Assembly (NCBI RefSeq): GCF_020176715.1
Contig: NZ_JAIVMF010000009.1
Location: 1-64,000 of the forward strand
Direction: 5' to 3'
Length of the DNA: 64,000 nt
Source of the DNA: Stappia stellulata
Lineage (GTDB): Bacteria; Pseudomonadota; Alphaproteobacteria; Rhizobiales; Stappiaceae
Both the position numbers and the translations under genes were made by a program. Below, piece after piece: positions 1 through 64,000 of the stretch. The notes beneath the pieces are model-generated. The model was not told the origin of the DNA. It made no database searches and saw only the letters and a program-made list of their open reading frames with translations. Position 1 is the first letter of the stretch; the number at the start of each line of letters is the position of its first letter.

Positions 1-92
1 TGCAAACGCAGTGCCTGCTCGCCGCCGCAGCCCAAAACATCAAGAAGATCGCAATGGCCCTCACAAAGCCCCCAAAACAAGCCCCAGCCTGA
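1..92 (+). CDS. C-terminal fragment of a probable transposase
   Basis: An open frame enters from the left edge and stops at TGA 90-92. The 29 visible residues include AAAAQNIKKIAMAL, which resembles the C-terminal tail of IS1182/IS5-type DDE transposases (typically an A-A-x-Q-N-[IL]-K-K pattern near the end). Only the tail is visible, so it cannot be said whether the element is intact or which family it belongs to. A plus-strand terminator-like hairpin lies about 100 bases downstream. The assignment rests on a short motif and is tentative. Confidence 0.45.
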   Translation, partial: QTQCLLAAAAQNIKKIAMALTKPPKQAPA

Positions 93-152
93 GGTGGCTG
101 GACCAACCTAACCCTGAACCAAAACCGCTCAAAACCTCAGAACCAAAACTGC

Positions 153-186
153 AAAAAAACAAACCCGCCGAAATCGACGGGTTTGT
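153..186 (-). terminator. Rho-independent terminator after sdhB
   Basis: Read on the minus strand, a perfect 9-bp stem (ACAAACCCG at 159-167 with CGGGTTTGT at 178-186) with a 10-base loop is followed directly by a run of seven T. It lies about 60 bases beyond the sdhB stop codon and closes the sdh operon. Confidence 0.85.
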
Positions 187-196
187 CAGCAGTCTG

Positions 197-219
197 AGCC
201 GCCCCGAGGGGCGGCTTTT
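197..219 (+). terminator. Rho-independent terminator, plus direction
   Basis: A perfect 9-bp GC-rich stem (AGCCGCCCC at 197-205, GGGGCGGCT at 208-216) runs into TTT on the plus strand. There is no T run on the other side, so it serves plus-strand transcription coming from the transposase-like fragment. The formal 2-base loop would open to 4 in practice. Confidence 0.6.
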
Positions 220-248
220 CCGACTTTCGATGATGAAACCCGAGCGCG

Positions 249-1031
249 TCAGACGCGGCGTTCGACCATCATCTTCTTGATCTCGGCGATGGCCTTGGCC
301 GGGTTCAGTCCCTTGGGGCAGGCCTGCGAGCAGTTCATGATCGTGTGGCAGCGGTAGAGGCGGAAGGGGTCTTCCAGATCGTCCAGACGCTCGCCGGTCG
401 CCTCGTCGCGGCTGTCGATCAGCCAGCGGTAGGCCTGCAGCAGCACGGCCGGGCCGAGGTAGCGGTCGCCGTTCCACCAGTAGCTCGGGCAGGAGGTCGA
501 GCAGCAGGCACAGAGAATGCACTCATAGAGCCCGTCGAGCTTGGCGCGGTCCTCGTGGGACTGGCGCCACTCCTTTTCCGGAGCCGGCGTCGTCGTCTTC
601 AGCCAGGGCTCGATGGAGCGGTGCTGGGCGTAAAAGCGCGTCAGGTCCGGCACCAGGTCCTTGACCACCGGCATGTGCGGCAGCGGATAGATCTTCACCG
701 GACCGGCGCCGATCTCTTCCATGCCCTTGGTGCAGGCCAGCGTGTTGGTGCCGTCGATGTTCATCGCGCAGGACCCGCAGATGCCCTCGCGGCAGGAGCG
801 GCGGAAGGTCAGCGTCGGGTCGATCTTGTCCTTGATGTAGATCAGACCGTCGAGGACCATCGGGCCGCAGTCATCCTTGTCGATGAAATAGGTATCGACG
901 CGCGGGTTGCGCCCGTCGTCCGGGTTCCAGCGGTAGATCCGGAACTCGTGCAGGTGGTTGGCGCCGGTCGGCTTGTCCCAGACCTTGCCCTCCGTCACCT
1001 GGGAGTTCTTGGGAAGCGTCAGCTGTACCAT
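249..1031 (-). CDS. sdhB: Succinate dehydrogenase iron-sulfur subunit SdhB
   Basis: The 260-residue iron-sulfur subunit of complex II passes electrons from the SdhA flavin to the membrane quinone site. All three cluster motifs are visible: CREGICGSC with a later Cys for [2Fe-2S], [12 protein letters not shown], and [14 protein letters not shown] for the [4Fe-4S] and [3Fe-4S] clusters. The ATG of MVQLTLPK was chosen because it matches the family N-terminus; an open frame continues upstream but is not SdhB-like. It is the last gene of the minus-strand sdh operon. Unusually, it is separated from sdhA by a methyltransferase gene, 55 bases away. Length is normal for the family. Confidence 0.97.
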
Positions 1032-1081
1032 CTCGTTTCGCTCCGCGTTTGGCCCGCCGTCGTCGGCGGCCTCGTCATCTT

Positions 1082-1108
1082 GATCTTCAGGCGGACCGCC
1101 TGAAGATC
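1082..1108. repeat. Perfect 13-bp inverted repeat at the FkbM/sdhB junction
   Basis: GATCTTCAGGCGG (1082-1094), one A, then CCGCCTGAAGATC (1096-1108). The palindrome covers the last codons and stop of the methyltransferase gene. As RNA it would form a stable hairpin between the methyltransferase and sdhB. No T run follows, so it is not a standard terminator. It could be a processing or stability element, or a protein-binding site. Confidence 0.6.
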
Positions 1109-1932
1109 GTGTTGTCCTTGGTCGCCCCGGCCGCGCGGTAGCCGCGCGCCTGAAGCCGTGAAATGCAATCGTCCTGCCAGTGCTCCCGGCAGTTCGTCTC
1201 CAGCAGGATGGCGCCCGGAAGGTCGCTGTCGTCGAGCCCCTGCAGATAGGGCAGCAAGGCCCGGTCCTCAAAGCCCTCCACGTCGATCTTCAACACGTCG
1301 ACACGCTCGATGCGGTGGTCCGCCAGAATATCCGCAAGCGGGCGGACCTGCACGGGACGGGACCGCCAGTCGCCGGCCCATTCCCCGGTCGTCAGGTCGC
1401 TGACCAGCGTCGCGAAACCGCAGTTCGACGGTTCGCTCCACAACTCGAGCACCTCGTCGCGGGCGCCGACCGCGACATTTTCCACCTCGACATCGCCCAG
1501 CCGGTTGGCGGCCAGGTTGAAGGCGAGCTTGGCGGCCGTATCGCTGTCCGCCTCGATCGCCAGCACCCTGGCGCCGCGACGGGCGGCATCGAGGCTGTAG
1601 CTGCCGACATTGGCGCCGATATCCACGAAGACGACGCCCGGCCCCAGAACCTGCGACAACAGCCCGTGCTCGGCGCGTTCGGGAAGCCGGCCCCGGGCCA
1701 TGATCTTGCGATCGTCGTAGTTGGCCTCTGGATAGAGACGAAAGCGCAGGCCATCGGCCTCCCGGTCGAACGGTCCGCGATAGTGACGGGCGACGAAGGC
1801 CCGCAGGCGCTTGCGCCAGCGCGGCGACAGTTCGTGCCGGTCGGCCAGCGCCCAGGCGAAGCGCGCCCGCCCCCCGGCACGATAGGTGCCGAAGGGAGAG
1901 TTCACATCCGTATACCTTGCCGCAATCGACAT
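1087..1932 (-). CDS. FkbM-family methyltransferase inside the sdh operon
   Basis: A 281-residue S-adenosylmethionine-dependent methyltransferase of the FkbM type, a family that O-methylates sugars, polyketides and other small substrates; the substrate here is unknown. The SAM-binding motif [15 protein letters not shown] lies near residue 120, followed by the acidic post-II motif (AIEAD) and the FkbM signature [15 protein letters not shown] near residue 220. The ATG of MSIAARYTD was chosen because it starts 34 bases after the sdhA stop. It is transcribed with sdhA and sdhB, which suggests co-expression but not an obvious shared role. No signal peptide or membrane segment is apparent. Its end carries a 13-bp palindrome. 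Confidence 0.85.
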
Positions 1933-1967
1933 GGAGTTTCGCCTTTCGCTGCCCGGCGGGCGCGTGC

Positions 1968-3797
1968 TCAGTAGACGCGTGCCTTGGGCGCGATCTTCTT
2001 GGGATCGATGCCGCCCTCGGCCAGGGTCGTCAGCGGCTCGGTCACGACGGCGCGATAGTCGAGCCTGACCTTGCCGTCCTCGGCGACCCAGGCAAGCGTA
2101 TGCTTGCGCCAGTCGTCGTCGTTGCGACCGCCGAGGGGACCGTCCTTGAAGTCCTCGCGGGCATGCGCGCCACGGCTTTCCTTGCGCGCCTCGGCGCCAT
2201 AGACCGTGGTGATCGCATTGGCCATCAGGTTCTCCAGCTCCAGCGTTTCCACCAGATCGGAGTTCCAGATCATCGAGCGGTCGGTGACCTTGAGGTCGGA
2301 CAATTCCCCCCAGATCGAGGAAATGCGCTGGCAGCCCTGCTCCAGGCTTTCCTGGGTGCGGAACACGGCGGCGTCTTCCTGCATGGCGCGCTGCATCTTC
2401 TCGCGCAGCTGAGCCGTCGGCGTCTTGCCGTCGGCATGGCGCAGCTTGTCGAAGCGGGCCATGATCTTGTCGCAGGAGGCCTCGTTCGGCGTCGGAACGG
2501 CGGTCTTCGGATCGACGATTTCCGCCGCGCGAATGGCCGCGGCCCGGCCGAAGACGACCAGATCGATCAGCGAGTTGGAGCCGAGACGATTGGCTCCATG
2601 GACCGAGGCGCAGCCCGCTTCGCCAACCGCCATCAGGCCCGGCTGGATCGCGTTCGGATCGTCCTTGGTCGGGTTGAGCACCTCGCCCCAATAGTTCGTC
2701 GGGATGCCGCCCATGTTGTAGTGGACGGTCGGAAGCACCGGGATCGGCTCCTTGGTCACATCGACGCCGGCGAAGATCTTCGCCGATTCCGAGATGCCCG
2801 GCAGGCGCTCGGCCAGGATGTCCGGGTCCAGATGGTCGAGATGCAGGAAGATGTGGTCCTTGTTCTTGCCCACGCCGCGACCTTCGCGGATTTCCATGGT
2901 CATGCAGCGCGACACGACATCGCGCGAGGCAAGATCCTTGGCCGACGGCGCATAGCGCTCCATGAAGCGCTCGCCCTCGGAGTTGACCAGATAGCCGCCC
3001 TCGCCGCGCGCGCCCTCGGTGATCAGGCAGCCGGCGCCATAGATGCCGGTCGGGTGGAACTGCACGAACTCCATGTCCTGGAGCGGCAGACCCGCACGGG
3101 CCACCATGCCGCCGCCGTCGCCCGTGCAGGTATGCGCGGAAGTGGCGGAGAAATAGGCGCGGCCGTAACCGCCGGTCGCCAGAACCACCATCTTGGCGGA
3201 GAAGCGATGAATGGTACCGTCATCAAGATTCCAGGCGATCACGCCCTGACACACGCCGTCTTCCGACATGATCAGGTCGAGCGCGAAATACTCGATGTAG
3301 AATTCGGCGTTGTTCTTCAGCGACTGGCCGTAGAGCGTGTGCAGGATGGCGTGGCCGGTGCGGTCGGCGGCCGCGCAGGTGCGCTGCACGGGAGGGCCTT
3401 CGCCGAAGTTCTGCATGTGACCGCCGAAGGGGCGCTGGTAGATGCGCCCGTCCTCGGTGCGCGAGAAGGGCACGCCGTAGTGCTCCAGCTCGTAGACCGC
3501 CTTGGGCGCCTCGCGGGCCAGATACTCCATCGCATCCGTGTCGCCGAGCCAGTCGGAGCCCTTCACGGTGTCGTACATGTGCCACTGCCAGCTGTCGGGC
3601 GTCATGTTCTGCAGGCTGGCGGCAATGCCGCCCTGCGCCGCGACCGTATGCGAGCGGGTGGGGAACACCTTGGAAATGCAGGCCGTCCGCAGACCCCGTT
3701 CGGCCATGCCGAGCGTTGCCCTGAGGCCCGCGCCACCGGCCCCGACCACCACAACGTCATAGCTGTGATCGACGAAGGTATAGGCTTGTCCTGCCAT
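1968..3797 (-). CDS. sdhA: Succinate dehydrogenase flavoprotein subunit SdhA
   Basis: The 609-residue catalytic flavoprotein oxidises succinate to fumarate. Visible features are the N-terminal FAD-binding Rossmann motif [13 protein letters not shown] (residues 15-27), the region [13 protein letters not shown] with the histidine that carries the covalent FAD, and the ending [15 protein letters not shown] typical of SdhA. Full length. It starts 4 bases after the sdhD stop, so translation is probably coupled. Acts on the cytoplasmic face as part of complex II. Confidence 0.98.
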
Positions 3798-3801
3798 GTA
3801 T

Positions 3802-4185
3802 TCAGCCTCCGAAGCTGATCTTGAGAACGGCGAACACCGACGCGAGGCCGATGAACGTCGAGAAGAAGATGTTGCCCATCAGGGCGAGGAATTTCAGGCC
3901 TTCGCCGTGGATGTAGTCCTCGATGATCACCTGCATGCCGAGCTTCATGTGATAGACGGCGGACAGGATCACGAGGAGCAGGACGATCGCGACGAGCGGA
4001 TTGGCCAAAGCCGCGGAAACGCTCGCGTAATCGCCGCCCTGAAGGGCCACGACCAGAACCACGAAAAAGGAAATCAGCACCACATTGGCCACGGCGGTGA
4101 CCCGCTGGCGCCAGAAATGCGAGGTCCCGTCCTTGGCCGAGCCAAGCCCGCGGACCCTGCCGAGAGGCGTGCGCATGTCATTCAT
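3802..4185 (-). CDS. sdhD: Succinate dehydrogenase membrane anchor SdhD
   Basis: A small 127-residue protein with three hydrophobic segments (about residues 33-50, 60-78 and 105-123). The histidine in [15 protein letters not shown] is in the usual position of the haem b ligand, and D-Y in this motif belongs to the quinone pocket. The protein anchors SdhAB with SdhC. The gene lies between sdhC and sdhA with gaps of 13 and 4 bases. Confidence 0.93.
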
Positions 4186-4198
4186 CGTCTCATCTCCC

Positions 4199-4597
4199 TC
4201 AGCGAACCGCGTAGCCGATGACCCACAGCAGGATCGTGACCGCGACGGAGCCGATGATCGTGGCGCGGGCGAGCCATTCGCGCGCCTCCGTGCCGAAGCC
4301 GTAGCCCATGTCCCAGATGAAATGGCGCAGGCCGCCGAGCATGTGGTGGATCAGCGCCCAGGTGAAGCCGAACAGCACCAGCCGTCCGAGGAAGGATCCG
4401 AAAATCCCGTTCACGAATTCGAAATAGGCCGGCCCCGCTGCCGCGGACACCAGCCACCAGGCGACCAGGATCGTGCCGAAATACAATGCAGCGCCCGTGA
4501 TGCGGTGCAGGATCGACATGACCATGGTCATGATGGGCTTGTAGATCTGGATATGCGGCGACAGTGGCCTGCTGTTTTTCATCCCGACATCCGGCAT
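4199..4597 (-). CDS. sdhC: Succinate dehydrogenase cytochrome b556 subunit SdhC
   Basis: A 132-residue membrane subunit, first gene of the operon. The signature [12 protein letters not shown] near residue 10, then [14 protein letters not shown], and the haem-ligand histidine in [13 protein letters not shown] are clear. Three membrane segments are predicted. The start ATG at 4595-4597 is preceded on the minus strand by GGGAGAACAACCC, a good ribosome site. The 180 bases upstream should hold the operon promoter, but I could not identify a convincing -35/-10 pair; TTACGTAA at 4633-4640 is a small palindrome there. Confidence 0.96.
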
Positions 4598-4777
4598 GGG
4601 TTGTTCTCCCGTCTCCCCTCAGCATCTACCGCTTACGTAAACGTTAGCTATAACAGGGGCTTGTATTGCAGCCTTCTACCCCCATCGCGGCGGCACGTCA
4701 AAATATCCTATCGGCCAAGGCGGATCGGGATTGGCAACAGCACAGCGAGGGACGTCCGCGGCGTCGCGGGAAAGCCG

Positions 4778-5458
4778 TCAATCGGGACGCAATTGCGATG
4801 ACGTATAGGTAAGGCGCTTGTTCAGATGCACCATCATCACGGTCGCGAAAATCGGCGTCAGCAGGTTGAGGAAGGGAACCGCCAGAAAACCCGCGATCGC
4901 CAGCCCGGACAGAAAAACCGTTCCGGAGTGGGCCTGGCGAAAGGCGCGCGCCTCCGCCGGCGGCCTGTGCCGCATCGCGGCAAACTCGAAGAACTCACGG
5001 CCGAGCAGATAGCCGTTGACGACAAAGAAGGCGATCAGGTTGACGCCGGGCACCAACAGCAGGAACAGCGCAAAGATATTGCCGAGGATCACCACGCCGG
5101 TGAACTTGATCGCCTGGGGGATAGCCTCTGCAAGCGGCATCGGCCGTCCCGGCGGGTCCTGCGGATAGCTTCCCCGTTCGACGACCTCGGCGATATCATC
5201 CTGCAGGATGCCGGCGATCACCGCCGTCACGGGTGCGACAAGATAGCCGAGCACGAAGATCGCGCCGATCCCCGTGAGCAGCGAGAGCACCGTTTCCAGC
5301 CAGGGATAGGGAAGGGTCACCAGCGTCGCGACGGCCGCGTTCAATGCCACCCAGACCAGCAGGAGCAACAGCAGCGTATAGCCAAGCGTCTTCCAGAAGA
5401 TCGCGCGCAGCGGCTGTTCGAAAATCTGGGTGAGTGCGCGCAGCGCGGAGGAAATCAT
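4778..5458 (-). CDS. EI24/CysZ-like membrane protein
   Basis: A 226-residue polytopic membrane protein of the EI24 domain family, which includes the sulfate transporter CysZ. Hydrophobic segments lie around residues 25-48, 58-85, 140-165 and 190-215. The motifs GREFFEFAAMRHRP and GVNLIAFFVVNGYLLG match the family. The ATG of MISSALRAL was chosen over a longer open frame because the family starts with this type of segment. The substrate cannot be told from sequence; sulfate transport by homology to CysZ is possible. It ends about 180 bases before sdhC on the same strand. Confidence 0.8.
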   Translation of the reverse strand: MISSALRALTQIFEQPLRAIFWKTLGYTLLLLLLVWVALNAAVATLVTLPYPWLETVLSLLTGIGAIFVLGYLVAPVTAVIAGILQDDIAEVVERGSYPQDPPGRPMPLAEAIPQAIKFTGVVILGNIFALFLLLVPGVNLIAFFVVNGYLLGREFFEFAAMRHRPPAEARAFRQAHSGTVFLSGLAIAGFLAVPFLNLLTPIFATVMMVHLNKRLTYTSSQLRPD

Positions 5459-5538
5459 TTTCGTCGGACGTCCTGATTCGGGGGCATGTCGGTCCGCTTC
5501 AGGTAGGTAACGGGACCGCTCGGCACAAGCCGCGCCGG

Positions 5539-6480
5539 TCAGTCCGCCTCCACCCAGGAGCGAATCAGCCAATGGGCGATGGACAGCGGCGGCGGGATCT
5601 TCAGCCCCTCGGGGTGACGCTCCTCCAGCATGGCAAGCGTCTCGTCGCGGCTGAACCAGCGGCAGGCCTCAAGCTCGGTCTCGTCCATGCGGATCTCGGT
5701 GCTCTCGGCGCGGCCCTCGCAGCCGATCATCAGCGAGGCGGGGAACGGCCAGGGCTGGCTCGCACGGTAACTGACGGCGCCGACATGAACGCCCGCTTCC
5801 TCCATCACCTCGCGCCGCACGGCTTCCTCGATGGTCTCGCCCGGCTCGATGAAACCGGCGAGCGTCGAGAACACCCCTTCCGGCAGGCGCGGCGGGCGCC
5901 CCATCAGGCAGCGGTCGCCATCGGTGACGAGCATGATTGCCACCGGATCGGTGCGCGGGAAATGCAGGCCGCCGCAGGACGGGCAGTCGCGGCGATAGCC
6001 GCCCTGGGTCATGGTGCTGGGCGCGCCGCAACGCGAACAGAAGCGATGGGTCGCGTGCCAGTGCAAAAGCGCGCTGGCCTGCGCCAGAAGTCCGAGGTAG
6101 CCGGGCGGCAAAACGCCCTGCACGGCGAGCGAGCGCGTGTCGATACATTTCAGATTGGCATATGCGGCCTCGATGTCCTCCACCGAGCGCGCCAGCGGAA
6201 CGGCGAAGACGGGAGACGCATCCGGCTCGCGGAAGCCGAGCAGAACGCTGTCGTCGACGATCATGGCAAGGTCATCGCCAAGCGGGCGGGCGTGCAGGAT
6301 GTCGAGCCGCCCGTCCGCGACGTCGATCACCGGGCGTCCTTCGCACATGAGCAAAAAGCGGGCGACGTCGGAGCCGCGGTGCGCCTCGAACCAGGCGGCG
6401 TCGCCGCGATGCTCGGACTGGCGCTCGAGCGGATTGCCCTTGAAGGCGAAATCGAAACCGATCTGCGGCAGGTCGTTCAT
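5539..6480 (-). CDS. nudC: NADH pyrophosphatase NudC (Nudix hydrolase)
   Basis: A 313-residue enzyme that hydrolyses NAD(H) to NMN(H) and AMP and removes NAD caps from RNA. It has an N-terminal NUDIX-like domain, a zinc ribbon with cysteines at 148, 151, 166 and 169, and a complete Nudix box at 209-231 (GFIEPGETIEEAV, then RREVMEEAGV). The SQPWPFPASLM motif after the box is characteristic of NudC. Its start lies about 40 bases beyond the end of the HIT-protein gene on the same strand, so the two may be co-transcribed. Confidence 0.93.
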   Translation of the reverse strand: MNDLPQIGFDFAFKGNPLERQSEHRGDAAWFEAHRGSDVARFLLMCEGRPVIDVADGRLDILHARPLGDDLAMIVDDSVLLGFREPDASPVFAVPLARSVEDIEAAYANLKCIDTRSLAVQGVLPPGYLGLLAQASALLHWHATHRFCSRCGAPSTMTQGGYRRDCPSCGGLHFPRTDPVAIMLVTDGDRCLMGRPPRLPEGVFSTLAGFIEPGETIEEAVRREVMEEAGVHVGAVSYRASQPWPFPASLMIGCEGRAESTEIRMDETELEACRWFSRDETLAMLEERHPEGLKIPPPLSIAHWLIRSWVEAD

Positions 6481-6521
6481 GCGGTCATCGTCCTCGTGTC
6501 ACGCCATGCGGTGCTGCGGGC

Positions 6522-6941
6522 TCACTGGAGTTCCCGCGCCACCGCCTGGGAAAGCCGCTCTGACAGTTCACGCCCGGCTCCGTCCGGATAAGGCTCGGCC
6601 GCGCCCACGCCCCACACCGGCCCCGGCCAGGCGGCGTCGCCGACGAACCTGGCAACGATATGCACATGCAGCTGCGGCACCATGTTGCCCAGCGCCCCGA
6701 CGTTCAGCTTGTCGCAGCCGCTGACCGCTTTCAGGGCCTTGCTCGCGCCGGCGATTTCCTCGATCAGACGCAGCCGGTCGTCGGCACCGAGATCGACAAG
6801 CTCGGTGACATCGGCGCGCATGGGAACGAGCAGCAGCCAGGGGTAGCGCGCGTCGTTCATCAGCCGGACGGTGCACAGGTCGAGATCGAGGACAGCCAGG
6901 CTGTCGCCGGCAAGGCGGTCGTCGAGGGTGAAGTCGGACAT
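6522..6941 (-). CDS. HIT-family nucleotide-binding protein
   Basis: A 139-residue histidine-triad protein. The triad reads QLHVHIV: the first histidine of the canonical H-x-H-x-H is glutamine, while the middle (catalytic) and last histidines are kept, as in a known bacterial HIT subgroup. The conserved region VGALGNMVPQLHVHIVAR is near residue 90. The likely activity is hydrolysis of a nucleoside phosphoramidate or dinucleotide; the substrate is unknown. The ATG of MSDFTLDD was chosen over an upstream ATG 16 codons earlier because it matches the family. It is divergent from the acyl-CoA synthetase gene. Confidence 0.88.
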   Translation of the reverse strand: MSDFTLDDRLAGDSLAVLDLDLCTVRLMNDARYPWLLLVPMRADVTELVDLGADDRLRLIEEIAGASKALKAVSGCDKLNVGALGNMVPQLHVHIVARFVGDAAWPGPVWGVGAAEPYPDGAGRELSERLSQAVARELQ

Positions 6942-7140
6942 GTGTGGTTCCCCGGCCGGACGGCGTTTGATGATGGCGGCACTATACAAGCGCGGCGCAG
7001 GGGCACCAGCCCCGCGTCATCCGGCCACGCTGCCGGAGAGCGCGACGCGGCCCGAACGACGATAGCCGTTGACGCCTCCGTGCTGCCGTTGCATCCAAAT
7101 TCCCAAGGGGCATCACAGCCACCGGGGAGGGACCGCGCCA

Positions 7141-8778
7141 ATGCTGACCGCAGCACGAACCTATGAAGATCTCGTCGCCACCTTCCGCTGGCAGGTGCCG
7201 GAGCATTACAACATCGGCGTCGACATTTGCGACAAGTGGGCGACGCGCGAGCCCGACCGCCCGGCGCTGGTCTGCATTTCGGAGGACGGCGGACGCGAGG
7301 AGGTCAGCTACGGCGCGCTGATGCGCCTGTCGAACCGGATCGCGAACCGTCTCGCCGCCGACGGCGTGACGCGCGGCGACCGGGTCGCCATTTTGCTGCC
7401 GCAGGCCAAGGAGACGGCCGCTGCCCATATTGCCGCCCACAAGCTGGGCGCGATCTCCATCCCGCTGTTCATGCTCTTCGGCGACGAAGCGCTCGCCTTC
7501 CGCCTTGGCGATTCCGGCGCGAAAGCCGTCGTCACCAACAAGACGGGCGCGAGAAAACTCGCCGCGATCCGCGACCATCTGCCGGCCCTTGAGCAGGTCT
7601 ACACGATCGATGGCGCGCACTCCGGCACGACCGACCTTCACGCAGCGCTGGAAGGCCAGCTTGAGACGTTCACGCCCGTCGACACGCATGCCGACGACCC
7701 CGCGATCCTGATCTACACCTCCGGCACCACCGGCCAGCCGAAAGGCGCGCTGCATGGCCACCGCGTGCTTCTGGGGCATCTTCCGGGCGTCGAGATGAGC
7801 CACGACCTGTTCCCGCAGGTGGGCGACCGGATCTGGACGCCGGCCGACTGGGCCTGGATCGGCGGGTTGCTCGACGTGCTGATGCCCGCCCTGCATCACG
7901 GCGTCTGCGTCGTCGCCTGCCGCTTCGCGAAATTCACCGCCGAGGCCGCCTTCGAGCTGATGGCGCAAGAGAAGGTGCGCAACGCCTTCCTGCCGCCGAC
8001 GGCGCTGAAGATGATGCGCGCGCACGGCGATCCGGACCCTGCCCTTCCCCTAGAGATGCGCACCATCGCCAGCGGCGGCGAAACGCTGGGCGCGGAACTG
8101 CTCGACTGGGGACGGCGGGTGTTCGGCGTGACGATCAACGAGTTCTACGGCCAGACCGAGTGCAACATGATCGTCTCGTCCTGCGCCGCGATCATGCCGC
8201 CGCGTCCCGGCATCATGGGTCGCGCGGTGCCGGGTCATGAGGTGCGCGTGGTCGACGGGTCTGGCGCGCCCGTCGCCGACGGCCAGGAGGGCAACATCGG
8301 CGTCAGACGCGGCGATCCGGTGATGTTCCTGCACTACTGGAACAACCGCCAAGCAACGGCAGCGAAATTCGCCGGCGACTTCCTGCTGACCGGCGACAGG
8401 GGCGTGCGCGACGCCGACGGCTGGATCCGCTTCGTCGGACGCGACGACGACGTCATCACCTCGTCCGGCTACCGGATCGGCCCCGGAGAGATCGAGGACT
8501 GTCTGATCGGCCATCCGGCGGTGAGCATGGCCGGCGTCGTCGGCAAGCCCGACCCGCAGAGAACGGAGATCGTCAAGGCCTATGTGGTGCTCGCCGAGGG
8601 CTTTGCGCCCGGTGCGGAGCTGGCGCGCGAGCTGCAGGAGTTCGTCAAACACCGCCTTGCCGCCCATGAATACCCGCGCGAGATCGCCTTCGTCGACACG
8701 CTGCCGATGACGACGACGGGCAAGATCATCCGCAAGGACCTGAGGCAGCGTGCGGCGGAAGAGACGGACGCGGGCTGA
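7141..8778 (+). CDS. AMP-forming acyl-CoA synthetase
   Basis: A 545-residue ANL-superfamily enzyme that activates a carboxylic acid with ATP and transfers it to CoA. Core motifs are IYTSGTTGQPKGALHGH (AMP-binding P-loop), NEFYGQTECN, the LTGDRGVRDADGW aspartate hinge region, and the catalytic lysine in MTTTGKIIRKDLR near the end. Length and the N-terminus FRWQVPEHYNIGVD resemble medium-chain acyl-CoA or acetoacetyl-CoA-type synthetases, but chain length cannot be set from sequence. The ATG at 7141 follows GGGGAGGGACC, a strong ribosome site; the frame remains open upstream. It is divergently arranged with the HIT gene. Confidence 0.88.
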   Translation: MLTAARTYEDLVATFRWQVPEHYNIGVDICDKWATREPDRPALVCISEDGGREEVSYGALMRLSNRIANRLAADGVTRGDRVAILLPQAKETAAAHIAAHKLGAISIPLFMLFGDEALAFRLGDSGAKAVVTNKTGARKLAAIRDHLPALEQVYTIDGAHSGTTDLHAALEGQLETFTPVDTHADDPAILIYTSGTTGQPKGALHGHRVLLGHLPGVEMSHDLFPQVGDRIWTPADWAWIGGLLDVLMPALHHGVCVVACRFAKFTAEAAFELMAQEKVRNAFLPPTALKMMRAHGDPDPALPLEMRTIASGGETLGAELLDWGRRVFGVTINEFYGQTECNMIVSSCAAIMPPRPGIMGRAVPGHEVRVVDGSGAPVADGQEGNIGVRRGDPVMFLHYWNNRQATAAKFAGDFLLTGDRGVRDADGWIRFVGRDDDVITSSGYRIGPGEIEDCLIGHPAVSMAGVVGKPDPQRTEIVKAYVVLAEGFAPGAELARELQEFVKHRLAAHEYPREIAFVDTLPMTTTGKIIRKDLRQRAAEETDAG

Positions 8779-8797
8779 TCGCTTGCCGGATTTTCCC

Positions 8798-8826
8798 TTG
8801 CAACGGGGGCGTGGAATCGACATATA
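8798..8826 (+). promoter_or_regulatory. Promoter of the 4.5S SRP RNA gene
   Basis: TTGCAA (8798-8803), a 17-base spacer and CATATA (8821-8826) form a good sigma-70 type promoter. The expected start, about 7 bases after the -10 box, coincides with the 5' end of the SRP RNA stem at 8832-8833. Confidence 0.65.
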
Positions 8827-8831
8827 GGGCG

Positions 8832-8930
8832 CGGGAGGTTGGTGGTGGACGAGCCACTCGCCAACCGGGTCAGGTCCGGAAGGAAGCAGCCCCAACGAGT
8901 CGGGCACGGGTCACCGTGCCAGCCTCCCAC
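8832..8930 (+). ncRNA. ffs: Bacterial small signal recognition particle RNA (4.5S)
   Basis: The RNA component of the signal recognition particle binds Ffh and delivers nascent membrane proteins to FtsY. The universally conserved core (GGTCAGGTCCGGAAGGAAGC, at about 8868-8888) is present. The ends pair: GGGAGGTTGG at 8833-8842 with CCAGCCTCCC at 8919-8928. The length of about 98 bases is right for the alphaproteobacterial form. Location just before dnaX is common. Confidence 0.93.
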
Positions 8931-9084
8931 CCTTCCTCTTCAGCTTCCGAAACGTTCGTCCGTGCCGCGCTTTCGCGCCGGCAGGCGGGCGTATGCCGTT
9001 CCCCCTTCGCACACGCACAAGAAAACGCGCAAAGCGACGGAATAGCCCTCAACACGCGGCCCCCGCAGGTTTAAGCTGCCCGCC

Positions 9085-10992
9085 ATGGATGACCTCGCAC
9101 CGACACCCAGCAGCGACGCCCCGGACGCCGGATACCGCGTGCTTGCGCGCAAGTACCGGCCCGCGACCTTCGAGGATCTCGTCGGCCAGGAGCCGATGGT
9201 CCAGACCCTGCGCAACGCCTTCGAGACCGGGCGCATCGCCCAGGCCTGGATGCTGACCGGCGTGCGCGGCGTGGGCAAGACCACGACGGCGCGCATTCTC
9301 GCCCGCGGCCTCAACTATGAGATCCCCGGCGAGGTCGACCGGCCGACCGTCAATCTCGACAAGCCCGGCGTGCATTGCGAAGCGATCATGAACGGTCGCC
9401 ATGTCGATGTGATCGAGATGGACGCCGCCTCGCACACCGGCATCGACGACATTCGCGAGATCACCGAAGCCGCGCGCTACCGGCCCGCGTCGGCGCGCTA
9501 CAAGGTCTACATCATCGACGAAGTGCACATGCTGTCGAAGTCGGCCTTCAACGGCCTGCTGAAGACGCTGGAAGAGCCGCCAGAGCATGTGAAATTCATC
9601 TTCGCCACCACCGAGATCCGCAAGGTTCCCGTCACGGTGCTGTCGCGCTGCCAGCGCTTCGACCTGCGCCGGATCGACGCCGACGACATCGTCGGGCTGC
9701 TCAGACGGATCGCGCAGTCGGAGGCCATGGCCGTTTCCGACGAGGCGCTGGCGCTGATCGCACGCGCCGGCGAGGGATCGGCGCGCGATTCGCTCTCGCT
9801 GCTCGACCAGGCCATGGCCCATGGCGCCGGCACCCACGGCGAGACGGAGATCGGCGCCGAGACGGTCCGCGCCATGCTGGGCCTCGCCGACCGCGCCCGC
9901 GTCATCGACCTCTTCACCCATTTGATGAAGGGCGACGCGGCGGCCGCGATGGCCGAGTTCAAGGCGCAATATGCCGTCGGCGCGGATCCGGTCGTCGTGC
10001 TCTCCGACCTCGCCGAATTCACCCATCTCGTCACCCGGCTCAAGATCGTTCCGGAAGCCGGCGAGGAAGCCTCCGTCACCGAGACGGAACGCCTGCGCGG
10101 CCGGGAGCTTGCCGACAAGCTGTCGCTCCGGCTTCTGTCGCGCAGCTGGCAGATCCTGTTGAAGGGCATCGCCGAGGTGCAGGCAGCACCGAAGCCCAAC
10201 CTCGCCGCCGACATGGTACTGGTACGCCTTGCCTATGCCGCCGATCTTCCCGACCCGGAAGAGGCGCTCAAGCTTCTGCGCGACGGCAAGGCCTCGGTTC
10301 TTGCCGCCTCGCTGCCCGCCACCCAGAACGCGCCTCCTGGACGCTCCTCGCCTCAGGCGCACGCACAGGCTCCGACCCCGGCGCCGGGCGCACCGGCCTC
10401 CGTCGAGGCCGCCTCACCGCAGCCGACGGCTCCGGCGCCCGCCATCGCGGCGGATCCCAACCCGCGCCGGTTTCAGGCGCTGGCCGGCGGCGGCGCCGGA
10501 AGCGGCAGCGCCTCCGCGACGGCCCCCTATCCGGCCCCGCGCCTGCTCCCTCAGCCGGAACCGACCGTGGCGCTTCGCTCGCTCGCCGATTGCGCCGAGC
10601 TTGCCCGGAAGAAAAGCGATCTCCATCTTCTGTTCATGATCGAGCACCAGATGCGGCTCGTGAACTTCGAGCCGGGCCGGATCGAGTTTCAGCCGACCGA
10701 GAAGGCCGATCCCGACCTTGCCGGAAAGCTCGGCCGCATGCTGAGCGAATGGACCGGCATGCGCTGGATCGTCAGCGTGTCGCGCACGCAGGGACGCCCG
10801 ACGCTGCATGAGGAGCGCACGGCGAACCGGCATCAGCTCCTGTCCGATGCCAGGTCCGAGCCGACGGTCGCAGCCCTCCTCTCCGTCTTTCCCGGCGCCA
10901 AGGTGGTGGATGTGCGCATCCAGGAGACGGAGGACATGACCCCGCCTCTTGACATGGCGCCAGACGACGACGAAACCGAACCCGATATCTGA
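9085..10992 (+). CDS. dnaX: DNA polymerase III subunits gamma/tau DnaX
   Basis: The 635-residue clamp-loader ATPase subunit. Walker A is [12 protein letters not shown] (59-70), Walker B is [11 protein letters not shown], and the sensor/SRC motif is [12 protein letters not shown]. The AAA+ part ends near residue 360, followed by an Ala/Pro-rich linker (about 420-500) and a C-terminal tau-like domain. Only one cysteine (C98, in [15 protein letters not shown]) remains where many DnaX proteins have a four-cysteine zinc module, so zinc binding is probably lost. No slippery A/T run that would suggest programmed frameshifting was noticed. First gene of the dnaX-ybaB-recR group. Confidence 0.96.
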
Positions 10993-11045
10993 GACCCGGG
11001 GCCAGGCCCCGCCGGCCGCAGGGACTGCGCGCGAGGAGATCCGTC

Positions 11046-11366
11046 ATGGACTTTTTGAAGATGATGAAGCAGGCGAAGCAGATGCAGGAGCAGATGGGCT
11101 CCCTGCAGGAGGAAATCGCCTCTGTGAGCGTCGAGGGCACCGCCGGCGGCGGCATGGTCAGAGTCACCATGACCGGCAAGGGCGAACTGACCGCGCTGAA
11201 GATCGACCCGTCGCTCGTCAAGGAAGAGGACGTCGAGATCCTCGAGGACCTGATCCTCGCCGCCCATCAGGACGCCAAGGCCAAGTCGGAAGCCCTGCTC
11301 CAGGAAAAGACCCAGGAACTGATGGGCGGCCTCGGCCTGCCCCCCGGGTTCAAGCTGCCGTTCTGA
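11046..11366 (+). CDS. ybaB: YbaB/EbfC nucleoid-associated protein
   Basis: A 106-residue DNA-binding protein of the YbaB/EbfC family. The N-terminus [17 protein letters not shown] and the core [20 protein letters not shown] are diagnostic. It forms dimers that bind DNA and is almost always found between dnaX and recR, as here, implying a link with recombination or replication. GAGGAGATCCGTC precedes the ATG, a good ribosome site. recR follows after 7 bases. Confidence 0.95.
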
Positions 11367-11373
11367 TCCGAAC

Positions 11374-11982
11374 ATGAGCAACAAGGCGGTCGCGGGACCG
11401 GAAGTGGAGAAGCTGATCCAGCTCCTGGCCAAACTGCCGGGGCTGGGGCCGCGCTCGGCGCGGCGTGCAGCACTCCACCTGATCAAGAAGAAGGACCAGC
11501 TCCTGGTGCCGCTCGCCCAGGCAATGGGCGTGGCCGTGGACCGCGTCACCGTGTGTTCCACCTGCGGCACCGTCGACACCCGCGACCCCTGCACCATCTG
11601 CTCCGACCCGCGCCGCGACTCCTCGACCATCATCGTGGTGGAAGATGTCGCCGACCTGTGGGCGCTGGAGCGCGCGGCAGCGCTCAACTGCGGCTATCAC
11701 GTGCTCGGCGGAACGCTGTCGCCGCTCGACGGCATCGGCCCCGACGACCTCACCATCGCCCGGCTGATCGAGCGGGTCGCCGGCGGCGAGGTCTCCGAAA
11801 TCGTGCTTGCGGTCAACGCCACGGTCGAGGGGCAGACCACCGCCCATTACATCACCGACCGTCTGCGCGGCATGGACGTGCGCGTCACACGCCTCGCCCA
11901 TGGCGTTCCGGTCGGCGGCGAGCTCGACTATCTCGACGAGGGCACGCTGACCCAGGCGCTCAAGGCACGGACCTCCTTCTGA
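11374..11982 (+). CDS. recR: Recombination mediator RecR
   Basis: A 202-residue protein that acts with RecO (and RecF) to load RecA at gaps. The helix-hairpin-helix [16 protein letters not shown] lies at 21-36, a four-cysteine zinc finger has Cys at 61, 64, 73 and 76, and the Toprim domain starts at [14 protein letters not shown]. The end [16 protein letters not shown] is typical. Full length. It is tightly spaced with ybaB, so the three genes form one operon. Confidence 0.97.
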
Positions 11983-12059
11983 GATCCCCGCGCCACGCCT
12001 TTCGCAGCAACGCCATTCATTGCTAGGATCGCCGGGCGCCCCACCCGCCGGAGATCCCG

Positions 12060-13271
12060 ATGCCGCGCCTCGCCCTGCCCTGTCTGCTCGCTTTCCTCGT
12101 CCTGTCGATTGCGCCCGCGCTCTCGATCGCCGGCCCCTATGACACGCAGTTCCGCCAGTTCCTCGACCGCGAGATCGCCCCGGCCGCGATCTCCGCCGGC
12201 GTTCCGCAATCCGTCGTCACCCGCGAACTGTCCGGCCTGACGCCGGATACCTCGCTTCCCGGTCTCGGACGCCCCGATGCACCGGAGGCGCCGCCAAGCG
12301 TCAACTATCAGTCTGAGTTCCGCGCACCGGCCGGCTATTTCCGCGACAGCCAGTTCAACGCGCTCGTTGCGCAAGGCCGTCGCCTCGCGAAACAGCACGC
12401 GACGACGCTTGCCCGGATCGAGCGCGAGACCGGCGTCCCGGGCCGCATCGTGCTGGCGATCTGGGCGCGGGAATCGGGATACGGGGCGGCAAAAATCCCC
12501 AAGGACGCGCTGCGCACGCTCGCGACCCGCGCCTTCATGGGCCAGCGGCGCGATCTCTTCCGCCAAGAAACCATCGCGGCGCTTCAGATTCTCGCCGAAG
12601 GGCATATCTCCCGCGCGCGGATGAAAAGCTCCTGGGGCGGGGCCATGGGCCAGCCGCAGTTCCTGCCCTCAAGCTTCCTGCGCCATGCGGTCGACTACGA
12701 CGGCGACGGGCGGCGCGACATCTGGACCTCGGTTCCCGACACGCTCGCCTCCATCGCGCGCTATCTCCAGTGGCACGGCTGGGTCGCCAATCGCGACTGG
12801 GGCTATGAGGCGGTGATCCCGCGATCCGTCTCCTGCACCAACGAGGGGCCGGATCGCGGGCGTCCGATCTCCGAGTGGGTCGCCGCCGGGGTGAAACGGG
12901 TGAAGGACCGCCCCTTCCCCGCGCATGAGGTGCCGCAACCGGGCTTCCTGCTGATGCCGGCCGGACGATACGGCCCGGCCTTCATCGCCACCGACAATTT
13001 CTACGTGCTGAAGTCCTACAATGAGTCCGACGTCTACGCGCTCTTCGTCGGCCATCTCGCCGACCGCTACGGCAACAACACAGGCTTCGTGCAGGACTGG
13101 ACGCCGATCAAAACGCGCTCGCGCGGCGCGGTGCGCAAGATCCAGCTCGAATTGGAAGCAAAGGGCCACGACGTCGGCGGCGCCGACGGCCTGATCGGCT
13201 TCAAGACCCGCCGCTCACTGGGTGCTGCTCAGGAAAAGGCGGGGCGAAAGGCGACGTGTTGGCTGGAGTGA
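12060..13271 (+). CDS. Lytic murein transglycosylase (MltB/SLT_2 family)
   Basis: A 403-residue exported enzyme that cleaves the glycan strand of peptidoglycan. Residues 1-24 form a signal peptide ending SIAGPYD. The SLT_2 catalytic domain carries the acid glutamate E138 in AIWARESGYG, then GAMGQPQFLPSSFL. The C-terminal 60 residues form a peptidoglycan-binding_1 domain (VRKIQLELEAKGHDVGGADG). GGAGATCCCG precedes the ATG. It follows recR by about 77 bases but has no functional link to it. No lipobox cysteine is seen, so it is probably soluble in the periplasm. Confidence 0.9.
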   Translation: MPRLALPCLLAFLVLSIAPALSIAGPYDTQFRQFLDREIAPAAISAGVPQSVVTRELSGLTPDTSLPGLGRPDAPEAPPSVNYQSEFRAPAGYFRDSQFNALVAQGRRLAKQHATTLARIERETGVPGRIVLAIWARESGYGAAKIPKDALRTLATRAFMGQRRDLFRQETIAALQILAEGHISRARMKSSWGGAMGQPQFLPSSFLRHAVDYDGDGRRDIWTSVPDTLASIARYLQWHGWVANRDWGYEAVIPRSVSCTNEGPDRGRPISEWVAAGVKRVKDRPFPAHEVPQPGFLLMPAGRYGPAFIATDNFYVLKSYNESDVYALFVGHLADRYGNNTGFVQDWTPIKTRSRGAVRKIQLELEAKGHDVGGADGLIGFKTRRSLGAAQEKAGRKATCWLE

Positions 13272-13278
13272 GGGACTG

Positions 13279-13398
13279 TCAGTCTTTCCCGGTGTCGTCG
13301 CGTTTCGGGAGCTTGCGGACCAGCAACCATCCGGCAAAGCCGATAAACGCAAAGGTGCCGATATTGAGGAGGGTATCGATCAGGTCGCCCGTGATCAT
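13279..13398 (-). CDS. 39-residue membrane microprotein coupled to the BCCT transporter gene
   Basis: A small open frame beginning MITGDLIDTLLNIGTFAFIG overlaps the BCCT stop codon in an ATGA (13395-13398). It encodes one hydrophobic segment (about residues 7-27) followed by a positively charged tail, LVRKLPKRDD. On the minus strand GGAGAGGAG lies about 8 bases before the ATG. The overlap, ribosome site and clean membrane-helix pattern argue for a real gene, perhaps an accessory subunit of the transporter. I know of no named family. Confidence 0.6.
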   Translation of the reverse strand: MITGDLIDTLLNIGTFAFIGFAGWLLVRKLPKRDDTGKD

Positions 13399-14885
13399 TC
13401 AGACGTCTCCTCTCCAAGCGCGCGGACGAAACACACCATCAGCAAAACGGTGATGAAGACGAAGGGCAAGGCTCCGAGCGCGATCAGCTTCTTGATCGCA
13501 TCCATCGATCCAGACAGGATCATCGCATAGCCCAAGACACCCAGGAGCACGCCCCAGACAAGCCGGATCCGCGGCTTGGGGTCGGGATCGCCGCCAGTCG
13601 AAAACGTGCCGAGCACAAAGGCCGCACTCACCACGCTGGTGACGATAAAGAGGAAGGCGGCAACAATCGTGGCAAGCGTCGTCACGGTCGAGAACGGCAT
13701 GCGCTCCAAGAGCGCGAAGGTGGCACGTTCCGCGTTTGTCGCTGCCATTGCTGCCAGCTCTCCTGCGCCTTGGATCGTTTCATACAGGCCAATGCCGCCA
13801 AACACGCCGAACCAGATCACCGAAAACAGTGTCGGACCGATCAGCACACCGAACACGAACTCGCGGATCGTGCGCCCCCTGGAGATACGCGCGACAAACA
13901 CCCCGACAAACGGCCCCCAGGCGATCCACCAGACCATATAGGTCAGTGTCCAGTCGGCGAAGGATTGCGCAACCTCGTCGCCGAAGAAGGTGAAGGTTTG
14001 CAACCCGCGGGGAACCACATCTGTCAGATACTGACCGAAACTGCCGAGAACCGAATTCAGGAGAAATTGCGTCGGCCCGAAAATCACCACGAAGACAACC
14101 AGCGCGATGGCGATCAGCATCGCCAGGTTGGACAGTTTCGACATGCCGCTGCCCAGATCGATCATCAGCGCCGGAAGATAAAACGCCACCATGGCAACGA
14201 ATACGGCACCGACGAGCATTGCGCCCGGCCCGGTGCCGCCGACCAGGACATCGATGCCGTCGGCCACCTGGAACACGCCCATGGCGATCGATCCACCGAC
14301 ACCGATGGCAATGGCCACAATCGCCATGAAGTCCGACATCCACCCAAGCCCGCGTGCCCAGCGTTCCCGGGGAAACAGATAGGTTATCGGTGCACTGACC
14401 AGCATGGGCGTACCGCGCCGGAACGCGAAATAGGCGATCACCAGCGCCGTCGTTCCGTAAATCGCCCAGGCGTGGATCCCCCAATGAAAGATCGTGGTGA
14501 CCAGCGCCCTTTCGGCAGCGGCAGGCTCTATGACAAAGTTTCGCGCGAATTCGAAGTGAATGAGCGGTTCGGCAACTGCCCAAAACAGCAGACCGACACC
14601 CATACCGGCGGCAAACAGCATCGCGATCCACGACGGGGTCGAGAACTCGGGACGGTCGTCATCCGTGCCCAGCCGGATTTCGCCGTAGCGGGAAAAGGCC
14701 AGGGCGAAACAGAAGAGCAGCATTCCCGAAACGGTCAGCATCAGGAACCATCCGCGGCTGCGGAAATACTGATCGACGATAGACGAGGCGATAGAGACCA
14801 GGCTTTCGGCATCGACCACCCCCCAAATACCGATAACCGATATCGATGAAAGGGAGCAGAAAAGCAGGGCTTGCTTGGCGGTCAT
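13395..14885 (-). CDS. BCCT-family transporter (betaine/choline/carnitine type)
   Basis: A 496-residue, 12-helix secondary transporter, probably Na+- or H+-coupled, for betaine-like compounds used in osmoprotection or as nutrients. Diagnostic pieces are AAGMGVGLLFWAVAEPLIHF, FHWGIHAWAIYGTTALVIAY, and TYMVWWIAWGPFVGVFVARI with the conserved tryptophans of the substrate pathway, followed by SRGRTIREFVFG. The ATG of MTAKQALLF was chosen; an upstream alternative 13 codons earlier lacks support. Short hydrophilic ends suggest a carrier without the long osmosensing tails of BetP. A 39-residue microprotein overlaps its stop. Confidence 0.9.
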   Translation of the reverse strand: MTAKQALLFCSLSSISVIGIWGVVDAESLVSIASSIVDQYFRSRGWFLMLTVSGMLLFCFALAFSRYGEIRLGTDDDRPEFSTPSWIAMLFAAGMGVGLLFWAVAEPLIHFEFARNFVIEPAAAERALVTTIFHWGIHAWAIYGTTALVIAYFAFRRGTPMLVSAPITYLFPRERWARGLGWMSDFMAIVAIAIGVGGSIAMGVFQVADGIDVLVGGTGPGAMLVGAVFVAMVAFYLPALMIDLGSGMSKLSNLAMLIAIALVVFVVIFGPTQFLLNSVLGSFGQYLTDVVPRGLQTFTFFGDEVAQSFADWTLTYMVWWIAWGPFVGVFVARISRGRTIREFVFGVLIGPTLFSVIWFGVFGGIGLYETIQGAGELAAMAATNAERATFALLERMPFSTVTTLATIVAAFLFIVTSVVSAAFVLGTFSTGGDPDPKPRIRLVWGVLLGVLGYAMILSGSMDAIKKLIALGALPFVFITVLLMVCFVRALGEETSE

Positions 14886-14973
14886 ATCGTGTCTCCCGGA
14901 CCGTCCGCGTGCGAACCCGCACAAGAAAGAACTGTCTCATAGGTACCGGGTCGATCGCCCACCGACAATCGGC

Positions 14974-16601
<1,628 letters not shown>

Positions 16602-16605
<4 letters not shown>

Positions 16606-17105
16606 TGCGGGGTATCCAAAAGAAAATCGACCACGGATTGGGTTGGGGCTTCGACCCTGAGTTCAACCGGTTTGCCGCCGCGCCTGTGACGGGACGCGGT
16701 CAGGGAGACGTTCGACGGCAGGCGACTGTCGAATGTAAGAAAATACCGGCACTCCAATCCGAGTGCCGCGGACAGGTGGATTGCATCCGGGAGCTTCAAG
16801 GAGGGGTGGAGTTGCCGAAGCACGGCCGCATCGTAAAGCGCCTCGCGCGACACCGGACCGACATCGAGCCAACTGCTTTGCGCGGAAATCCAGTCTGAAT
16901 ACATATCGACCAATCTGTCGTTGCCATCCCGAAACGGCCGGACCAAGAGCTCGGCGAGGGTGATTTCGCAGGTACAGGGGCGGAGGTGATCGGCAGCGGC
17001 GCAGCCAGCCACGAAATGCGTTAGCGGCGCGCGGCGCGCATCCATTTGTCCCTCGGCCAGCACAATGAAGATATTGGCATCAAGATAGACTCTGCCGGGG
17101 ACCAA
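16602..17105 (-). CDS. VapC-like PIN-domain toxin
   Basis: A 167-residue PIN-domain ribonuclease toxin. The acidic active-site residues appear to be D9 (VYLDAN), E52 (ITLAELLVRP), D107 (LPDAIHLSAA) and D126 (TFDSRL), the pattern of VapC. Translation must start after the antitoxin stop, which is in the same frame; TTG 17103-17105 is the first usable codon, 3 bases after that stop. This weak start may keep toxin below antitoxin. The gene ends in an ATGA overlap with yejF, so it is embedded in the peptide transporter operon. The target RNA is unknown. Confidence 0.85.
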
Positions 17106-17108
17106 TTC

Positions 17109-17345
17109 TCAATCGTCCCATTCGCTTCGAAGACCGCGAATCCTGTCGACCGCGTCTTCTACCGTCACGAATTTAGGCAGGGTCTTGCGGACCCGCTCCA
17201 GTTCCAGAAGAAGCTCCGATTTCGGCTCGCGCTTCGGCGCTTCCGTCTCCACGGTGACGGAAACGAGTGCCTCGTCCGGCAAGCCCTTGCGAAGCTCCTC
17301 GGGTAGGTTGGCAACCGGATAATGCCGCTTGACGATCTTGTTCAT
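17109..17345 (-). CDS. Antitoxin partner of the VapC-like toxin
   Basis: A 78-residue protein immediately upstream of the PIN toxin. The N-terminal part (KRHYPVANLPEELRKGL, residues 6-22) reads as an antitoxin-type beta strand/helix, and the C-terminal half is charged and helical (KSELLLELERVRKTLP) as expected for a toxin-binding tail. It is separated from the toxin by 3 bases and from yejE by 53 bases. By position and size it is the VapB-type antitoxin; its DNA-binding fold is not certain from sequence. Autoregulation is usual in this class. Confidence 0.75.
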   Translation of the reverse strand: MNKIVKRHYPVANLPEELRKGLPDEALVSVTVETEAPKREPKSELLLELERVRKTLPKFVTVEDAVDRIRGLRSEWDD

Positions 17346-17398
17346 CCCCAGATCCTTTGAACCGGAAGCGTGGCAGTCTATCACGAAAAGTCCCCCCC

Positions 17399-18556
17399 TC
17401 ACGCAAAGCTCTTGCGGGGGTCGAAGGCGTCGCGAACCGCCTCGCCGATGAAGATCAACAGGCTCAGCATCAGCGAGATCACGATAAAGCCGGTGATCCC
17501 GAGCCAGGGCGCCTGAAGGTTGTTCTTGCCCTGGGCCAGCAGTTCGCCCAGCGACGCCGAGCCGGGCGGCAGGCCGAAGCCGAGGAAGTCGAGTGCCGTC
17601 AGCGTCGAGATCGAGCCGTTCAGGATGAAGGGCATGAAGGTCAGCGTCGCCACCATGGCGTTCGGCAGGAGGTGCCGCCACATGATCTTGGCGTTGCCGA
17701 CGCCGAGCGCGCGCGCCGCCGTCACATATTCGAAATTGCGCGCGCGCAGGAATTCCGCCCTGACCACGCCGACGAGCGCCACCCAGGAAAAGGCGAGCAG
17801 GATGGTGAAAAGGGTCCAGAAGCCCGGGATCAGCACCGACGAGACGATGAGGATCAGATAGAGCGTCGGGATCGCGGTCCACACCTCGATGAAGCGCTGG
17901 AACAGCAGGTCCAGCCAGCCGCCGTAGTAGCCCTGAACGGCGCCGGCCGCGACGCCGATCACCGAGGAGGCCAGCGTCAGCGCCAGACCGAAGAGCACGG
18001 AAATGCGGAAGCCGTAGACGAGGCGCGCCACCACGTCGCGGCCCTGGTCGTCGGTGCCGAGCCAGTTCCAGTTGCCGACCACGCAATTGGGATCCTCCGC
18101 GCCCAGCGGATAGCGACTGCAGCGCTCCTCCTTCTCCAGCATCCAGGAGGGCGGTGCCGGCGCCGGCACGGGAATTTCATTGTTGACCGTGCGGTAGGAG
18201 TAGCGGATCAGCGGCCACAGCATCCAGCCGTTGGCGTTGATCTCCTCCTGGATGAAGGGATCGCGGTAGTCGGTCACGGCGAGGAAGCCGCCGAATTTCT
18301 CCTCCGGATAATCCACGAAGATCGGCGCCAGCAGCTCGTCCTTGTAGACCACGACGATCGGGCGGTCGTTGACGAGGAATTCCGCGATCAGCGACAGGCC
18401 GAAGAGCAGGAGAAAGATCCACAGCGACCAGTAGCCCCGGCGGTTCGCCTTGAAGTTGGTCAGCCGGCGCTTGTTGATCGGCGAGAGAAAGCCGCGCGGA
18501 CGGTCGATGTGGCCGGCGTTCGCGGCCGCCGGCTGCTGCAAGGAAGCGTGGTCCAT
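17399..18556 (-). CDS. yejE: Peptide ABC transporter permease YejE
   Basis: A 385-residue inner-membrane permease. One hydrophobic segment near residue 45 (SLWIFLLLFGLSLIAEFLV) is followed by a periplasmic region, then the BPD_transp_1 domain with five helices. The EAA loop reads EYVTAARALGVGNAKIMWRHLLPN. The motif GNWNWLGTDDQGRDVVARLV is typical of the DppC/YejE branch. It follows yejB after 4 bases and is followed by the inserted toxin-antitoxin pair. Confidence 0.94.
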   Translation of the reverse strand: MDHASLQQPAAANAGHIDRPRGFLSPINKRRLTNFKANRRGYWSLWIFLLLFGLSLIAEFLVNDRPIVVVYKDELLAPIFVDYPEEKFGGFLAVTDYRDPFIQEEINANGWMLWPLIRYSYRTVNNEIPVPAPAPPSWMLEKEERCSRYPLGAEDPNCVVGNWNWLGTDDQGRDVVARLVYGFRISVLFGLALTLASSVIGVAAGAVQGYYGGWLDLLFQRFIEVWTAIPTLYLILIVSSVLIPGFWTLFTILLAFSWVALVGVVRAEFLRARNFEYVTAARALGVGNAKIMWRHLLPNAMVATLTFMPFILNGSISTLTALDFLGFGLPPGSASLGELLAQGKNNLQAPWLGITGFIVISLMLSLLIFIGEAVRDAFDPRKSFA

Positions 18557-18560
18557 CGCC

Positions 18561-19670
18561 TCAGACCTCCCGGCTCTCGAAGTCGATCCGCGGATCGATC
18601 CAGGTGTAGGTCAGGTCGGAAATCAGGTTCACCAGCAGACCCATCAGCGAGAAAATGAAGAGCGTCGCGAAGACCACCGCATAATCGCGGTTGATCACCG
18701 CCTCGAAGCCGAGCAGCCCCAGCCCGTCGAGCGAGAAGATCGTCTCGATCAGCAGCGATCCGGCAAAGAAGGACGAGATGAAGGCGCCCGGAAAGCCGGC
18801 GATGACGATCAGCATGGCATTGCGGAACACATGGCCGTAGAGCACCTCGCGCTCCGACAGGCCCTTGGCGCGCGCGGTCTGGACGTATTGCTTGCGGATT
18901 TCGTCGAGGAAGGAATTCTTGGTCAGGAGCGTCACCGTGGCAAAGGCGGAGAGCACCATAGCGGTCAGCGGCAGCGCGAGATGCCAGAAATAGTCGACGA
19001 TCCGCGCCGGCCAGGAGAGCTGATCCCAGTTCTCCGAGGTCAGTCCGCGCAGCGGGAACCAGTCGAGGAACGATCCGCCGGCAAAGAGCACGATCAGCAG
19101 CACGGCAAAGAGAAACCCCGGGATCGCATAGCCGACGACGATGACCGCCGAGGTCCACACGTCGAACCGCGACCCGTCCTGCACCGCCTTGCGGATGCCG
19201 AGCGGAATGGAGATCGAGTAGGAGATCAGCGTCATCCACAGGCCGAGCGAGATCGACACCGGCATTTTTTCAAGGATCAGGTCGATGACCGCGATGTCGC
19301 GGAAGTAGCTTTCGCCGAAATCGAAGCGGGCATAGTCCCACAACATGGTGGCGAATCGCTCGAGCGGCGGCTTGTCGAAGCCGAACTGGCGCTCCAGGTC
19401 CTTGATGAACTCCGGATCGAGCCCCTGCGCGCCGCGATATTTGGAGCCGACCGCCGCATCGCCGCCGGAGCTTTCCGCGCCGCTGCCGGCGAAATCGCTG
19501 CCGCCGCCGGAAATCCGCGCGGTCGCGGACACATCCGTGCCCTGCAATTGCGCGATCACCCGCTCCACCGGCCCGCCCGGCGCGAACTGGATGATGACGA
19601 AATTGATCGCCATGATGCCGACGATCGTCGGCACGATCAGCAAAAGCCGCCGCAGGATATAGGCGCCCAT
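18561..19670 (-). CDS. yejB: Peptide ABC transporter permease YejB
   Basis: A 369-residue permease of the DppB/YejB branch. It starts [18 protein letters not shown], has an extended periplasmic insertion (about residues 35-80) that is characteristic of YejB, and an EAA loop [22 protein letters not shown]. Six membrane segments are expected. It forms the translocation channel with YejE. Gap to the upstream binding-protein gene is 85 bases. Confidence 0.94.
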
Positions 19671-19755
19671 CGTTTCAGCTGTCCTTGTTGTTCGTAACGA
19701 TGTGTCTCGTGACGATGCGCTCAGCCGCGCCAGCGTGACATCTCATGCGCTGCGG

Positions 19756-21636
19756 TCAACCGCCCATGCCCAGCCGCTCGGCCTTCTGCGGATCCACCCA
19801 CCAGTGCAGTTCCGGTCGAAAGTCGTAGGCGGGCGGATCGCCGGGACTGCCGAAGAGATCCCACATGGCCACGGTGTGCACCGGCTTGTACCAATGCGGC
19901 ACCCAGTAGTAGCCAGCGCGCAGAACCCGGTCGAGCGCGCGCGCGGCGACCACCATGCGCTCGCGCGTCGGCGCCGACAGCGCGCTGTCGATCAGCGCAT
20001 CGACCGCCGGGCTGCGGATGCCCGAGAGATTGGTGCTGCCCGGGGTTTCCGCCGACCGCGATCCCCAGAGCTGACGGATTTCCTCGCCAAGGGTCGCCGA
20101 AAGCGGAAAACGACGCGACACCACGTCAAAGTCGTATGTGTTGACCCGCGACTGATACTGCGCCGGATCCACGACACGAAAGCTCGCCTCAATGCCGAGT
20201 CGCGCAAGCCCCTTGGCATAGGGAAGAACCACGCGCTCGAATGTCGGCGAGTTCGACAGGATCTCGAACCGGAAGGGCGACCCGTCCGGCGCGAGCAGCG
20301 TTGTGCCATCCCGGCGGCAGCCGGCTGCGCGCAACAGCTGGTCGGCCTCGCGCAGCATGCTGCGGTCGTTGCCGGACCCGTCGGAGACCGGCGCCATCAC
20401 CGCCGGCCCGAAGACCGCCTCCGGCAGTTCGTCGCGAAACGGCTCCAGCAAAGCCAGTTCCTCCGCCGACGGCTCGCCCTCGGCAAACATCGGCGAATTC
20501 TGGAAAAAGGACTGCGTGCGCTGATAGGCGCCGAAGAACAGCGACTTGTTGGTCCATTCGAAATCGAACACCAGGCCCAGCGCCTGGCGCACCCGCGCGT
20601 CGGCGAAGACCGGCCGCCGGGTGTTGAGGAACCAGCCCTGGCCGCCGGAGGGACGCCCGTCGGGAATGTCCTTGCGGATCACCCGGCCGTCGTCGACCGC
20701 CGGGAAATTGTATTCCGTCGCCCAGGTCTTGGCGGTAAACTCCTCGCGAAAGGTGGTGGCCCCCTTCTTGAAGGCCTCGAAGCCGGCGGTGCGGTTGCGG
20801 TAGAACTCGATCCGCAGGGTCTTGAAGTTGAAATGCCCGCGCGAGACGGGAAGGTCCTTCGCCCACCAGTCGGCCACCTGCTGGTATTCGATAAAGCGAC
20901 CGATCTCGTAGCGCCCCACCTTGTAGGGCCCCGACGACAGCGGCGGGGTCAGCGTCGTTCCTTCAAAATCGTAGCGCGCGTAATAGGCCTTCGACAGGAT
21001 CGGCATGCCGGTCACTGCAAGCGGCGTCTTGCGCGACTGGCGCCCGGTGAAGCGGATGCCCACGCGATGCGGCGACAGCACCTGCACTTCCGCCATTTCC
21101 GTCAGGACCTGGCGGATCGCCGGATGTCCCTTGTCCTTCAGCGTGGTCAGCGAGAAGGCCACATCCTCCGCGCTCAGCGGCGACCCGTCGTGAAACCGCG
21201 CCTCCGCGCGCAGGTTGAAGATATAGGCGTTGCCGTCGCCCGACACCTCCACCGTCTCGGCAACGAGCCCGTAGACCGCGTCCGGTTCGTCGAGCGCGCG
21301 CACCATCAGCGTGTCGAAACACATTTCCATCCTGGGCGGAGCGTCGCCGGTGAGGATGAAGGTGTTGAACGTGTTGAAGGTCTGCGGGTTCTGGTTGAAG
21401 GCCCAGGAGGGCGCGGTGAAGGCCATCCGCCCGCCCGCCGGAGCGGCTGGGTCGACATAGTCGAAGTGCTGGAACGACGGGCCGTATTTCAGGTCGCCGA
21501 ACACGGACAGTCCGTGGCGCGGTCCGCCGGGCGCCTGGGCACGCGCGGTCGCGAAGGGAAAGGTCGATGCCGCGGCGAGCGCGGCCGCCCCGACGAGCAC
21601 CCCGCGCCGCGTCGGCGTTGCGAAACCGGCGCTCAT
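19756..21636 (-). CDS. Peptide-binding protein, YejA type (second copy)
   Basis: A 626-residue SBP_bac_5 extracytoplasmic binding protein. The N-terminus contains TRRGVLVGAAALAAAS followed by ATARAQA, which looks like a twin-arginine type signal peptide. The core contains HFDYVDPAAPAGGRM, YGLVAETVEVSGDGNAYIFN and FNFKTLRIEFYRNRTA. It overlaps the stop of the first copy in an ATGA. Two tandem paralogues feeding one permease may widen the peptide range. Export is to the periplasm. Confidence 0.9.
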   Translation of the reverse strand: MSAGFATPTRRGVLVGAAALAAASTFPFATARAQAPGGPRHGLSVFGDLKYGPSFQHFDYVDPAAPAGGRMAFTAPSWAFNQNPQTFNTFNTFILTGDAPPRMEMCFDTLMVRALDEPDAVYGLVAETVEVSGDGNAYIFNLRAEARFHDGSPLSAEDVAFSLTTLKDKGHPAIRQVLTEMAEVQVLSPHRVGIRFTGRQSRKTPLAVTGMPILSKAYYARYDFEGTTLTPPLSSGPYKVGRYEIGRFIEYQQVADWWAKDLPVSRGHFNFKTLRIEFYRNRTAGFEAFKKGATTFREEFTAKTWATEYNFPAVDDGRVIRKDIPDGRPSGGQGWFLNTRRPVFADARVRQALGLVFDFEWTNKSLFFGAYQRTQSFFQNSPMFAEGEPSAEELALLEPFRDELPEAVFGPAVMAPVSDGSGNDRSMLREADQLLRAAGCRRDGTTLLAPDGSPFRFEILSNSPTFERVVLPYAKGLARLGIEASFRVVDPAQYQSRVNTYDFDVVSRRFPLSATLGEEIRQLWGSRSAETPGSTNLSGIRSPAVDALIDSALSAPTRERMVVAARALDRVLRAGYYWVPHWYKPVHTVAMWDLFGSPGDPPAYDFRPELHWWVDPQKAERLGMGG

Positions 21637-23525
21637 CCCTGCCTCCCGGCCTTGGCGGCCTTTTCCTCATCCCACCACCAGATTGACGGGAACCCGTGGC
21701 TGTACTCCGGCAGGTTCTCGGGATGCGAGAACCGGTTCCAGCGCGCGGTGCGGTCGACGTCGATATACCACTGCGGCACCACGTAGGAATGGGCCATCAG
21801 CACCCGGTCGAGCGCGCGCGTGGCCGCGACCAGTTCCGCGCGGTCGGCGGCGAAGATGACCTTCTCGATCAGGGCATCGACGCCGGGGTCCTTGATGCCG
21901 GCATAATTGCGCGACTGCGGCCGGTCGGCGGCCTCGCTGCCCCAGAAGTCGCGCTGCTCGTTGCCGGGCGACAGCGACTGGGCCCAGCCAAGCGTCGTCA
22001 CGTCGAAGTCGCGCTCACGAATGCGGTTGACATATTGGGGCGTGTCGACGACCCGCAGGGTCATCTTGATGCCGATCCGCTCGAGATTGCGCGCGAAGGG
22101 CAACACGTACCGCTCCGAATTCGGATCATTGTCGACAAATTCGATCTCGAGCGGCTCCCCCGTCGCCACGTTGATCATCTGCCGACCGCGCAATTCGTAG
22201 CCGGCTTCCTTCAGGAGGGCGACGGCCTGGCGCATGTTGTCGCGCAAGCGGGCCGGATCGCCGTTGACCGGATTCTCATAGGGCTCGGTGAAGACGCGCT
22301 CGGGCACCAGGTCGCGCACGCTTTCCAGGATCTCCAGTTCCCGTCCTTGCGGCAATCCGCTGGAGGCGAGCTCCGTGCCGGCGAAGAAGGAGGGGATGCG
22401 CTTGTACTGGCCGAAGAAGACCGTCTTGTTGGCCGTTTCGAAATCGAACACGAGATTGAGCGCCTCCCGGACCCGCCGGTCGGCAAATGGCTCGCGCCTC
22501 AGGTTCATGACGAAGGCCTGCATGATGCCGCGGGCCTTGTCCGGGAAGGTCTCGAGCACGACCCGCCCCTGCTTCACCGCCGGGAAATCATATCCGGTCG
22601 CCCAGTTCTTGGCGCTGTTTTCCGCGCGGAAATCATACTGGTCCGCCTTGAACGCCTGCAGCAGCACCGTCTGGTCGCGGTAGCTGTCGTAGCGCACCTC
22701 GTCGAAATTGTTGGTGCCGACCCGCGTCGGGTGATCCTTGGCCCAATAGTCCTTCACCCGCTCGTAGACGACGAAACGGCCGGGTTCGATCGCCTTGAGG
22801 CGATAGGGGCCGGAGCCGAGCGGAAGCTCCAGCGTGCTCGACGCAATGTCGCGCGGCTCGCCGTTCGCCCCCGTGCCCGTCCACCAGTGCTTGGGCAGAA
22901 TGATCATCTGGCCGACGATCTTCGGCAGTTCGCGGTTGCCGGGCGCATCGAAGGTGAAGCGCACCGTCCGCTCGCCCACGGCCTCTGCCTTGACCACATG
23001 GCGGTAGTAGAACGCCTGGCTGGGATTGACCTCGATCAGCTTCTCGAAGGTCCACACCAAGTCCTCCACGGAAATCGGGGTGCCGTCGTGCCAGCGGGCC
23101 TCCGGGTTGAGCCGGTATTCCACCCAGGCATAGTCGGCGGGATAGCGAAAGGCCTCGGCGATCAGGCCGTATTCGGCATTGATGTTAATCTCGTCGAGCG
23201 CGGGCTCCAGCAGCGAATCATACATCAGCCCGAGACCGGGCGCCGGATTGCCGCGCGACAGCACCGGATTGAGCGTGTCGAACCCGGACGGGTCCGACAA
23301 CCGCACGGTTCCGCCTTTCGGCGCATCCGGATTGACGTAGTCGAAATGGGTGAAGCCTTCCGGGTAGCCCGGCTCGCCCGTCAGCGCTCCGGCATGGCGC
23401 CAGGCGGGTTCGGCCTGCGCCCGTGCGGCGCTCCCGCCGGTGTCCACAAGCACAAGGGCGAGAATGCCCAAAACCAGAGGAAGGATCTTCGCGGGCAGGA
23501 TCGGTCGCACGAAAGGATTCTGCAT
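21633..23525 (-). CDS. Peptide-binding protein, YejA type (first copy)
   Basis: A 630-residue SBP_bac_5 binding protein, first gene of the yej-like operon. It has a classical Sec signal peptide (hydrophobic LPLVLGILALVLVDTGG, cleavage near ARAQAEPAW). The mature start GFTHFDYVNPDAPKGGTVRL and the core FDEVRYDSYRDQTVLLQAFK are typical of YejA/microcin C peptide-binding proteins. Paralogue of the next gene, with which it overlaps by 4 bases. The likely ligand is an oligopeptide. The operon promoter should lie at about 23530-23640; no convincing boxes were identified. Confidence 0.9.
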   Translation of the reverse strand: MQNPFVRPILPAKILPLVLGILALVLVDTGGSAARAQAEPAWRHAGALTGEPGYPEGFTHFDYVNPDAPKGGTVRLSDPSGFDTLNPVLSRGNPAPGLGLMYDSLLEPALDEININAEYGLIAEAFRYPADYAWVEYRLNPEARWHDGTPISVEDLVWTFEKLIEVNPSQAFYYRHVVKAEAVGERTVRFTFDAPGNRELPKIVGQMIILPKHWWTGTGANGEPRDIASSTLELPLGSGPYRLKAIEPGRFVVYERVKDYWAKDHPTRVGTNNFDEVRYDSYRDQTVLLQAFKADQYDFRAENSAKNWATGYDFPAVKQGRVVLETFPDKARGIMQAFVMNLRREPFADRRVREALNLVFDFETANKTVFFGQYKRIPSFFAGTELASSGLPQGRELEILESVRDLVPERVFTEPYENPVNGDPARLRDNMRQAVALLKEAGYELRGRQMINVATGEPLEIEFVDNDPNSERYVLPFARNLERIGIKMTLRVVDTPQYVNRIRERDFDVTTLGWAQSLSPGNEQRDFWGSEAADRPQSRNYAGIKDPGVDALIEKVIFAADRAELVAATRALDRVLMAHSYVVPQWYIDVDRTARWNRFSHPENLPEYSHGFPSIWWWDEEKAAKAGRQG

Positions 23526-23721
23526 GATGATCGCTTGGGTCCCTTGCTGGCGCGCCTGTTCCTTTAAAAGGACCGCCCGGCGCGCAACGGTCTTTTGTCC
23601 ATGATGACTATATTAGGGAACCGAATGCCATCCCGACAGCGGCGAAACGCTTCATGACCAAAGTTTAATCGGATCGCACGCTTGCAGGCTTCCGATACGC
23701 GTCGGGCCGTTTCCGGCCGAC

Positions 23722-25137
23722 TCAGGAACCCACAGCCTGGGCGACAGCCGCCTTGTCGCGATACATGCGTTGATCTGCAAGGGCCAGAATTTCGGAAATA
23801 TTTGTCGCATCGTCGGGATAGGTGGCCCAGCCGACGCTGACCTGGATGGCAATCACGTGTTCGCCCACCCGGAGCGGCTCCTGAAAGGTCTGCCGGAGCC
23901 TGTCGGCGATGTTGGCGCTGCTGCGCTGCTGGATCAGCCCGGGCACCAGGACCACGAACTCGTCACCGCCAATGCGCGCGATCGTGTCGGATTCACGCGT
24001 TTCCTCGCGCAGCCGATCGCCGATCACCCGCAACACCATGTCGCCCACCGCATGACCGAAGGTGTCGTTGATCGGCTTGAAGCCGTTCAGGTCGATGAAG
24101 AACACCTGAAAGCCGATCCCGGTGCGCTCGCTCAGCGAGGCGAGTTGCTCCAGCCGATCGACCAGCAGCCGGCGATTGGGCAGTCCGGTCAGGTCGTCAT
24201 GCAGTGCCATGGCGCGCGCGCGTTGCTGCGCATAGACCAGGAGGGCGGACAGGATCGCCAGCAGCGCCGTGGTTCCGGCGCCCGCCAGTCCGGCGAACCG
24301 GCTTTCCGACGACGTGTGCACCCATCCATCGACTGGTCGTCCGGAGATCTGCCACTCGCCGCTCGGCAGGTTGACGGGAAGCGTGACCGCCTCGCCCTCG
24401 AAGAGTTCCGGGTCGCCCATGATGATATCGCCCGCGGCACCGAGACCGTCGACGCCGCGCAAGGCGAACCTGTAGCCGCCAACCTCGGGCCGGATGCCCG
24501 CCCGGTCGAACAGCATGTCGGTGTCGACCACGACCGAGGCAACGCCCCAGTAGCGCCGGTTGTCGCTGGTCTGGTTGTCTTCCCCGGGCAATAGGATCGG
24601 CGAGCGCGCGATCAATCCGCGACCGCCCTGAACGAGGTTCACCGGACCCGCAACGATCGTGCGACGTTCTTCCATGACCCGTTTGACGGCGGGCCACTGG
24701 GCCTCGTTCTTGGCGTAATCCAGACCGATCGCGCGTTCGTTGCCGGCAAGGGGGTAGATGTAGCGCACCACATTTCCGGGTGCGAGCGCCAGAATGCCGA
24801 TCGCCGGATTGGAGGCCGCGACCTCGCGGGCGAAGCGATCGAATTCCGATTGCGTTACCGCCTGATTGATCGCCGCATAGCTAACCAGCCCCTGGGTGAT
24901 GTAGATTGTGGCGCTGACCTCGCCCTCCAGCCGGGCACGGACTTCAGAGAGGCGAGCCAGGGTCTCGGACCTTTGCTGCTCTTCCGCGCGCTGCTGCAGC
25001 AGATCGGAAACATATCGGGTAAGACCCAGGCCCAACAGGCAGACGATCAGGATCACGCCGACCACGATCAGCCGGTCGCGGGCCCGATTGTGGGGGATAT
25101 CGATCTCCCGGGTCACAGGCATGCTCCAACCGTCCAT
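23722..25137 (-). CDS. CHASE-domain diguanylate cyclase
   Basis: A 471-residue membrane sensor that makes cyclic di-GMP. Membrane segment 1 is at about 23-42 and segment 2 at about 280-302; between them is a periplasmic CHASE sensor (about 70-205), including EVAASNPAIGILALAPG and GNERAIGLDYAKNEAQWPAV. The cytoplasmic GGDEF domain (about 310-465) has an intact GGDEF at 390-394 and the inhibitory-site RxxD (RESD) at 381-384, so product inhibition is expected. No EAL domain. The start MDGWSMPV is chosen with CAGG about 7 bases upstream; MPV five codons later is possible. The ligand of CHASE is unknown. Confidence 0.9.
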   Translation of the reverse strand: MDGWSMPVTREIDIPHNRARDRLIVVGVILIVCLLGLGLTRYVSDLLQQRAEEQQRSETLARLSEVRARLEGEVSATIYITQGLVSYAAINQAVTQSEFDRFAREVAASNPAIGILALAPGNVVRYIYPLAGNERAIGLDYAKNEAQWPAVKRVMEERRTIVAGPVNLVQGGRGLIARSPILLPGEDNQTSDNRRYWGVASVVVDTDMLFDRAGIRPEVGGYRFALRGVDGLGAAGDIIMGDPELFEGEAVTLPVNLPSGEWQISGRPVDGWVHTSSESRFAGLAGAGTTALLAILSALLVYAQQRARAMALHDDLTGLPNRRLLVDRLEQLASLSERTGIGFQVFFIDLNGFKPINDTFGHAVGDMVLRVIGDRLREETRESDTIARIGGDEFVVLVPGLIQQRSSANIADRLRQTFQEPLRVGEHVIAIQVSVGWATYPDDATNISEILALADQRMYRDKAAVAQAVGS

Positions 25138-25545
25138 CCGATGAGCCTGGCCGCAGGGTCCGACGAAAAACACGCAAGCGACCGGCCGCGCGCAACCGCC
25201 CGTGGCGCGCGCACGCGCGCATGGGTCGCGTGCCGACGCGATCCTCGCGACCGCGGTGCATGATGCCCCCATGCCATCCGCGTCAAAGGGAAGTCCGATA
25301 CACCAGCCGGAATAGTTCCCGCTCCCCTAAATTCGACCCTGCCACAGCAAGCTTTATAGACGAACGCTCTCAAGAAACACAGTCTGCTCTCGCGGCGACT
25401 GCCAAGACCCCATGTAAACAAAAGAGGAAACATCGCACGACTCGAACATAGTCACCTGAAATTTCTCAAGATAACCCTACGACATACCGCCTCATACGGC
25501 GTTACCCTCACAGCAAGATCGAATCTGGTGACGGCCCCGCCAATA

Positions 25546-25571
25546 GGAAAAGGCCGGGAAAGACCCGGCCT
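25546..25571 (-). terminator. Rho-independent terminator
   Basis: On the minus strand AGGCCGGG/CCCGGCCT (25551-25558 with 25564-25571) forms an 8-bp stem with a 5-base loop and runs into TTTTCC. It can end transcripts of the cytochrome c gene, about 250 bases upstream on that strand. Confidence 0.65.
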
Positions 25572-25700
25572 CAAACTGCTGACGAAAGGTGCGAGTGCTC
25601 TCCCGCGCCCTACCAGCCAAGCAGAAGCGTGGCCCGGTATCGGAGAGCCAAAAACCTATCTCTTTTAATGAGTTGCCAGCAGCCGCATCGCGCCTCGCCG

Positions 25701-25733
25701 ATCCCGGATCGCAGCTCGCGCTGCGTCCGGGAT
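25701..25733. repeat. REP-like palindrome
   Basis: ATCCCGGA (25701-25708) pairs with TCCGGGAT (25726-25733), and CGCAG (25710-25714) pairs with CTGCG (25721-25725). This gives a 13-bp stem with one bulged T and the loop CTCGCG. The outer ATCCCGGA/TCCGGGAT arms are the common form of repeated extragenic palindromes in alphaproteobacteria. This is the only copy I found in the window. Confidence 0.65.
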
Positions 25734-25820
25734 GCCGGGTTTTCAAAGGCTCTGCCATCAACCTCGAGCCGGAAGGGATCCGGCCTTATAGACTCACGTT
25801 CCGGCGCTCTCCCGCCTGTG

Positions 25821-26384
25821 CTACTGGGCAGCGTCCGGCAGCGGAACCGGATCGTCCGACAGGGTCCGGAGATAGGCGATCAGGTTGGCGCGGTCCTCGG
25901 GCTTGCGCATGCCGGCGTAGCCCATCGAGGTGCCCGAAACGACCTGCTTGGGCGCCGCGAGGAAAGCATCGAGGTTCTCGTAGGCCCAGGCTTCCGTGCT
26001 TTCGCCGTATTCCTGCATGGCACCGGAATAGCGGAAGCCTTCGACCGAACCGGGATGACGCCCGACGATGTCCCAGAGCACCGGGCCGACCTTGTTGGGG
26101 CCGCCCTGCTCGAAGGCATGACAGGAGGCGCAGGCGCGCAGCAGCTTCTCGCCGTCCTCGGCAGAGGCGCTGGCGAGGCGAACGCCGATCGGCTCGACCT
26201 GCGGTTCTTCGGCTGCCGCCTCGGCTTCGCCCTCGCCGCCGGCTTCGGCGACGACAATCTCGTAACCGGGCTTCTCCGGCTCGGACGGTGCGAAAATGAT
26301 ATCGGACAGCATGCCGAGACCCATCGTCACGAGAAGGACGAACAGGACGGCGCCGGCAATCGTGTTTAGCTTGGCAGAATTCAT
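25821..26384 (-). CDS. Membrane-anchored c-type cytochrome (CycM/c552-like)
   Basis: A 187-residue electron carrier. Residues 8-30 form an uncleaved membrane anchor (TIAGAVLFVLLVTMGLG), then an Ala/Glu-rich linker (about 45-65). The class I cytochrome domain has the haem motif CASCH at 85-89, PNKVGPVLWDIVGRHPGS, and axial methionine in VSGTSMGYAGMR. This layout matches CycM-type cytochromes that connect the bc1 complex to terminal oxidase. The ATG of MNSAKLN is preceded by GGAGCCAGCGGGA. Divergent from kdsB. Confidence 0.92.
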   Translation of the reverse strand: MNSAKLNTIAGAVLFVLLVTMGLGMLSDIIFAPSEPEKPGYEIVVAEAGGEGEAEAAAEEPQVEPIGVRLASASAEDGEKLLRACASCHAFEQGGPNKVGPVLWDIVGRHPGSVEGFRYSGAMQEYGESTEAWAYENLDAFLAAPKQVVSGTSMGYAGMRKPEDRANLIAYLRTLSDDPVPLPDAAQ

Positions 26385-26589
26385 TCCCGCTGGCTCCAAC
26401 TCCATCGGTTGCCAGGGGGCGCGCATGCGCCTCCCCCCGCGCAACCCCGCGCGTGGTGAAAAAGTCGCCGGAAACTACAAAGTTTTTGACGCTCGTGTCC
26501 ATAGGTTTAAAAGGGCAATCCATGATACAAAACATCGCATCTTCGCTTCTCCCCAAAACGACGTGCCGAGCCGGGCACGCGAGGCGCCC

Positions 26590-27354
26590 ATGAGCAGGGA
26601 TGCGCCGGCCCGCGCGCTTGTCGTCATTCCGGCGCGGATGGCCTCCAGCCGCCTGCCCGGCAAGCCGCTTGCCGACATTGACGGCCAGCCGATGATCGTG
26701 CGCGTGCTCGAGCAGGCGCGCGCCGCCGATATCGGCCCCATCGTCGTCGCCTGCGACGACACGCGCATCGCGTCCGCGGTGGAAGCGGCCGGCGGTCGGG
26801 CAATCCTCACCGACCCGGAGCTGGCCAGCGGATCGGACCGGGTGCACGCGGCGGCGGCGGCGGCCGACCCGGAAGGCGCCTTCGAGGTCGTTCTCAATCT
26901 TCAGGGCGACGTCCCGATGATCGAGCCGGAGGCGATCCGCGCCGCCTTCGACCCGCTCCAGGACGAAGCCGTCGACATCGGAACGATCGCCACCGAGATC
27001 CGCAACGCGGCCAAGCGCGACGATCCGGGCTACGTCAAGACGGTCGGAACCCCGGTCGGCGAGCGCCGGCTGCGCGCGCTCTATTTCACCCGCGCGACCG
27101 CGCCCTCCGGGCCGGGGCCCCTCTACCAGCATATCGGCATCTATGCCTATCGCCGCCCGGCGCTTGCCCGCTTCGTCTCCATGCCGCCGTCGTATCTGGA
27201 ACAGCGCGAGACGCTGGAGCAGCTTCGCGCGCTCGAGGCCGGCATGCGCATCGACGTCAGCCTGATCGACAGCGCACCGATGGATGTCAACACGCCGGAA
27301 GACCTGGAGGCCGTCCGTCAGGCGGTCCGCCACCGGCGCTCCCCTTCCTCATGA
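26590..27354 (+). CDS. kdsB: 3-deoxy-manno-octulosonate cytidylyltransferase KdsB
   Basis: A 254-residue enzyme that activates Kdo with CTP to CMP-Kdo for lipopolysaccharide core synthesis. Motifs are VVIPARMASSRLPGKPL (9-25), GSDRVHAAAA, and NLQGDVPMIEPEAI, with the metal-binding aspartate. The ATG at 26590 was chosen; the frame is open further upstream but lacks family sequence. It is followed by pheA 16 bases later, so the two are probably co-transcribed. Confidence 0.95.
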   Translation: MSRDAPARALVVIPARMASSRLPGKPLADIDGQPMIVRVLEQARAADIGPIVVACDDTRIASAVEAAGGRAILTDPELASGSDRVHAAAAAADPEGAFEVVLNLQGDVPMIEPEAIRAAFDPLQDEAVDIGTIATEIRNAAKRDDPGYVKTVGTPVGERRLRALYFTRATAPSGPGPLYQHIGIYAYRRPALARFVSMPPSYLEQRETLEQLRALEAGMRIDVSLIDSAPMDVNTPEDLEAVRQAVRHRRSPSS

Positions 27355-27370
27355 CCCTGGTTTTTCGCCC

Positions 27371-28261
27371 ATGACCGCAAACAAGAAGATCGTCTTTCAG
27401 GGCGAATACGGCGCCAACTCGCATACGGCCTGCCGCAATGTCTATCCGGACTTCGAGCCGGTCCCCTGCGCCACCTTCGAGGACTGTTTCACCGCCATCG
27501 AAAGCGGGGAAGCCGAGCTCGGCATGATCCCGGTGGAAAATTCGGTCGCCGGTCGGGTTGCCGACATCCACCACCTGCTGCCGCGCTCCTCGCTCCAGAT
27601 CATCGGGGAGTATTTCCTGCCGATCCGCTTCCAGCTGATGGCAAAGCCCGGCACGAAGATCGAGGAGCTGAAGAGCGTCCAGAGCCATGTGATGGCGCTC
27701 GGCCAGTGCCGCAACATCATCCGCGAGCTCGGCCTACAGGCCATCGTCGCCGCGGACACGGCCGGCTCCGCGCGCATCGTCGCCCAGGGCACAGACCCGA
27801 CGGCCTCCGCGCTTGCACCCGAAATGGCGGCGGAGGCCTATGGTCTTGAAATCCTGCGCCGGGACGTGGAAGACGCGGCGCACAACACGACGCGCTTCCT
27901 GATCCTGTCGCGCGAGCCGCTGCGCGCTGCCAACAACGGACCGACGGTGATCACCACCTTCGTCTTCCGCGTACGCAACGTGCCGGCCGCGCTCTACAAG
28001 GCACTCGGCGGCTTCGCCACCAACGGCGTCAACATGACGAAGCTGGAATCCTATCAGCTCGAAGGGCAGTTCTTCGCCTCGATGTTCTATGCCGACGTGG
28101 AAGGCCACCCGGACGACCGCTCCGTGTCTCTGGCGCTGGAAGAACTGGAGTTCTTCTGCGCGGAGCTGAAGCTGCTCGGCGTCTACCGGGCCGATCCGTT
28201 CCGCGACAAGATCCGCGAGCCGGAAGCCAACAGGGCGCTCCGCCCGACACCTGGAATCTGA
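27371..28261 (+). CDS. pheA: Prephenate dehydratase PheA
   Basis: A 296-residue monofunctional prephenate dehydratase that makes phenylpyruvate for phenylalanine synthesis. The N-terminal catalytic domain starts VFQGEYGANSHTACRN; the PDT signature HNTTRFLIL contains the catalytic threonine. The C-terminal ACT domain (about 195-275) begins TTFVFRVRNVPAALYKALGG and binds phenylalanine for feedback control. The usual ESRP of the ACT domain reads ESYQ, as in other alphaproteobacteria. No chorismate mutase domain is fused. Follows kdsB. Confidence 0.95.
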   Translation: MTANKKIVFQGEYGANSHTACRNVYPDFEPVPCATFEDCFTAIESGEAELGMIPVENSVAGRVADIHHLLPRSSLQIIGEYFLPIRFQLMAKPGTKIEELKSVQSHVMALGQCRNIIRELGLQAIVAADTAGSARIVAQGTDPTASALAPEMAAEAYGLEILRRDVEDAAHNTTRFLILSREPLRAANNGPTVITTFVFRVRNVPAALYKALGGFATNGVNMTKLESYQLEGQFFASMFYADVEGHPDDRSVSLALEELEFFCAELKLLGVYRADPFRDKIREPEANRALRPTPGI

Positions 28262-28286
28262 ACGAACAGCAAGGACACGCCATCAC

Positions 28287-29288
28287 ATGACACGCAGAAG
28301 CTTTGACGCCCTGTGCATCGGCAATGCCATTTGCGACGTGTTTTCACACGTCGAGGAGGATTTCCTCGTCCGGGAAAGCCTGGTCAAGGGATCGATGCGC
28401 CTGATCGATACCGACGAGGCGGTGCGGCTCTACGACAAGATGGGACAGACCACCCGGATTTCCGGCGGAAGCGCCGGCAACACGGCCGCCGGCATCGCCG
28501 CGCTCGGCGGCGCAACGGCCTATTTCGGCAAGGTGCATGACGACGAGCTCGGAACCGCCTACCGGCACGACATGCGCGGCACCGGCGTTCATTTCGACAC
28601 GCCCGCGCTCGTCGAGGGGCCGCCCACGGCGCGCTCGATGATCCTGATCACGCCGGATGGCGAGCGCACGATGAACACCTTTCTCGGCGCCTGCGTGGAA
28701 CTGTCGGAGGCCGACATCGAGCCCGAGACGGTCGCCGCCTCGGCGATCACCTACATGGAAGGCTACCTGTGGGATCCGCCCGCGGCGAAGAAGGCCTTCC
28801 TCAAGGCGGCCGAAATTGCCCATGCCAACCATCGCAAGGTCAGCCTGACGCTGTCCGACAGCTTCTGCGTCGACCGCTACCGCGACGAGTTCCTGCAGAT
28901 GCTGCGCGACGGCACCATCGATGTGCTTTTCGCCAACGAGCATGAGCTCAAGGCGCTCTACGAGACCGCCGACCTCGACACCGCGATCACCAGCGTGCGC
29001 CAGGACTGTGCGCTGACCGCGCTCACCCTCGGCGAAAAGGGCGCCATGGCGATCACCCGGGAGAAGACCGTTCAGGTCGGCGCGGAAAAGATCGACGACG
29101 TGGTGGACCTGACGGGCGCCGGCGACCTCTTCGCCGCCGGCTTCCTGCTCGGTCTGTCGCGCGACTACGATCACCGCATGTCGGCCGAACTCGGCTGCCT
29201 GTGCGCTGCCGAGGTGATCCGTCACGTCGGCGCACGTCCCGAGCGCTCGCTGCGCCAGGTCGCAGAGCAGCAGGGCTTCGCGATCTGA
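28287..29288 (+). CDS. PfkB-family carbohydrate/adenosine kinase
   Basis: A 333-residue ribokinase-fold kinase. The first signature is GGSAGNTAAGIAALGG near residue 60, and the second, with the catalytic aspartate, is DLTGAGDLFAAGFLLG near residue 275. The overall pattern (GNAICDVFSHVEEDFL, then GTAYRHDMRGTGVHF) matches bacterial adenosine kinases of alphaproteobacteria, which phosphorylate adenosine to AMP; other nucleosides or sugars cannot be excluded. It follows pheA by 25 bases and is ended by the terminator at 29325-29367. Confidence 0.85.
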   Translation: MTRRSFDALCIGNAICDVFSHVEEDFLVRESLVKGSMRLIDTDEAVRLYDKMGQTTRISGGSAGNTAAGIAALGGATAYFGKVHDDELGTAYRHDMRGTGVHFDTPALVEGPPTARSMILITPDGERTMNTFLGACVELSEADIEPETVAASAITYMEGYLWDPPAAKKAFLKAAEIAHANHRKVSLTLSDSFCVDRYRDEFLQMLRDGTIDVLFANEHELKALYETADLDTAITSVRQDCALTALTLGEKGAMAITREKTVQVGAEKIDDVVDLTGAGDLFAAGFLLGLSRDYDHRMSAELGCLCAAEVIRHVGARPERSLRQVAEQQGFAI

Positions 29289-29324
29289 TCCGGCCCGCCG
29301 GCGCGCCTTGCCGGCTGCGAAATG

Positions 29325-29367
29325 AAAAAACCCCGGTGCGGCGGATCACGCTTCACCGGGGTTTTTT
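29325..29367. terminator. Bidirectional Rho-independent terminator
   Basis: CCCCGGTG (29331-29338) pairs with CACCGGGG (29354-29361), flanked by six A on the left and six T on the right. It works in both directions between the converging PfkB kinase gene (plus) and gpmA (minus). Confidence 0.92.
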
Positions 29368-29387
29368 CGTGCAATCGCGCGACTGGC

Positions 29388-30008
29388 TCAGTCGGCGAGA
29401 TCCTGGACGGAGGCGACCGTGCCCTCGTCCGTCAGCCGGTAGACGATCGGCGCGCCCGTTGCCAGTTCGCGCTGAAGGATCTGGTCCGGCGTCAGGCCCT
29501 CAAGCTCCATCACCAGCGCGCGCAGCGAGTTGCCGTGGGCGGCGACGATCACGCGCTTGCCAGCGAGCACCTGCGGCAGGATCTCGCTGTGGTAATAGGG
29601 AAGAACGCGCTCGGCCGTCATCTTCAGGCTTTCGCCGCCTGGAGGGGGGACATCGAAGGAGCGGCGCCAGATGTGCACCTGCTCCTCGCCGAACTTCTGG
29701 CGGGCCTCGTCCTTGTTCATTCCCGTGATATCGCCGTAGTCGCGTTCGTTCAGCGCCTGATTGCGGATCGTCTCCAGGTCTTCATGACCGAGTTCTTCCA
29801 GGATCAGCCTGAGTGTGCGCTGCGCGCGCGACAGGTCGGAGGTGAAGGCGATGTCGAAGTCGAGCTTCATGTCCTTGAGCTTGCGCCCGGCCGCACGTGC
29901 CTCCTCGACGCCCTGCTCGGTCAGGTCAGGATCCTTCCAGCCGGTGAAGAGGTTCTTGAGGTTCCAGTCGCTTTGGCCGTGACGGACAAGCACGAGAAGA
30001 TGATCCAT
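29388..30008 (-). CDS. gpmA: 2,3-bisphosphoglycerate-dependent phosphoglycerate mutase
   Basis: A 206-residue glycolytic enzyme interconverting 3- and 2-phosphoglycerate. The phosphohistidine motif [10 protein letters not shown] is near residue 7, and [16 protein letters not shown] and the second histidine [13 protein letters not shown] are present. It is shorter than the 230-250 residues of enterobacterial GpmA, which is normal for the short alphaproteobacterial form. It lies 38 bases beyond dapB on the same strand and ends at the shared terminator. Confidence 0.95.
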
Positions 30009-30046
30009 AGGTCAGGTCTCCGGGAAACAGGTCAGGTGGGTTGCAA

Positions 30047-30859
30047 TCAGTCGGTCAGGCCGAGCACGTCATCCATCGAGTAGAGCCCGGGCGCCTTGTC
30101 CCGGGCCCAAAGGGCTGCCTTGATGGCGCCGCGCGCGAAGATCTGCCGGTCCTGGGCATGATGCGATAGCGTCACGGTTTCCAGCGGGCCGGCCAGAAGC
30201 ACGCTGTGATCGCCGATCACCGACCCGCCGCGCAGGGTCGCAAATCCGATATCGCCGCGGGCCCGTTCGCCGGTGATCCCGTCGCGGACCCGCACCGAGC
30301 GCTGGCCGAGATCGACGCCGCGTCCCTCTGCCGCCGCCTCAGCGAGAAGCAGAGCGGTGCCGGACGGGGCGTCCACCTTGTGGCGGTGGTGCATCTCCAG
30401 GATCTCGATGTCGAAATCCTCGTCGAGCGCGGCAGCGGCACGGCGCACCAGCGCGGCCAGAAGATTGACGCCGAGGCTCATGTTGCCCGACTTGACGATC
30501 CGCGCGTGACGGGCAGCCGGACGGATCGCGGCGACATCCTCCTCGCTCATGCCGGTGGTGCCGATGACATGCACGCAGCGCGCCTGCGCCGCGAGCTCGG
30601 CAAAGGCGCGCGTCGCCGCCGGCGCGGTGAAATCGAGAACGCCGTCGGCGGCGGAAAAGACCGAAAGGGCATCGTCGGTCACGGGAATGCCCAGCGGCTG
30701 GAGACCGGCAAGCACACCGGCGTCCTCGCCAAGCGCCGCCGCACCGGGACGCTCGACCGCACCGCACAGTTCGACCGTCTCCAGCTCCGTGACCGCGCGG
30801 ATCAGTGCCCCGCCCATCCGGCCTGCCGCGCCGACCACCGCAAGCTGCATTTTCGACAT
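30047..30859 (-). CDS. dapB: 4-hydroxy-tetrahydrodipicolinate reductase DapB
   Basis: A 270-residue NAD(P)H-dependent reductase in lysine and diaminopimelate synthesis. The nucleotide-binding loop is [14 protein letters not shown] (7-20), and the substrate motif [20 protein letters not shown] carries the catalytic histidine and lysine. Full length. Probably co-transcribed with gpmA, which follows. Confidence 0.96.
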
Positions 30860-31115
30860 GGTCCGTCACTCCCGTCAGTGTTCGCTCGCGGTATAACAGC
30901 TTGACCGGTCGGCGCAACGGGAACCCGCCGCGCAAGGCGACCACTTTCCGCAAAAAAGGCAAAAGCAGAAAACCGGTCAAATAACCCGCAATTTTTACAA
31001 TATGTAGTGGATCGAGAAACTTTGGAGGCACAACCCTTGAGAGTATTTCTCCGTTTATAATTCCTCAATCGGAGAATGATACTTGAAACGGCGCAGGGGA
31101 TCATTCAGAGTCTTG

Positions 31116-32279
31116 ATGACAGAAGTCAAAGCTTGGAATTGCAACGTGAGAATAAAAAATATTTGCGATCCAAAGCATATATTACTGATTCTGCTTATCC
31201 TGCCGGTTGCGCTTTTTGGAGTTGCGGCCGCGGATGACGGGACGTTGGGCGACTACTGGACGCTCAGGCAGTTCCATGCGCTCAATCCGCAAGAGGCCAC
31301 GGTTGCGGAGCGCTTCGCAGACCGTGTCGGCAGTTCGGCCGAATCGCCGCCGTCCGCATTCGCCAAGCCCGTGCGCATCGCCGTAATCTATCCCGGACTG
31401 CAAGCCTCCGACTACTGGCGTCGGAGCGTTCTGTCGCTGCAGTCCCGGCTGCGCGAAATCGGCGTGCCGCATGAGATCGAGTCGCATTTCACCCGCCCGG
31501 GAAGCGAAATCCGGGAGCAGGCGCGGCTGATCTCGCAAGCCCTGACCCAGGACCCGGACTATCTCGTCTTCACGCTTGATGCCTTCCGCCACCGCGTCAT
31601 CGTTGAACAGTTGATTTCCGGCGGGCGCCCCAAGGTCATCCTGCAGAACATCACCACGCCGCTGCGCAGTTGGGGCAAGGCGCAGCCGTTCTTCTATGTC
31701 GGTTTCGACCACACCGAGGGAACCCGGCTGCTGATTGAACACATTCTGGCCGACGACATGGCTGGTGTCACCGACTTCGCGATTCTCTACGGCCCGCCGG
31801 GCTACGTCAGCAGCGCGCGCGGCGACAGTTTTCGCACGGCACTCGCCGAACAGCCGGACAAGACCCTCGTTGCGTCCTATTACGTCGGCTTCGACCGCGA
31901 GAAGGCGCGCGCGGCAGCGCTCACGCTGCTTCAGCGCAATCCCGAGGTGGACTTCATCTACTCCTGTTCCACCGACATCGCGCTCGGCGTTATTGACGCG
32001 ATCGAAACCCTCGGATTGCAGGGGCAGGTTCAGACCAACGGCTGGGGCGGAGGCAGTCAGGAGCTCGCGGAGATTGCCAAGGGTCGTCTCGCCGTCACGG
32101 TGATGCGGATGAACGATGACAACGGCGTTGCCATGGCAGAGGCCATCGCGCTCGATCAGCTTGGCCGGTCGGACGACGTACCCCTGGTCTATTCCGGAGA
32201 ATTCGCGCTCGTCACACAGGCCCATGACGGGGCGAAGATCGAAGCCCTGAAAACCCGCGCGTTCCGCTACTCGCAATGA
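31116..32279 (+). CDS. luxP: LuxP-like autoinducer-2 binding periplasmic protein
   Basis: A 387-residue periplasmic binding protein strikingly like Vibrio LuxP: IAVIYPGLQASDYWRRS, VILQNITTPLRSW, FIYSCSTDIALG, TNGWGGGSQEL, TVMRMNDDNGVAMAEAI, KTRAFRYSQ. The residues known to hold boron-bound AI-2 in Vibrio harveyi LuxP (Q77, S79, W82, N159, R215, T266, D267, W289, R310) correspond to Q96, S98, W101, N178, R235, T286, D287, W310 and R331 here; all are kept. A signal peptide ends near VAAADDG. The start is uncertain: TTG 31083 has the best ribosome site (GGAG, 8-base spacing), ATG 31116 is used here, and GTG 31146 gives the most typical signal peptide. It overlaps the next gene in an ATGA. Confidence 0.92.
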   Translation: MTEVKAWNCNVRIKNICDPKHILLILLILPVALFGVAAADDGTLGDYWTLRQFHALNPQEATVAERFADRVGSSAESPPSAFAKPVRIAVIYPGLQASDYWRRSVLSLQSRLREIGVPHEIESHFTRPGSEIREQARLISQALTQDPDYLVFTLDAFRHRVIVEQLISGGRPKVILQNITTPLRSWGKAQPFFYVGFDHTEGTRLLIEHILADDMAGVTDFAILYGPPGYVSSARGDSFRTALAEQPDKTLVASYYVGFDREKARAAALTLLQRNPEVDFIYSCSTDIALGVIDAIETLGLQGQVQTNGWGGGSQELAEIAKGRLAVTVMRMNDDNGVAMAEAIALDQLGRSDDVPLVYSGEFALVTQAHDGAKIEALKTRAFRYSQ

Positions 32280-35035
32280 CCAGGGGACGGGCTTTCAGCT
32301 TCAACCGCTTCGTGCTTGGCCTGTTTGCGGTGGCGCTCCTGACGACGTCCGCAGCGCTGTTTTCCATCAGCTACGTCGGCAGCCTGTCGATTGCGGATCG
32401 CGAGTTGCAGCGCTTCTCCGAAAAGGAGAGTGCGCTCGCAAATCTCGTTTACGGACAGGCTCTGAGCAGGCTCGACACCTTCATGCGCTCGCTGTCCGAG
32501 AACCCGGCCCTGCAAGCGGCCGTGCTCAGCGCGGACGACGAGACCCTCGGACAGTTTCTGGAGGAAACCACCCGCCACCCGATCGGCGTGCGACTTGAAA
32601 TCCTGTTCCTCGACCGCGACGGAAGCGCCGATTGGATCGACGCCGGCTTTTCGCTTTTCGACGTGTCGACGATCCTGTCTGCCAAGCAAAGGGCGATGAT
32701 GCCGAGCGGGATCTGGCAACTCTATTCCGGCGACCTGAATGGCCAGCTCACATTGCTTGCGGCCCAATCCATACCAATTGTGGATGACCGCGACGGACGG
32801 GTGCTCGGGCGCCTTGTCGGCGGGTTCGTCCTCAATGACAGCATCTCGCTGCTTGGCGAGCTGTCGCGCGCTGTGGATGCGGAAAGCCTCGCGCTGGTCT
32901 CCCGCGACCAAATCATCGCCGCGGTCGGCGACATCCGCCAGGCGGTCGATCTGACGCAGCTCGAGAAGGACCTGGCCGACCAGAGCCATACCCTGGTCGG
33001 CGACCGGCTTTACATCCGCAGCGCCCTGTCCGCCGACGTCTCGGGCGTTCCGGTCTATGTTGTCACGGGTCGCCGGGGCGAGACGATCGAAAACATCCAG
33101 TCCACCTACAAGGACCTCTTCGCCCCCTTCCTGCTCTATGTGATCGCAGGGTCCCTGTTTGCTGCCTATGCGCTGCACCGCGTCACCAGTCCCGCGCTGC
33201 ATCGCCTCGTCTCCTATGCAAACCAGGTCCGGCATGGCGCCTCGGACATGACCTATCATCCCGGAAAGGTGAAGGAATTCAACAAACTCGGAGTGGCCCT
33301 GCAAGAGGCCTTCCACGAGTTGAAGGAGACGGATGCACAATTCCGCGGCCTGATCGACGGTTCTTTGCATGGGGTCAGCATCCATGCGAACCGCAAGATC
33401 CTCTACGTCAACGACGCCTTGCTCGACATCCTCGGATACGAAAGCACGGACGCCCGGCGCGAGCTGATCGGCTCGCCAGCAATCTGTCTTTTCGCGCCGG
33501 AAGAACACGAACGCCTTCTCGCCTATTACAAGGCGCGGCTCTCCGGCGTCTCGGTGCCCTCCGTCTACGAGGCGCGCGGGCTTTGCAAGAATGGCGAGCG
33601 GATCTGGGTCGAATTGCATGTGCGTCCGATCCGCTGGAACGGCGAAGCCGCATTCTATGTCACCATCGCCGACATATCCGAACGCAAACGCCAGGAAGAA
33701 CTGATCATCCGCCAGGCCAATTTCGACAGTCTGACCGGCCTTGCGAACCGCAACCTGTTCCGCGACCGGCTGGTGCAGGCCGTTGCCCGCGCCCAGTGGG
33801 GCGGCGGTCTTGTGGCCCTGCTCTTCCTCGACCTCGACCGCTTCAAGAACGTCAACGACAGTCTCGGGCACAACGCCGGCGACGAGTTGATCAAGGCAAC
33901 CGCCACGCGCATCACCGCTGTCCTCGACGACAATGACACCGTCGCCCGGCTCGGCGGCGACGAATTCGGCATCATCCTGACCGAGGTGCGCAGCGTGTGG
34001 GACGCGGAGCTGCGCACGGCGCGCATCCTGAAGGCCGTCGCCAAGCCGGTGCTTGTGGGAAATGGCCTGGAAGTGTTCACAACCGCCAGCATCGGCGTGA
34101 CCGTATCGCCGAATGACGGCGACAACGATGAAACGCTGCTCCGGCAGGCGGATACCGCGATGTATCATGCCAAGGCAGATGGCGGGAACAAGCTGCGCTT
34201 CTTCTCCGGTCAGATGAACGCTCATATCGCGCGCAACATGAAGATCGAAAGCGCCCTGCGCCGGACGCTGGAGAAGAACGGCCTTAGCCTTCACTACCAG
34301 CCCGTGGTCGACGTTTCGCAGAACCGGATCCTGGGCTGCGAGGCGCTGGTGCGCTGGAGCGACCCCGAGACCGGCAGCTACTCGCCGGCCGAGTTCATCC
34401 CCATTGCCGAAGACACCGGTCTGATCGTTCCGCTCGGCGCCTGGGTGCTGGAGGAAGCCTGCCGCTTCCACCAGGAGTGCGCCGCGCGCGGGCTGACGCT
34501 GCCGATGATCAGCGTCAATGTGTCTCCGCGCCAGTGCCGTGACGACAATTTCGTCGACCTGGTGCGCGACACGCTTTCGCGCACCGGAATGCCGGCGGAC
34601 CGCCTGCATCTGGAGATCACGGAAAGCGTGATGTTCGACGAGACCGCCTCCGACCCGATCGAGACGCTGCATGCGATGAAAAATCTCGGCGTGCGCCTGT
34701 CGCTTGACGATTTCGGAACCGGCTACTCGTCGCTCAGCAACCTCAAGCGCTTTCCCATCGACACCCTCAAGATCGACCGCAGCTTCGTGCGCGATCTGGA
34801 GACCAACAGCGACGACAGGGCGCTGATCGAGGCGATTGTGGTCATGGCGGCCCGTCTCGACATCGAGGTTATCGCCGAAGGGGCGGAAACAGACGGCCAG
34901 TGTCGCCTTCTGCTGTCGCTCGGCTGCCCGCGGATCCAGGGCTATCATCTTGGCCGGCCGATGCCCGAGGCGGATTTCGCGGACTTCCTGCGCCGCGGAT
35001 CGGCCGTCAAGGCGCACGTCGGCGGCACGGCCTGA
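32276..35035 (+). CDS. LuxQ-like membrane sensor with PAS-GGDEF-EAL output
   Basis: A 919-residue protein. Membrane segment 1 is at about 11-35 and segment 2 at about 282-302; the periplasmic part between them (about 245 residues) has the size of the LuxQ sensor domain. The cytoplasmic side has a PAS domain (350-470), a GGDEF domain (478-640, motif GGDEF at 560-564) and an EAL domain (655-905, EAL at 689-691, ITES, DDFGTG at 811-816, K832, E868). Both catalytic sites look intact. The inhibitory RxxD before GGDEF is replaced by DDND. It has no kinase or receiver domain. Its start overlaps the luxP stop (ATGA), strongly implying that LuxP is its ligand-binding partner. The net direction, synthesis or breakdown of c-di-GMP, cannot be told. 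Confidence 0.92.
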   Translation: MTRGRAFSFNRFVLGLFAVALLTTSAALFSISYVGSLSIADRELQRFSEKESALANLVYGQALSRLDTFMRSLSENPALQAAVLSADDETLGQFLEETTRHPIGVRLEILFLDRDGSADWIDAGFSLFDVSTILSAKQRAMMPSGIWQLYSGDLNGQLTLLAAQSIPIVDDRDGRVLGRLVGGFVLNDSISLLGELSRAVDAESLALVSRDQIIAAVGDIRQAVDLTQLEKDLADQSHTLVGDRLYIRSALSADVSGVPVYVVTGRRGETIENIQSTYKDLFAPFLLYVIAGSLFAAYALHRVTSPALHRLVSYANQVRHGASDMTYHPGKVKEFNKLGVALQEAFHELKETDAQFRGLIDGSLHGVSIHANRKILYVNDALLDILGYESTDARRELIGSPAICLFAPEEHERLLAYYKARLSGVSVPSVYEARGLCKNGERIWVELHVRPIRWNGEAAFYVTIADISERKRQEELIIRQANFDSLTGLANRNLFRDRLVQAVARAQWGGGLVALLFLDLDRFKNVNDSLGHNAGDELIKATATRITAVLDDNDTVARLGGDEFGIILTEVRSVWDAELRTARILKAVAKPVLVGNGLEVFTTASIGVTVSPNDGDNDETLLRQADTAMYHAKADGGNKLRFFSGQMNAHIARNMKIESALRRTLEKNGLSLHYQPVVDVSQNRILGCEALVRWSDPETGSYSPAEFIPIAEDTGLIVPLGAWVLEEACRFHQECAARGLTLPMISVNVSPRQCRDDNFVDLVRDTLSRTGMPADRLHLEITESVMFDETASDPIETLHAMKNLGVRLSLDDFGTGYSSLSNLKRFPIDTLKIDRSFVRDLETNSDDRALIEAIVVMAARLDIEVIAEGAETDGQCRLLLSLGCPRIQGYHLGRPMPEADFADFLRRGSAVKAHVGGTA

Positions 35036-35144
35036 CGATCCCAGGCTTCCCAACTCGTCCGGGCCGCCCGACCCCAAAGGGTCGGGGCGAGAGACGCCGT
35101 GGGGCGCGGAACTCCAACGCCGGCAACCACCATCAATAGACACG

Positions 35145-35169
35145 AAAAAAGCCGAGCATGATGCCCGGC
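35145..35169 (-). terminator. Rho-independent terminator after pnp
   Basis: On the minus strand GCCGGGCAT/ATGCTCGGC (35151-35159 with 35161-35169) forms the stem, with one G-U pair; the innermost pairs open to make a loop. It is followed by six T (35145-35150). It ends the rimP-to-pnp operon. Confidence 0.85.
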
Positions 35170-35218
35170 TTCTTCCAGTTGCCGGCCCGGCGCGCGCAGC
35201 GCGACGGGCTCAGCCGAC

Positions 35219-37336
<2,118 letters not shown>

Positions 37337-37448
37337 GATTTATCCTAGCTTTCGGTCACCCGCGTGAACCGCCCACATGACGGCACACGGTACGTTCTGT
37401 CTTCAGTGGGACGCGGAAGCCTTTTGCCCCGCGTCTGCGTCAGGACGC

Positions 37449-37521
37449 GTCATGGGCAAGACAGCAAGAGGTTCGAGCGATGACACGCATCTTCGAACCC
37501 CTTGCTATCCTGCCCCATGAC
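37449..37521 (-). promoter_or_regulatory. Long imperfect stem-loop in the pnp leader
   Basis: About 28 bases on each side (37449-37476 and 37493-37521) can pair with few mismatches around a 16-base loop; segments such as CATGGG/CCCATG, AGCAAG/CTTGCT and GGTTCGA/TCGAACC are exact. It lies between rpsO and pnp, 110-185 bases before the pnp start. In enterobacteria a similar leader stem is cut by RNase III and used by PNPase to repress its own synthesis; the same role is inferred here. Confidence 0.6.
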
Positions 37522-37540
37522 CGTCGCATCTTGCGTCAAC

Positions 37541-37571
37541 GAAAACGCGGCACCCCTTGGGGGCACCGCGT
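37541..37571 (-). terminator. Terminator after rpsO
   Basis: On the minus strand ACGCGG-TG-CCCC pairs with GGGG-TG-CCGCGT through two wobble pairs, loop CAA, and runs into TTTTC. It sits 12 bases after the rpsO stop and would separate rpsO from pnp, possibly with partial read-through. Confidence 0.75.
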
Positions 37572-37582
37572 CATCCGTATCC

Positions 37583-37852
37583 TTAGCGGCGCAGGCCGAG
37601 ACGCTTGATCAGCGCCTGGTAACGCGGCTCGTCGGTCTTCTTCAGGTAATCCAGAAGCGACCGGCGCGTGCTGACCATCTTCAGGAGGCCGCGGCGGGAA
37701 TGGTTGTCCTTGCCGTGGGTCTTGAAGTGGTCGGTCAGGTTGACGATCCGCTCGGTCAGGACGGCAATCTGCACGTCGGCAGATCCGGTGTCCCCTTCCT
37801 TGATCGCGTATTCCTTGATGAGTTCCGCTTTGCGTTCGGCGGTAATCGACAT
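37583..37852 (-). CDS. rpsO: Ribosomal protein S15
   Basis: An 89-residue small-subunit ribosomal protein that binds the central domain of 16S rRNA. Family segments [40 protein letters not shown] and [12 protein letters not shown] are clear. It starts 3 bases after the truB stop and is followed by its own terminator. Confidence 0.98.
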
Positions 37853-37855
37853 CGG

Positions 37856-38830
37856 TCAGGTCCTTTCGAGACTGATCGCGGCGGGTTCCTCCGCCGCGAG
37901 ATTGAAAACGCGCTTCGGCAGCAACTCGCCCCGTTCGACCTCCCCGATCGCCACCAGTTCTCCAAGAGAAGTGACGGACACGAGGCCCTTGAACAGCGGC
38001 GCGTCACGCCCGCGCAGCAAAACGCCCTGCCCTCGTCTGAGGCGGGCGGCATCCTGTCGGGAGACGGCCAGCGCCGGGATGTCGTCCAGCGCGGTCGCTA
38101 CAGGCAGAATAAGAGACGCATGGTCCTCGTCGAGGCCTTCGCCGGGCGCACACTGCCCCAAGTCCTCGAGAGTTTCCAGCGGAATCATGTCGTCCTCGCC
38201 GAAGGGGCCGACGAGAAGACGGCGCAGCGCGGTCACATGGCCGCAGCTGCCGAGGCGATGACCGAGATCGCGCGCCAGGGCGCGCACATAGGTGCCCTTG
38301 CCGCATTCGGCCTCAAAGACGGCGTGATCGGCATCCGGACACTCCACCAGGTCGAGCCGGTGGACCGTGATGTCGCGGGCGGCAAGCTCCACCTCGGCGC
38401 CGTCGCGGGCAAGGTCATAGGCGCGCGCGCCATCGACCTTGATCGCCGAATAGACCGGCGGAACCTGCGAGATCGTGCCGGTGAACTCCGGCAGAACCGC
38501 GAGGATCTCCTCGGCCGTCGGGCGCATGTCGCTGGTCTCGCAGACCGCGCCTTCGGTGTCGTCCGTCTCCGTCGCCACGCCCCAGCGCACGGAGAAGCGA
38601 TAGACCTTGCGCCCGTCCATGGCGAAGGAGACCGTTTTCGTCGCCTCGCCGAAGGCAATCGGCAGGCAGCCGGAGGCCAGCGGATCGAGCGTGCCGGCGT
38701 GGCCGACCTTTTGCGGATGCAGGAGCCGCTTCAGGCGGGTCAGGGCATCGTTCGAGCTCAGGCCGACCGGCTTGTCGAGCACGAGCCAGCCGTCGATGCG
38801 GTTGCGGTTGGTTTTCTTGCGGCGCGACAT
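37856..38830 (-). CDS. truB: tRNA pseudouridine(55) synthase TruB
   Basis: A 324-residue enzyme that makes pseudouridine 55 in the T-loop of tRNAs. The N-terminus contains DGWLVLDKPVGLSSNDAL, and the catalytic aspartate is in GHAGTLDPLASGCLPI. The C-terminal part forms a PUA-like domain. Gaps of 5 bases to rbfA and 3 to rpsO show tight operon packing. Confidence 0.96.
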   Translation of the reverse strand: MSRRKKTNRNRIDGWLVLDKPVGLSSNDALTRLKRLLHPQKVGHAGTLDPLASGCLPIAFGEATKTVSFAMDGRKVYRFSVRWGVATETDDTEGAVCETSDMRPTAEEILAVLPEFTGTISQVPPVYSAIKVDGARAYDLARDGAEVELAARDITVHRLDLVECPDADHAVFEAECGKGTYVRALARDLGHRLGSCGHVTALRRLLVGPFGEDDMIPLETLEDLGQCAPGEGLDEDHASLILPVATALDDIPALAVSRQDAARLRRGQGVLLRGRDAPLFKGLVSVTSLGELVAIGEVERGELLPKRVFNLAAEEPAAISLERT

Positions 38831-38835
38831 AAGGG

Positions 38836-39258
38836 TTATCTGTCGTCCTCGGGACCGGCATCCTCGGCGTCGAGGTCGCGGCGCACGTCCCGGCTGTTCA
38901 GCAGGTTGGTGATCCGGTCGTCGTCATCGAAGCGGGTGTCGAGCACGAAGCGCAGGTCCGGCAGATACTTCATGGTCATGCGCCGGGCGAGATCGCGGCG
39001 GATGGTCTTGGCGGCGCGGTTCAGCGCCTCCACCACCTTGTCGGCGTCGCGGCCGCCCAGCGGCATGACGAGACAGCTTGCGAGGCGCAGGTCCGGGGTC
39101 ATGCGCACCTCCGGGACGGAAATGATCGTTCCGTCGAGGTCGGGATCGGCCATGGTCCCGCGCGTCAGGATGTCGGAGACCTCCTTGCGCACGAGCTCGC
39201 CGACGCGCAGCTGGCGCTGCGACGGCATCCCGGCGGGTGTCCTGTTTGATGATGCCAT
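38836..39258 (-). CDS. rbfA: Ribosome-binding factor A
   Basis: A 140-residue KH-fold factor for late 30S maturation and cold adaptation. Family sequence includes RQLRVGELVRKEVSDIL and MTMKYLPDLRFVLDTRFDD. The ATG of MASSNRTP was chosen over a longer open frame, with GGACAAGATC upstream. The acidic C-terminal tail is common in alphaproteobacteria. Lies between infB and truB. Confidence 0.94.
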   Translation of the reverse strand: MASSNRTPAGMPSQRQLRVGELVRKEVSDILTRGTMADPDLDGTIISVPEVRMTPDLRLASCLVMPLGGRDADKVVEALNRAAKTIRRDLARRMTMKYLPDLRFVLDTRFDDDDRITNLLNSRDVRRDLDAEDAGPEDDR

Positions 39259-39352
39259 GATCTTGTCCAAACGTGGGTGCGCGTGGCCGAAACGGAAACG
39301 CGAAGCGCCGGCGAGCGGACCCGCCGGCGATCGCATGTGTCTTCGCCTGGCC

Positions 39353-42037
<2,685 letters not shown>

Positions 42038-42044
42038 ATCGCCT

Positions 42045-42719
42045 TCAGTCCTGGATCACCGCATCGCTTACACCGCCATGTGAAGCCTCATTAAAGCCGG
42101 CCCGAAAACGCTCCAGATCCGCGATCCGGTCCAGGGCGTTTTTGGCTGCGCGGCCTGCAAGCAGTGCAGCATGTATCACATTTGACCGACCCAATGCCAA
42201 ATCCAATTGAGTCGACTCGAAAGTCCGAACAATCCGGCATCCACCGGCGTCGGCAAATCGCGCCCGCGCGATCGCCGCGAGCTTTCCTGTTCCATCGTCT
42301 CCGCCGTCGCTGGCCTGGATCAGCCCAATGACCGGATCGCCGCCCCGCAGGGCCGCTTCCACCTTGGCAAAGCCGGATACGACCTCGCCGGCCTTGCGCG
42401 CTAGCGAAACGGCATTGAGAGCCGCACGTTCCAGCAGCGCATCGACCTCGGCGGCGAGATCGCCTTCCACGCGCACGGCCGCATCCTTGAAGCCGCGCGC
42501 GAAAACCTTTCTCTTCTGGGCCTCGGCCACACAGTCGCGTGTCGCCGTCACCCAGACGCCCCGACCGGGAAGCCGGCGCCGCAGATCGGCGACGACACGT
42601 CCGTCGGGTCCCGCCACGAAACGGATCAGTTGCGAGACAGGACGAACCTCACGGGTCAACGCACAGCATCGCTCCAAGGGTTCGTTCTGTCTCGGCACTC
42701 CCGTCTCCCAGCCGCGCAT
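42045..42719 (-). CDS. ylxR: YlxR-family RNA-binding protein with L7Ae-like C-terminus
   Basis: A 224-residue protein. The N-terminal YlxR domain (DUF448) has [12 protein letters not shown] and [14 protein letters not shown]; the second half (about 95-185) resembles an L7Ae-type RNA-binding domain, [20 protein letters not shown]. Both suggest RNA binding linked to the nusA-infB operon. The start is unsure: the GTG seven codons downstream has GGGAG about 7 bases before it and may be the true start. Confidence 0.87.
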
Positions 42720-42740
42720 CCGCGAAGGATGCGCTCGTTC

Positions 42741-44396
42741 TCAAGCCTCGTGAACGACCCCGGTCGCGACCACGCCGCTGACCGCGTTCTCTTCGGCTTC
42801 GTCCTCGTCTTCGGCATCCGCGGACACCTCGTCATCGGCGCGAAGATCGTCTTCGGTGATCCATCCGGCCGCCAGTCGGGCCGCCATGATCATCTCCTCG
42901 GCCTCGGCACGAGACACCTCGAACCCGCTCAGCGCGCCGTCGTGGCGAACCGTCTCGCCATTGGCGCGTTCGGTCCAGCCGACCAGATCGTCAGTCGCGC
43001 AGCCGGCAAGATCCTCGACGCTGCGAACCTCGTCCTTGCCGAGCGCGACCATCATCGCGGTCGTCAGCCCGTTGATCGCGCGCAGGTCGTCGGAAACACC
43101 GAGCGCCTTGCGCTCCTCGTCGAGTTTCGCCTCGACCTCGTCCAGATACTCGCGAGCGCGGGCCTGGATCTCGTCGGCGGTCTCTTCGTCGAAACCCTCG
43201 ATCGTCGCGATCTCGTCGCGCTCGACATACGCCACTTCCTCAACCGAGGCAAACCCTTCCGACGCCAGCAACTGGCCGACGACCTCGTCGACGTTGAGCG
43301 CGTCCATGAAGAGCTGGGTACGATCGGCGAACTCCTTCTGGCGCCGCTCGGACTCGTCATGCTCGGTCATGATGTCGATGGCCCAGCCCGTCAGCTGCGA
43401 GGCGAGGCGCACGTTCTGGCCGCGGCGGCCGATGGCGAGCGACAGCTGCTCGTCCGGCACGACGACCTCGATGCGCTGCGCGTCCTCGTCGAGCACGACC
43501 TTGGAGACTTCCGCCGGCTGGAGCGCGTTGACGATGAAGGTCGCCGCATCCGGGTTCCACGGAATGATGTCGATCTTCTCGCCCTGCAATTCGCCGACGA
43601 CCGCCTGAACGCGGCTGCCGCGCATGCCGACGCAGGCGCCGACCGGATCGATCGAGCTGTCCTTGGAGATCACGGCGATCTTGGCGCGCGATCCGGGGTC
43701 GCGGGCGACCGACTTGATCTCGATGACGCCGTCGTAGATTTCCGGCACCTCTTGGGCGAAGAGCTTCGCCATGAACTGCGGGTGGGTGCGCGACAGGAAG
43801 ACCTGGGGCCCGCGCTGCTCGCGGCGCACGTCATAGATGTAGGCGCGAATGCGATCGCCGGTGCGGAACAACTCGCGCGGGATCAGCTCGTCGCGGCGCA
43901 CCACGGCTTCGCCGCGGCCGAGATCGACGACGACATTGCCGTATTCGACCCGCTTGACCACGCCGTTGACGACCTCGCCGATGCGGTCCTTGAATTCGTC
44001 GTACTGATGATCGCGCTCGGCTTCGCGGACCTTCTGGACGATCACCTGCTTGGCCGACTGGGCGGCGATGCGGCCGAAGTCGAGCGGCGGCAGCGGCTCG
44101 GCGATATAGTCGCCGACCTGGGCTGCCGGATTGCGGCGAAGCGCGTCCTCAAGGGCGATCTCGGTGGCGGGATTGTCGAGCTCCTCGACCACCAGCAGCA
44201 GGCGCTGAAGCTTGATCTCGCCCGTGCGGCCGTTGATCTCGGCGCGCACTTCGGTTTCGGAGCCATAGCGGGACCGGGCCGCCTTCTGGATCGCATCTTC
44301 CATCGCGGCGATCACGATGCCGCGGTCGATCGACTTTTCCCGCGCGACCGCATCCGCGATCTGCAACAGCTCAAGCCGGTTCGCACTGATTGCCAT
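42741..44396 (-). CDS. nusA: Transcription elongation/antitermination factor NusA
   Basis: A 551-residue RNA polymerase-binding factor. The N-terminal polymerase-binding domain begins [20 protein letters not shown], then S1, KH1 and KH2 ([39 protein letters not shown]), and two C-terminal helix-hairpin-helix/AR-like repeats with an acidic tail. The ATG was chosen with AGAGGAG about 10 bases upstream. It may autoregulate the operon through the leader terminator upstream of rimP. Confidence 0.97.
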
Positions 44397-44512
44397 CTCA
44401 GTCCACTCCTCTCGCGCCGGTTCACTCCGGCGCTGTCTCCACTCACCACGCCTGCCGCCTGCAGACACGTCGCATTGTTCAGGCCGCCCCGCTCACCGGA
44501 GCCGCCCACACC

Positions 44513-45214
44513 TCAATCGGATTTCGCAGCCGCCTTCGCCGCCTTGCGGCGCGCGGCCTTTTCAGCCTTCAGCGCGGCCTCGACCAGCGCATCCGTCATG
44601 ACCAGCCGCGCCTCGCCCATATTGGCCAGAGGCAGCGGAATATCCGGCACACCGTCGTCGGGAAGATCTTCAAGCCGAAGGATGAGATCGCCACCATCGA
44701 CGCCGCGGATCTCGCCGCGGAACCGGCGCCGACCGTCGAGCGGCTCGGCCAGTTCCAGCTTGACCAGATGGCCGGCCCACCTGGCGAAATCGCTCGCCCG
44801 CACCAGCGGACGGTCCACGCCCGGCGAGGAGATCTCCAGATTGTACTCCTGGTTGATCGGATCCTCGACGTCGAGCACGGGCGCGATCGCCCGGCTGACC
44901 TTCTCGCAATCCTCGACCGACATGGTGCCGTCGGGACGCTCGGCCATGATCTGCAGCGTCAGCCCGTTCAGACCCGACAGCTTGACCCGCACGAGACGAA
45001 AGCCGAGGTCCAGGATCGCCGGCTCGACCATCGCGGAAATCCGCGCTTCCAGTCCGTTCTCACGGACGAACCGCGGCTCATGTAGATCCTGCACCTTGTT
45101 CTGGTCCTGCACCTGGTCCTGATCCTGCACCTGGATTTGATCCTGCAAAGAGGCCTCGTCTCGTTCCGTCCGCGCCCGGCGCGACGACGGTATTCCATCA
45201 GCGGCATCCGACAT
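44513..45214 (-). CDS. rimP: Ribosome maturation factor RimP with a repeat-bearing N-terminus
   Basis: A 233-residue factor needed for 30S assembly. The conserved core starts about residue 50 ([20 protein letters not shown]) and contains [17 protein letters not shown] and [15 protein letters not shown]. Ahead of it is an unusual extension: residues 24-43 contain a Gln/Asp-rich six-residue tandem repeat ([18 protein letters not shown]). The core alone is of normal size. The ATG of MSDAADGIP was chosen; a start inside the repeat-free core is also possible, which would make the repeats untranslated leader. First gene of the operon. Confidence 0.9.
45086..45145 (-). repeat. 18-base tandem repeat in the 5' part of rimP
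   Basis: Three and a third imperfect copies of an 18-base unit of the form CAGGATCAGGACCAGGTG on the minus strand, encoding [18 protein letters not shown] and QD. In-frame unit gain or loss would change the protein length without a frameshift. Confidence 0.75.
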
Positions 45215-45280
45215 CAACGATCGCGCGGTTCGCGGACCGGTTCGTCCGCTGATCCCCGGCACCCGATGGGCCTTGGCCAA

Positions 45281-45349
45281 AACAAAAAGAGCGGGTCCCT
45301 GGCGGGGCCCACTCTCAGACTGCTCATGCGAGCCGCTAGAGAATTTAGT
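45281..45349 (-). promoter_or_regulatory. rimP leader with intrinsic terminator (attenuator)
   Basis: On the minus strand the leader starts about 45349 and soon forms a hairpin: GAGTGGG (45308-45314) pairs with CCCGCTC (45289-45295), with extra pairing inside, then TTTTTGTTTTGG. The terminator lies 67-75 bases before the rimP ATG and after a good promoter, so transcription of the whole operon must read through it. This fits the rimP-leader element known from alphaproteobacteria. The controlling factor is not evident; NusA is a candidate. Confidence 0.7.
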
Positions 45350-45355
45350 GCCTGC

Positions 45356-45383
45356 ATAATACGCCTGGCGGCGCCGAAAGCAA
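45356..45383 (-). promoter_or_regulatory. Promoter of the rimP-nusA-infB operon
   Basis: On the minus strand TTGCTT (45378-45383), a 16-base spacer and TATTAT (45356-45361). It begins 7 bases beyond the trmB stop and about 40 bases before the attenuator hairpin. Confidence 0.65.
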
Positions 45384-45389
45384 GCAAAT

Positions 45390-46076
45390 TCACAGGCGGC
45401 GGAATTCCAGGTAGCACCCGCGACGGCCTTCCCGGAAGGCCTTTTGCTCGTAGCGGGTCCCCGACCAGGGCTGCCAGGGCCTGCGCCAGTCGTCCGCCGT
45501 TCGGGCCGTCCATTCGAAGGCCGGATGGTCGCGCAGATGCGCCAGCGTCCACTCGACATAGGTCTCGATGTCGCTGGCGAAGCGCAAGGTCGCGCCGGGC
45601 TTCAGCACGCGGGCGTAGCGGTCGAGGTTGACCGGATTGATGAACCGCCGTTTCCAGTGGCGCCGTTTCGGCCAGGGGTCGGGATAAAGCTGATAGGCAC
45701 CGTCGAGCGAGGCCTCCGGCAACCAGTCGAGCAGCTTGATCGCATCGTCGCCGTAGACGCGCAGGTTTTCCAGCCCCTCTTCCTCGATGTCGGCCACCGC
45801 CTTCGCCAGGCTGCTGACGAAGGGCTCGACGCCGATGAAGCCCGTCTGCGGCAGGCGGCGGGCCTCATGCAGCAGGTGCTCGCCGCCGCCGAAGCCGACC
45901 TCGAGCCAGACATCGGACACCGTGTGGGGAAACAGGGCGCGCAGGTCTTCGGGCGGGGCCTGCGACAGATCCGGCTGCAGGCGGGCGAGGCCGGCCTCGA
46001 AGATCTCGCGCCGGGCCGGGCGCAGCGGCTTGCCGACACGGCGGCCGAAAAAGGAACCCTTGGTGTGATCTATCAT
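45390..46076 (-). CDS. trmB: tRNA (guanine-N7-)-methyltransferase TrmB
   Basis: A 228-residue enzyme that makes m7G46 in tRNA variable loops using SAM. The SAM motif is [12 protein letters not shown], followed by GFIGVEPF; the substrate motif [18 protein letters not shown] and the C-terminal [13 protein letters not shown] are diagnostic. It lies downstream of metK, separated by 77 bases containing a very stable hairpin. Confidence 0.95.
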
Positions 46077-46086
46077 GACTGTCCGC

Positions 46087-46123
46087 GAGGCGCGCGCCGC
46101 GGTTACAACCGGGCGCGCGCCTC
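46087..46123 (-). promoter_or_regulatory. Very stable hairpin between metK and trmB
   Basis: GAGGCGCGCGCC (46087-46098) pairs perfectly with GGCGCGCGCCTC (46112-46123), and CGGTT/AACCG extend the stem inside, for 17 pairs in total with one bulge. It ends 10 bases before the trmB start codon. No T run follows on the minus strand, so it may be an RNA-stability or translation-control element rather than a terminator. Confidence 0.55.
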
Positions 46124-46153
46124 GTCTTTCATTTGTAAAGCGACGACGAAGGG

Positions 46154-47326
46154 TCAGCCCGCCGCATCACGCAGCGCATGGACCAGATCGATCTTCTCCC
46201 AGGAGAAGCCGCCGTCGTCTTCCGGATCGCGGCCGAAATGGCCGTAGGCCGCGGTGCGCGCGTAGATCGGACGGTTGAGGCCCAGGTGCTGGCGGATGCC
46301 GCGCGGCGTCAGGTTCATGACCTGGCGGATCGCCGTTTCCAGCTTGGCCTCGTCCACCTTGCCGGTGTCATAGAGGTCGACATAGACCGACAGCGGCTCG
46401 GCGACGCCGATGGCGTAGGAGAGCTGGATGGAGCAGCGGTCGGCGAGATTGGCCGCGACCACATTCTTTGCGAGGTAGCGCGCGGCGTAGGCGGCCGAGC
46501 GGTCGACCTTGGTCGGATCCTTGCCGGAGAAGGCGCCGCCGCCGTGCGGGGCTGCACCGCCATAGGTGTCGACAATGATCTTGCGCCCGGTCAGGCCGCA
46601 GTCGCCGTCGGGACCGCCGACCACGAAGGCGCCGGTCGGATTGACGTGCCAGACGGTGTCCTTGGAGATCCAGCCGCCGGGAACCGCGGTGACGATATAG
46701 GGCTCGACGATGGAGCGGATGTCGTCGGAGCTGAGCTTTTCATCGAGATGCTGCGTCGACAGCACCACCGAGGTGATGCCGACCGGCACGCCGTTCTCGT
46801 AGCGCACGGTGACCTGGCTCTTGGCGTCGGGGCCGAGCGCCGGCTCCTTGCCGGACTTGCGCGCTTCGGCCAGGAGTTCAAGGATCTTGTGCGCATAAAA
46901 GATCGGCGCCGGCATCAGGGCCGGGGTTTCGCGGCAGGCGTAGCCGAACATGATGCCCTGGTCGCCCGCGCCCTCGTCCTTGTTGTCCGAGGCGTCAACG
47001 CCTTGCGCGATATGCGGGGACTGGGCGTGCAGGTGCACGTCGATGTCGCAGGTCTCCCAATGGAAACCGTCCTGCTCATAGCCGATGTCCTTGATCGCCA
47101 TGCGCGCAAGGTGGGCAATATATTCGTTGGTGATTGTGGCCGGGCCACGGGTCTCGCCCGCGATCACGACCTTGTTCGTCGTTGCCAGCGTTTCGCAGGC
47201 AACGCGTGCTTCCGGCATCTCGCCGAGAAAAGCATCGACGACCGTATCGGAAATGCGGTCACACACCTTGTCGGGGTGACCTTCGGAAACGGATTCGGAG
47301 GTAAAGAGATATTCTTGACGCGCCAC
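46154..47326 (-). CDS. metK: S-adenosylmethionine synthetase
   Basis: A 390-residue enzyme that makes SAM from methionine and ATP. Motifs are [52 protein letters not shown] and KIIVDTYGG. The start is GTG 47324-47326 (MARQEYLF), with AAGGA about 9 bases upstream; the open frame upstream is not MetK-like. No SAM riboswitch was recognised in the leader, but a perfect 12-bp hairpin precedes it. Confidence 0.96.
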
Positions 47327-47358
47327 GATCAACCGTCCTTCTGGGAAGAGTACAACAA

Positions 47359-47384
47359 GCGGCGGCGAGGAGCCTCGCCGCCGC
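47359..47384 (-). terminator. Hairpin between praR and metK
   Basis: GCGGCGGCGAGG (47359-47370) pairs perfectly with CCTCGCCGCCGC (47373-47384). On the minus strand it is followed by TTGTTGT, an interrupted T run. It could end praR transcripts or limit read-through into metK. Confidence 0.55.
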
Positions 47385-47439
47385 CGAAGACACATGCCAG
47401 CGGACGCAAGCGTTCGTCAAGCCGAACGCGGCAGCTGCG

Positions 47440-47847
47440 TCACACTTCGTCGCCGGCAAGCGCGCGCACGAGATCCACGACGCGACGGCGCACCTTGGCA
47501 TCCTCAATGCGGACGAAGGCCTTGTTCAGGGACAGGCCCTCCGAAGACGACAGGAAGTCGACGACATAGGATGCGGGTTTCGCCTCGCCGAAACCGTTGG
47601 CCTCGTCCGGCGTACCCGGCGCATCCTCGAAGAAAAAGGCAACCGGAACCTTGAGAACGGTCGCGATATGCTGCAAGCGGCTGGCGCCGATGCGGTTCGT
47701 GCCCTTTTCATATTTCTGAATCTGCTGAAACGTGATCCCGAGGGCCTCGCCCAGCTTCTCCTGGCTCATGCCAAGCATCATCCGCCGCAAGCGGACCCGG
47801 CTGCCAACATGCACGTCGATGGGATTCGGTGCTTTCTTGCTGTTCAT
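47440..47847 (-). CDS. praR: XRE-family regulator, PraR/PhrR type
   Basis: A 135-residue regulator with a helix-turn-helix at about 18-75 (VRLRRMMLGMSQEKLGEALG, ITFQQIQKYEKGTNRIGASR) and a C-terminal conserved tail ending RRRVVDLVRALAGDEV. In rhizobia the homologue (PhrR, PraR) is next to lnt (actA), just as here, and controls attachment, biofilm and quorum-sensing genes or responds to low pH. The ATG of MNSKKAPN was chosen over a longer upstream frame. Its promoter region contains an ACAAC...GTTGT palindrome (48009-48025) that might be an operator. Confidence 0.88.
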   Translation of the reverse strand: MNSKKAPNPIDVHVGSRVRLRRMMLGMSQEKLGEALGITFQQIQKYEKGTNRIGASRLQHIATVLKVPVAFFFEDAPGTPDEANGFGEAKPASYVVDFLSSSEGLSLNKAFVRIEDAKVRRRVVDLVRALAGDEV

Positions 47848-48052
47848 TTTTGGTCTTCTTTCTGGCTCGTTCGGTTGCTGTGACCGCTTTTCTTTGTTTT
47901 TCACTTTTTGTCCGGCAGTGCCATCGGGCCCCGCATTTCGCGTCAGACACCTCCGGCGCCGGGGTCGTCGCCTCGTCATTATTACCAATTACAACCCGTT
48001 TGGCGAGGACAACGGGAACGGTTGTTATGATGCAGCGCGAAGGTGGCTGTCG

Positions 48053-49672
48053 TCAATCATTACGCGCATTCCGCAAGTACCCCGTTACAAAAAGGACGCC
48101 AAAACTTACCAAAAAGAGCGTAACCGGCGCGAAAGTACCCAGACGGGCATAGAGCGGTGGCAGGATCGCGGCGGGAAGACGGGTGTCGATTACGACCGCG
48201 GCCGCAAGGTCGCTGCGGGCAAGCGTGCGGCCGTAGGGATCGACCACGCCCGAGATCCCGGTGTTGGCCGCGCGCACCAGCGGCAGTCCCTGCTCGATCG
48301 CCCGCATCCGTGCTTGCGCGAAGTGCTGCCGGGGTCCGGGCGTATCTCCGAACCATGCGTCGTTGGTGACGTTGAGGATCCACCCGGGGCGGGCGTCACG
48401 GGTCGTGGCGGCGCCTGGAAAGATCGCCTCGTAGCAGATCAGCGGCAGGAACGCGGGCCCGGAGAGCGGCTCAAGCGTGCGGTGGCGGAAGCCGGCGCGA
48501 AACACGCCGGGCAGGGTCACGAGCTTTGTCAGGCCGATGCGCTCCAGCAGCGGCTTGAACGGCAGATACTCTCCGAAGGGGACAAGGCGCACCTTGTCGT
48601 AGGCGTCCCGCACCGCCCCGTCGCCATCGATCACATAGACAGAGTTATAGAAGACCCGCTCCGCGCCTTCTGCATCGGCGCGCACCGCGCCGGTGACCAG
48701 CGTGTCGGCGGGGCCGAGCAGCGCGGCAATCGCCGACAGCGCCTCCGGCGCATCCGTGAGCAGGAAGGGAACGGCCGATTCCGGCCAGATCACGATCCGC
48801 GGCAGATTGTCGCTGGTCGCCTCTGCGTCGCTCGCCGCGGACGGGTCGTTGCCCGTCCAGGGGCGTTTGCTCATTTCCAGATAGGAGGCAAAGACGCGCG
48901 AGCGGTTCTCCGGCTTCCATTTGTCCTCCTGCGCGATGGAGGGCTGCACGACCCTGAGCGCGACGGCTTCAAACTTCGCATCGCCGGCCAGCGACAGCCG
49001 CGCGATGCCGAAGACCGCAAGCCCGGCGAAGAGTACGACGGACATCACCGTCAGGCGGCGGCCTCCGGCGGTCTGGTCGACAAAGCCGGCCAGTCCGCAA
49101 AAGATCAGCGCGACCAGAAGCCCCAGACCGTAGATGCCGACCAGCGCGGCCGCCTGGGACAGTTCGGGGAGGGCGGCGAAGGCATAGGCCCAGGTGTTCC
49201 AGGGAAACCCCGTCAGCACATGCCCGCGCACAGCATCGGCGCCGGCAAGACCGAGGGCGAGAAAGCCGGCGCGCTGCCAGCGATCGCTCCAGAACACTCC
49301 CGCCACCCCGACGCCCAAGGCGGTGAAAAGGGCAAGCCCGGCCGGCAGCAGCAGCACGGCGAAGGGGATCATCCAGGCGTAGACGTCCGCTTCCACCAGA
49401 AAGGCGCGCCCGATCCACCAAAGCCCGGCGAGAAAGAAGCCGAAGCCGAAGAGCCAGCCGGGCAGGACGGCGGCGCGGAAGCGCGCAACCGCGCCCCGGC
49501 CTTCGCCGATCGCGCCGTCCAGCAACCACACAAGGCCAGGAAAGCTGATCGCAAGGACGGGAAACACGCCGAAGGGCGGCATGGCGAGTGCGGCAAGCGC
49601 ACCGCAACCGGTGGCCAGAAGCAAACGACGCCAGCCGAATGCGAGAAGAAAAACTTGCGCTAAGCGCAGCAC
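48053..49672 (-). CDS. lnt: Apolipoprotein N-acyltransferase
   Basis: A 539-residue inner-membrane enzyme that adds the third acyl chain to lipoproteins. About six to eight N-terminal membrane segments are followed by a periplasmic nitrilase domain with the catalytic triad Glu in VIWPESAVPF, Lys in YDKVRLVPFGEYLPF and Cys in LICYEAIFP. The start is GTG 49670-49672, with CAGGAGCGGTTGCG upstream supplying the ribosome site. Downstream of corC and upstream of praR on the same strand. Confidence 0.94.
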   Translation of the reverse strand: MLRLAQVFLLAFGWRRLLLATGCGALAALAMPPFGVFPVLAISFPGLVWLLDGAIGEGRGAVARFRAAVLPGWLFGFGFFLAGLWWIGRAFLVEADVYAWMIPFAVLLLPAGLALFTALGVGVAGVFWSDRWQRAGFLALGLAGADAVRGHVLTGFPWNTWAYAFAALPELSQAAALVGIYGLGLLVALIFCGLAGFVDQTAGGRRLTVMSVVLFAGLAVFGIARLSLAGDAKFEAVALRVVQPSIAQEDKWKPENRSRVFASYLEMSKRPWTGNDPSAASDAEATSDNLPRIVIWPESAVPFLLTDAPEALSAIAALLGPADTLVTGAVRADAEGAERVFYNSVYVIDGDGAVRDAYDKVRLVPFGEYLPFKPLLERIGLTKLVTLPGVFRAGFRHRTLEPLSGPAFLPLICYEAIFPGAATTRDARPGWILNVTNDAWFGDTPGPRQHFAQARMRAIEQGLPLVRAANTGISGVVDPYGRTLARSDLAAAVVIDTRLPAAILPPLYARLGTFAPVTLFLVSFGVLFVTGYLRNARND

Positions 49673-49852
49673 CGCAACCGCTCCTGCCTGACCGCGCGGC
49701 GCAGCCTGCGCCCCGGCGCCGGATTTTCCGGCGAATCACACGGATTTCGTTTGACGATCCGCGCAGGCGAGCGCGCGGTCAAGGGCGCGCCCGCGCGGCG
49801 CCCGGCCGTGCAGGTCGTCCCATCGTCTATCGGATCGGGTGGGGTCGGCGCA

Positions 49853-51091
49853 TCACGCCGCGGTGTCGGGACGGCGCATCCGGCGCCGGGCCTCCACGAG
49901 GCGTGCGTCGGGCCGTTTCGTGCGGATGCGCAGGCGCTTGATCCGTCGCGGATCGGCGTCGAGAACCTCGAACTCCAGACGCGGGAGATCGCGGGAGGTG
50001 ATCAGCTCGCCGCGCACCGGCACGCGGCCGACCAGTGTGAACACCAGCCCGCCCAGCGTATCGATTTCCTCGCCGAGGTCGCCCAGCTCGAAATCGGCGC
50101 CGATCGCCTCTTCCATCTCCTCGACCGGAACGCGCGGATCGGCGACCCAGACGCCTTCGGCGACCTTCTCGATCATCGCGTCCTCGTCCTCGTCGTGCTC
50201 GTCCTCGATGTCTCCGACGACGGTTTCGACGACGTCTTCCAGCGACACGAGGCCGTCGGTGCCGCCATATTCGTCGATCACCAGCGCCATCTGCACGCGA
50301 TCCGCCTGCATCTTGGCCATCAGGTCGGTCGCCGGCATCGACGGCGGCACGAAGAGAACCGGGCGAATGAGCCCGGTGTCGCTCAACGGCAGGGAGAGAT
50401 CCACCGACGACAGGTCGAAGCCGACCGAGCGGTTCGACCGGCCGTCCGTCGCCTCCGCGTCGCCCGACGGCGTGTCCGCCACCACGGGATCGCCGGAATC
50501 CTGCGCGTCGTTTTCGCCGCCGGTTGCGTCGGCGGTCTTTGCCGGCGGCGCGGCTTGCGCAGTGGTTTGCCCGGCCGCAGCCGCGGCCGCATCCGCGGCA
50601 TCGCAGGCCCGGCTGTCCGCCGCCTCGGTGGCGCGGGCGGCGAAATAGGCCATCAGGTCCTTGATGTGCACCATGCCGCGCGGGTCATCCAGACCGTCAT
50701 GGTAGACGGGCATGCGGGAATGGCCGGATTCACGGAAGATTTCCATCAGCCGCGCCAGCGGAACGCTGTCCTCGACGGAATCGATATCGGCCCGCGGGAT
50801 CATCACGTCATCGACCCTGACCTCGCGCAGGCGCAGGATGTTCGACAGGAGGATGCGTTCCTCGGGGGTGAAATTGGTTCCGGAATCGGCTTCGCGGGCA
50901 AGCTCATCCTGAAGGTTCTGCCGGAGCGACACGGACCCGTTGGTCCTGAGCGCGGCAAGCCGCTTCAGTTGCTCGGCAGCCCAGGCGAACGGCGACCACC
51001 GTTGCTCGGCGGTGTCATCGCTCCGTTTGGAGCTGGCTTCGTCTCCGGACGGCGCCGGCTTGTCGGTACTTCGGGCCTCTGCATCATTCAT
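49853..51091 (-). CDS. corC: CorC/HlyC-family CBS-domain protein with an insertion between the CBS domains
   Basis: A 412-residue cytoplasmic protein linked to Mg/Co homeostasis. The CBS pair spans about 95-290 (VDDVMIPRADIDSVED; MALVIDEYGGTDGLVSLED), followed by the CorC_HlyC transporter-associated domain (VADPRVPVEEMEEAIGADF). Between the CBS domains is an Ala/Thr/Asp-rich insertion, about residues 152-222, with no recognisable fold; it makes the protein longer than the usual 290-340. No membrane domain is present. Confidence 0.88.
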   Translation of the reverse strand: MNDAEARSTDKPAPSGDEASSKRSDDTAEQRWSPFAWAAEQLKRLAALRTNGSVSLRQNLQDELAREADSGTNFTPEERILLSNILRLREVRVDDVMIPRADIDSVEDSVPLARLMEIFRESGHSRMPVYHDGLDDPRGMVHIKDLMAYFAARATEAADSRACDAADAAAAAAGQTTAQAAPPAKTADATGGENDAQDSGDPVVADTPSGDAEATDGRSNRSVGFDLSSVDLSLPLSDTGLIRPVLFVPPSMPATDLMAKMQADRVQMALVIDEYGGTDGLVSLEDVVETVVGDIEDEHDEDEDAMIEKVAEGVWVADPRVPVEEMEEAIGADFELGDLGEEIDTLGGLVFTLVGRVPVRGELITSRDLPRLEFEVLDADPRRIKRLRIRTKRPDARLVEARRRMRRPDTAA

Positions 51092-51109
51092 GTGGTTTAT
51101 GCGCCCCGA

Positions 51110-51637
51110 TCAACGGGACGTCTCGCTCTCCATATCGGCGGGTATCGCCAGGTCATCCCCATAGGGGTCGGCAATTCCCAGTTCGGCCAGTATCTGCCGT
51201 TCCAGGGTTTCCATCTCCGCAGCTTCGCGATCATCGATGTGATCATAGCCGAAAAGATGAAGAAATCCGTGCGTCACAAGATGGGTAAGGTGATCGCAAA
51301 AGGGAATACCCATCTCGTCGGCTTCGCGCGCCACCGTCTCGCGCGCAAGCGCCAGATCGCCCAGCAGCGGCCCGAAGGGCGGCTCGTCCTCGTCGCCGCC
51401 CGGGAAGGACAGGACATTGGTCGGCGTGTCCTTTCCGCGCCACTCCCGGTTCAGCACCCGCACCCGGGCATCGTCGCTCAAAAGCACGGACAATTCCGAG
51501 CCCGGCACCAGCTCGAGCCGCGCCATCCGGCAGGTGGTGGAGACCACGCGCGCGACAAGCGCCTCCAGATCGTCCCCGTTTCCCCATCCGTCAGCCTCGA
51601 CGGCGAGATCGATCGACGGCACGGCGGCATCGCTCAT
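51110..51637 (-). CDS. ybeY: Endoribonuclease YbeY
   Basis: A 175-residue metal-dependent RNase for 16S rRNA 3'-end maturation and ribosome quality control. The metal motif HLVTHGFLHLFGYDH (H-x3-H-x5-H) near residue 125 is intact, as is TNVLSFPGGDEDEPPF. Its ATG overlaps the phoH-like stop in an ATGA, as in many genomes. Confidence 0.94.
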   Translation of the reverse strand: MSDAAVPSIDLAVEADGWGNGDDLEALVARVVSTTCRMARLELVPGSELSVLLSDDARVRVLNREWRGKDTPTNVLSFPGGDEDEPPFGPLLGDLALARETVAREADEMGIPFCDHLTHLVTHGFLHLFGYDHIDDREAAEMETLERQILAELGIADPYGDDLAIPADMESETSR

Positions 51638-52716
51638 TTGCGCGGCCCCGGCGCGGATTTCGCCGCTTCCTCGGCCGCAAGCGAGGCTTCCCGGCCGGCC
51701 GCGTCATAGGCCCGCACGATGCGGGCGACCAGTTCGTGACGCACCACGTCGACCTCGGTGAAATCGACGCGGGCCACGCCCTCGATGCCGGTCAGCAGCG
51801 ACAGCGCGTCGCGCAGGCCTGACTTCTGGCCCGGCGGAAGGTCGACCTGGGTCGGATCGCCGGTCACGATCATGCGCGAATTCTCGCCGAGCCGGGTGAG
51901 GAACATCTTCATCTGCATGGCGGTCGTATTCTGCGATTCATCCAGGATGACAATCGCATTCGACAGCGTGCGGCCGCGCATGAAGGCCAGCGGCGCAACC
52001 TCTATCATGCCGGACTGAAGCCCGCGATCGACCTTTTCCGCCGGCATCATCTCGAAGAGCGCGTCATAAAGCGGGCGCAGATAGGGGTCGACCTTCTCCT
52101 TCATGTCGCCGGGCAGGAAGCCGAGACGCTCGCCCGCCTCCACCGCCGGACGGGAGAGGATCAGCCGGGCCACGTCGCCGCGCTCCAGAAGTGCTGCCGC
52201 ATAGGCGACCGCCAGGAAGGTCTTGCCGGTGCCGGCGGGGCCGACGCCGAAGATCAGGTCCGCCCGGTCCATCGCCCGGATATAGGCATCCTGCGCCGGC
52301 GTGCGCGCCAGCACGGTCTTGCGGCGGGTGGAAATCTGCGCGAACGACAGATGCGAGCGCGGCTCGATGGTCGGAAGGTCCAGTTGCGCCTCCTCGGCAA
52401 TGGCCATGCGCAACGCGCCATCCACGTCGCCCGGATGCAGCTCCTGCCCCTGCTGAAGCCGGGCATAGAGTGCCTCGAGCGCGCGCCGCGCCTGCTCGCA
52501 GGCCGCGTGGCGGCCCTTGATGATCACCTGATTGCCGCGCGCGACGGCATCGACGCCCAGACGCTGTTCGATGAGGGCAAGATTCTGGTCGAACTGGCCG
52601 AACAGGTCGCCGACAAGGCGATTGTCGTCGAAGGCGAGCACGACATGCGTCATGTCCGAGGCGGAGACCGCAGCGCGGCTGCTGCCCCGGCTCTGGGTCC
52701 GGCTCTCGCCGGTCAA
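51634..52716 (-). CDS. ybeZ: PhoH-like ATPase (YbeZ)
   Basis: A 360-residue NTPase with Walker A GVGPAGTGKTFLAVAYA (about 157-173), RPAVEAGERLGFLPGDMKEK and Walker B IVILDESQNTTAMQMKMFL. The N-terminal region holds a KH-like part (about 45-75). It is the usual partner of YbeY in rRNA processing. Overlaps ybeY; 57 bases after miaB. Confidence 0.93.
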   Translation of the reverse strand: MTGESRTQSRGSSRAAVSASDMTHVVLAFDDNRLVGDLFGQFDQNLALIEQRLGVDAVARGNQVIIKGRHAACEQARRALEALYARLQQGQELHPGDVDGALRMAIAEEAQLDLPTIEPRSHLSFAQISTRRKTVLARTPAQDAYIRAMDRADLIFGVGPAGTGKTFLAVAYAAALLERGDVARLILSRPAVEAGERLGFLPGDMKEKVDPYLRPLYDALFEMMPAEKVDRGLQSGMIEVAPLAFMRGRTLSNAIVILDESQNTTAMQMKMFLTRLGENSRMIVTGDPTQVDLPPGQKSGLRDALSLLTGIEGVARVDFTEVDVVRHELVARIVRAYDAAGREASLAAEEAAKSAPGPRK

Positions 52717-52773
52717 ACGGCTACTCCTGGCATTCTGCCTCCTGGTGGCCTTGCGCGGACTGTCCCTGTCGGG

Positions 52774-54210
52774 TCATGCGACCTGAACATCCTGCCCGTT
52801 CACCGGGCGCGCGAACAGGGAATTTGTGCCCGTGTCCGTGATTTCCACCGCAACGATCTCGCCGATGCGCGTTTCCGGCAGATCGAGCTGCACCGGTTGC
52901 AGCCAGGGCGAGCGCCCCGTCAGCTGTCCGGGATTGCGGCCGCGCTTCTCCAGCAGCACGTCGCAGCTGCGACCGACCATCGCCAGGTTGAACGCACGCT
53001 GCTGGTCCGCGATCAGCGCCTGAAGCTCGGCAAGCCTTTCGCCCATCACGGCGTCGGGCACCTGTTCGTCCAGCGAGGCTCCCGGCGTGCCGGGGCGCGG
53101 GCTGTATTTGAACGAGAACGCCGAGGCGTAGCCGACCCGCTCGACCAGATCCATCGTGTCGCGGAAATCGGCGTCGCTCTCGCCCGGAAAGCCGACGATG
53201 AAATCGCCCGACAGCGCCAGATCGGGCCGCGCCTCGCGGATGCGGTCGATCAGGCGGAAATAATCGTCGCGCGTGTGGCGGCGGTTCATCGCCTTGAGAA
53301 TGCGGTCGGAGCCGGACTGCACCGGCAGGTGCAGATAGGGCATCAGCTGCGGCAGGTCGCGGTGGGCGGCGATCAGCGCGTCGTCCATGTCGCGCGGGTG
53401 GCTCGTCGTGTAGCGCAGCCGGTCGAGACCGGGGATCTCCGCCAGACGGAACAAGAGTTCGCCCAGCCCCCAGCTGCGGCCGTCGCTGCCTGCGCCGTGC
53501 CAGGCGTTGACGTTCTGCCCCAGAAGCGTGACTTCGCGCACGCCGCGCGCGGCCAGACGCTCCGCCTCGCCGACGATCTGCTCGACCGGGCGCGACACTT
53601 CCGCGCCACGGGTATAGGGCACGACGCAGAAGGTGCAGAACTTGTCGCAGCCTTCCTGAACGGTGAGAAACGCGGAGACCGTGCGCTTGGAAGCCTGCGC
53701 AGCGGATGGTTCGGCCAGGTGGCGGAACTTGTCCTCGATCTCGAAGTCCGTCTCGACCACGCTTTCGCCGCTGGCGGCGCGCTTCACCAGATCCGGCAGG
53801 CGGTGATAGGTCTGCGGCCCGAAGACGAGGTCGACGACGGGGGCGCGGCGGGCGATCTCCTCGCCTTCCGCCTGCGCCACGCAGCCGGCGACGCCGATCA
53901 TCGTGTCGATGCCGCGCGCGGCGCGCTCCTGCTTCAGCTTGCGCAGCCGGCCGAGCTCGGAATAGACCTTTTCCGCCGCCTTCTCGCGGATGTGGCAGGT
54001 GTTGAGGATGATCAGATCCGCCTCGTCGAGCGTCTCGGTCGGCGTAAAGCCGTCCGGCACCAGCGCGTCGGTCATCCGCTCGCTGTCATAGACGTTCATC
54101 TGGCAGCCATAGGTCTTGACGAAGACGCGGCGGCCGCCCGGCGCGCCGGATACGGCGGCGTCGGCGGGCGTGTCGGCAGGCTTTGTGACGCTGGTGTGTT
54201 CGTCGCTCAT
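52774..54210 (-). CDS. miaB: tRNA-2-methylthio-N6-dimethylallyladenosine synthase MiaB
   Basis: A 478-residue radical-SAM methylthiotransferase acting on adenosine 37 of tRNAs. The UPF0004 domain has cysteines in [18 protein letters not shown] and [11 protein letters not shown] for the auxiliary cluster; the radical-SAM motif is [22 protein letters not shown] domain ends the protein. The start MSDEHTS has GGGGA upstream; the adjacent upstream ATG is also possible. Full length. Confidence 0.95.
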
Positions 54211-54299
54211 CATATCCCCGGGCAGGCCTTTCGGCCGGTGCCGTGTGGTGTGTCGCGGATCTCGGATCAGGGATCCTCGATCATGAAACCGGGCCTGCT

Positions 54300-55154
54300 T
54301 TACCCGTTTTTTGCCGCTTTGAGAATAGCAGCTTCCGCCTCGGAATCCGATTCCACACCCGCGGCCGGCAGCGCACGGCCGGCGCGTGCCTCGGCCGCCA
54401 TCTCCCGGACGCTGCGCTCGAGCCTGCGCGTCAGCATCTTGCGGTCGTTGCCCGGCGACACGCGCAGCGGCCCGCCCCAGACGACGGTCACGTCCACGGC
54501 CCCCTTGCGCACCACATTCATGAAATGCGGGATCATCTCCATGTCGCCATACCAGGCGACATGGGCGCGGAACTGCCGCCCCATCGGCACGCCCTGCAAG
54601 TCCGTATAGGCCAGCGCCAGCGGCTGGATCCACACGTCCTCGCCCTCGCCCGCCACCGCATGGCGCGCGGCGCCGATCAGGGCGGAGCGAAACGGCAGCA
54701 CCTCGTTGCCGCTGTTCGAGGTTCCTTCCGCAAACAGCACCATGGCATCGCCCTCAGCCAGGCGCGCGCCCAGCTCGCTTGCGGTGCGCGCCGTGGCGCT
54801 GCGCCGCTCCCGGTCGACGAAGACCGAGCGCTGCAGCTTGGCGAACAGCCCGAACACCGGCCAGGAGGCCACTTCCGACTTGGCGACAAAACTGAGCGGC
54901 ATGCGGCTGCCGAGCACGGTGATGTCGAGCCAGGAGACATGGTTGGCGGTGATCAGCAGGGGCCGGTCGCGCGCCGCCCGGCCGATCTCCCTGACGCGAA
55001 TGCCGACGAGCGCGCAGGCCATGCGGTGCCAGACAACCGGCAGCCGGCGCTTCAGCTCGCCGGGGATGCGCAGGGCCACCCATTGCACCGGGATCATCGG
55101 CAAGGTGATCGCCGTGAGGGCGGAGAGGACGGCAAAGGCGCGCAGCCTCGACAT
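54300..55154 (-). CDS. 1-acyl-sn-glycerol-3-phosphate acyltransferase (PlsC family)
   Basis: A 284-residue membrane acyltransferase. An N-terminal hydrophobic segment (5-27) precedes the H-x4-D motif [11 protein letters not shown] (about 69-79) and the FAEGTSNSG motif (about 140-148). It makes phosphatidate or acylates a related lysolipid such as an ornithine lipid; the second possibility cannot be ruled out. It follows the Fur-like gene by 4 bases and precedes miaB. Confidence 0.88.
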
Positions 55155-55158
55155 CGCG

Positions 55159-55608
55159 TCAGTCCCGTTCGCCGGACCCGGGCGAAGAGCCGAGCGGAAT
55201 GCCGTAAAGCTCGAGCCGGTGATCGACGAGACGATAGCCGAGGCGCACGGCGATCGCCTCCTGCAGGCGCTCGATTTCCTCGTTGCGGAACTCGATCACG
55301 CGACCGCTCTTCAGGTCGATCAGATGGTCGTGATGCTCATCCGGCACGGTCTCGTAGCGCGCCCGCCCGTCGCGGAAGTCGTGGCGCTCGATAATGCCGG
55401 CGTCCTCGAAGAGTTTCACCGTGCGATAGACGGTGGAGATCGAGATGCGCGGATCGTTCAGCACGGCGCGACGGTAGAGCTCCTCGACATCGGGATGGTC
55501 GCTGGCATCCTCGATCACGCGGGCAATGATCCGGCGCTGTTCGGTCATGCGCATGCCCTTGGCGACGCACACGTCCTCCAACGACTGCGAACTTCCGAGA
55601 TCGGACAT
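55159..55608 (-). CDS. Fur-family regulator, probable Mur
   Basis: A 149-residue metal-dependent repressor. The winged helix (about 18-90) includes MRMTEQRRIIARVIED and ISISTVYRTVKLFEDAGII; the metal site has ERHDFRDGRARYE and EHHDHLIDLKSG. There is only one cysteine (C14) and no CxxC pair for structural zinc, as in the alphaproteobacterial Fur branch that mostly acts as the manganese regulator Mur. Mn rather than Fe sensing is inferred. Ribosome site GGCAGGCGAG precedes the ATG. Confidence 0.9.
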   Translation of the reverse strand: MSDLGSSQSLEDVCVAKGMRMTEQRRIIARVIEDASDHPDVEELYRRAVLNDPRISISTVYRTVKLFEDAGIIERHDFRDGRARYETVPDEHHDHLIDLKSGRVIEFRNEEIERLQEAIAVRLGYRLVDHRLELYGIPLGSSPGSGERD

Positions 55609-55715
55609 CTCGCCTGCCTCTTTCTGGTCGCCGGTTCCGGCCCGAGGGCCGGCGGACCCGGCCGTGCTCCGGTCGAAGCGACCCGCCTGGAGCGGGCGCC
55701 ACCATGCCCAGCCGA

Positions 55716-56204
55716 TTACGCCAGATCGACGCGCATGACAAGCGCACCGCCGTCGCCGTCGCTGTCCTGATAATAGCCCTTTCGGGTGCCGACGGTGTGA
55801 AAGCCCAGCGACTTGTAGAGCGTGACCGCGGCCGCATTGGCGGCGTCGACCTCCAGGAACAGCGCCTTGATCCTGTCCGCATAGAGCCTGGAGATCGCGG
55901 CGCGCATCAATTGCGCGCCGACGCCCCGCCGCCGCTGGCGCGGATCGACGGCAATCGTCAGGATTTCCGCCTCGTCGGCCGCCTCGCGCACGATGACAAA
56001 GCCCAGCGCCGCCCGGCTGCCCATCACATTCGCGCGGCGCGCCTGCAGGATGAAGACGCCCGGCTGGCGCGCCAGCGCAACCAGCTCGTCCGCGCCCCAG
56101 CCGACGGGAAACGACCGGTCGTGCAGATCGGCAAGGGCGTCGAGATCCTCGCGACGCGCCTCCTCGATCACCGGCGGCGGCGCCCAGAACCACCAGAAGG
56201 TCAT
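55716..56204 (-). CDS. rimI: Ribosomal protein S18 alanine N-acetyltransferase RimI
   Basis: A 162-residue GNAT enzyme. The acetyl-CoA loop RQRRRGVGAQLMRAAI (about 88-103) and the core EAEILTIAVDP and FLEVDAANAAAVTLYKSLGF are typical of RimI. It overlaps tsaB in an ATGA, the classic tsaB-rimI arrangement. Confidence 0.92.
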   Translation of the reverse strand: MTFWWFWAPPPVIEEARREDLDALADLHDRSFPVGWGADELVALARQPGVFILQARRANVMGSRAALGFVIVREAADEAEILTIAVDPRQRRRGVGAQLMRAAISRLYADRIKALFLEVDAANAAAVTLYKSLGFHTVGTRKGYYQDSDGDGGALVMRVDLA

Positions 56205-56890
56205 GCCAAAAGCCTCGCGTCGCGGCGCGCCGGCGCGGCATCGGGCGCACGCAGATAAAGCGGCTCGGGCCGCGACGTCCCGGGATCCGCCAGCGCCCCG
56301 AGGCGGGCGACATCCGCGATCGCCGGCCAGCCATGGGCGTGAAGCACGGCCAGGTCGCCGCGTTGCGTGGCCGCGACGATCTTCTCCGCCCCGCTTCCGG
56401 CCAGGCACGCCCCTTCGGGCAGCTCATCGCCGAGCGCTGCGGCCGCAACCGCGCGCGCGGCATCGCACGGCGTGCCATCTGAAGAAAATCCCTGGATGTA
56501 GACGTCGGCCCCGCGCCCGGCGATGGTTGCCCAGATCGCGGCTCCACTGCGCTCCGGGGCGTTCTCGCGCCGGGCCCGGGCGGCAAGGGCCGCGAGCGTG
56601 GAAACGCCAACAGCGGGCACATGCACCACCAGTGCGATCCCGCGGGCCGCGGACAGTCCGACGCGCAAGCCGGTGAAACTGCCCGGTCCGACGGTGACGA
56701 CGACCCGGTCGAGTTCGCTGAAGGCGATGCTTGCTTCCGCCGTCACCTCGCCGATCATGCCCATCAGCCGTTCGGCGTGGCCACGCCTGAGCACCTCGCT
56801 CGCCTCCGTCAGGCGCGCGGAAGCCCCTTCGCCGTCAAGGACGGCGACGGAACAGGCGTCGAGCGCGGTATCGATCGCAAGGAGGCGCAT
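56201..56890 (-). CDS. tsaB: tRNA threonylcarbamoyladenosine biosynthesis protein TsaB
   Basis: A 229-residue ASKHA-fold partner of TsaD in t6A37 synthesis. The N-terminus MRLLAIDTALDACSVAVLDG and the signature VTVGPGSFTGLRVGLSAARG (about 66-85) are diagnostic. Overlaps rimI by 4 bases. Confidence 0.94.
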   Translation of the reverse strand: MRLLAIDTALDACSVAVLDGEGASARLTEASEVLRRGHAERLMGMIGEVTAEASIAFSELDRVVVTVGPGSFTGLRVGLSAARGIALVVHVPAVGVSTLAALAARARRENAPERSGAAIWATIAGRGADVYIQGFSSDGTPCDAARAVAAAALGDELPEGACLAGSGAEKIVAATQRGDLAVLHAHGWPAIADVARLGALADPGTSRPEPLYLRAPDAAPARRDARLLA

Positions 56891-57015
56891 GCAGCGAGTA
56901 AACCCATAGAGGCAGGATCCGTCGACCCGACCATTTGCTAGCTGGTCTTTGCCGAAATCGCGAGCCCCGCACGGGCCTAGATCCGGTCCATCAACGAAAA
57001 ACCGCCCGCCGACGC

Positions 57016-57043
57016 AAAACGGCCCGGCGCAAGCGCCGGGCCG
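57016..57043 (-). terminator. Rho-independent terminator after nfuA
   Basis: On the minus strand CGGCCCGGCGC pairs perfectly with GCGCCGGGCCG (57020-57030 with 57033-57043), 11 bp, followed by TTTT. It lies 24 bases after the nfuA stop. Confidence 0.85.
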
Positions 57044-57067
57044 CCGAAACGCTTTTCAGCGGCACGA

Positions 57068-57622
57068 TTACATCGCGCGCACTTCCTCGACTTCCGGAAC
57101 GAAGTGACGCAGCAGGTTCTGGATGCCGTGCTTGAGCGTGGCCGTGGAGGACGGGCAGCCGGAGCAGGCGCCGCGCATCGACAGATAGACGACCCCGTCG
57201 CGGAACCCGCGGAACGTGATGTCGCCGCCATCCTGGGCAACCGCCGGACGCACGCGCGTCTCGATCAGCTCCTTGATGGTGCCGACGGTCGTCTCGTCGC
57301 CCGCCTCGAAGAACTCCTCGGCGCTTTCCTCGGCCATCTCGTCGCGGGTGACAGGCGCGCCGGACATGAAATGCTCCATGATCGCACCCAGCACCGCCGG
57401 CTTGATGTGCTGCCATTCGGCATCGCCCTTGGTCACCGAAATGAAGTCATGGCCGAAGAAGATGCCCTCGACGCCCTCGACCTCGAACAGCTTTTCCGCC
57501 AGCGGAGATGCGCCCGCATCCTCGGACTTGCGGAAATCCATCGTGCCTTGCGGCAACACGACACGGCCGGGCAGGAACTTGAGTGTCGCCGGATTCGGCG
57601 TCGCCTCGGTCTGAATGAACAT
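57068..57622 (-). CDS. nfuA: Iron-sulfur cluster carrier NfuA
   Basis: A 184-residue [4Fe-4S] carrier. The Nfu_N domain (1-90) starts MFIQTEATPNPATLKFLPG; the NifU-like C-terminal domain has the cluster-binding CxxC in MRGACSGCPSSTATLKHGIQ. The ATG of MFIQTEA was chosen over a longer frame; AAGGAAAGAGCATC precedes it. Ends at its own terminator. Confidence 0.95.
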   Translation of the reverse strand: MFIQTEATPNPATLKFLPGRVVLPQGTMDFRKSEDAGASPLAEKLFEVEGVEGIFFGHDFISVTKGDAEWQHIKPAVLGAIMEHFMSGAPVTRDEMAEESAEEFFEAGDETTVGTIKELIETRVRPAVAQDGGDITFRGFRDGVVYLSMRGACSGCPSSTATLKHGIQNLLRHFVPEVEEVRAM

Positions 57623-57889
57623 GATGCTCTTTCCTTTGTCGCTGGTGGCGCCACCCCTGTCCAACCGTATCGAGGTCGAGAGGCAACGCCGCGCGCTCGT
57701 CGTCATTTTGCCAGCCATTTGCGACGAGACGACCCGCGCACTGTCTTGAACAGTATAGAGGGCCGCGGCCGCGAATTCCAGATTGGAATTGTTCCAGAGT
57801 GGCATTTTCACCGCGTTTTCGTGTCTCGGTCTTGCAGGATATACGCAACGTGACCCGCGAGCGGATCTCAGACGCCCCGCAAGGGTCGC

Positions 57890-58384
57890 TCAGGCGAGGG
57901 CCGCAATCGATTCGTCGTCGAGCGTCGCCGGAACGATGGTGACGGGGATGGGAAAACTCGCCGCGCCCTTGCCGGCGATCGCCGAAACGAGCGGCCCCGG
58001 CCCTTCCGAGCCGCTGCCGGCGGCAAGAACGAGGATCGCGATGTCGGCGTCCTCCTCGATCAGGGCGAGGATCTCGTCCGACCGGTTGCCTTCTCGCACG
58101 ACAAGCTCGGGCTCGGTCCGGGCCACGGACCGCACGCGGTCGGCTGCCTTTTCAAGGCAGTTTTCCGCGTTTTCGCGGGCCTCGGCGCGCATGATATCCT
58201 CCACGCCCAACCAGTGCTGGAAATCGCCGGGCGCAATGACATAGAGCAGAGTGGCAATGCCGTTGGTGCGCTCCGCGCGCTTTGCGGCATAGACAATCGC
58301 CCGGTCGGCCTCCGACGTCTCGTCGACGACGACGAGAAACTTGCGGCGGTGACCTTCCTCGAAGCTTTTGCGGATCGCTACCAT
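57890..58384 (-). CDS. Universal stress protein (UspA family)
   Basis: A 164-residue single-domain USP. The N-terminal strand is RKFLVVVDETSEADRAI, and the ATP-binding type loop near the end reads VLAAGSGSEGPGPLVSAIAG, so nucleotide binding is plausible. The exact stress role is unknown. It stands between hslU and nfuA on the same strand. Confidence 0.88.
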   Translation of the reverse strand: MVAIRKSFEEGHRRKFLVVVDETSEADRAIVYAAKRAERTNGIATLLYVIAPGDFQHWLGVEDIMRAEARENAENCLEKAADRVRSVARTEPELVVREGNRSDEILALIEEDADIAILVLAAGSGSEGPGPLVSAIAGKGAASFPIPVTIVPATLDDESIAALA

Positions 58385-58459
58385 GGGCGCATGCTGCCAC
58401 CGGCCACGTCATGCGGCAAGCACCATCCTGTCCCACCCGATACGGCGCGACGGCAGCGG

Positions 58460-59764
58460 CTAGAGAATGAAACGCGACAGGTCGACATTCTTGGCCAGCT
58501 CCCCGATGTTTTCGCGCACATAATCCGCATCGATCACCATTGTCGTGTCGCCGGCATCGGGCGCGGTGAAGGACACCTCGTCGAGCACGCGCTCCATCAC
58601 CGTCTGCAGGCGGCGCGCGCCGATGTTCTCGATCGTGGAGTTGAGATCGACCGCAATGGAGGCGATTTCCTCGATCGCGTCGTCGGTGAACTCCAGCGTC
58701 AGCCCTTCCGTTCCCAGAAGCGCGACATACTGCTTGATGAGGCTCGCCTCGGTGTCGGTCAGGATGGCGCGGAAGTCGTCCTTGGTCAGCGCCTTCAGCT
58801 CCACGCGGATCGGCAGACGGCCCTGCAGTTCCGGCAAGAGGTCCGAGGGCTTGGAGACATGGAAGGCGCCGGAGGCGATGAAGAGCACATGGTCGGTCTT
58901 CACCGGGCCATGCTTCGTCGAGACCACCGTGCCCTCGATCAGCGGCAGCAGGTCGCGCTGAACGCCCTCACGCGACACGTCGCCACCGGTGCGCTCGCTG
59001 CGGGCGCAGATCTTGTCGACCTCGTCCAGGAACACGATGCCGGCGTTTTCCACCAGATCGATCGCCTCCTCGATCACCTTTTCCTCGTCTAGCAGATTGT
59101 CCGCCTCCTGCTCCAGCAGGATGTCGTAGCTTTCGCTCACCTTGACCCGGCGGGTCTTGGTGGCTCCGCCCAGCGCCTTGCCCAGCATGTCGGAGAGGTT
59201 CATCACGCCGATGCTGCCGCCGGGCATTCCGGGCATGTCGAAGCCGGGCATCTGCGGCTGGGCGCGCACCTCGATGTCGATTTCCTTGTCATCCAGCTCG
59301 CCGGCGCGGAGCTTCTTGCGGAAGCTGTCCTTGGTCGTCGGGCTGGCATTCTTGCCGACCAGCGCCTCGACCACGCGCTCCTCGGCCTGCAGATGCGCCT
59401 TGGCCTCGACGGACTTGCGCTTGGCCGTGCGCACCAGCGCAATGCCGGCCTCCACCAGATCGCGCACGATCTGCTCGACGTCGCGCCCGACATAGCCGAC
59501 CTCGGTGAACTTGGTCGCTTCCACCTTGACGAAGGGCGCATTGGCAAGCCGCGCGAGCCGCCTGGAAATCTCGGTCTTGCCGACGCCGGTGGGGCCGATC
59601 ATCAGGATGTTCTTCGGCATCACCTCCTCGCGCAGCCCTTCCTCGAGCTGCTGACGGCGCCAGCGGTTCCTGAGCGCGATGGCAACGGCGCGCTTGGCAT
59701 CCTTCTGGCCGATGATGTGCCGGTCCAGTTCGGAAACGATCTCGCGGGGAGAAAGCGTGGTCAT
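58460..59764 (-). CDS. hslU: ATP-dependent protease ATPase subunit HslU
   Basis: A 434-residue AAA+ unfoldase of the HslUV protease. Walker [20 protein letters not shown] (about 53-71), the pore motif [20 protein letters not shown], Walker [14 protein letters not shown] and the C-terminal DLSRFIL that docks into HslV are all present. It is separated from hslV by a membrane-protein gene. Confidence 0.97.
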
Positions 59765-59789
59765 GACGGGATCTCTCGTTGAAGGAAGG

Positions 59790-60878
59790 TCAATCGACGG
59801 CGGGCAGATAGCGCAAGGCCGTCATCGAACGGAACGGGATCGCGACCACGCGGCGCACGCGGCGCCAGCCCGAGCCCAGGAGCAGGATGAAGCAGCCGAG
59901 CACAACGAGCGTTGCCGCCAGCGTAACCTCGCCCGAGGGGTCGACCGACCCCAGCAACTGGGCGATGGCGACGCCGAAATAGCCGAGGCCGGAGACGAGC
60001 ATCGCCCTGCGGTCCACCAGAACGGCGACGAGCGCGAGCACGACGAACAGCCCGATCACCGCAAGCGCGTCGCCCGCGCCCTGCGGGTTCGCATCGGCGG
60101 TCGCCAGCATCAAGATGGAATGCACCAGCAGGGGCGCGGCGAGAAGATGCAGCCAGAAGGCCTTGTCGCTTGCGGTGGTGACGCGCATAACGTCGCGGCT
60201 GTCGAACCACATGGCGGCGATGAAGGTCGCCCCACCGGCTGCCAGCGTGAACCAGGCGAGATGCGCCTCCAGGAAGCCCGGCACTGCCGTTTCCAGCAGG
60301 ACCGCGACAAGAAACAGAAGGCTGCCGGCAATGCCCGCCGCGCCGACCGGAACGCCGAACCGCCAGTGATGCAGACCGGCACCGCAGACACCGATCAGGG
60401 CCGGCAGGATCGCCGAGCCGGCGTTGGTCGCCAACAGCTCCTGCGACCCCGAAAACAGCGGACCGGAGGCCATCGCCAGGAGGCCCGCGAGGAGGAACAC
60501 GGGCGCAAACACCACCGCCAGCAGGAAGGAGGGCAACGCGAGGCGCATCCGCCGCGCGAAGATCTCCGACAGCATCCAGATGACAGCGGCCAACAGCCCG
60601 GCGACGACGGCATCCGGCAGGAAGGCGCCCAAACCGTAGGCGGCCCCGACCAGCAACATGACGATGCCGATGGACAGGAAAACGTCATGGAAGCCGCGTG
60701 CGAAACGGACTTCCTCCGCATCCGCGACGGAAACCCCGGTGCGCGCCTCCTCCTCCGAGCGCCACAGCTCCTGCATGCGCTGCACCTGATCGGGGGAGAC
60801 GATGCCGGCCGCCTCCGCGCGCCGCAGCCGGGCCGTCATCTCGTCTGCGGTCCAGGCCTCGCCCGCCAGGGTGGTCAC
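59790..60878 (-). CDS. Polytopic membrane protein coupled between hslV and hslU
   Basis: A 362-residue protein with about 60 soluble N-terminal residues and then roughly ten membrane segments. The N-terminal [20 protein letters not shown] followed by many helices resembles DUF2157-type membrane proteins, but I do not recognise it with certainty. It starts at GTG 60876-60878, which overlaps the hslV stop (GTGA), so it is translated with the protease subunit. A link to membrane proteolysis or heat stress is only suggested by position. Confidence 0.8.
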
Positions 60879-61438
60879 GCGGTGCTCTCCAGCGATTCGA
60901 TCGTCACATTCTCGTTGGTGTAGACGCAGATCTCGGCGGCGACCTTCATCGCCTTGCGGGCGATTTCTTCCGCGCCCAGGTCGCTGTCGGCGAGCGCACG
61001 GGCGGCGGCCAGCGCGTAGTTGCCGCCAGATCCGATCCCCATGATGCCGCCCTCCGGTTCCAGCACGTCGCCGGTTCCGGTCAGCACCAGCGAAATGGAA
61101 CTGTCGGCGACCAGCATCATCGCCTCGAGCCGGCGCAGGTAGCGGTCGGTGCGCCAGTCCTTGGCAAGCTCGACGCAGGCGCGCATCAGCTGCCCGGGAT
61201 ATTGCTCGAGCTTGGCCTCGAGCCGCTCGAACAGCGTGAAGGCATCCGCCGTCGCGCCGGCGAAGCCCGCGATCACCTCGCCCTTGGCAAGCGGGCGCAC
61301 CTTGCGCGCGGTGCCCTTGATGACCGTGGGGCCGAGCGAGACCTGGCCGTCGCCGGCGATCACGACGCGTCCGCCCTTGCGCACGCTCACGATCGTCGTT
61401 CCGTGCCAGCCCGTGGGATCGTCCTGCGAGTGCATCAT
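60875..61438 (-). CDS. hslV: ATP-dependent protease peptidase subunit HslV
   Basis: A 187-residue N-terminal threonine peptidase. The propeptide of 13 residues (ending GWHG) precedes the catalytic T14 in [40 protein letters not shown] and [14 protein letters not shown] are family motifs. First gene of the hslV-membrane protein-hslU group. Confidence 0.96.
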
Positions 61439-61573
61439 TCACCTTTCCAGCCTGTCCTGCCTTGCCGGGACGGATCACCGGCAAGACCGTTTCCGCCTAT
61501 GTAAGCCCAGCGCGCGCGTTTGCAAACCGGCCCGCCCTGCCGGCCGGCCTGCAACCGCTCCCGAAGAGATATT

Positions 61574-62428
61574 TCACTGTTTTCGCGAATAGAGGGAAAT
61601 CACCAGCCCAGAGGCAAGAATGCAGAAAATGCCGATTACATCGACGCTTCCGGGAATTTCCGAAAAGGCGAAGTATCCGATGAAGAAGGCGCTGATCAGT
61701 TCCAGATAGGCCAGCGGGGAGATCACCGAGGCCTCCGCGTGGCGGAAAGCGGCAATCACCATGAAATGGCAGGCAGTGGAGACAAGACCCATCGCCGCAA
61801 CCAGCAGCAACTCGGATGCGGAGAACCAGGACCACGTGGCAATGGCAAAGGGTGTGAGCAGAAGCGTCCCGACACAGACCTGGAAATAGAGCGCGACCAT
61901 AGGCGGGGCGGTGGTCGCCGCCGCCCGCGTCGCGATCAGATAGCCGCCGAAGAGCAACCCGCTGATCACCGCCAGCAGGGAGCCAAACTCGACCTCGACC
62001 CCCGGCTTGATGATCAGCAACGCGCCGATCACTCCGAGACCGCCGCCGATCAGACGGTTCGGCGTCAGGCGTTCGCGGAGAAAGATCACCGAAAGCACCG
62101 ATGCGATGATCGGCCCGACGAAATAGCCGCCGAGGCCGGTGGCAAGCGGAATCTCAACGATTGCAAAGAGGAATGTCGTCATTGCGCCGACGATGAACAC
62201 GGTGCGAACCGTGTTGGCGAGTGCCCCCTTGCCCAGATCGCGCAGGTTTCCGCCCTGGCCGAAAAACAGCACGGAGACGATCAGCGCTGAGCCGAAATAG
62301 CGCGACCAGGCCACCAGGAACGGCGAGTGCTCGGCGCTCAGGTGTTTGGCAATCCCGTCGACAAAGGGAACGGCGAGCGATGCGGCGGCCATCAGGCCAA
62401 TGCCGACAAGGGGAGTTGCAGGCCTCAT
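61574..62428 (-). CDS. EamA/DMT-superfamily transporter
   Basis: A 284-residue exporter with ten membrane segments in two EamA repeats (about 8-135 and 148-280). LATGLGGYFVGPIIASVLS and VISPLAYLELISAFFIGYF lie at equivalent ends of the repeats. The substrate (amino acid, riboflavin or other metabolite) cannot be predicted. Its own terminator is not obvious. Confidence 0.88.
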   Translation of the reverse strand: MRPATPLVGIGLMAAASLAVPFVDGIAKHLSAEHSPFLVAWSRYFGSALIVSVLFFGQGGNLRDLGKGALANTVRTVFIVGAMTTFLFAIVEIPLATGLGGYFVGPIIASVLSVIFLRERLTPNRLIGGGLGVIGALLIIKPGVEVEFGSLLAVISGLLFGGYLIATRAAATTAPPMVALYFQVCVGTLLLTPFAIATWSWFSASELLLVAAMGLVSTACHFMVIAAFRHAEASVISPLAYLELISAFFIGYFAFSEIPGSVDVIGIFCILASGLVISLYSRKQ

Positions 62429-62771
62429 TCAGGTCTCCGGAACGGAATAATCTAAAGGTGAAAAAAATGAAATCACACGCCCTGATGCGCATTGCCGGAC
62501 CCTAGCGGGCCAGGACTGAGCCGTCCAGATCGATCGGCGCCTTTGGCCGGCGGCACGGCCGGGACTGGCAGCTTCAAGCGGCCGGAGCCAGCCTCCCGGG
62601 CGCCCCGTGCTGCGGCGCGGAAAATTCAGGCGATCCGCATTGACAATCTTCGGTTTTAAAATATGCTTACCTACAACCAATTAATATTATCATCATTAAT
62701 AATAATACGTTTTTTGACTTCGAGACACTCTAACAAGTGACACCCAGGACGCCGAGGTTTGTCTTTTGCAA
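62429..62771. other. 343-base divergent intergenic region
   Basis: The region between the EamA gene and the aminotransferase gene. The part at 62640-62750 is much richer in A and T (for example TTAATATTATCATCATTAAT) than the rest of the window and probably holds the promoters of both genes. No gene, repeat or clear operator was found. Confidence 0.5.
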
Positions 62772-64000
62772 ATGGACGCTCAATCGACCAGGACGCCGGC
62801 GGGCCGTGTGCTCGACGCGCGTCCCGTTACCCCGCCGCCACTCGGCCCGTCACGGAAGATAGATGTGGATCTGGCGCGGGCAAGGACGCCCGGCCTTGCC
62901 AACATCACCCATCTCAACAACGCCGGCGCCGCCCTGATGTCGGAGCGGGTGCTGAACACCGCGATCGAGCACCTGCGGCTTGAAGCGGTCGTCGGCGGCT
63001 ATGAGGCGGCCGACCGGGCGCAGGCGCGCATGTTCGCCGTCTATCGCTCCACCGCCGCCCTTCTCGGCTGCGCGCCGGACGAAATCGCGATCATGGAAAA
63101 CGCCTCGCGGGCCTGGGCGCTGTTCTTTGCCAGTCTCGACCTGGCACCCGGCGATGTCGTGGTGACGACCGAGGGGGAATATGCAAGCAACTTCATGTCG
63201 ATGCTTCAGGCCCGGCGGCGCTGTGGCATCGAGATCGAGGTCATCGCGCCGGGCCCGGACGGCACGGCGGACGCCGACGCGCTGCGCAAGCTGATCGACC
63301 GTCACGGCCGGCGCATCCGGCTGGTGTCGCTCACCCATGTCGCGACCAACAACGGCGCGATCTCTCCGGTCGAGACCTTGTCGCGGATCGTGCGCGAGGC
63401 GCGCGGCTCCGGCGCGCTCGCCCCCAATGCGCTGGTTGCGGTGGATGCCTGCCAGACGGTCGGGCAAATGGACGTCAACGTCGATGCGCTCGGCTGCGAC
63501 ATGCTGACGGCGACGAGCCGCAAGTTCCTGCGCGGCCCGCGCGGGGTCGGCATTCTCTATGTGCGACGCGCGCAACCGGGCCTGGCAGCGGCAGTGGAGC
63601 CGCGGATTCTCGACATGCGCAGCGGCTTCTGGAGCGGCAGCGACGAATACCGCATCTATGCCGAGGCCGAACGGTTCGAGACCTGGGACAAATGCGTTGC
63701 CTCGAAGCTTGCCTTCGGCGCGGCCGTCGACGAGGCCCTGGACTGGGGGCTCGATGCCATCGAGGCGTCGATCGGCGCGCTGTCGGCGGTGCTGCGCGAG
63801 ATGCTCGCCGACCTGCCGGGCGTGCGCCTGTGCGACACCGGTTCGCGGCAATGCGGGACCGTGACCTTCGACCTCGACCGGGGCTCGCCCTATGCGCTGG
63901 TCTCTCATCTGCGCGAACGGACCATCAACATCGGCGTCTCGGATCGCGACCTGGTGCGCCTCGACATGGACCGCCGCAACCTGGAAGCCGTCGCCCGCTG
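62772..64000 (+). CDS. Class V aminotransferase (cysteine desulfurase-like), truncated by the window edge
   Basis: At least 409 residues of a PLP-dependent fold-type I enzyme; the frame is still open at base 64000. THLNNAGAALMSERVL near residue 45, ENASRAWALFFASLDL, VAVDACQTVGQMDVNVDALG and the PLP-lysine motif ATSRKFLRGPRGVGILYV are all visible. It resembles NifS/EgtE-type or selenocysteine lyase-like enzymes, but the substrate is not clear. The ATG at 62772 lacks a good ribosome site, so the start is tentative. Confidence 0.85.
   Translation, partial: MDAQSTRTPAGRVLDARPVTPPPLGPSRKIDVDLARARTPGLANITHLNNAGAALMSERVLNTAIEHLRLEAVVGGYEAADRAQARMFAVYRSTAALLGCAPDEIAIMENASRAWALFFASLDLAPGDVVVTTEGEYASNFMSMLQARRRCGIEIEVIAPGPDGTADADALRKLIDRHGRRIRLVSLTHVATNNGAISPVETLSRIVREARGSGALAPNALVAVDACQTVGQMDVNVDALGCDMLTATSRKFLRGPRGVGILYVRRAQPGLAAAVEPRILDMRSGFWSGSDEYRIYAEAERFETWDKCVASKLAFGAAVDEALDWGLDAIEASIGALSAVLREMLADLPGVRLCDTGSRQCGTVTFDLDRGSPYALVSHLRERTINIGVSDRDLVRLDMDRRNLEAVAR

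Follow-up and report, generated by a model that had tools for sequence, protein, structure and literature searches.

A candidate single-helix subunit encoded behind one branch of BCCT carriers in marine alphaproteobacteria

The small open reading frame and its BCCT neighbour

The 64,000-nucleotide stretch of Stappia stellulata DNA analysed in this work (the window) carries on its minus strand a gene for a carrier of the BCCT family, whose 3'-end overlaps the start of a small open reading frame (ORF). The features of the locus are as follows.

13395..14885, minus strand: BCCT carrier, 496 aa from its ATG, Pfam family PF02028; structure model with a TM-score of about 0.91 to TmaT and BetP
13279..13398, minus strand: small ORF, 39 aa, proposed BCCT small subunit; one predicted membrane helix (residues 2-27), conserved and under purifying selection
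13395..13398, minus strand: ATGA overlap of the BCCT stop and the small-ORF start, read from the sequence; the same or a longer overlap occurs in most relatives
13407..13415, minus strand: GGAGAGGAG, Shine-Dalgarno-like, read from the sequence, 8 nt ahead of the small-ORF ATG

The carrier matched the Pfam BCCT model with 484.5 bits, far above the cut-off of 27, and its structure model (mean pLDDT 87.5) has the BCCT fold, as judged from its TM-scores of about 0.91 to the TmaT and BetP structures; the partner protein is thus a BCCT by both family match and fold. An in-frame TTG at 14924 is a possible alternative start. An ORF named by eye as belonging to an ABC transporter (14974-16605) lies upstream of the carrier gene on the same strand, and a plus-strand ORF (12060-13271) located downstream converges on the small ORF. 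Scanning of positions 13100-15100 for promoters and terminators gave nothing above chance worth reporting on the minus strand.

The four nucleotides shared by the BCCT stop and the small-ORF ATG, together with the ribosome site, had been pointed out in an earlier note on this sequence, and both are present; moreover, a Shine-Dalgarno-like motif precedes 52 of the 60 distinct copies of the small ORF, compared with 8.5% for windows drawn at random from these loci (for one divergent copy, L136, an internal ATG was taken as the start). The single membrane helix proposed at the same time was reproduced by the AlphaFold2 model of the 39-residue protein, which is one helix spanning residues 2-27 with a mean pLDDT of 84.1. 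The expectation that most gene finders would miss such a gene held in part: three plasmid records, whose gene table describes itself as incomplete, list no gene at this place, whereas two Roseobacter denitrificans plasmid records annotate a hypothetical protein. No second copy of the small protein was found in its own genome, the next matches having E values of 2.7 and 3.2.

Distribution, pairing and conservation

A BCCT search of 61 genomes, that of the window included, returned 12 places at 52-100% identity (L002-L013), in each of which a homologue of the small ORF lies at the BCCT stop or overlaps it, and the 18 other BCCT loci fetched (L014-L031, 34-38% identity) had no small ORF. A profile of the small protein made from 12 rows (A1) matched 14 of the 297 genomes drawn from the order at E ≤0.01, of which 11 were strong and 3 weak (E 0.005-0.008) matches. 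With a profile of 18 rows (A3) the small ORF was found in 4 of 385 genomes of the class at a threshold of 0.001, in 3 of 299 genomes of the phylum, none of them new, and in 41 of 87 genomes of the window's family. Comparison of the lists by eye disclosed that a profile of the BCCT subfamily (E ≤1e-140) selects the same 41 family genomes. The frame is therefore conserved in relatives, which was the check set in the earlier note: it stands behind the BCCT in 41 of the 41 family genomes that have this carrier, and it also occurs in other families and orders. All strong matches of the small ORF with upstream sequence lie behind this BCCT; one strong match, in genome G328, is at a contig start, where the upstream gene is not visible.

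The pairing was also analysed from the side of the carrier. Among 154 BCCT rows, from which identical proteins had been removed and near-copies kept, 63 were followed by the small ORF, 90 were not (two of these having less than 60 nt downstream) and one (L055) ended at a contig edge, a split that was later confirmed; the comparison BCCTs come mostly from the best 80 of 591 loci and do not stand for all BCCTs. In a tree of 138 non-redundant BCCTs, obtained by a quick search with SH-aLRT support, the 50 carriers that have the ORF group together in a single branch (support 100), and the other 88 lack it. Presence of the ORF requires a single change on this tree, versus a mean of 41.1 when the labels are shuffled. 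The pair is found in marine alphaproteobacteria, with the small ORF right behind one BCCT branch.

The spacing between the two genes varies among relatives, with values of -4, -14, -7, +1 and +2. In three genomes (G953, G983 and G985; loci L181, L184 and L149) an ORF of 139-162 codons has come to lie between them and separates them by 449-459 nt. The small ORF persists there, so its retention is not just a by-product of the BCCT end. These intervening ORFs have a signal-peptide-like start, and the one scanned, from L184, gave no Pfam match. Plasmids of Roseobacter denitrificans, Roseibium aggregatum, Alisedimentitalea and a further strain of the Rhodobacteraceae carry the pair as well; on the Roseobacter denitrificans plasmid pTB1 (L126), which is typed as conjugative, it adjoins an IS481 transposase gene and gltS. 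In the order-level relative G053 (L009) the gene for a 326-aa membrane protein, urea-transporter-like by eye, comes after the pair and starts 96 nt past the BCCT stop. No constant neighbour other than the small ORF was seen in seven loci inspected by eye (L046, L048-L050 and L052-L054) and five annotated plasmids, and no exact substrate is therefore proposed.

The lineages nearest to the branch show a different neighbour. At L131:3467-5308, L058:1809-3653 and L059:4455-6278, and by eye also at L056, L057, L060 and L065, the BCCT gene is directly followed by one for a lipoprotein-like protein of about 260-640 aa. The three of these that were scanned contain an OpuAC glycine-betaine binding domain (E 1.6e-43, 6.1e-49 and 2e-38), and two of them also an NMT1-like domain. 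Pairing of a BCCT with a substrate-binding protein would be unusual.

Selection was assessed on 56 distinct stretches of 25 codons, beginning at codon 5 of ORFs of the window type, so that the overlap with the BCCT gene is practically excluded; the single copy of L009 and L039 and that of L041, in which the ORF is shorter, and L136, which lacks the motif used for placing, were left out. Across the 28 closest pairs with no shared member there were 257 synonymous and 160 nonsynonymous differences, giving a pN/pS of 0.19, and the substitutions were distributed 107/52/258 over codon positions 1, 2 and 3. When the 641 of 1540 pairs with dS of 0.05-1.5 were considered, the median dN/dS was 0.30 and only 0.8% of them reached 1. 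Equal synonymous and nonsynonymous rates, which the earlier note had named as an outcome that would refute it, are not what is found; on these substitution patterns the small ORF is a gene under purifying selection.

The conserved portion of the protein is its helix, with the pattern D-T-x2-N followed by F16 and W24. D8, T9, N12, F16 and W24 are invariant in the 56 copies, although the rows were placed by the T and N of the motif and the invariance of T9 and N12 is partly built in; A17 (51 copies), F or Y at position 18 (56), I19 (52) and G20 (50) are nearly so. Among the copies outside this set, L136 (genome G427), aligned by eye, keeps D8, N12, F16 and F18 and has M at position 9 and Y at position 24, while L009 has A24 instead of W24; the loss of T9 and W24 in the former and of W24 in the latter counts against the subunit reading developed below. 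Conservation follows the helical period (moment within 94-106 degrees, p 0.03 by permutation), which fits a packed face; that the moment is largest at 90 rather than 100 degrees counts against this reading. The portion past R28 varies or is missing. The basic tail, listed earlier as a feature of the protein, is accordingly not family-wide, R28 occurring in 46 and K29 in 30 of the 56 copies with several copies stopping there, and as a working part it was rejected.

Sodium sites and altered positions of the carrier

Residues of the clade were related to BetP on the assumption that chain 9i66 bears an 11-residue tag, which agrees with the published residue names. The aromatic box (BetP W189, W194, Y197, W374 and W377) is kept as W135, W140, Y143, W320 and W323, every one of them in 62 of 62 rows of the clade. 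The Na2 site, defined in BetP by A147, M150, F464, T467 and S468 (PMC6562126, in part), is likewise kept, with M95, F413, T416 and S417 in 62 of 62 rows and Ala (56 rows) or Ser (6 rows) at A92.

The first Na+ site is T246, T250 and F380 in BetP (PMC6562126, also PMC6400524, each in part), and a different one, including D421, has been described for DddT (PMC13270143, in part); the distance to the Na2 residues was used to place D421 on BetP D470, a mapping of our own. In 62 of 62 clade rows the positions of T246, T250 and D421 are occupied by I/V, V/L and V, respectively. Both described Na1 sites are thus impaired in the clade, polar residues being lost at the T246/T250 and D421-equivalent positions. 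These losses call for a cautious reading. The position of T250 is hydrophobic also in 82 of 83 comparison BCCTs. DddT has Ile and Ala at the BetP Na1 site, yet it is Na+-coupled; it thus resembles the clade in lacking T246 and T250 and differs from it in retaining the Asp (PMC13270143, in part). Relative to BetP, the clade has T246 replaced by I/V, N309 by A, D470 by V and W371 by M; together with G201A (window residue 201), these make up the five positions that do not vary among the 83 comparison BCCTs but are altered in the clade. The adjacent lineage, represented by seven rows, already has V or I at T246 in 7/7 and V at D470 in 2/7, so that part of the change predates the small subunit. The altered positions bear on Na+ coupling whatever the role of the small ORF.

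That the carrier couples one Na+, at Na2 only, is only a prediction from these residues. A bolder proposal is a BCCT of two proteins with its ion coupling reorganised about the partner helix, in which the conserved D8, T9 and N12 would supply polar groups or conformational control in place of the lost T246, N309 and D470, resulting in a one-Na+ or recoupled heteromer; it is considered a long shot. The last three helices of the BCCT hold more clade-specific changes than expected (16 of 45 versus 8.8, p 0.006), an enrichment tested post hoc with no single helix below 0.05, and this is at most a weak pointer to a docking site.

Proposed role and comparison with known small subunits

The one-to-one pairing, the fixed gene order, the coupled start and the conserved face within the membrane speak for a constant subunit made of a single helix, and we assign a probability of about 0.7 to the 39-residue protein being a dedicated subunit of one BCCT subfamily. 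The small protein would be made from the BCCT mRNA by coupled translation, as suggested by the ATGA overlap and the ribosome site, and its acidic N-end and the R/K at the C-end of the helix suggest insertion N-out, C-in. It may pack on the carrier via the conserved stripe D8-N12-F16-I19/G20-W24. As the pairing is strict, it is most likely a permanent structural part that the carrier would need to fold, to remain stable or to be active, and not a regulator that acts from time to time. The carrier probably takes up a quaternary-ammonium-like solute together with Na+ bound at Na2 only, judging from the published site definitions. The "real small subunit" of the earlier note is hence retained as the best reading, for which conservation, purifying selection and pairing argue. 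Against it, a search of the PDB found the solved BCCTs listed without such a partner, although none of them, at ~33% identity to the carrier, comes from the branch with the small ORF; no PDB sequence matched the small-protein profile at E up to 1.

It is possible, but rather unlikely, that the helix is a regulator tuning the carrier in the manner of AcrZ, SgrT or MgtS, perhaps in place of the osmosensing cytoplasmic C-terminal domain of BetP; small proteins modulating transporters and this regulatory domain are both treated in the review PMC10710835 (in part). The window BCCT aligns to BetP until residue 492 of its 496, while BetP chain 9i66 runs 49 residues further, as such a replacement would have it, but short C-ends are not specific to the branch, since tails of 2-3 residues also occur in at least nine partnerless BCCTs (in the L021-L030 region). 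A tail-based sensor is at odds with the variability of the small protein's cytoplasmic tail, and a constant part better explains why the small ORF is strictly paired, within one operon, with a single BCCT branch. Less probable still is a stabiliser or insertion factor that shields the BCCT from proteolysis during assembly and is absent from the working carrier. Small membrane proteins that protect transporters from FtsH or expose them to it are described (PMC10710835, in part), and coupled translation would place the small protein at the site of BCCT insertion; however, a conserved face with intramembrane polar residues and an exclusive single partner suggest lasting and specific packing. A regulator or an assembly factor therefore fits the genetics less well than a constant subunit.

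Membership in the conserved-helix family of MscS-like mechanosensitive channels (PF05552) is very improbable and was rejected: the model matches residues 3-30 with E 0.0088, and 4 of 18 members of the small-protein family match it at E up to 1, but its 16.3 bits are below the curated cut-off of 22, and three other unrelated families match two members each (best E 0.011 to 0.015), so that generic helix similarity is the likely cause. The NCBIfam scan gave only SA1362_fam (3 of 18 members, best E 0.017), and the sequence family of the small protein has no Pfam or NCBIfam model passing a cut-off. A chance ORF without function, open through composition or the BCCT overlap, has a negligible probability: other frames are often open over the 25 codons in this GC-rich DNA (one other frame in 40 of 56 copies, two reverse frames in 47 and 43 of 56), so that openness alone proves little, but the reading is refuted by the codon-position pattern and the pN/pS, and conservation of the profile across orders, the ribosome sites and retention away from the overlap speak against it as well.

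BetP, CaiT, BetT and other BCCTs serve as model transporters and are treated as single-gene proteins. The present analysis suggests that betaine-type transporters of this branch, usually thought solitary, have a dedicated small subunit; if so, a branch never found without its one-helix gene would represent the first BCCT heteromer among the literature searched. Functional work on the branch that uses only the large gene might in that case fail or give misleading results, and the pair would offer a minimal system for the effect of one accessory helix on a LeuT-fold carrier. As the same branch has altered positions invariant in the comparison, partner and ion coupling can be tested together. The statement that no such partner is known for BCCT carriers agrees with our searches of open-access papers, one of them too broad to be selective, which turned up none.

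Compared with the solved BCCTs (BetP, TmaT, BetT, DddT and CaiT), the carrier shares the fold, the Na2 residues and the aromatic box, and its clade differs from them in coming with a second gene. AcrZ is similar to the small protein in having one helix, fewer than 50 residues and a transporter as its partner (PMC10710835, in part). The partners of AcrZ and KdpF differ from the present one, being an RND pump and a P-type ATPase, respectively, and no KdpF or AcrZ model was among the matches of the family scans. KdpF, too, is a single helix of fewer than 50 residues that accompanies a transporter. A closer analogy than KdpF is MetS, the small subunit of MetPS, an NSS-type importer of methionine and alanine in Corynebacterium glutamicum; MetS is also a short membrane protein whose gene adjoins that of a LeuT-fold Na+ carrier. 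The carrier there belongs to the NSS family and here to the BCCT family. The MetS models PF16951 and NF033493 both matched the C. glutamicum control and gave no match in the window's genome, nor was a MetS model among the matches of the 18 family members scanned; with no model match and a partner that is not NSS, membership in the MetS family was rejected. By analogy, the small protein most likely works as MetS does in MetPS. The arrangement of a small subunit with a LeuT-fold carrier is thus known from MetS/MetP, while the BCCT partner and the sequence family of the small protein are new.
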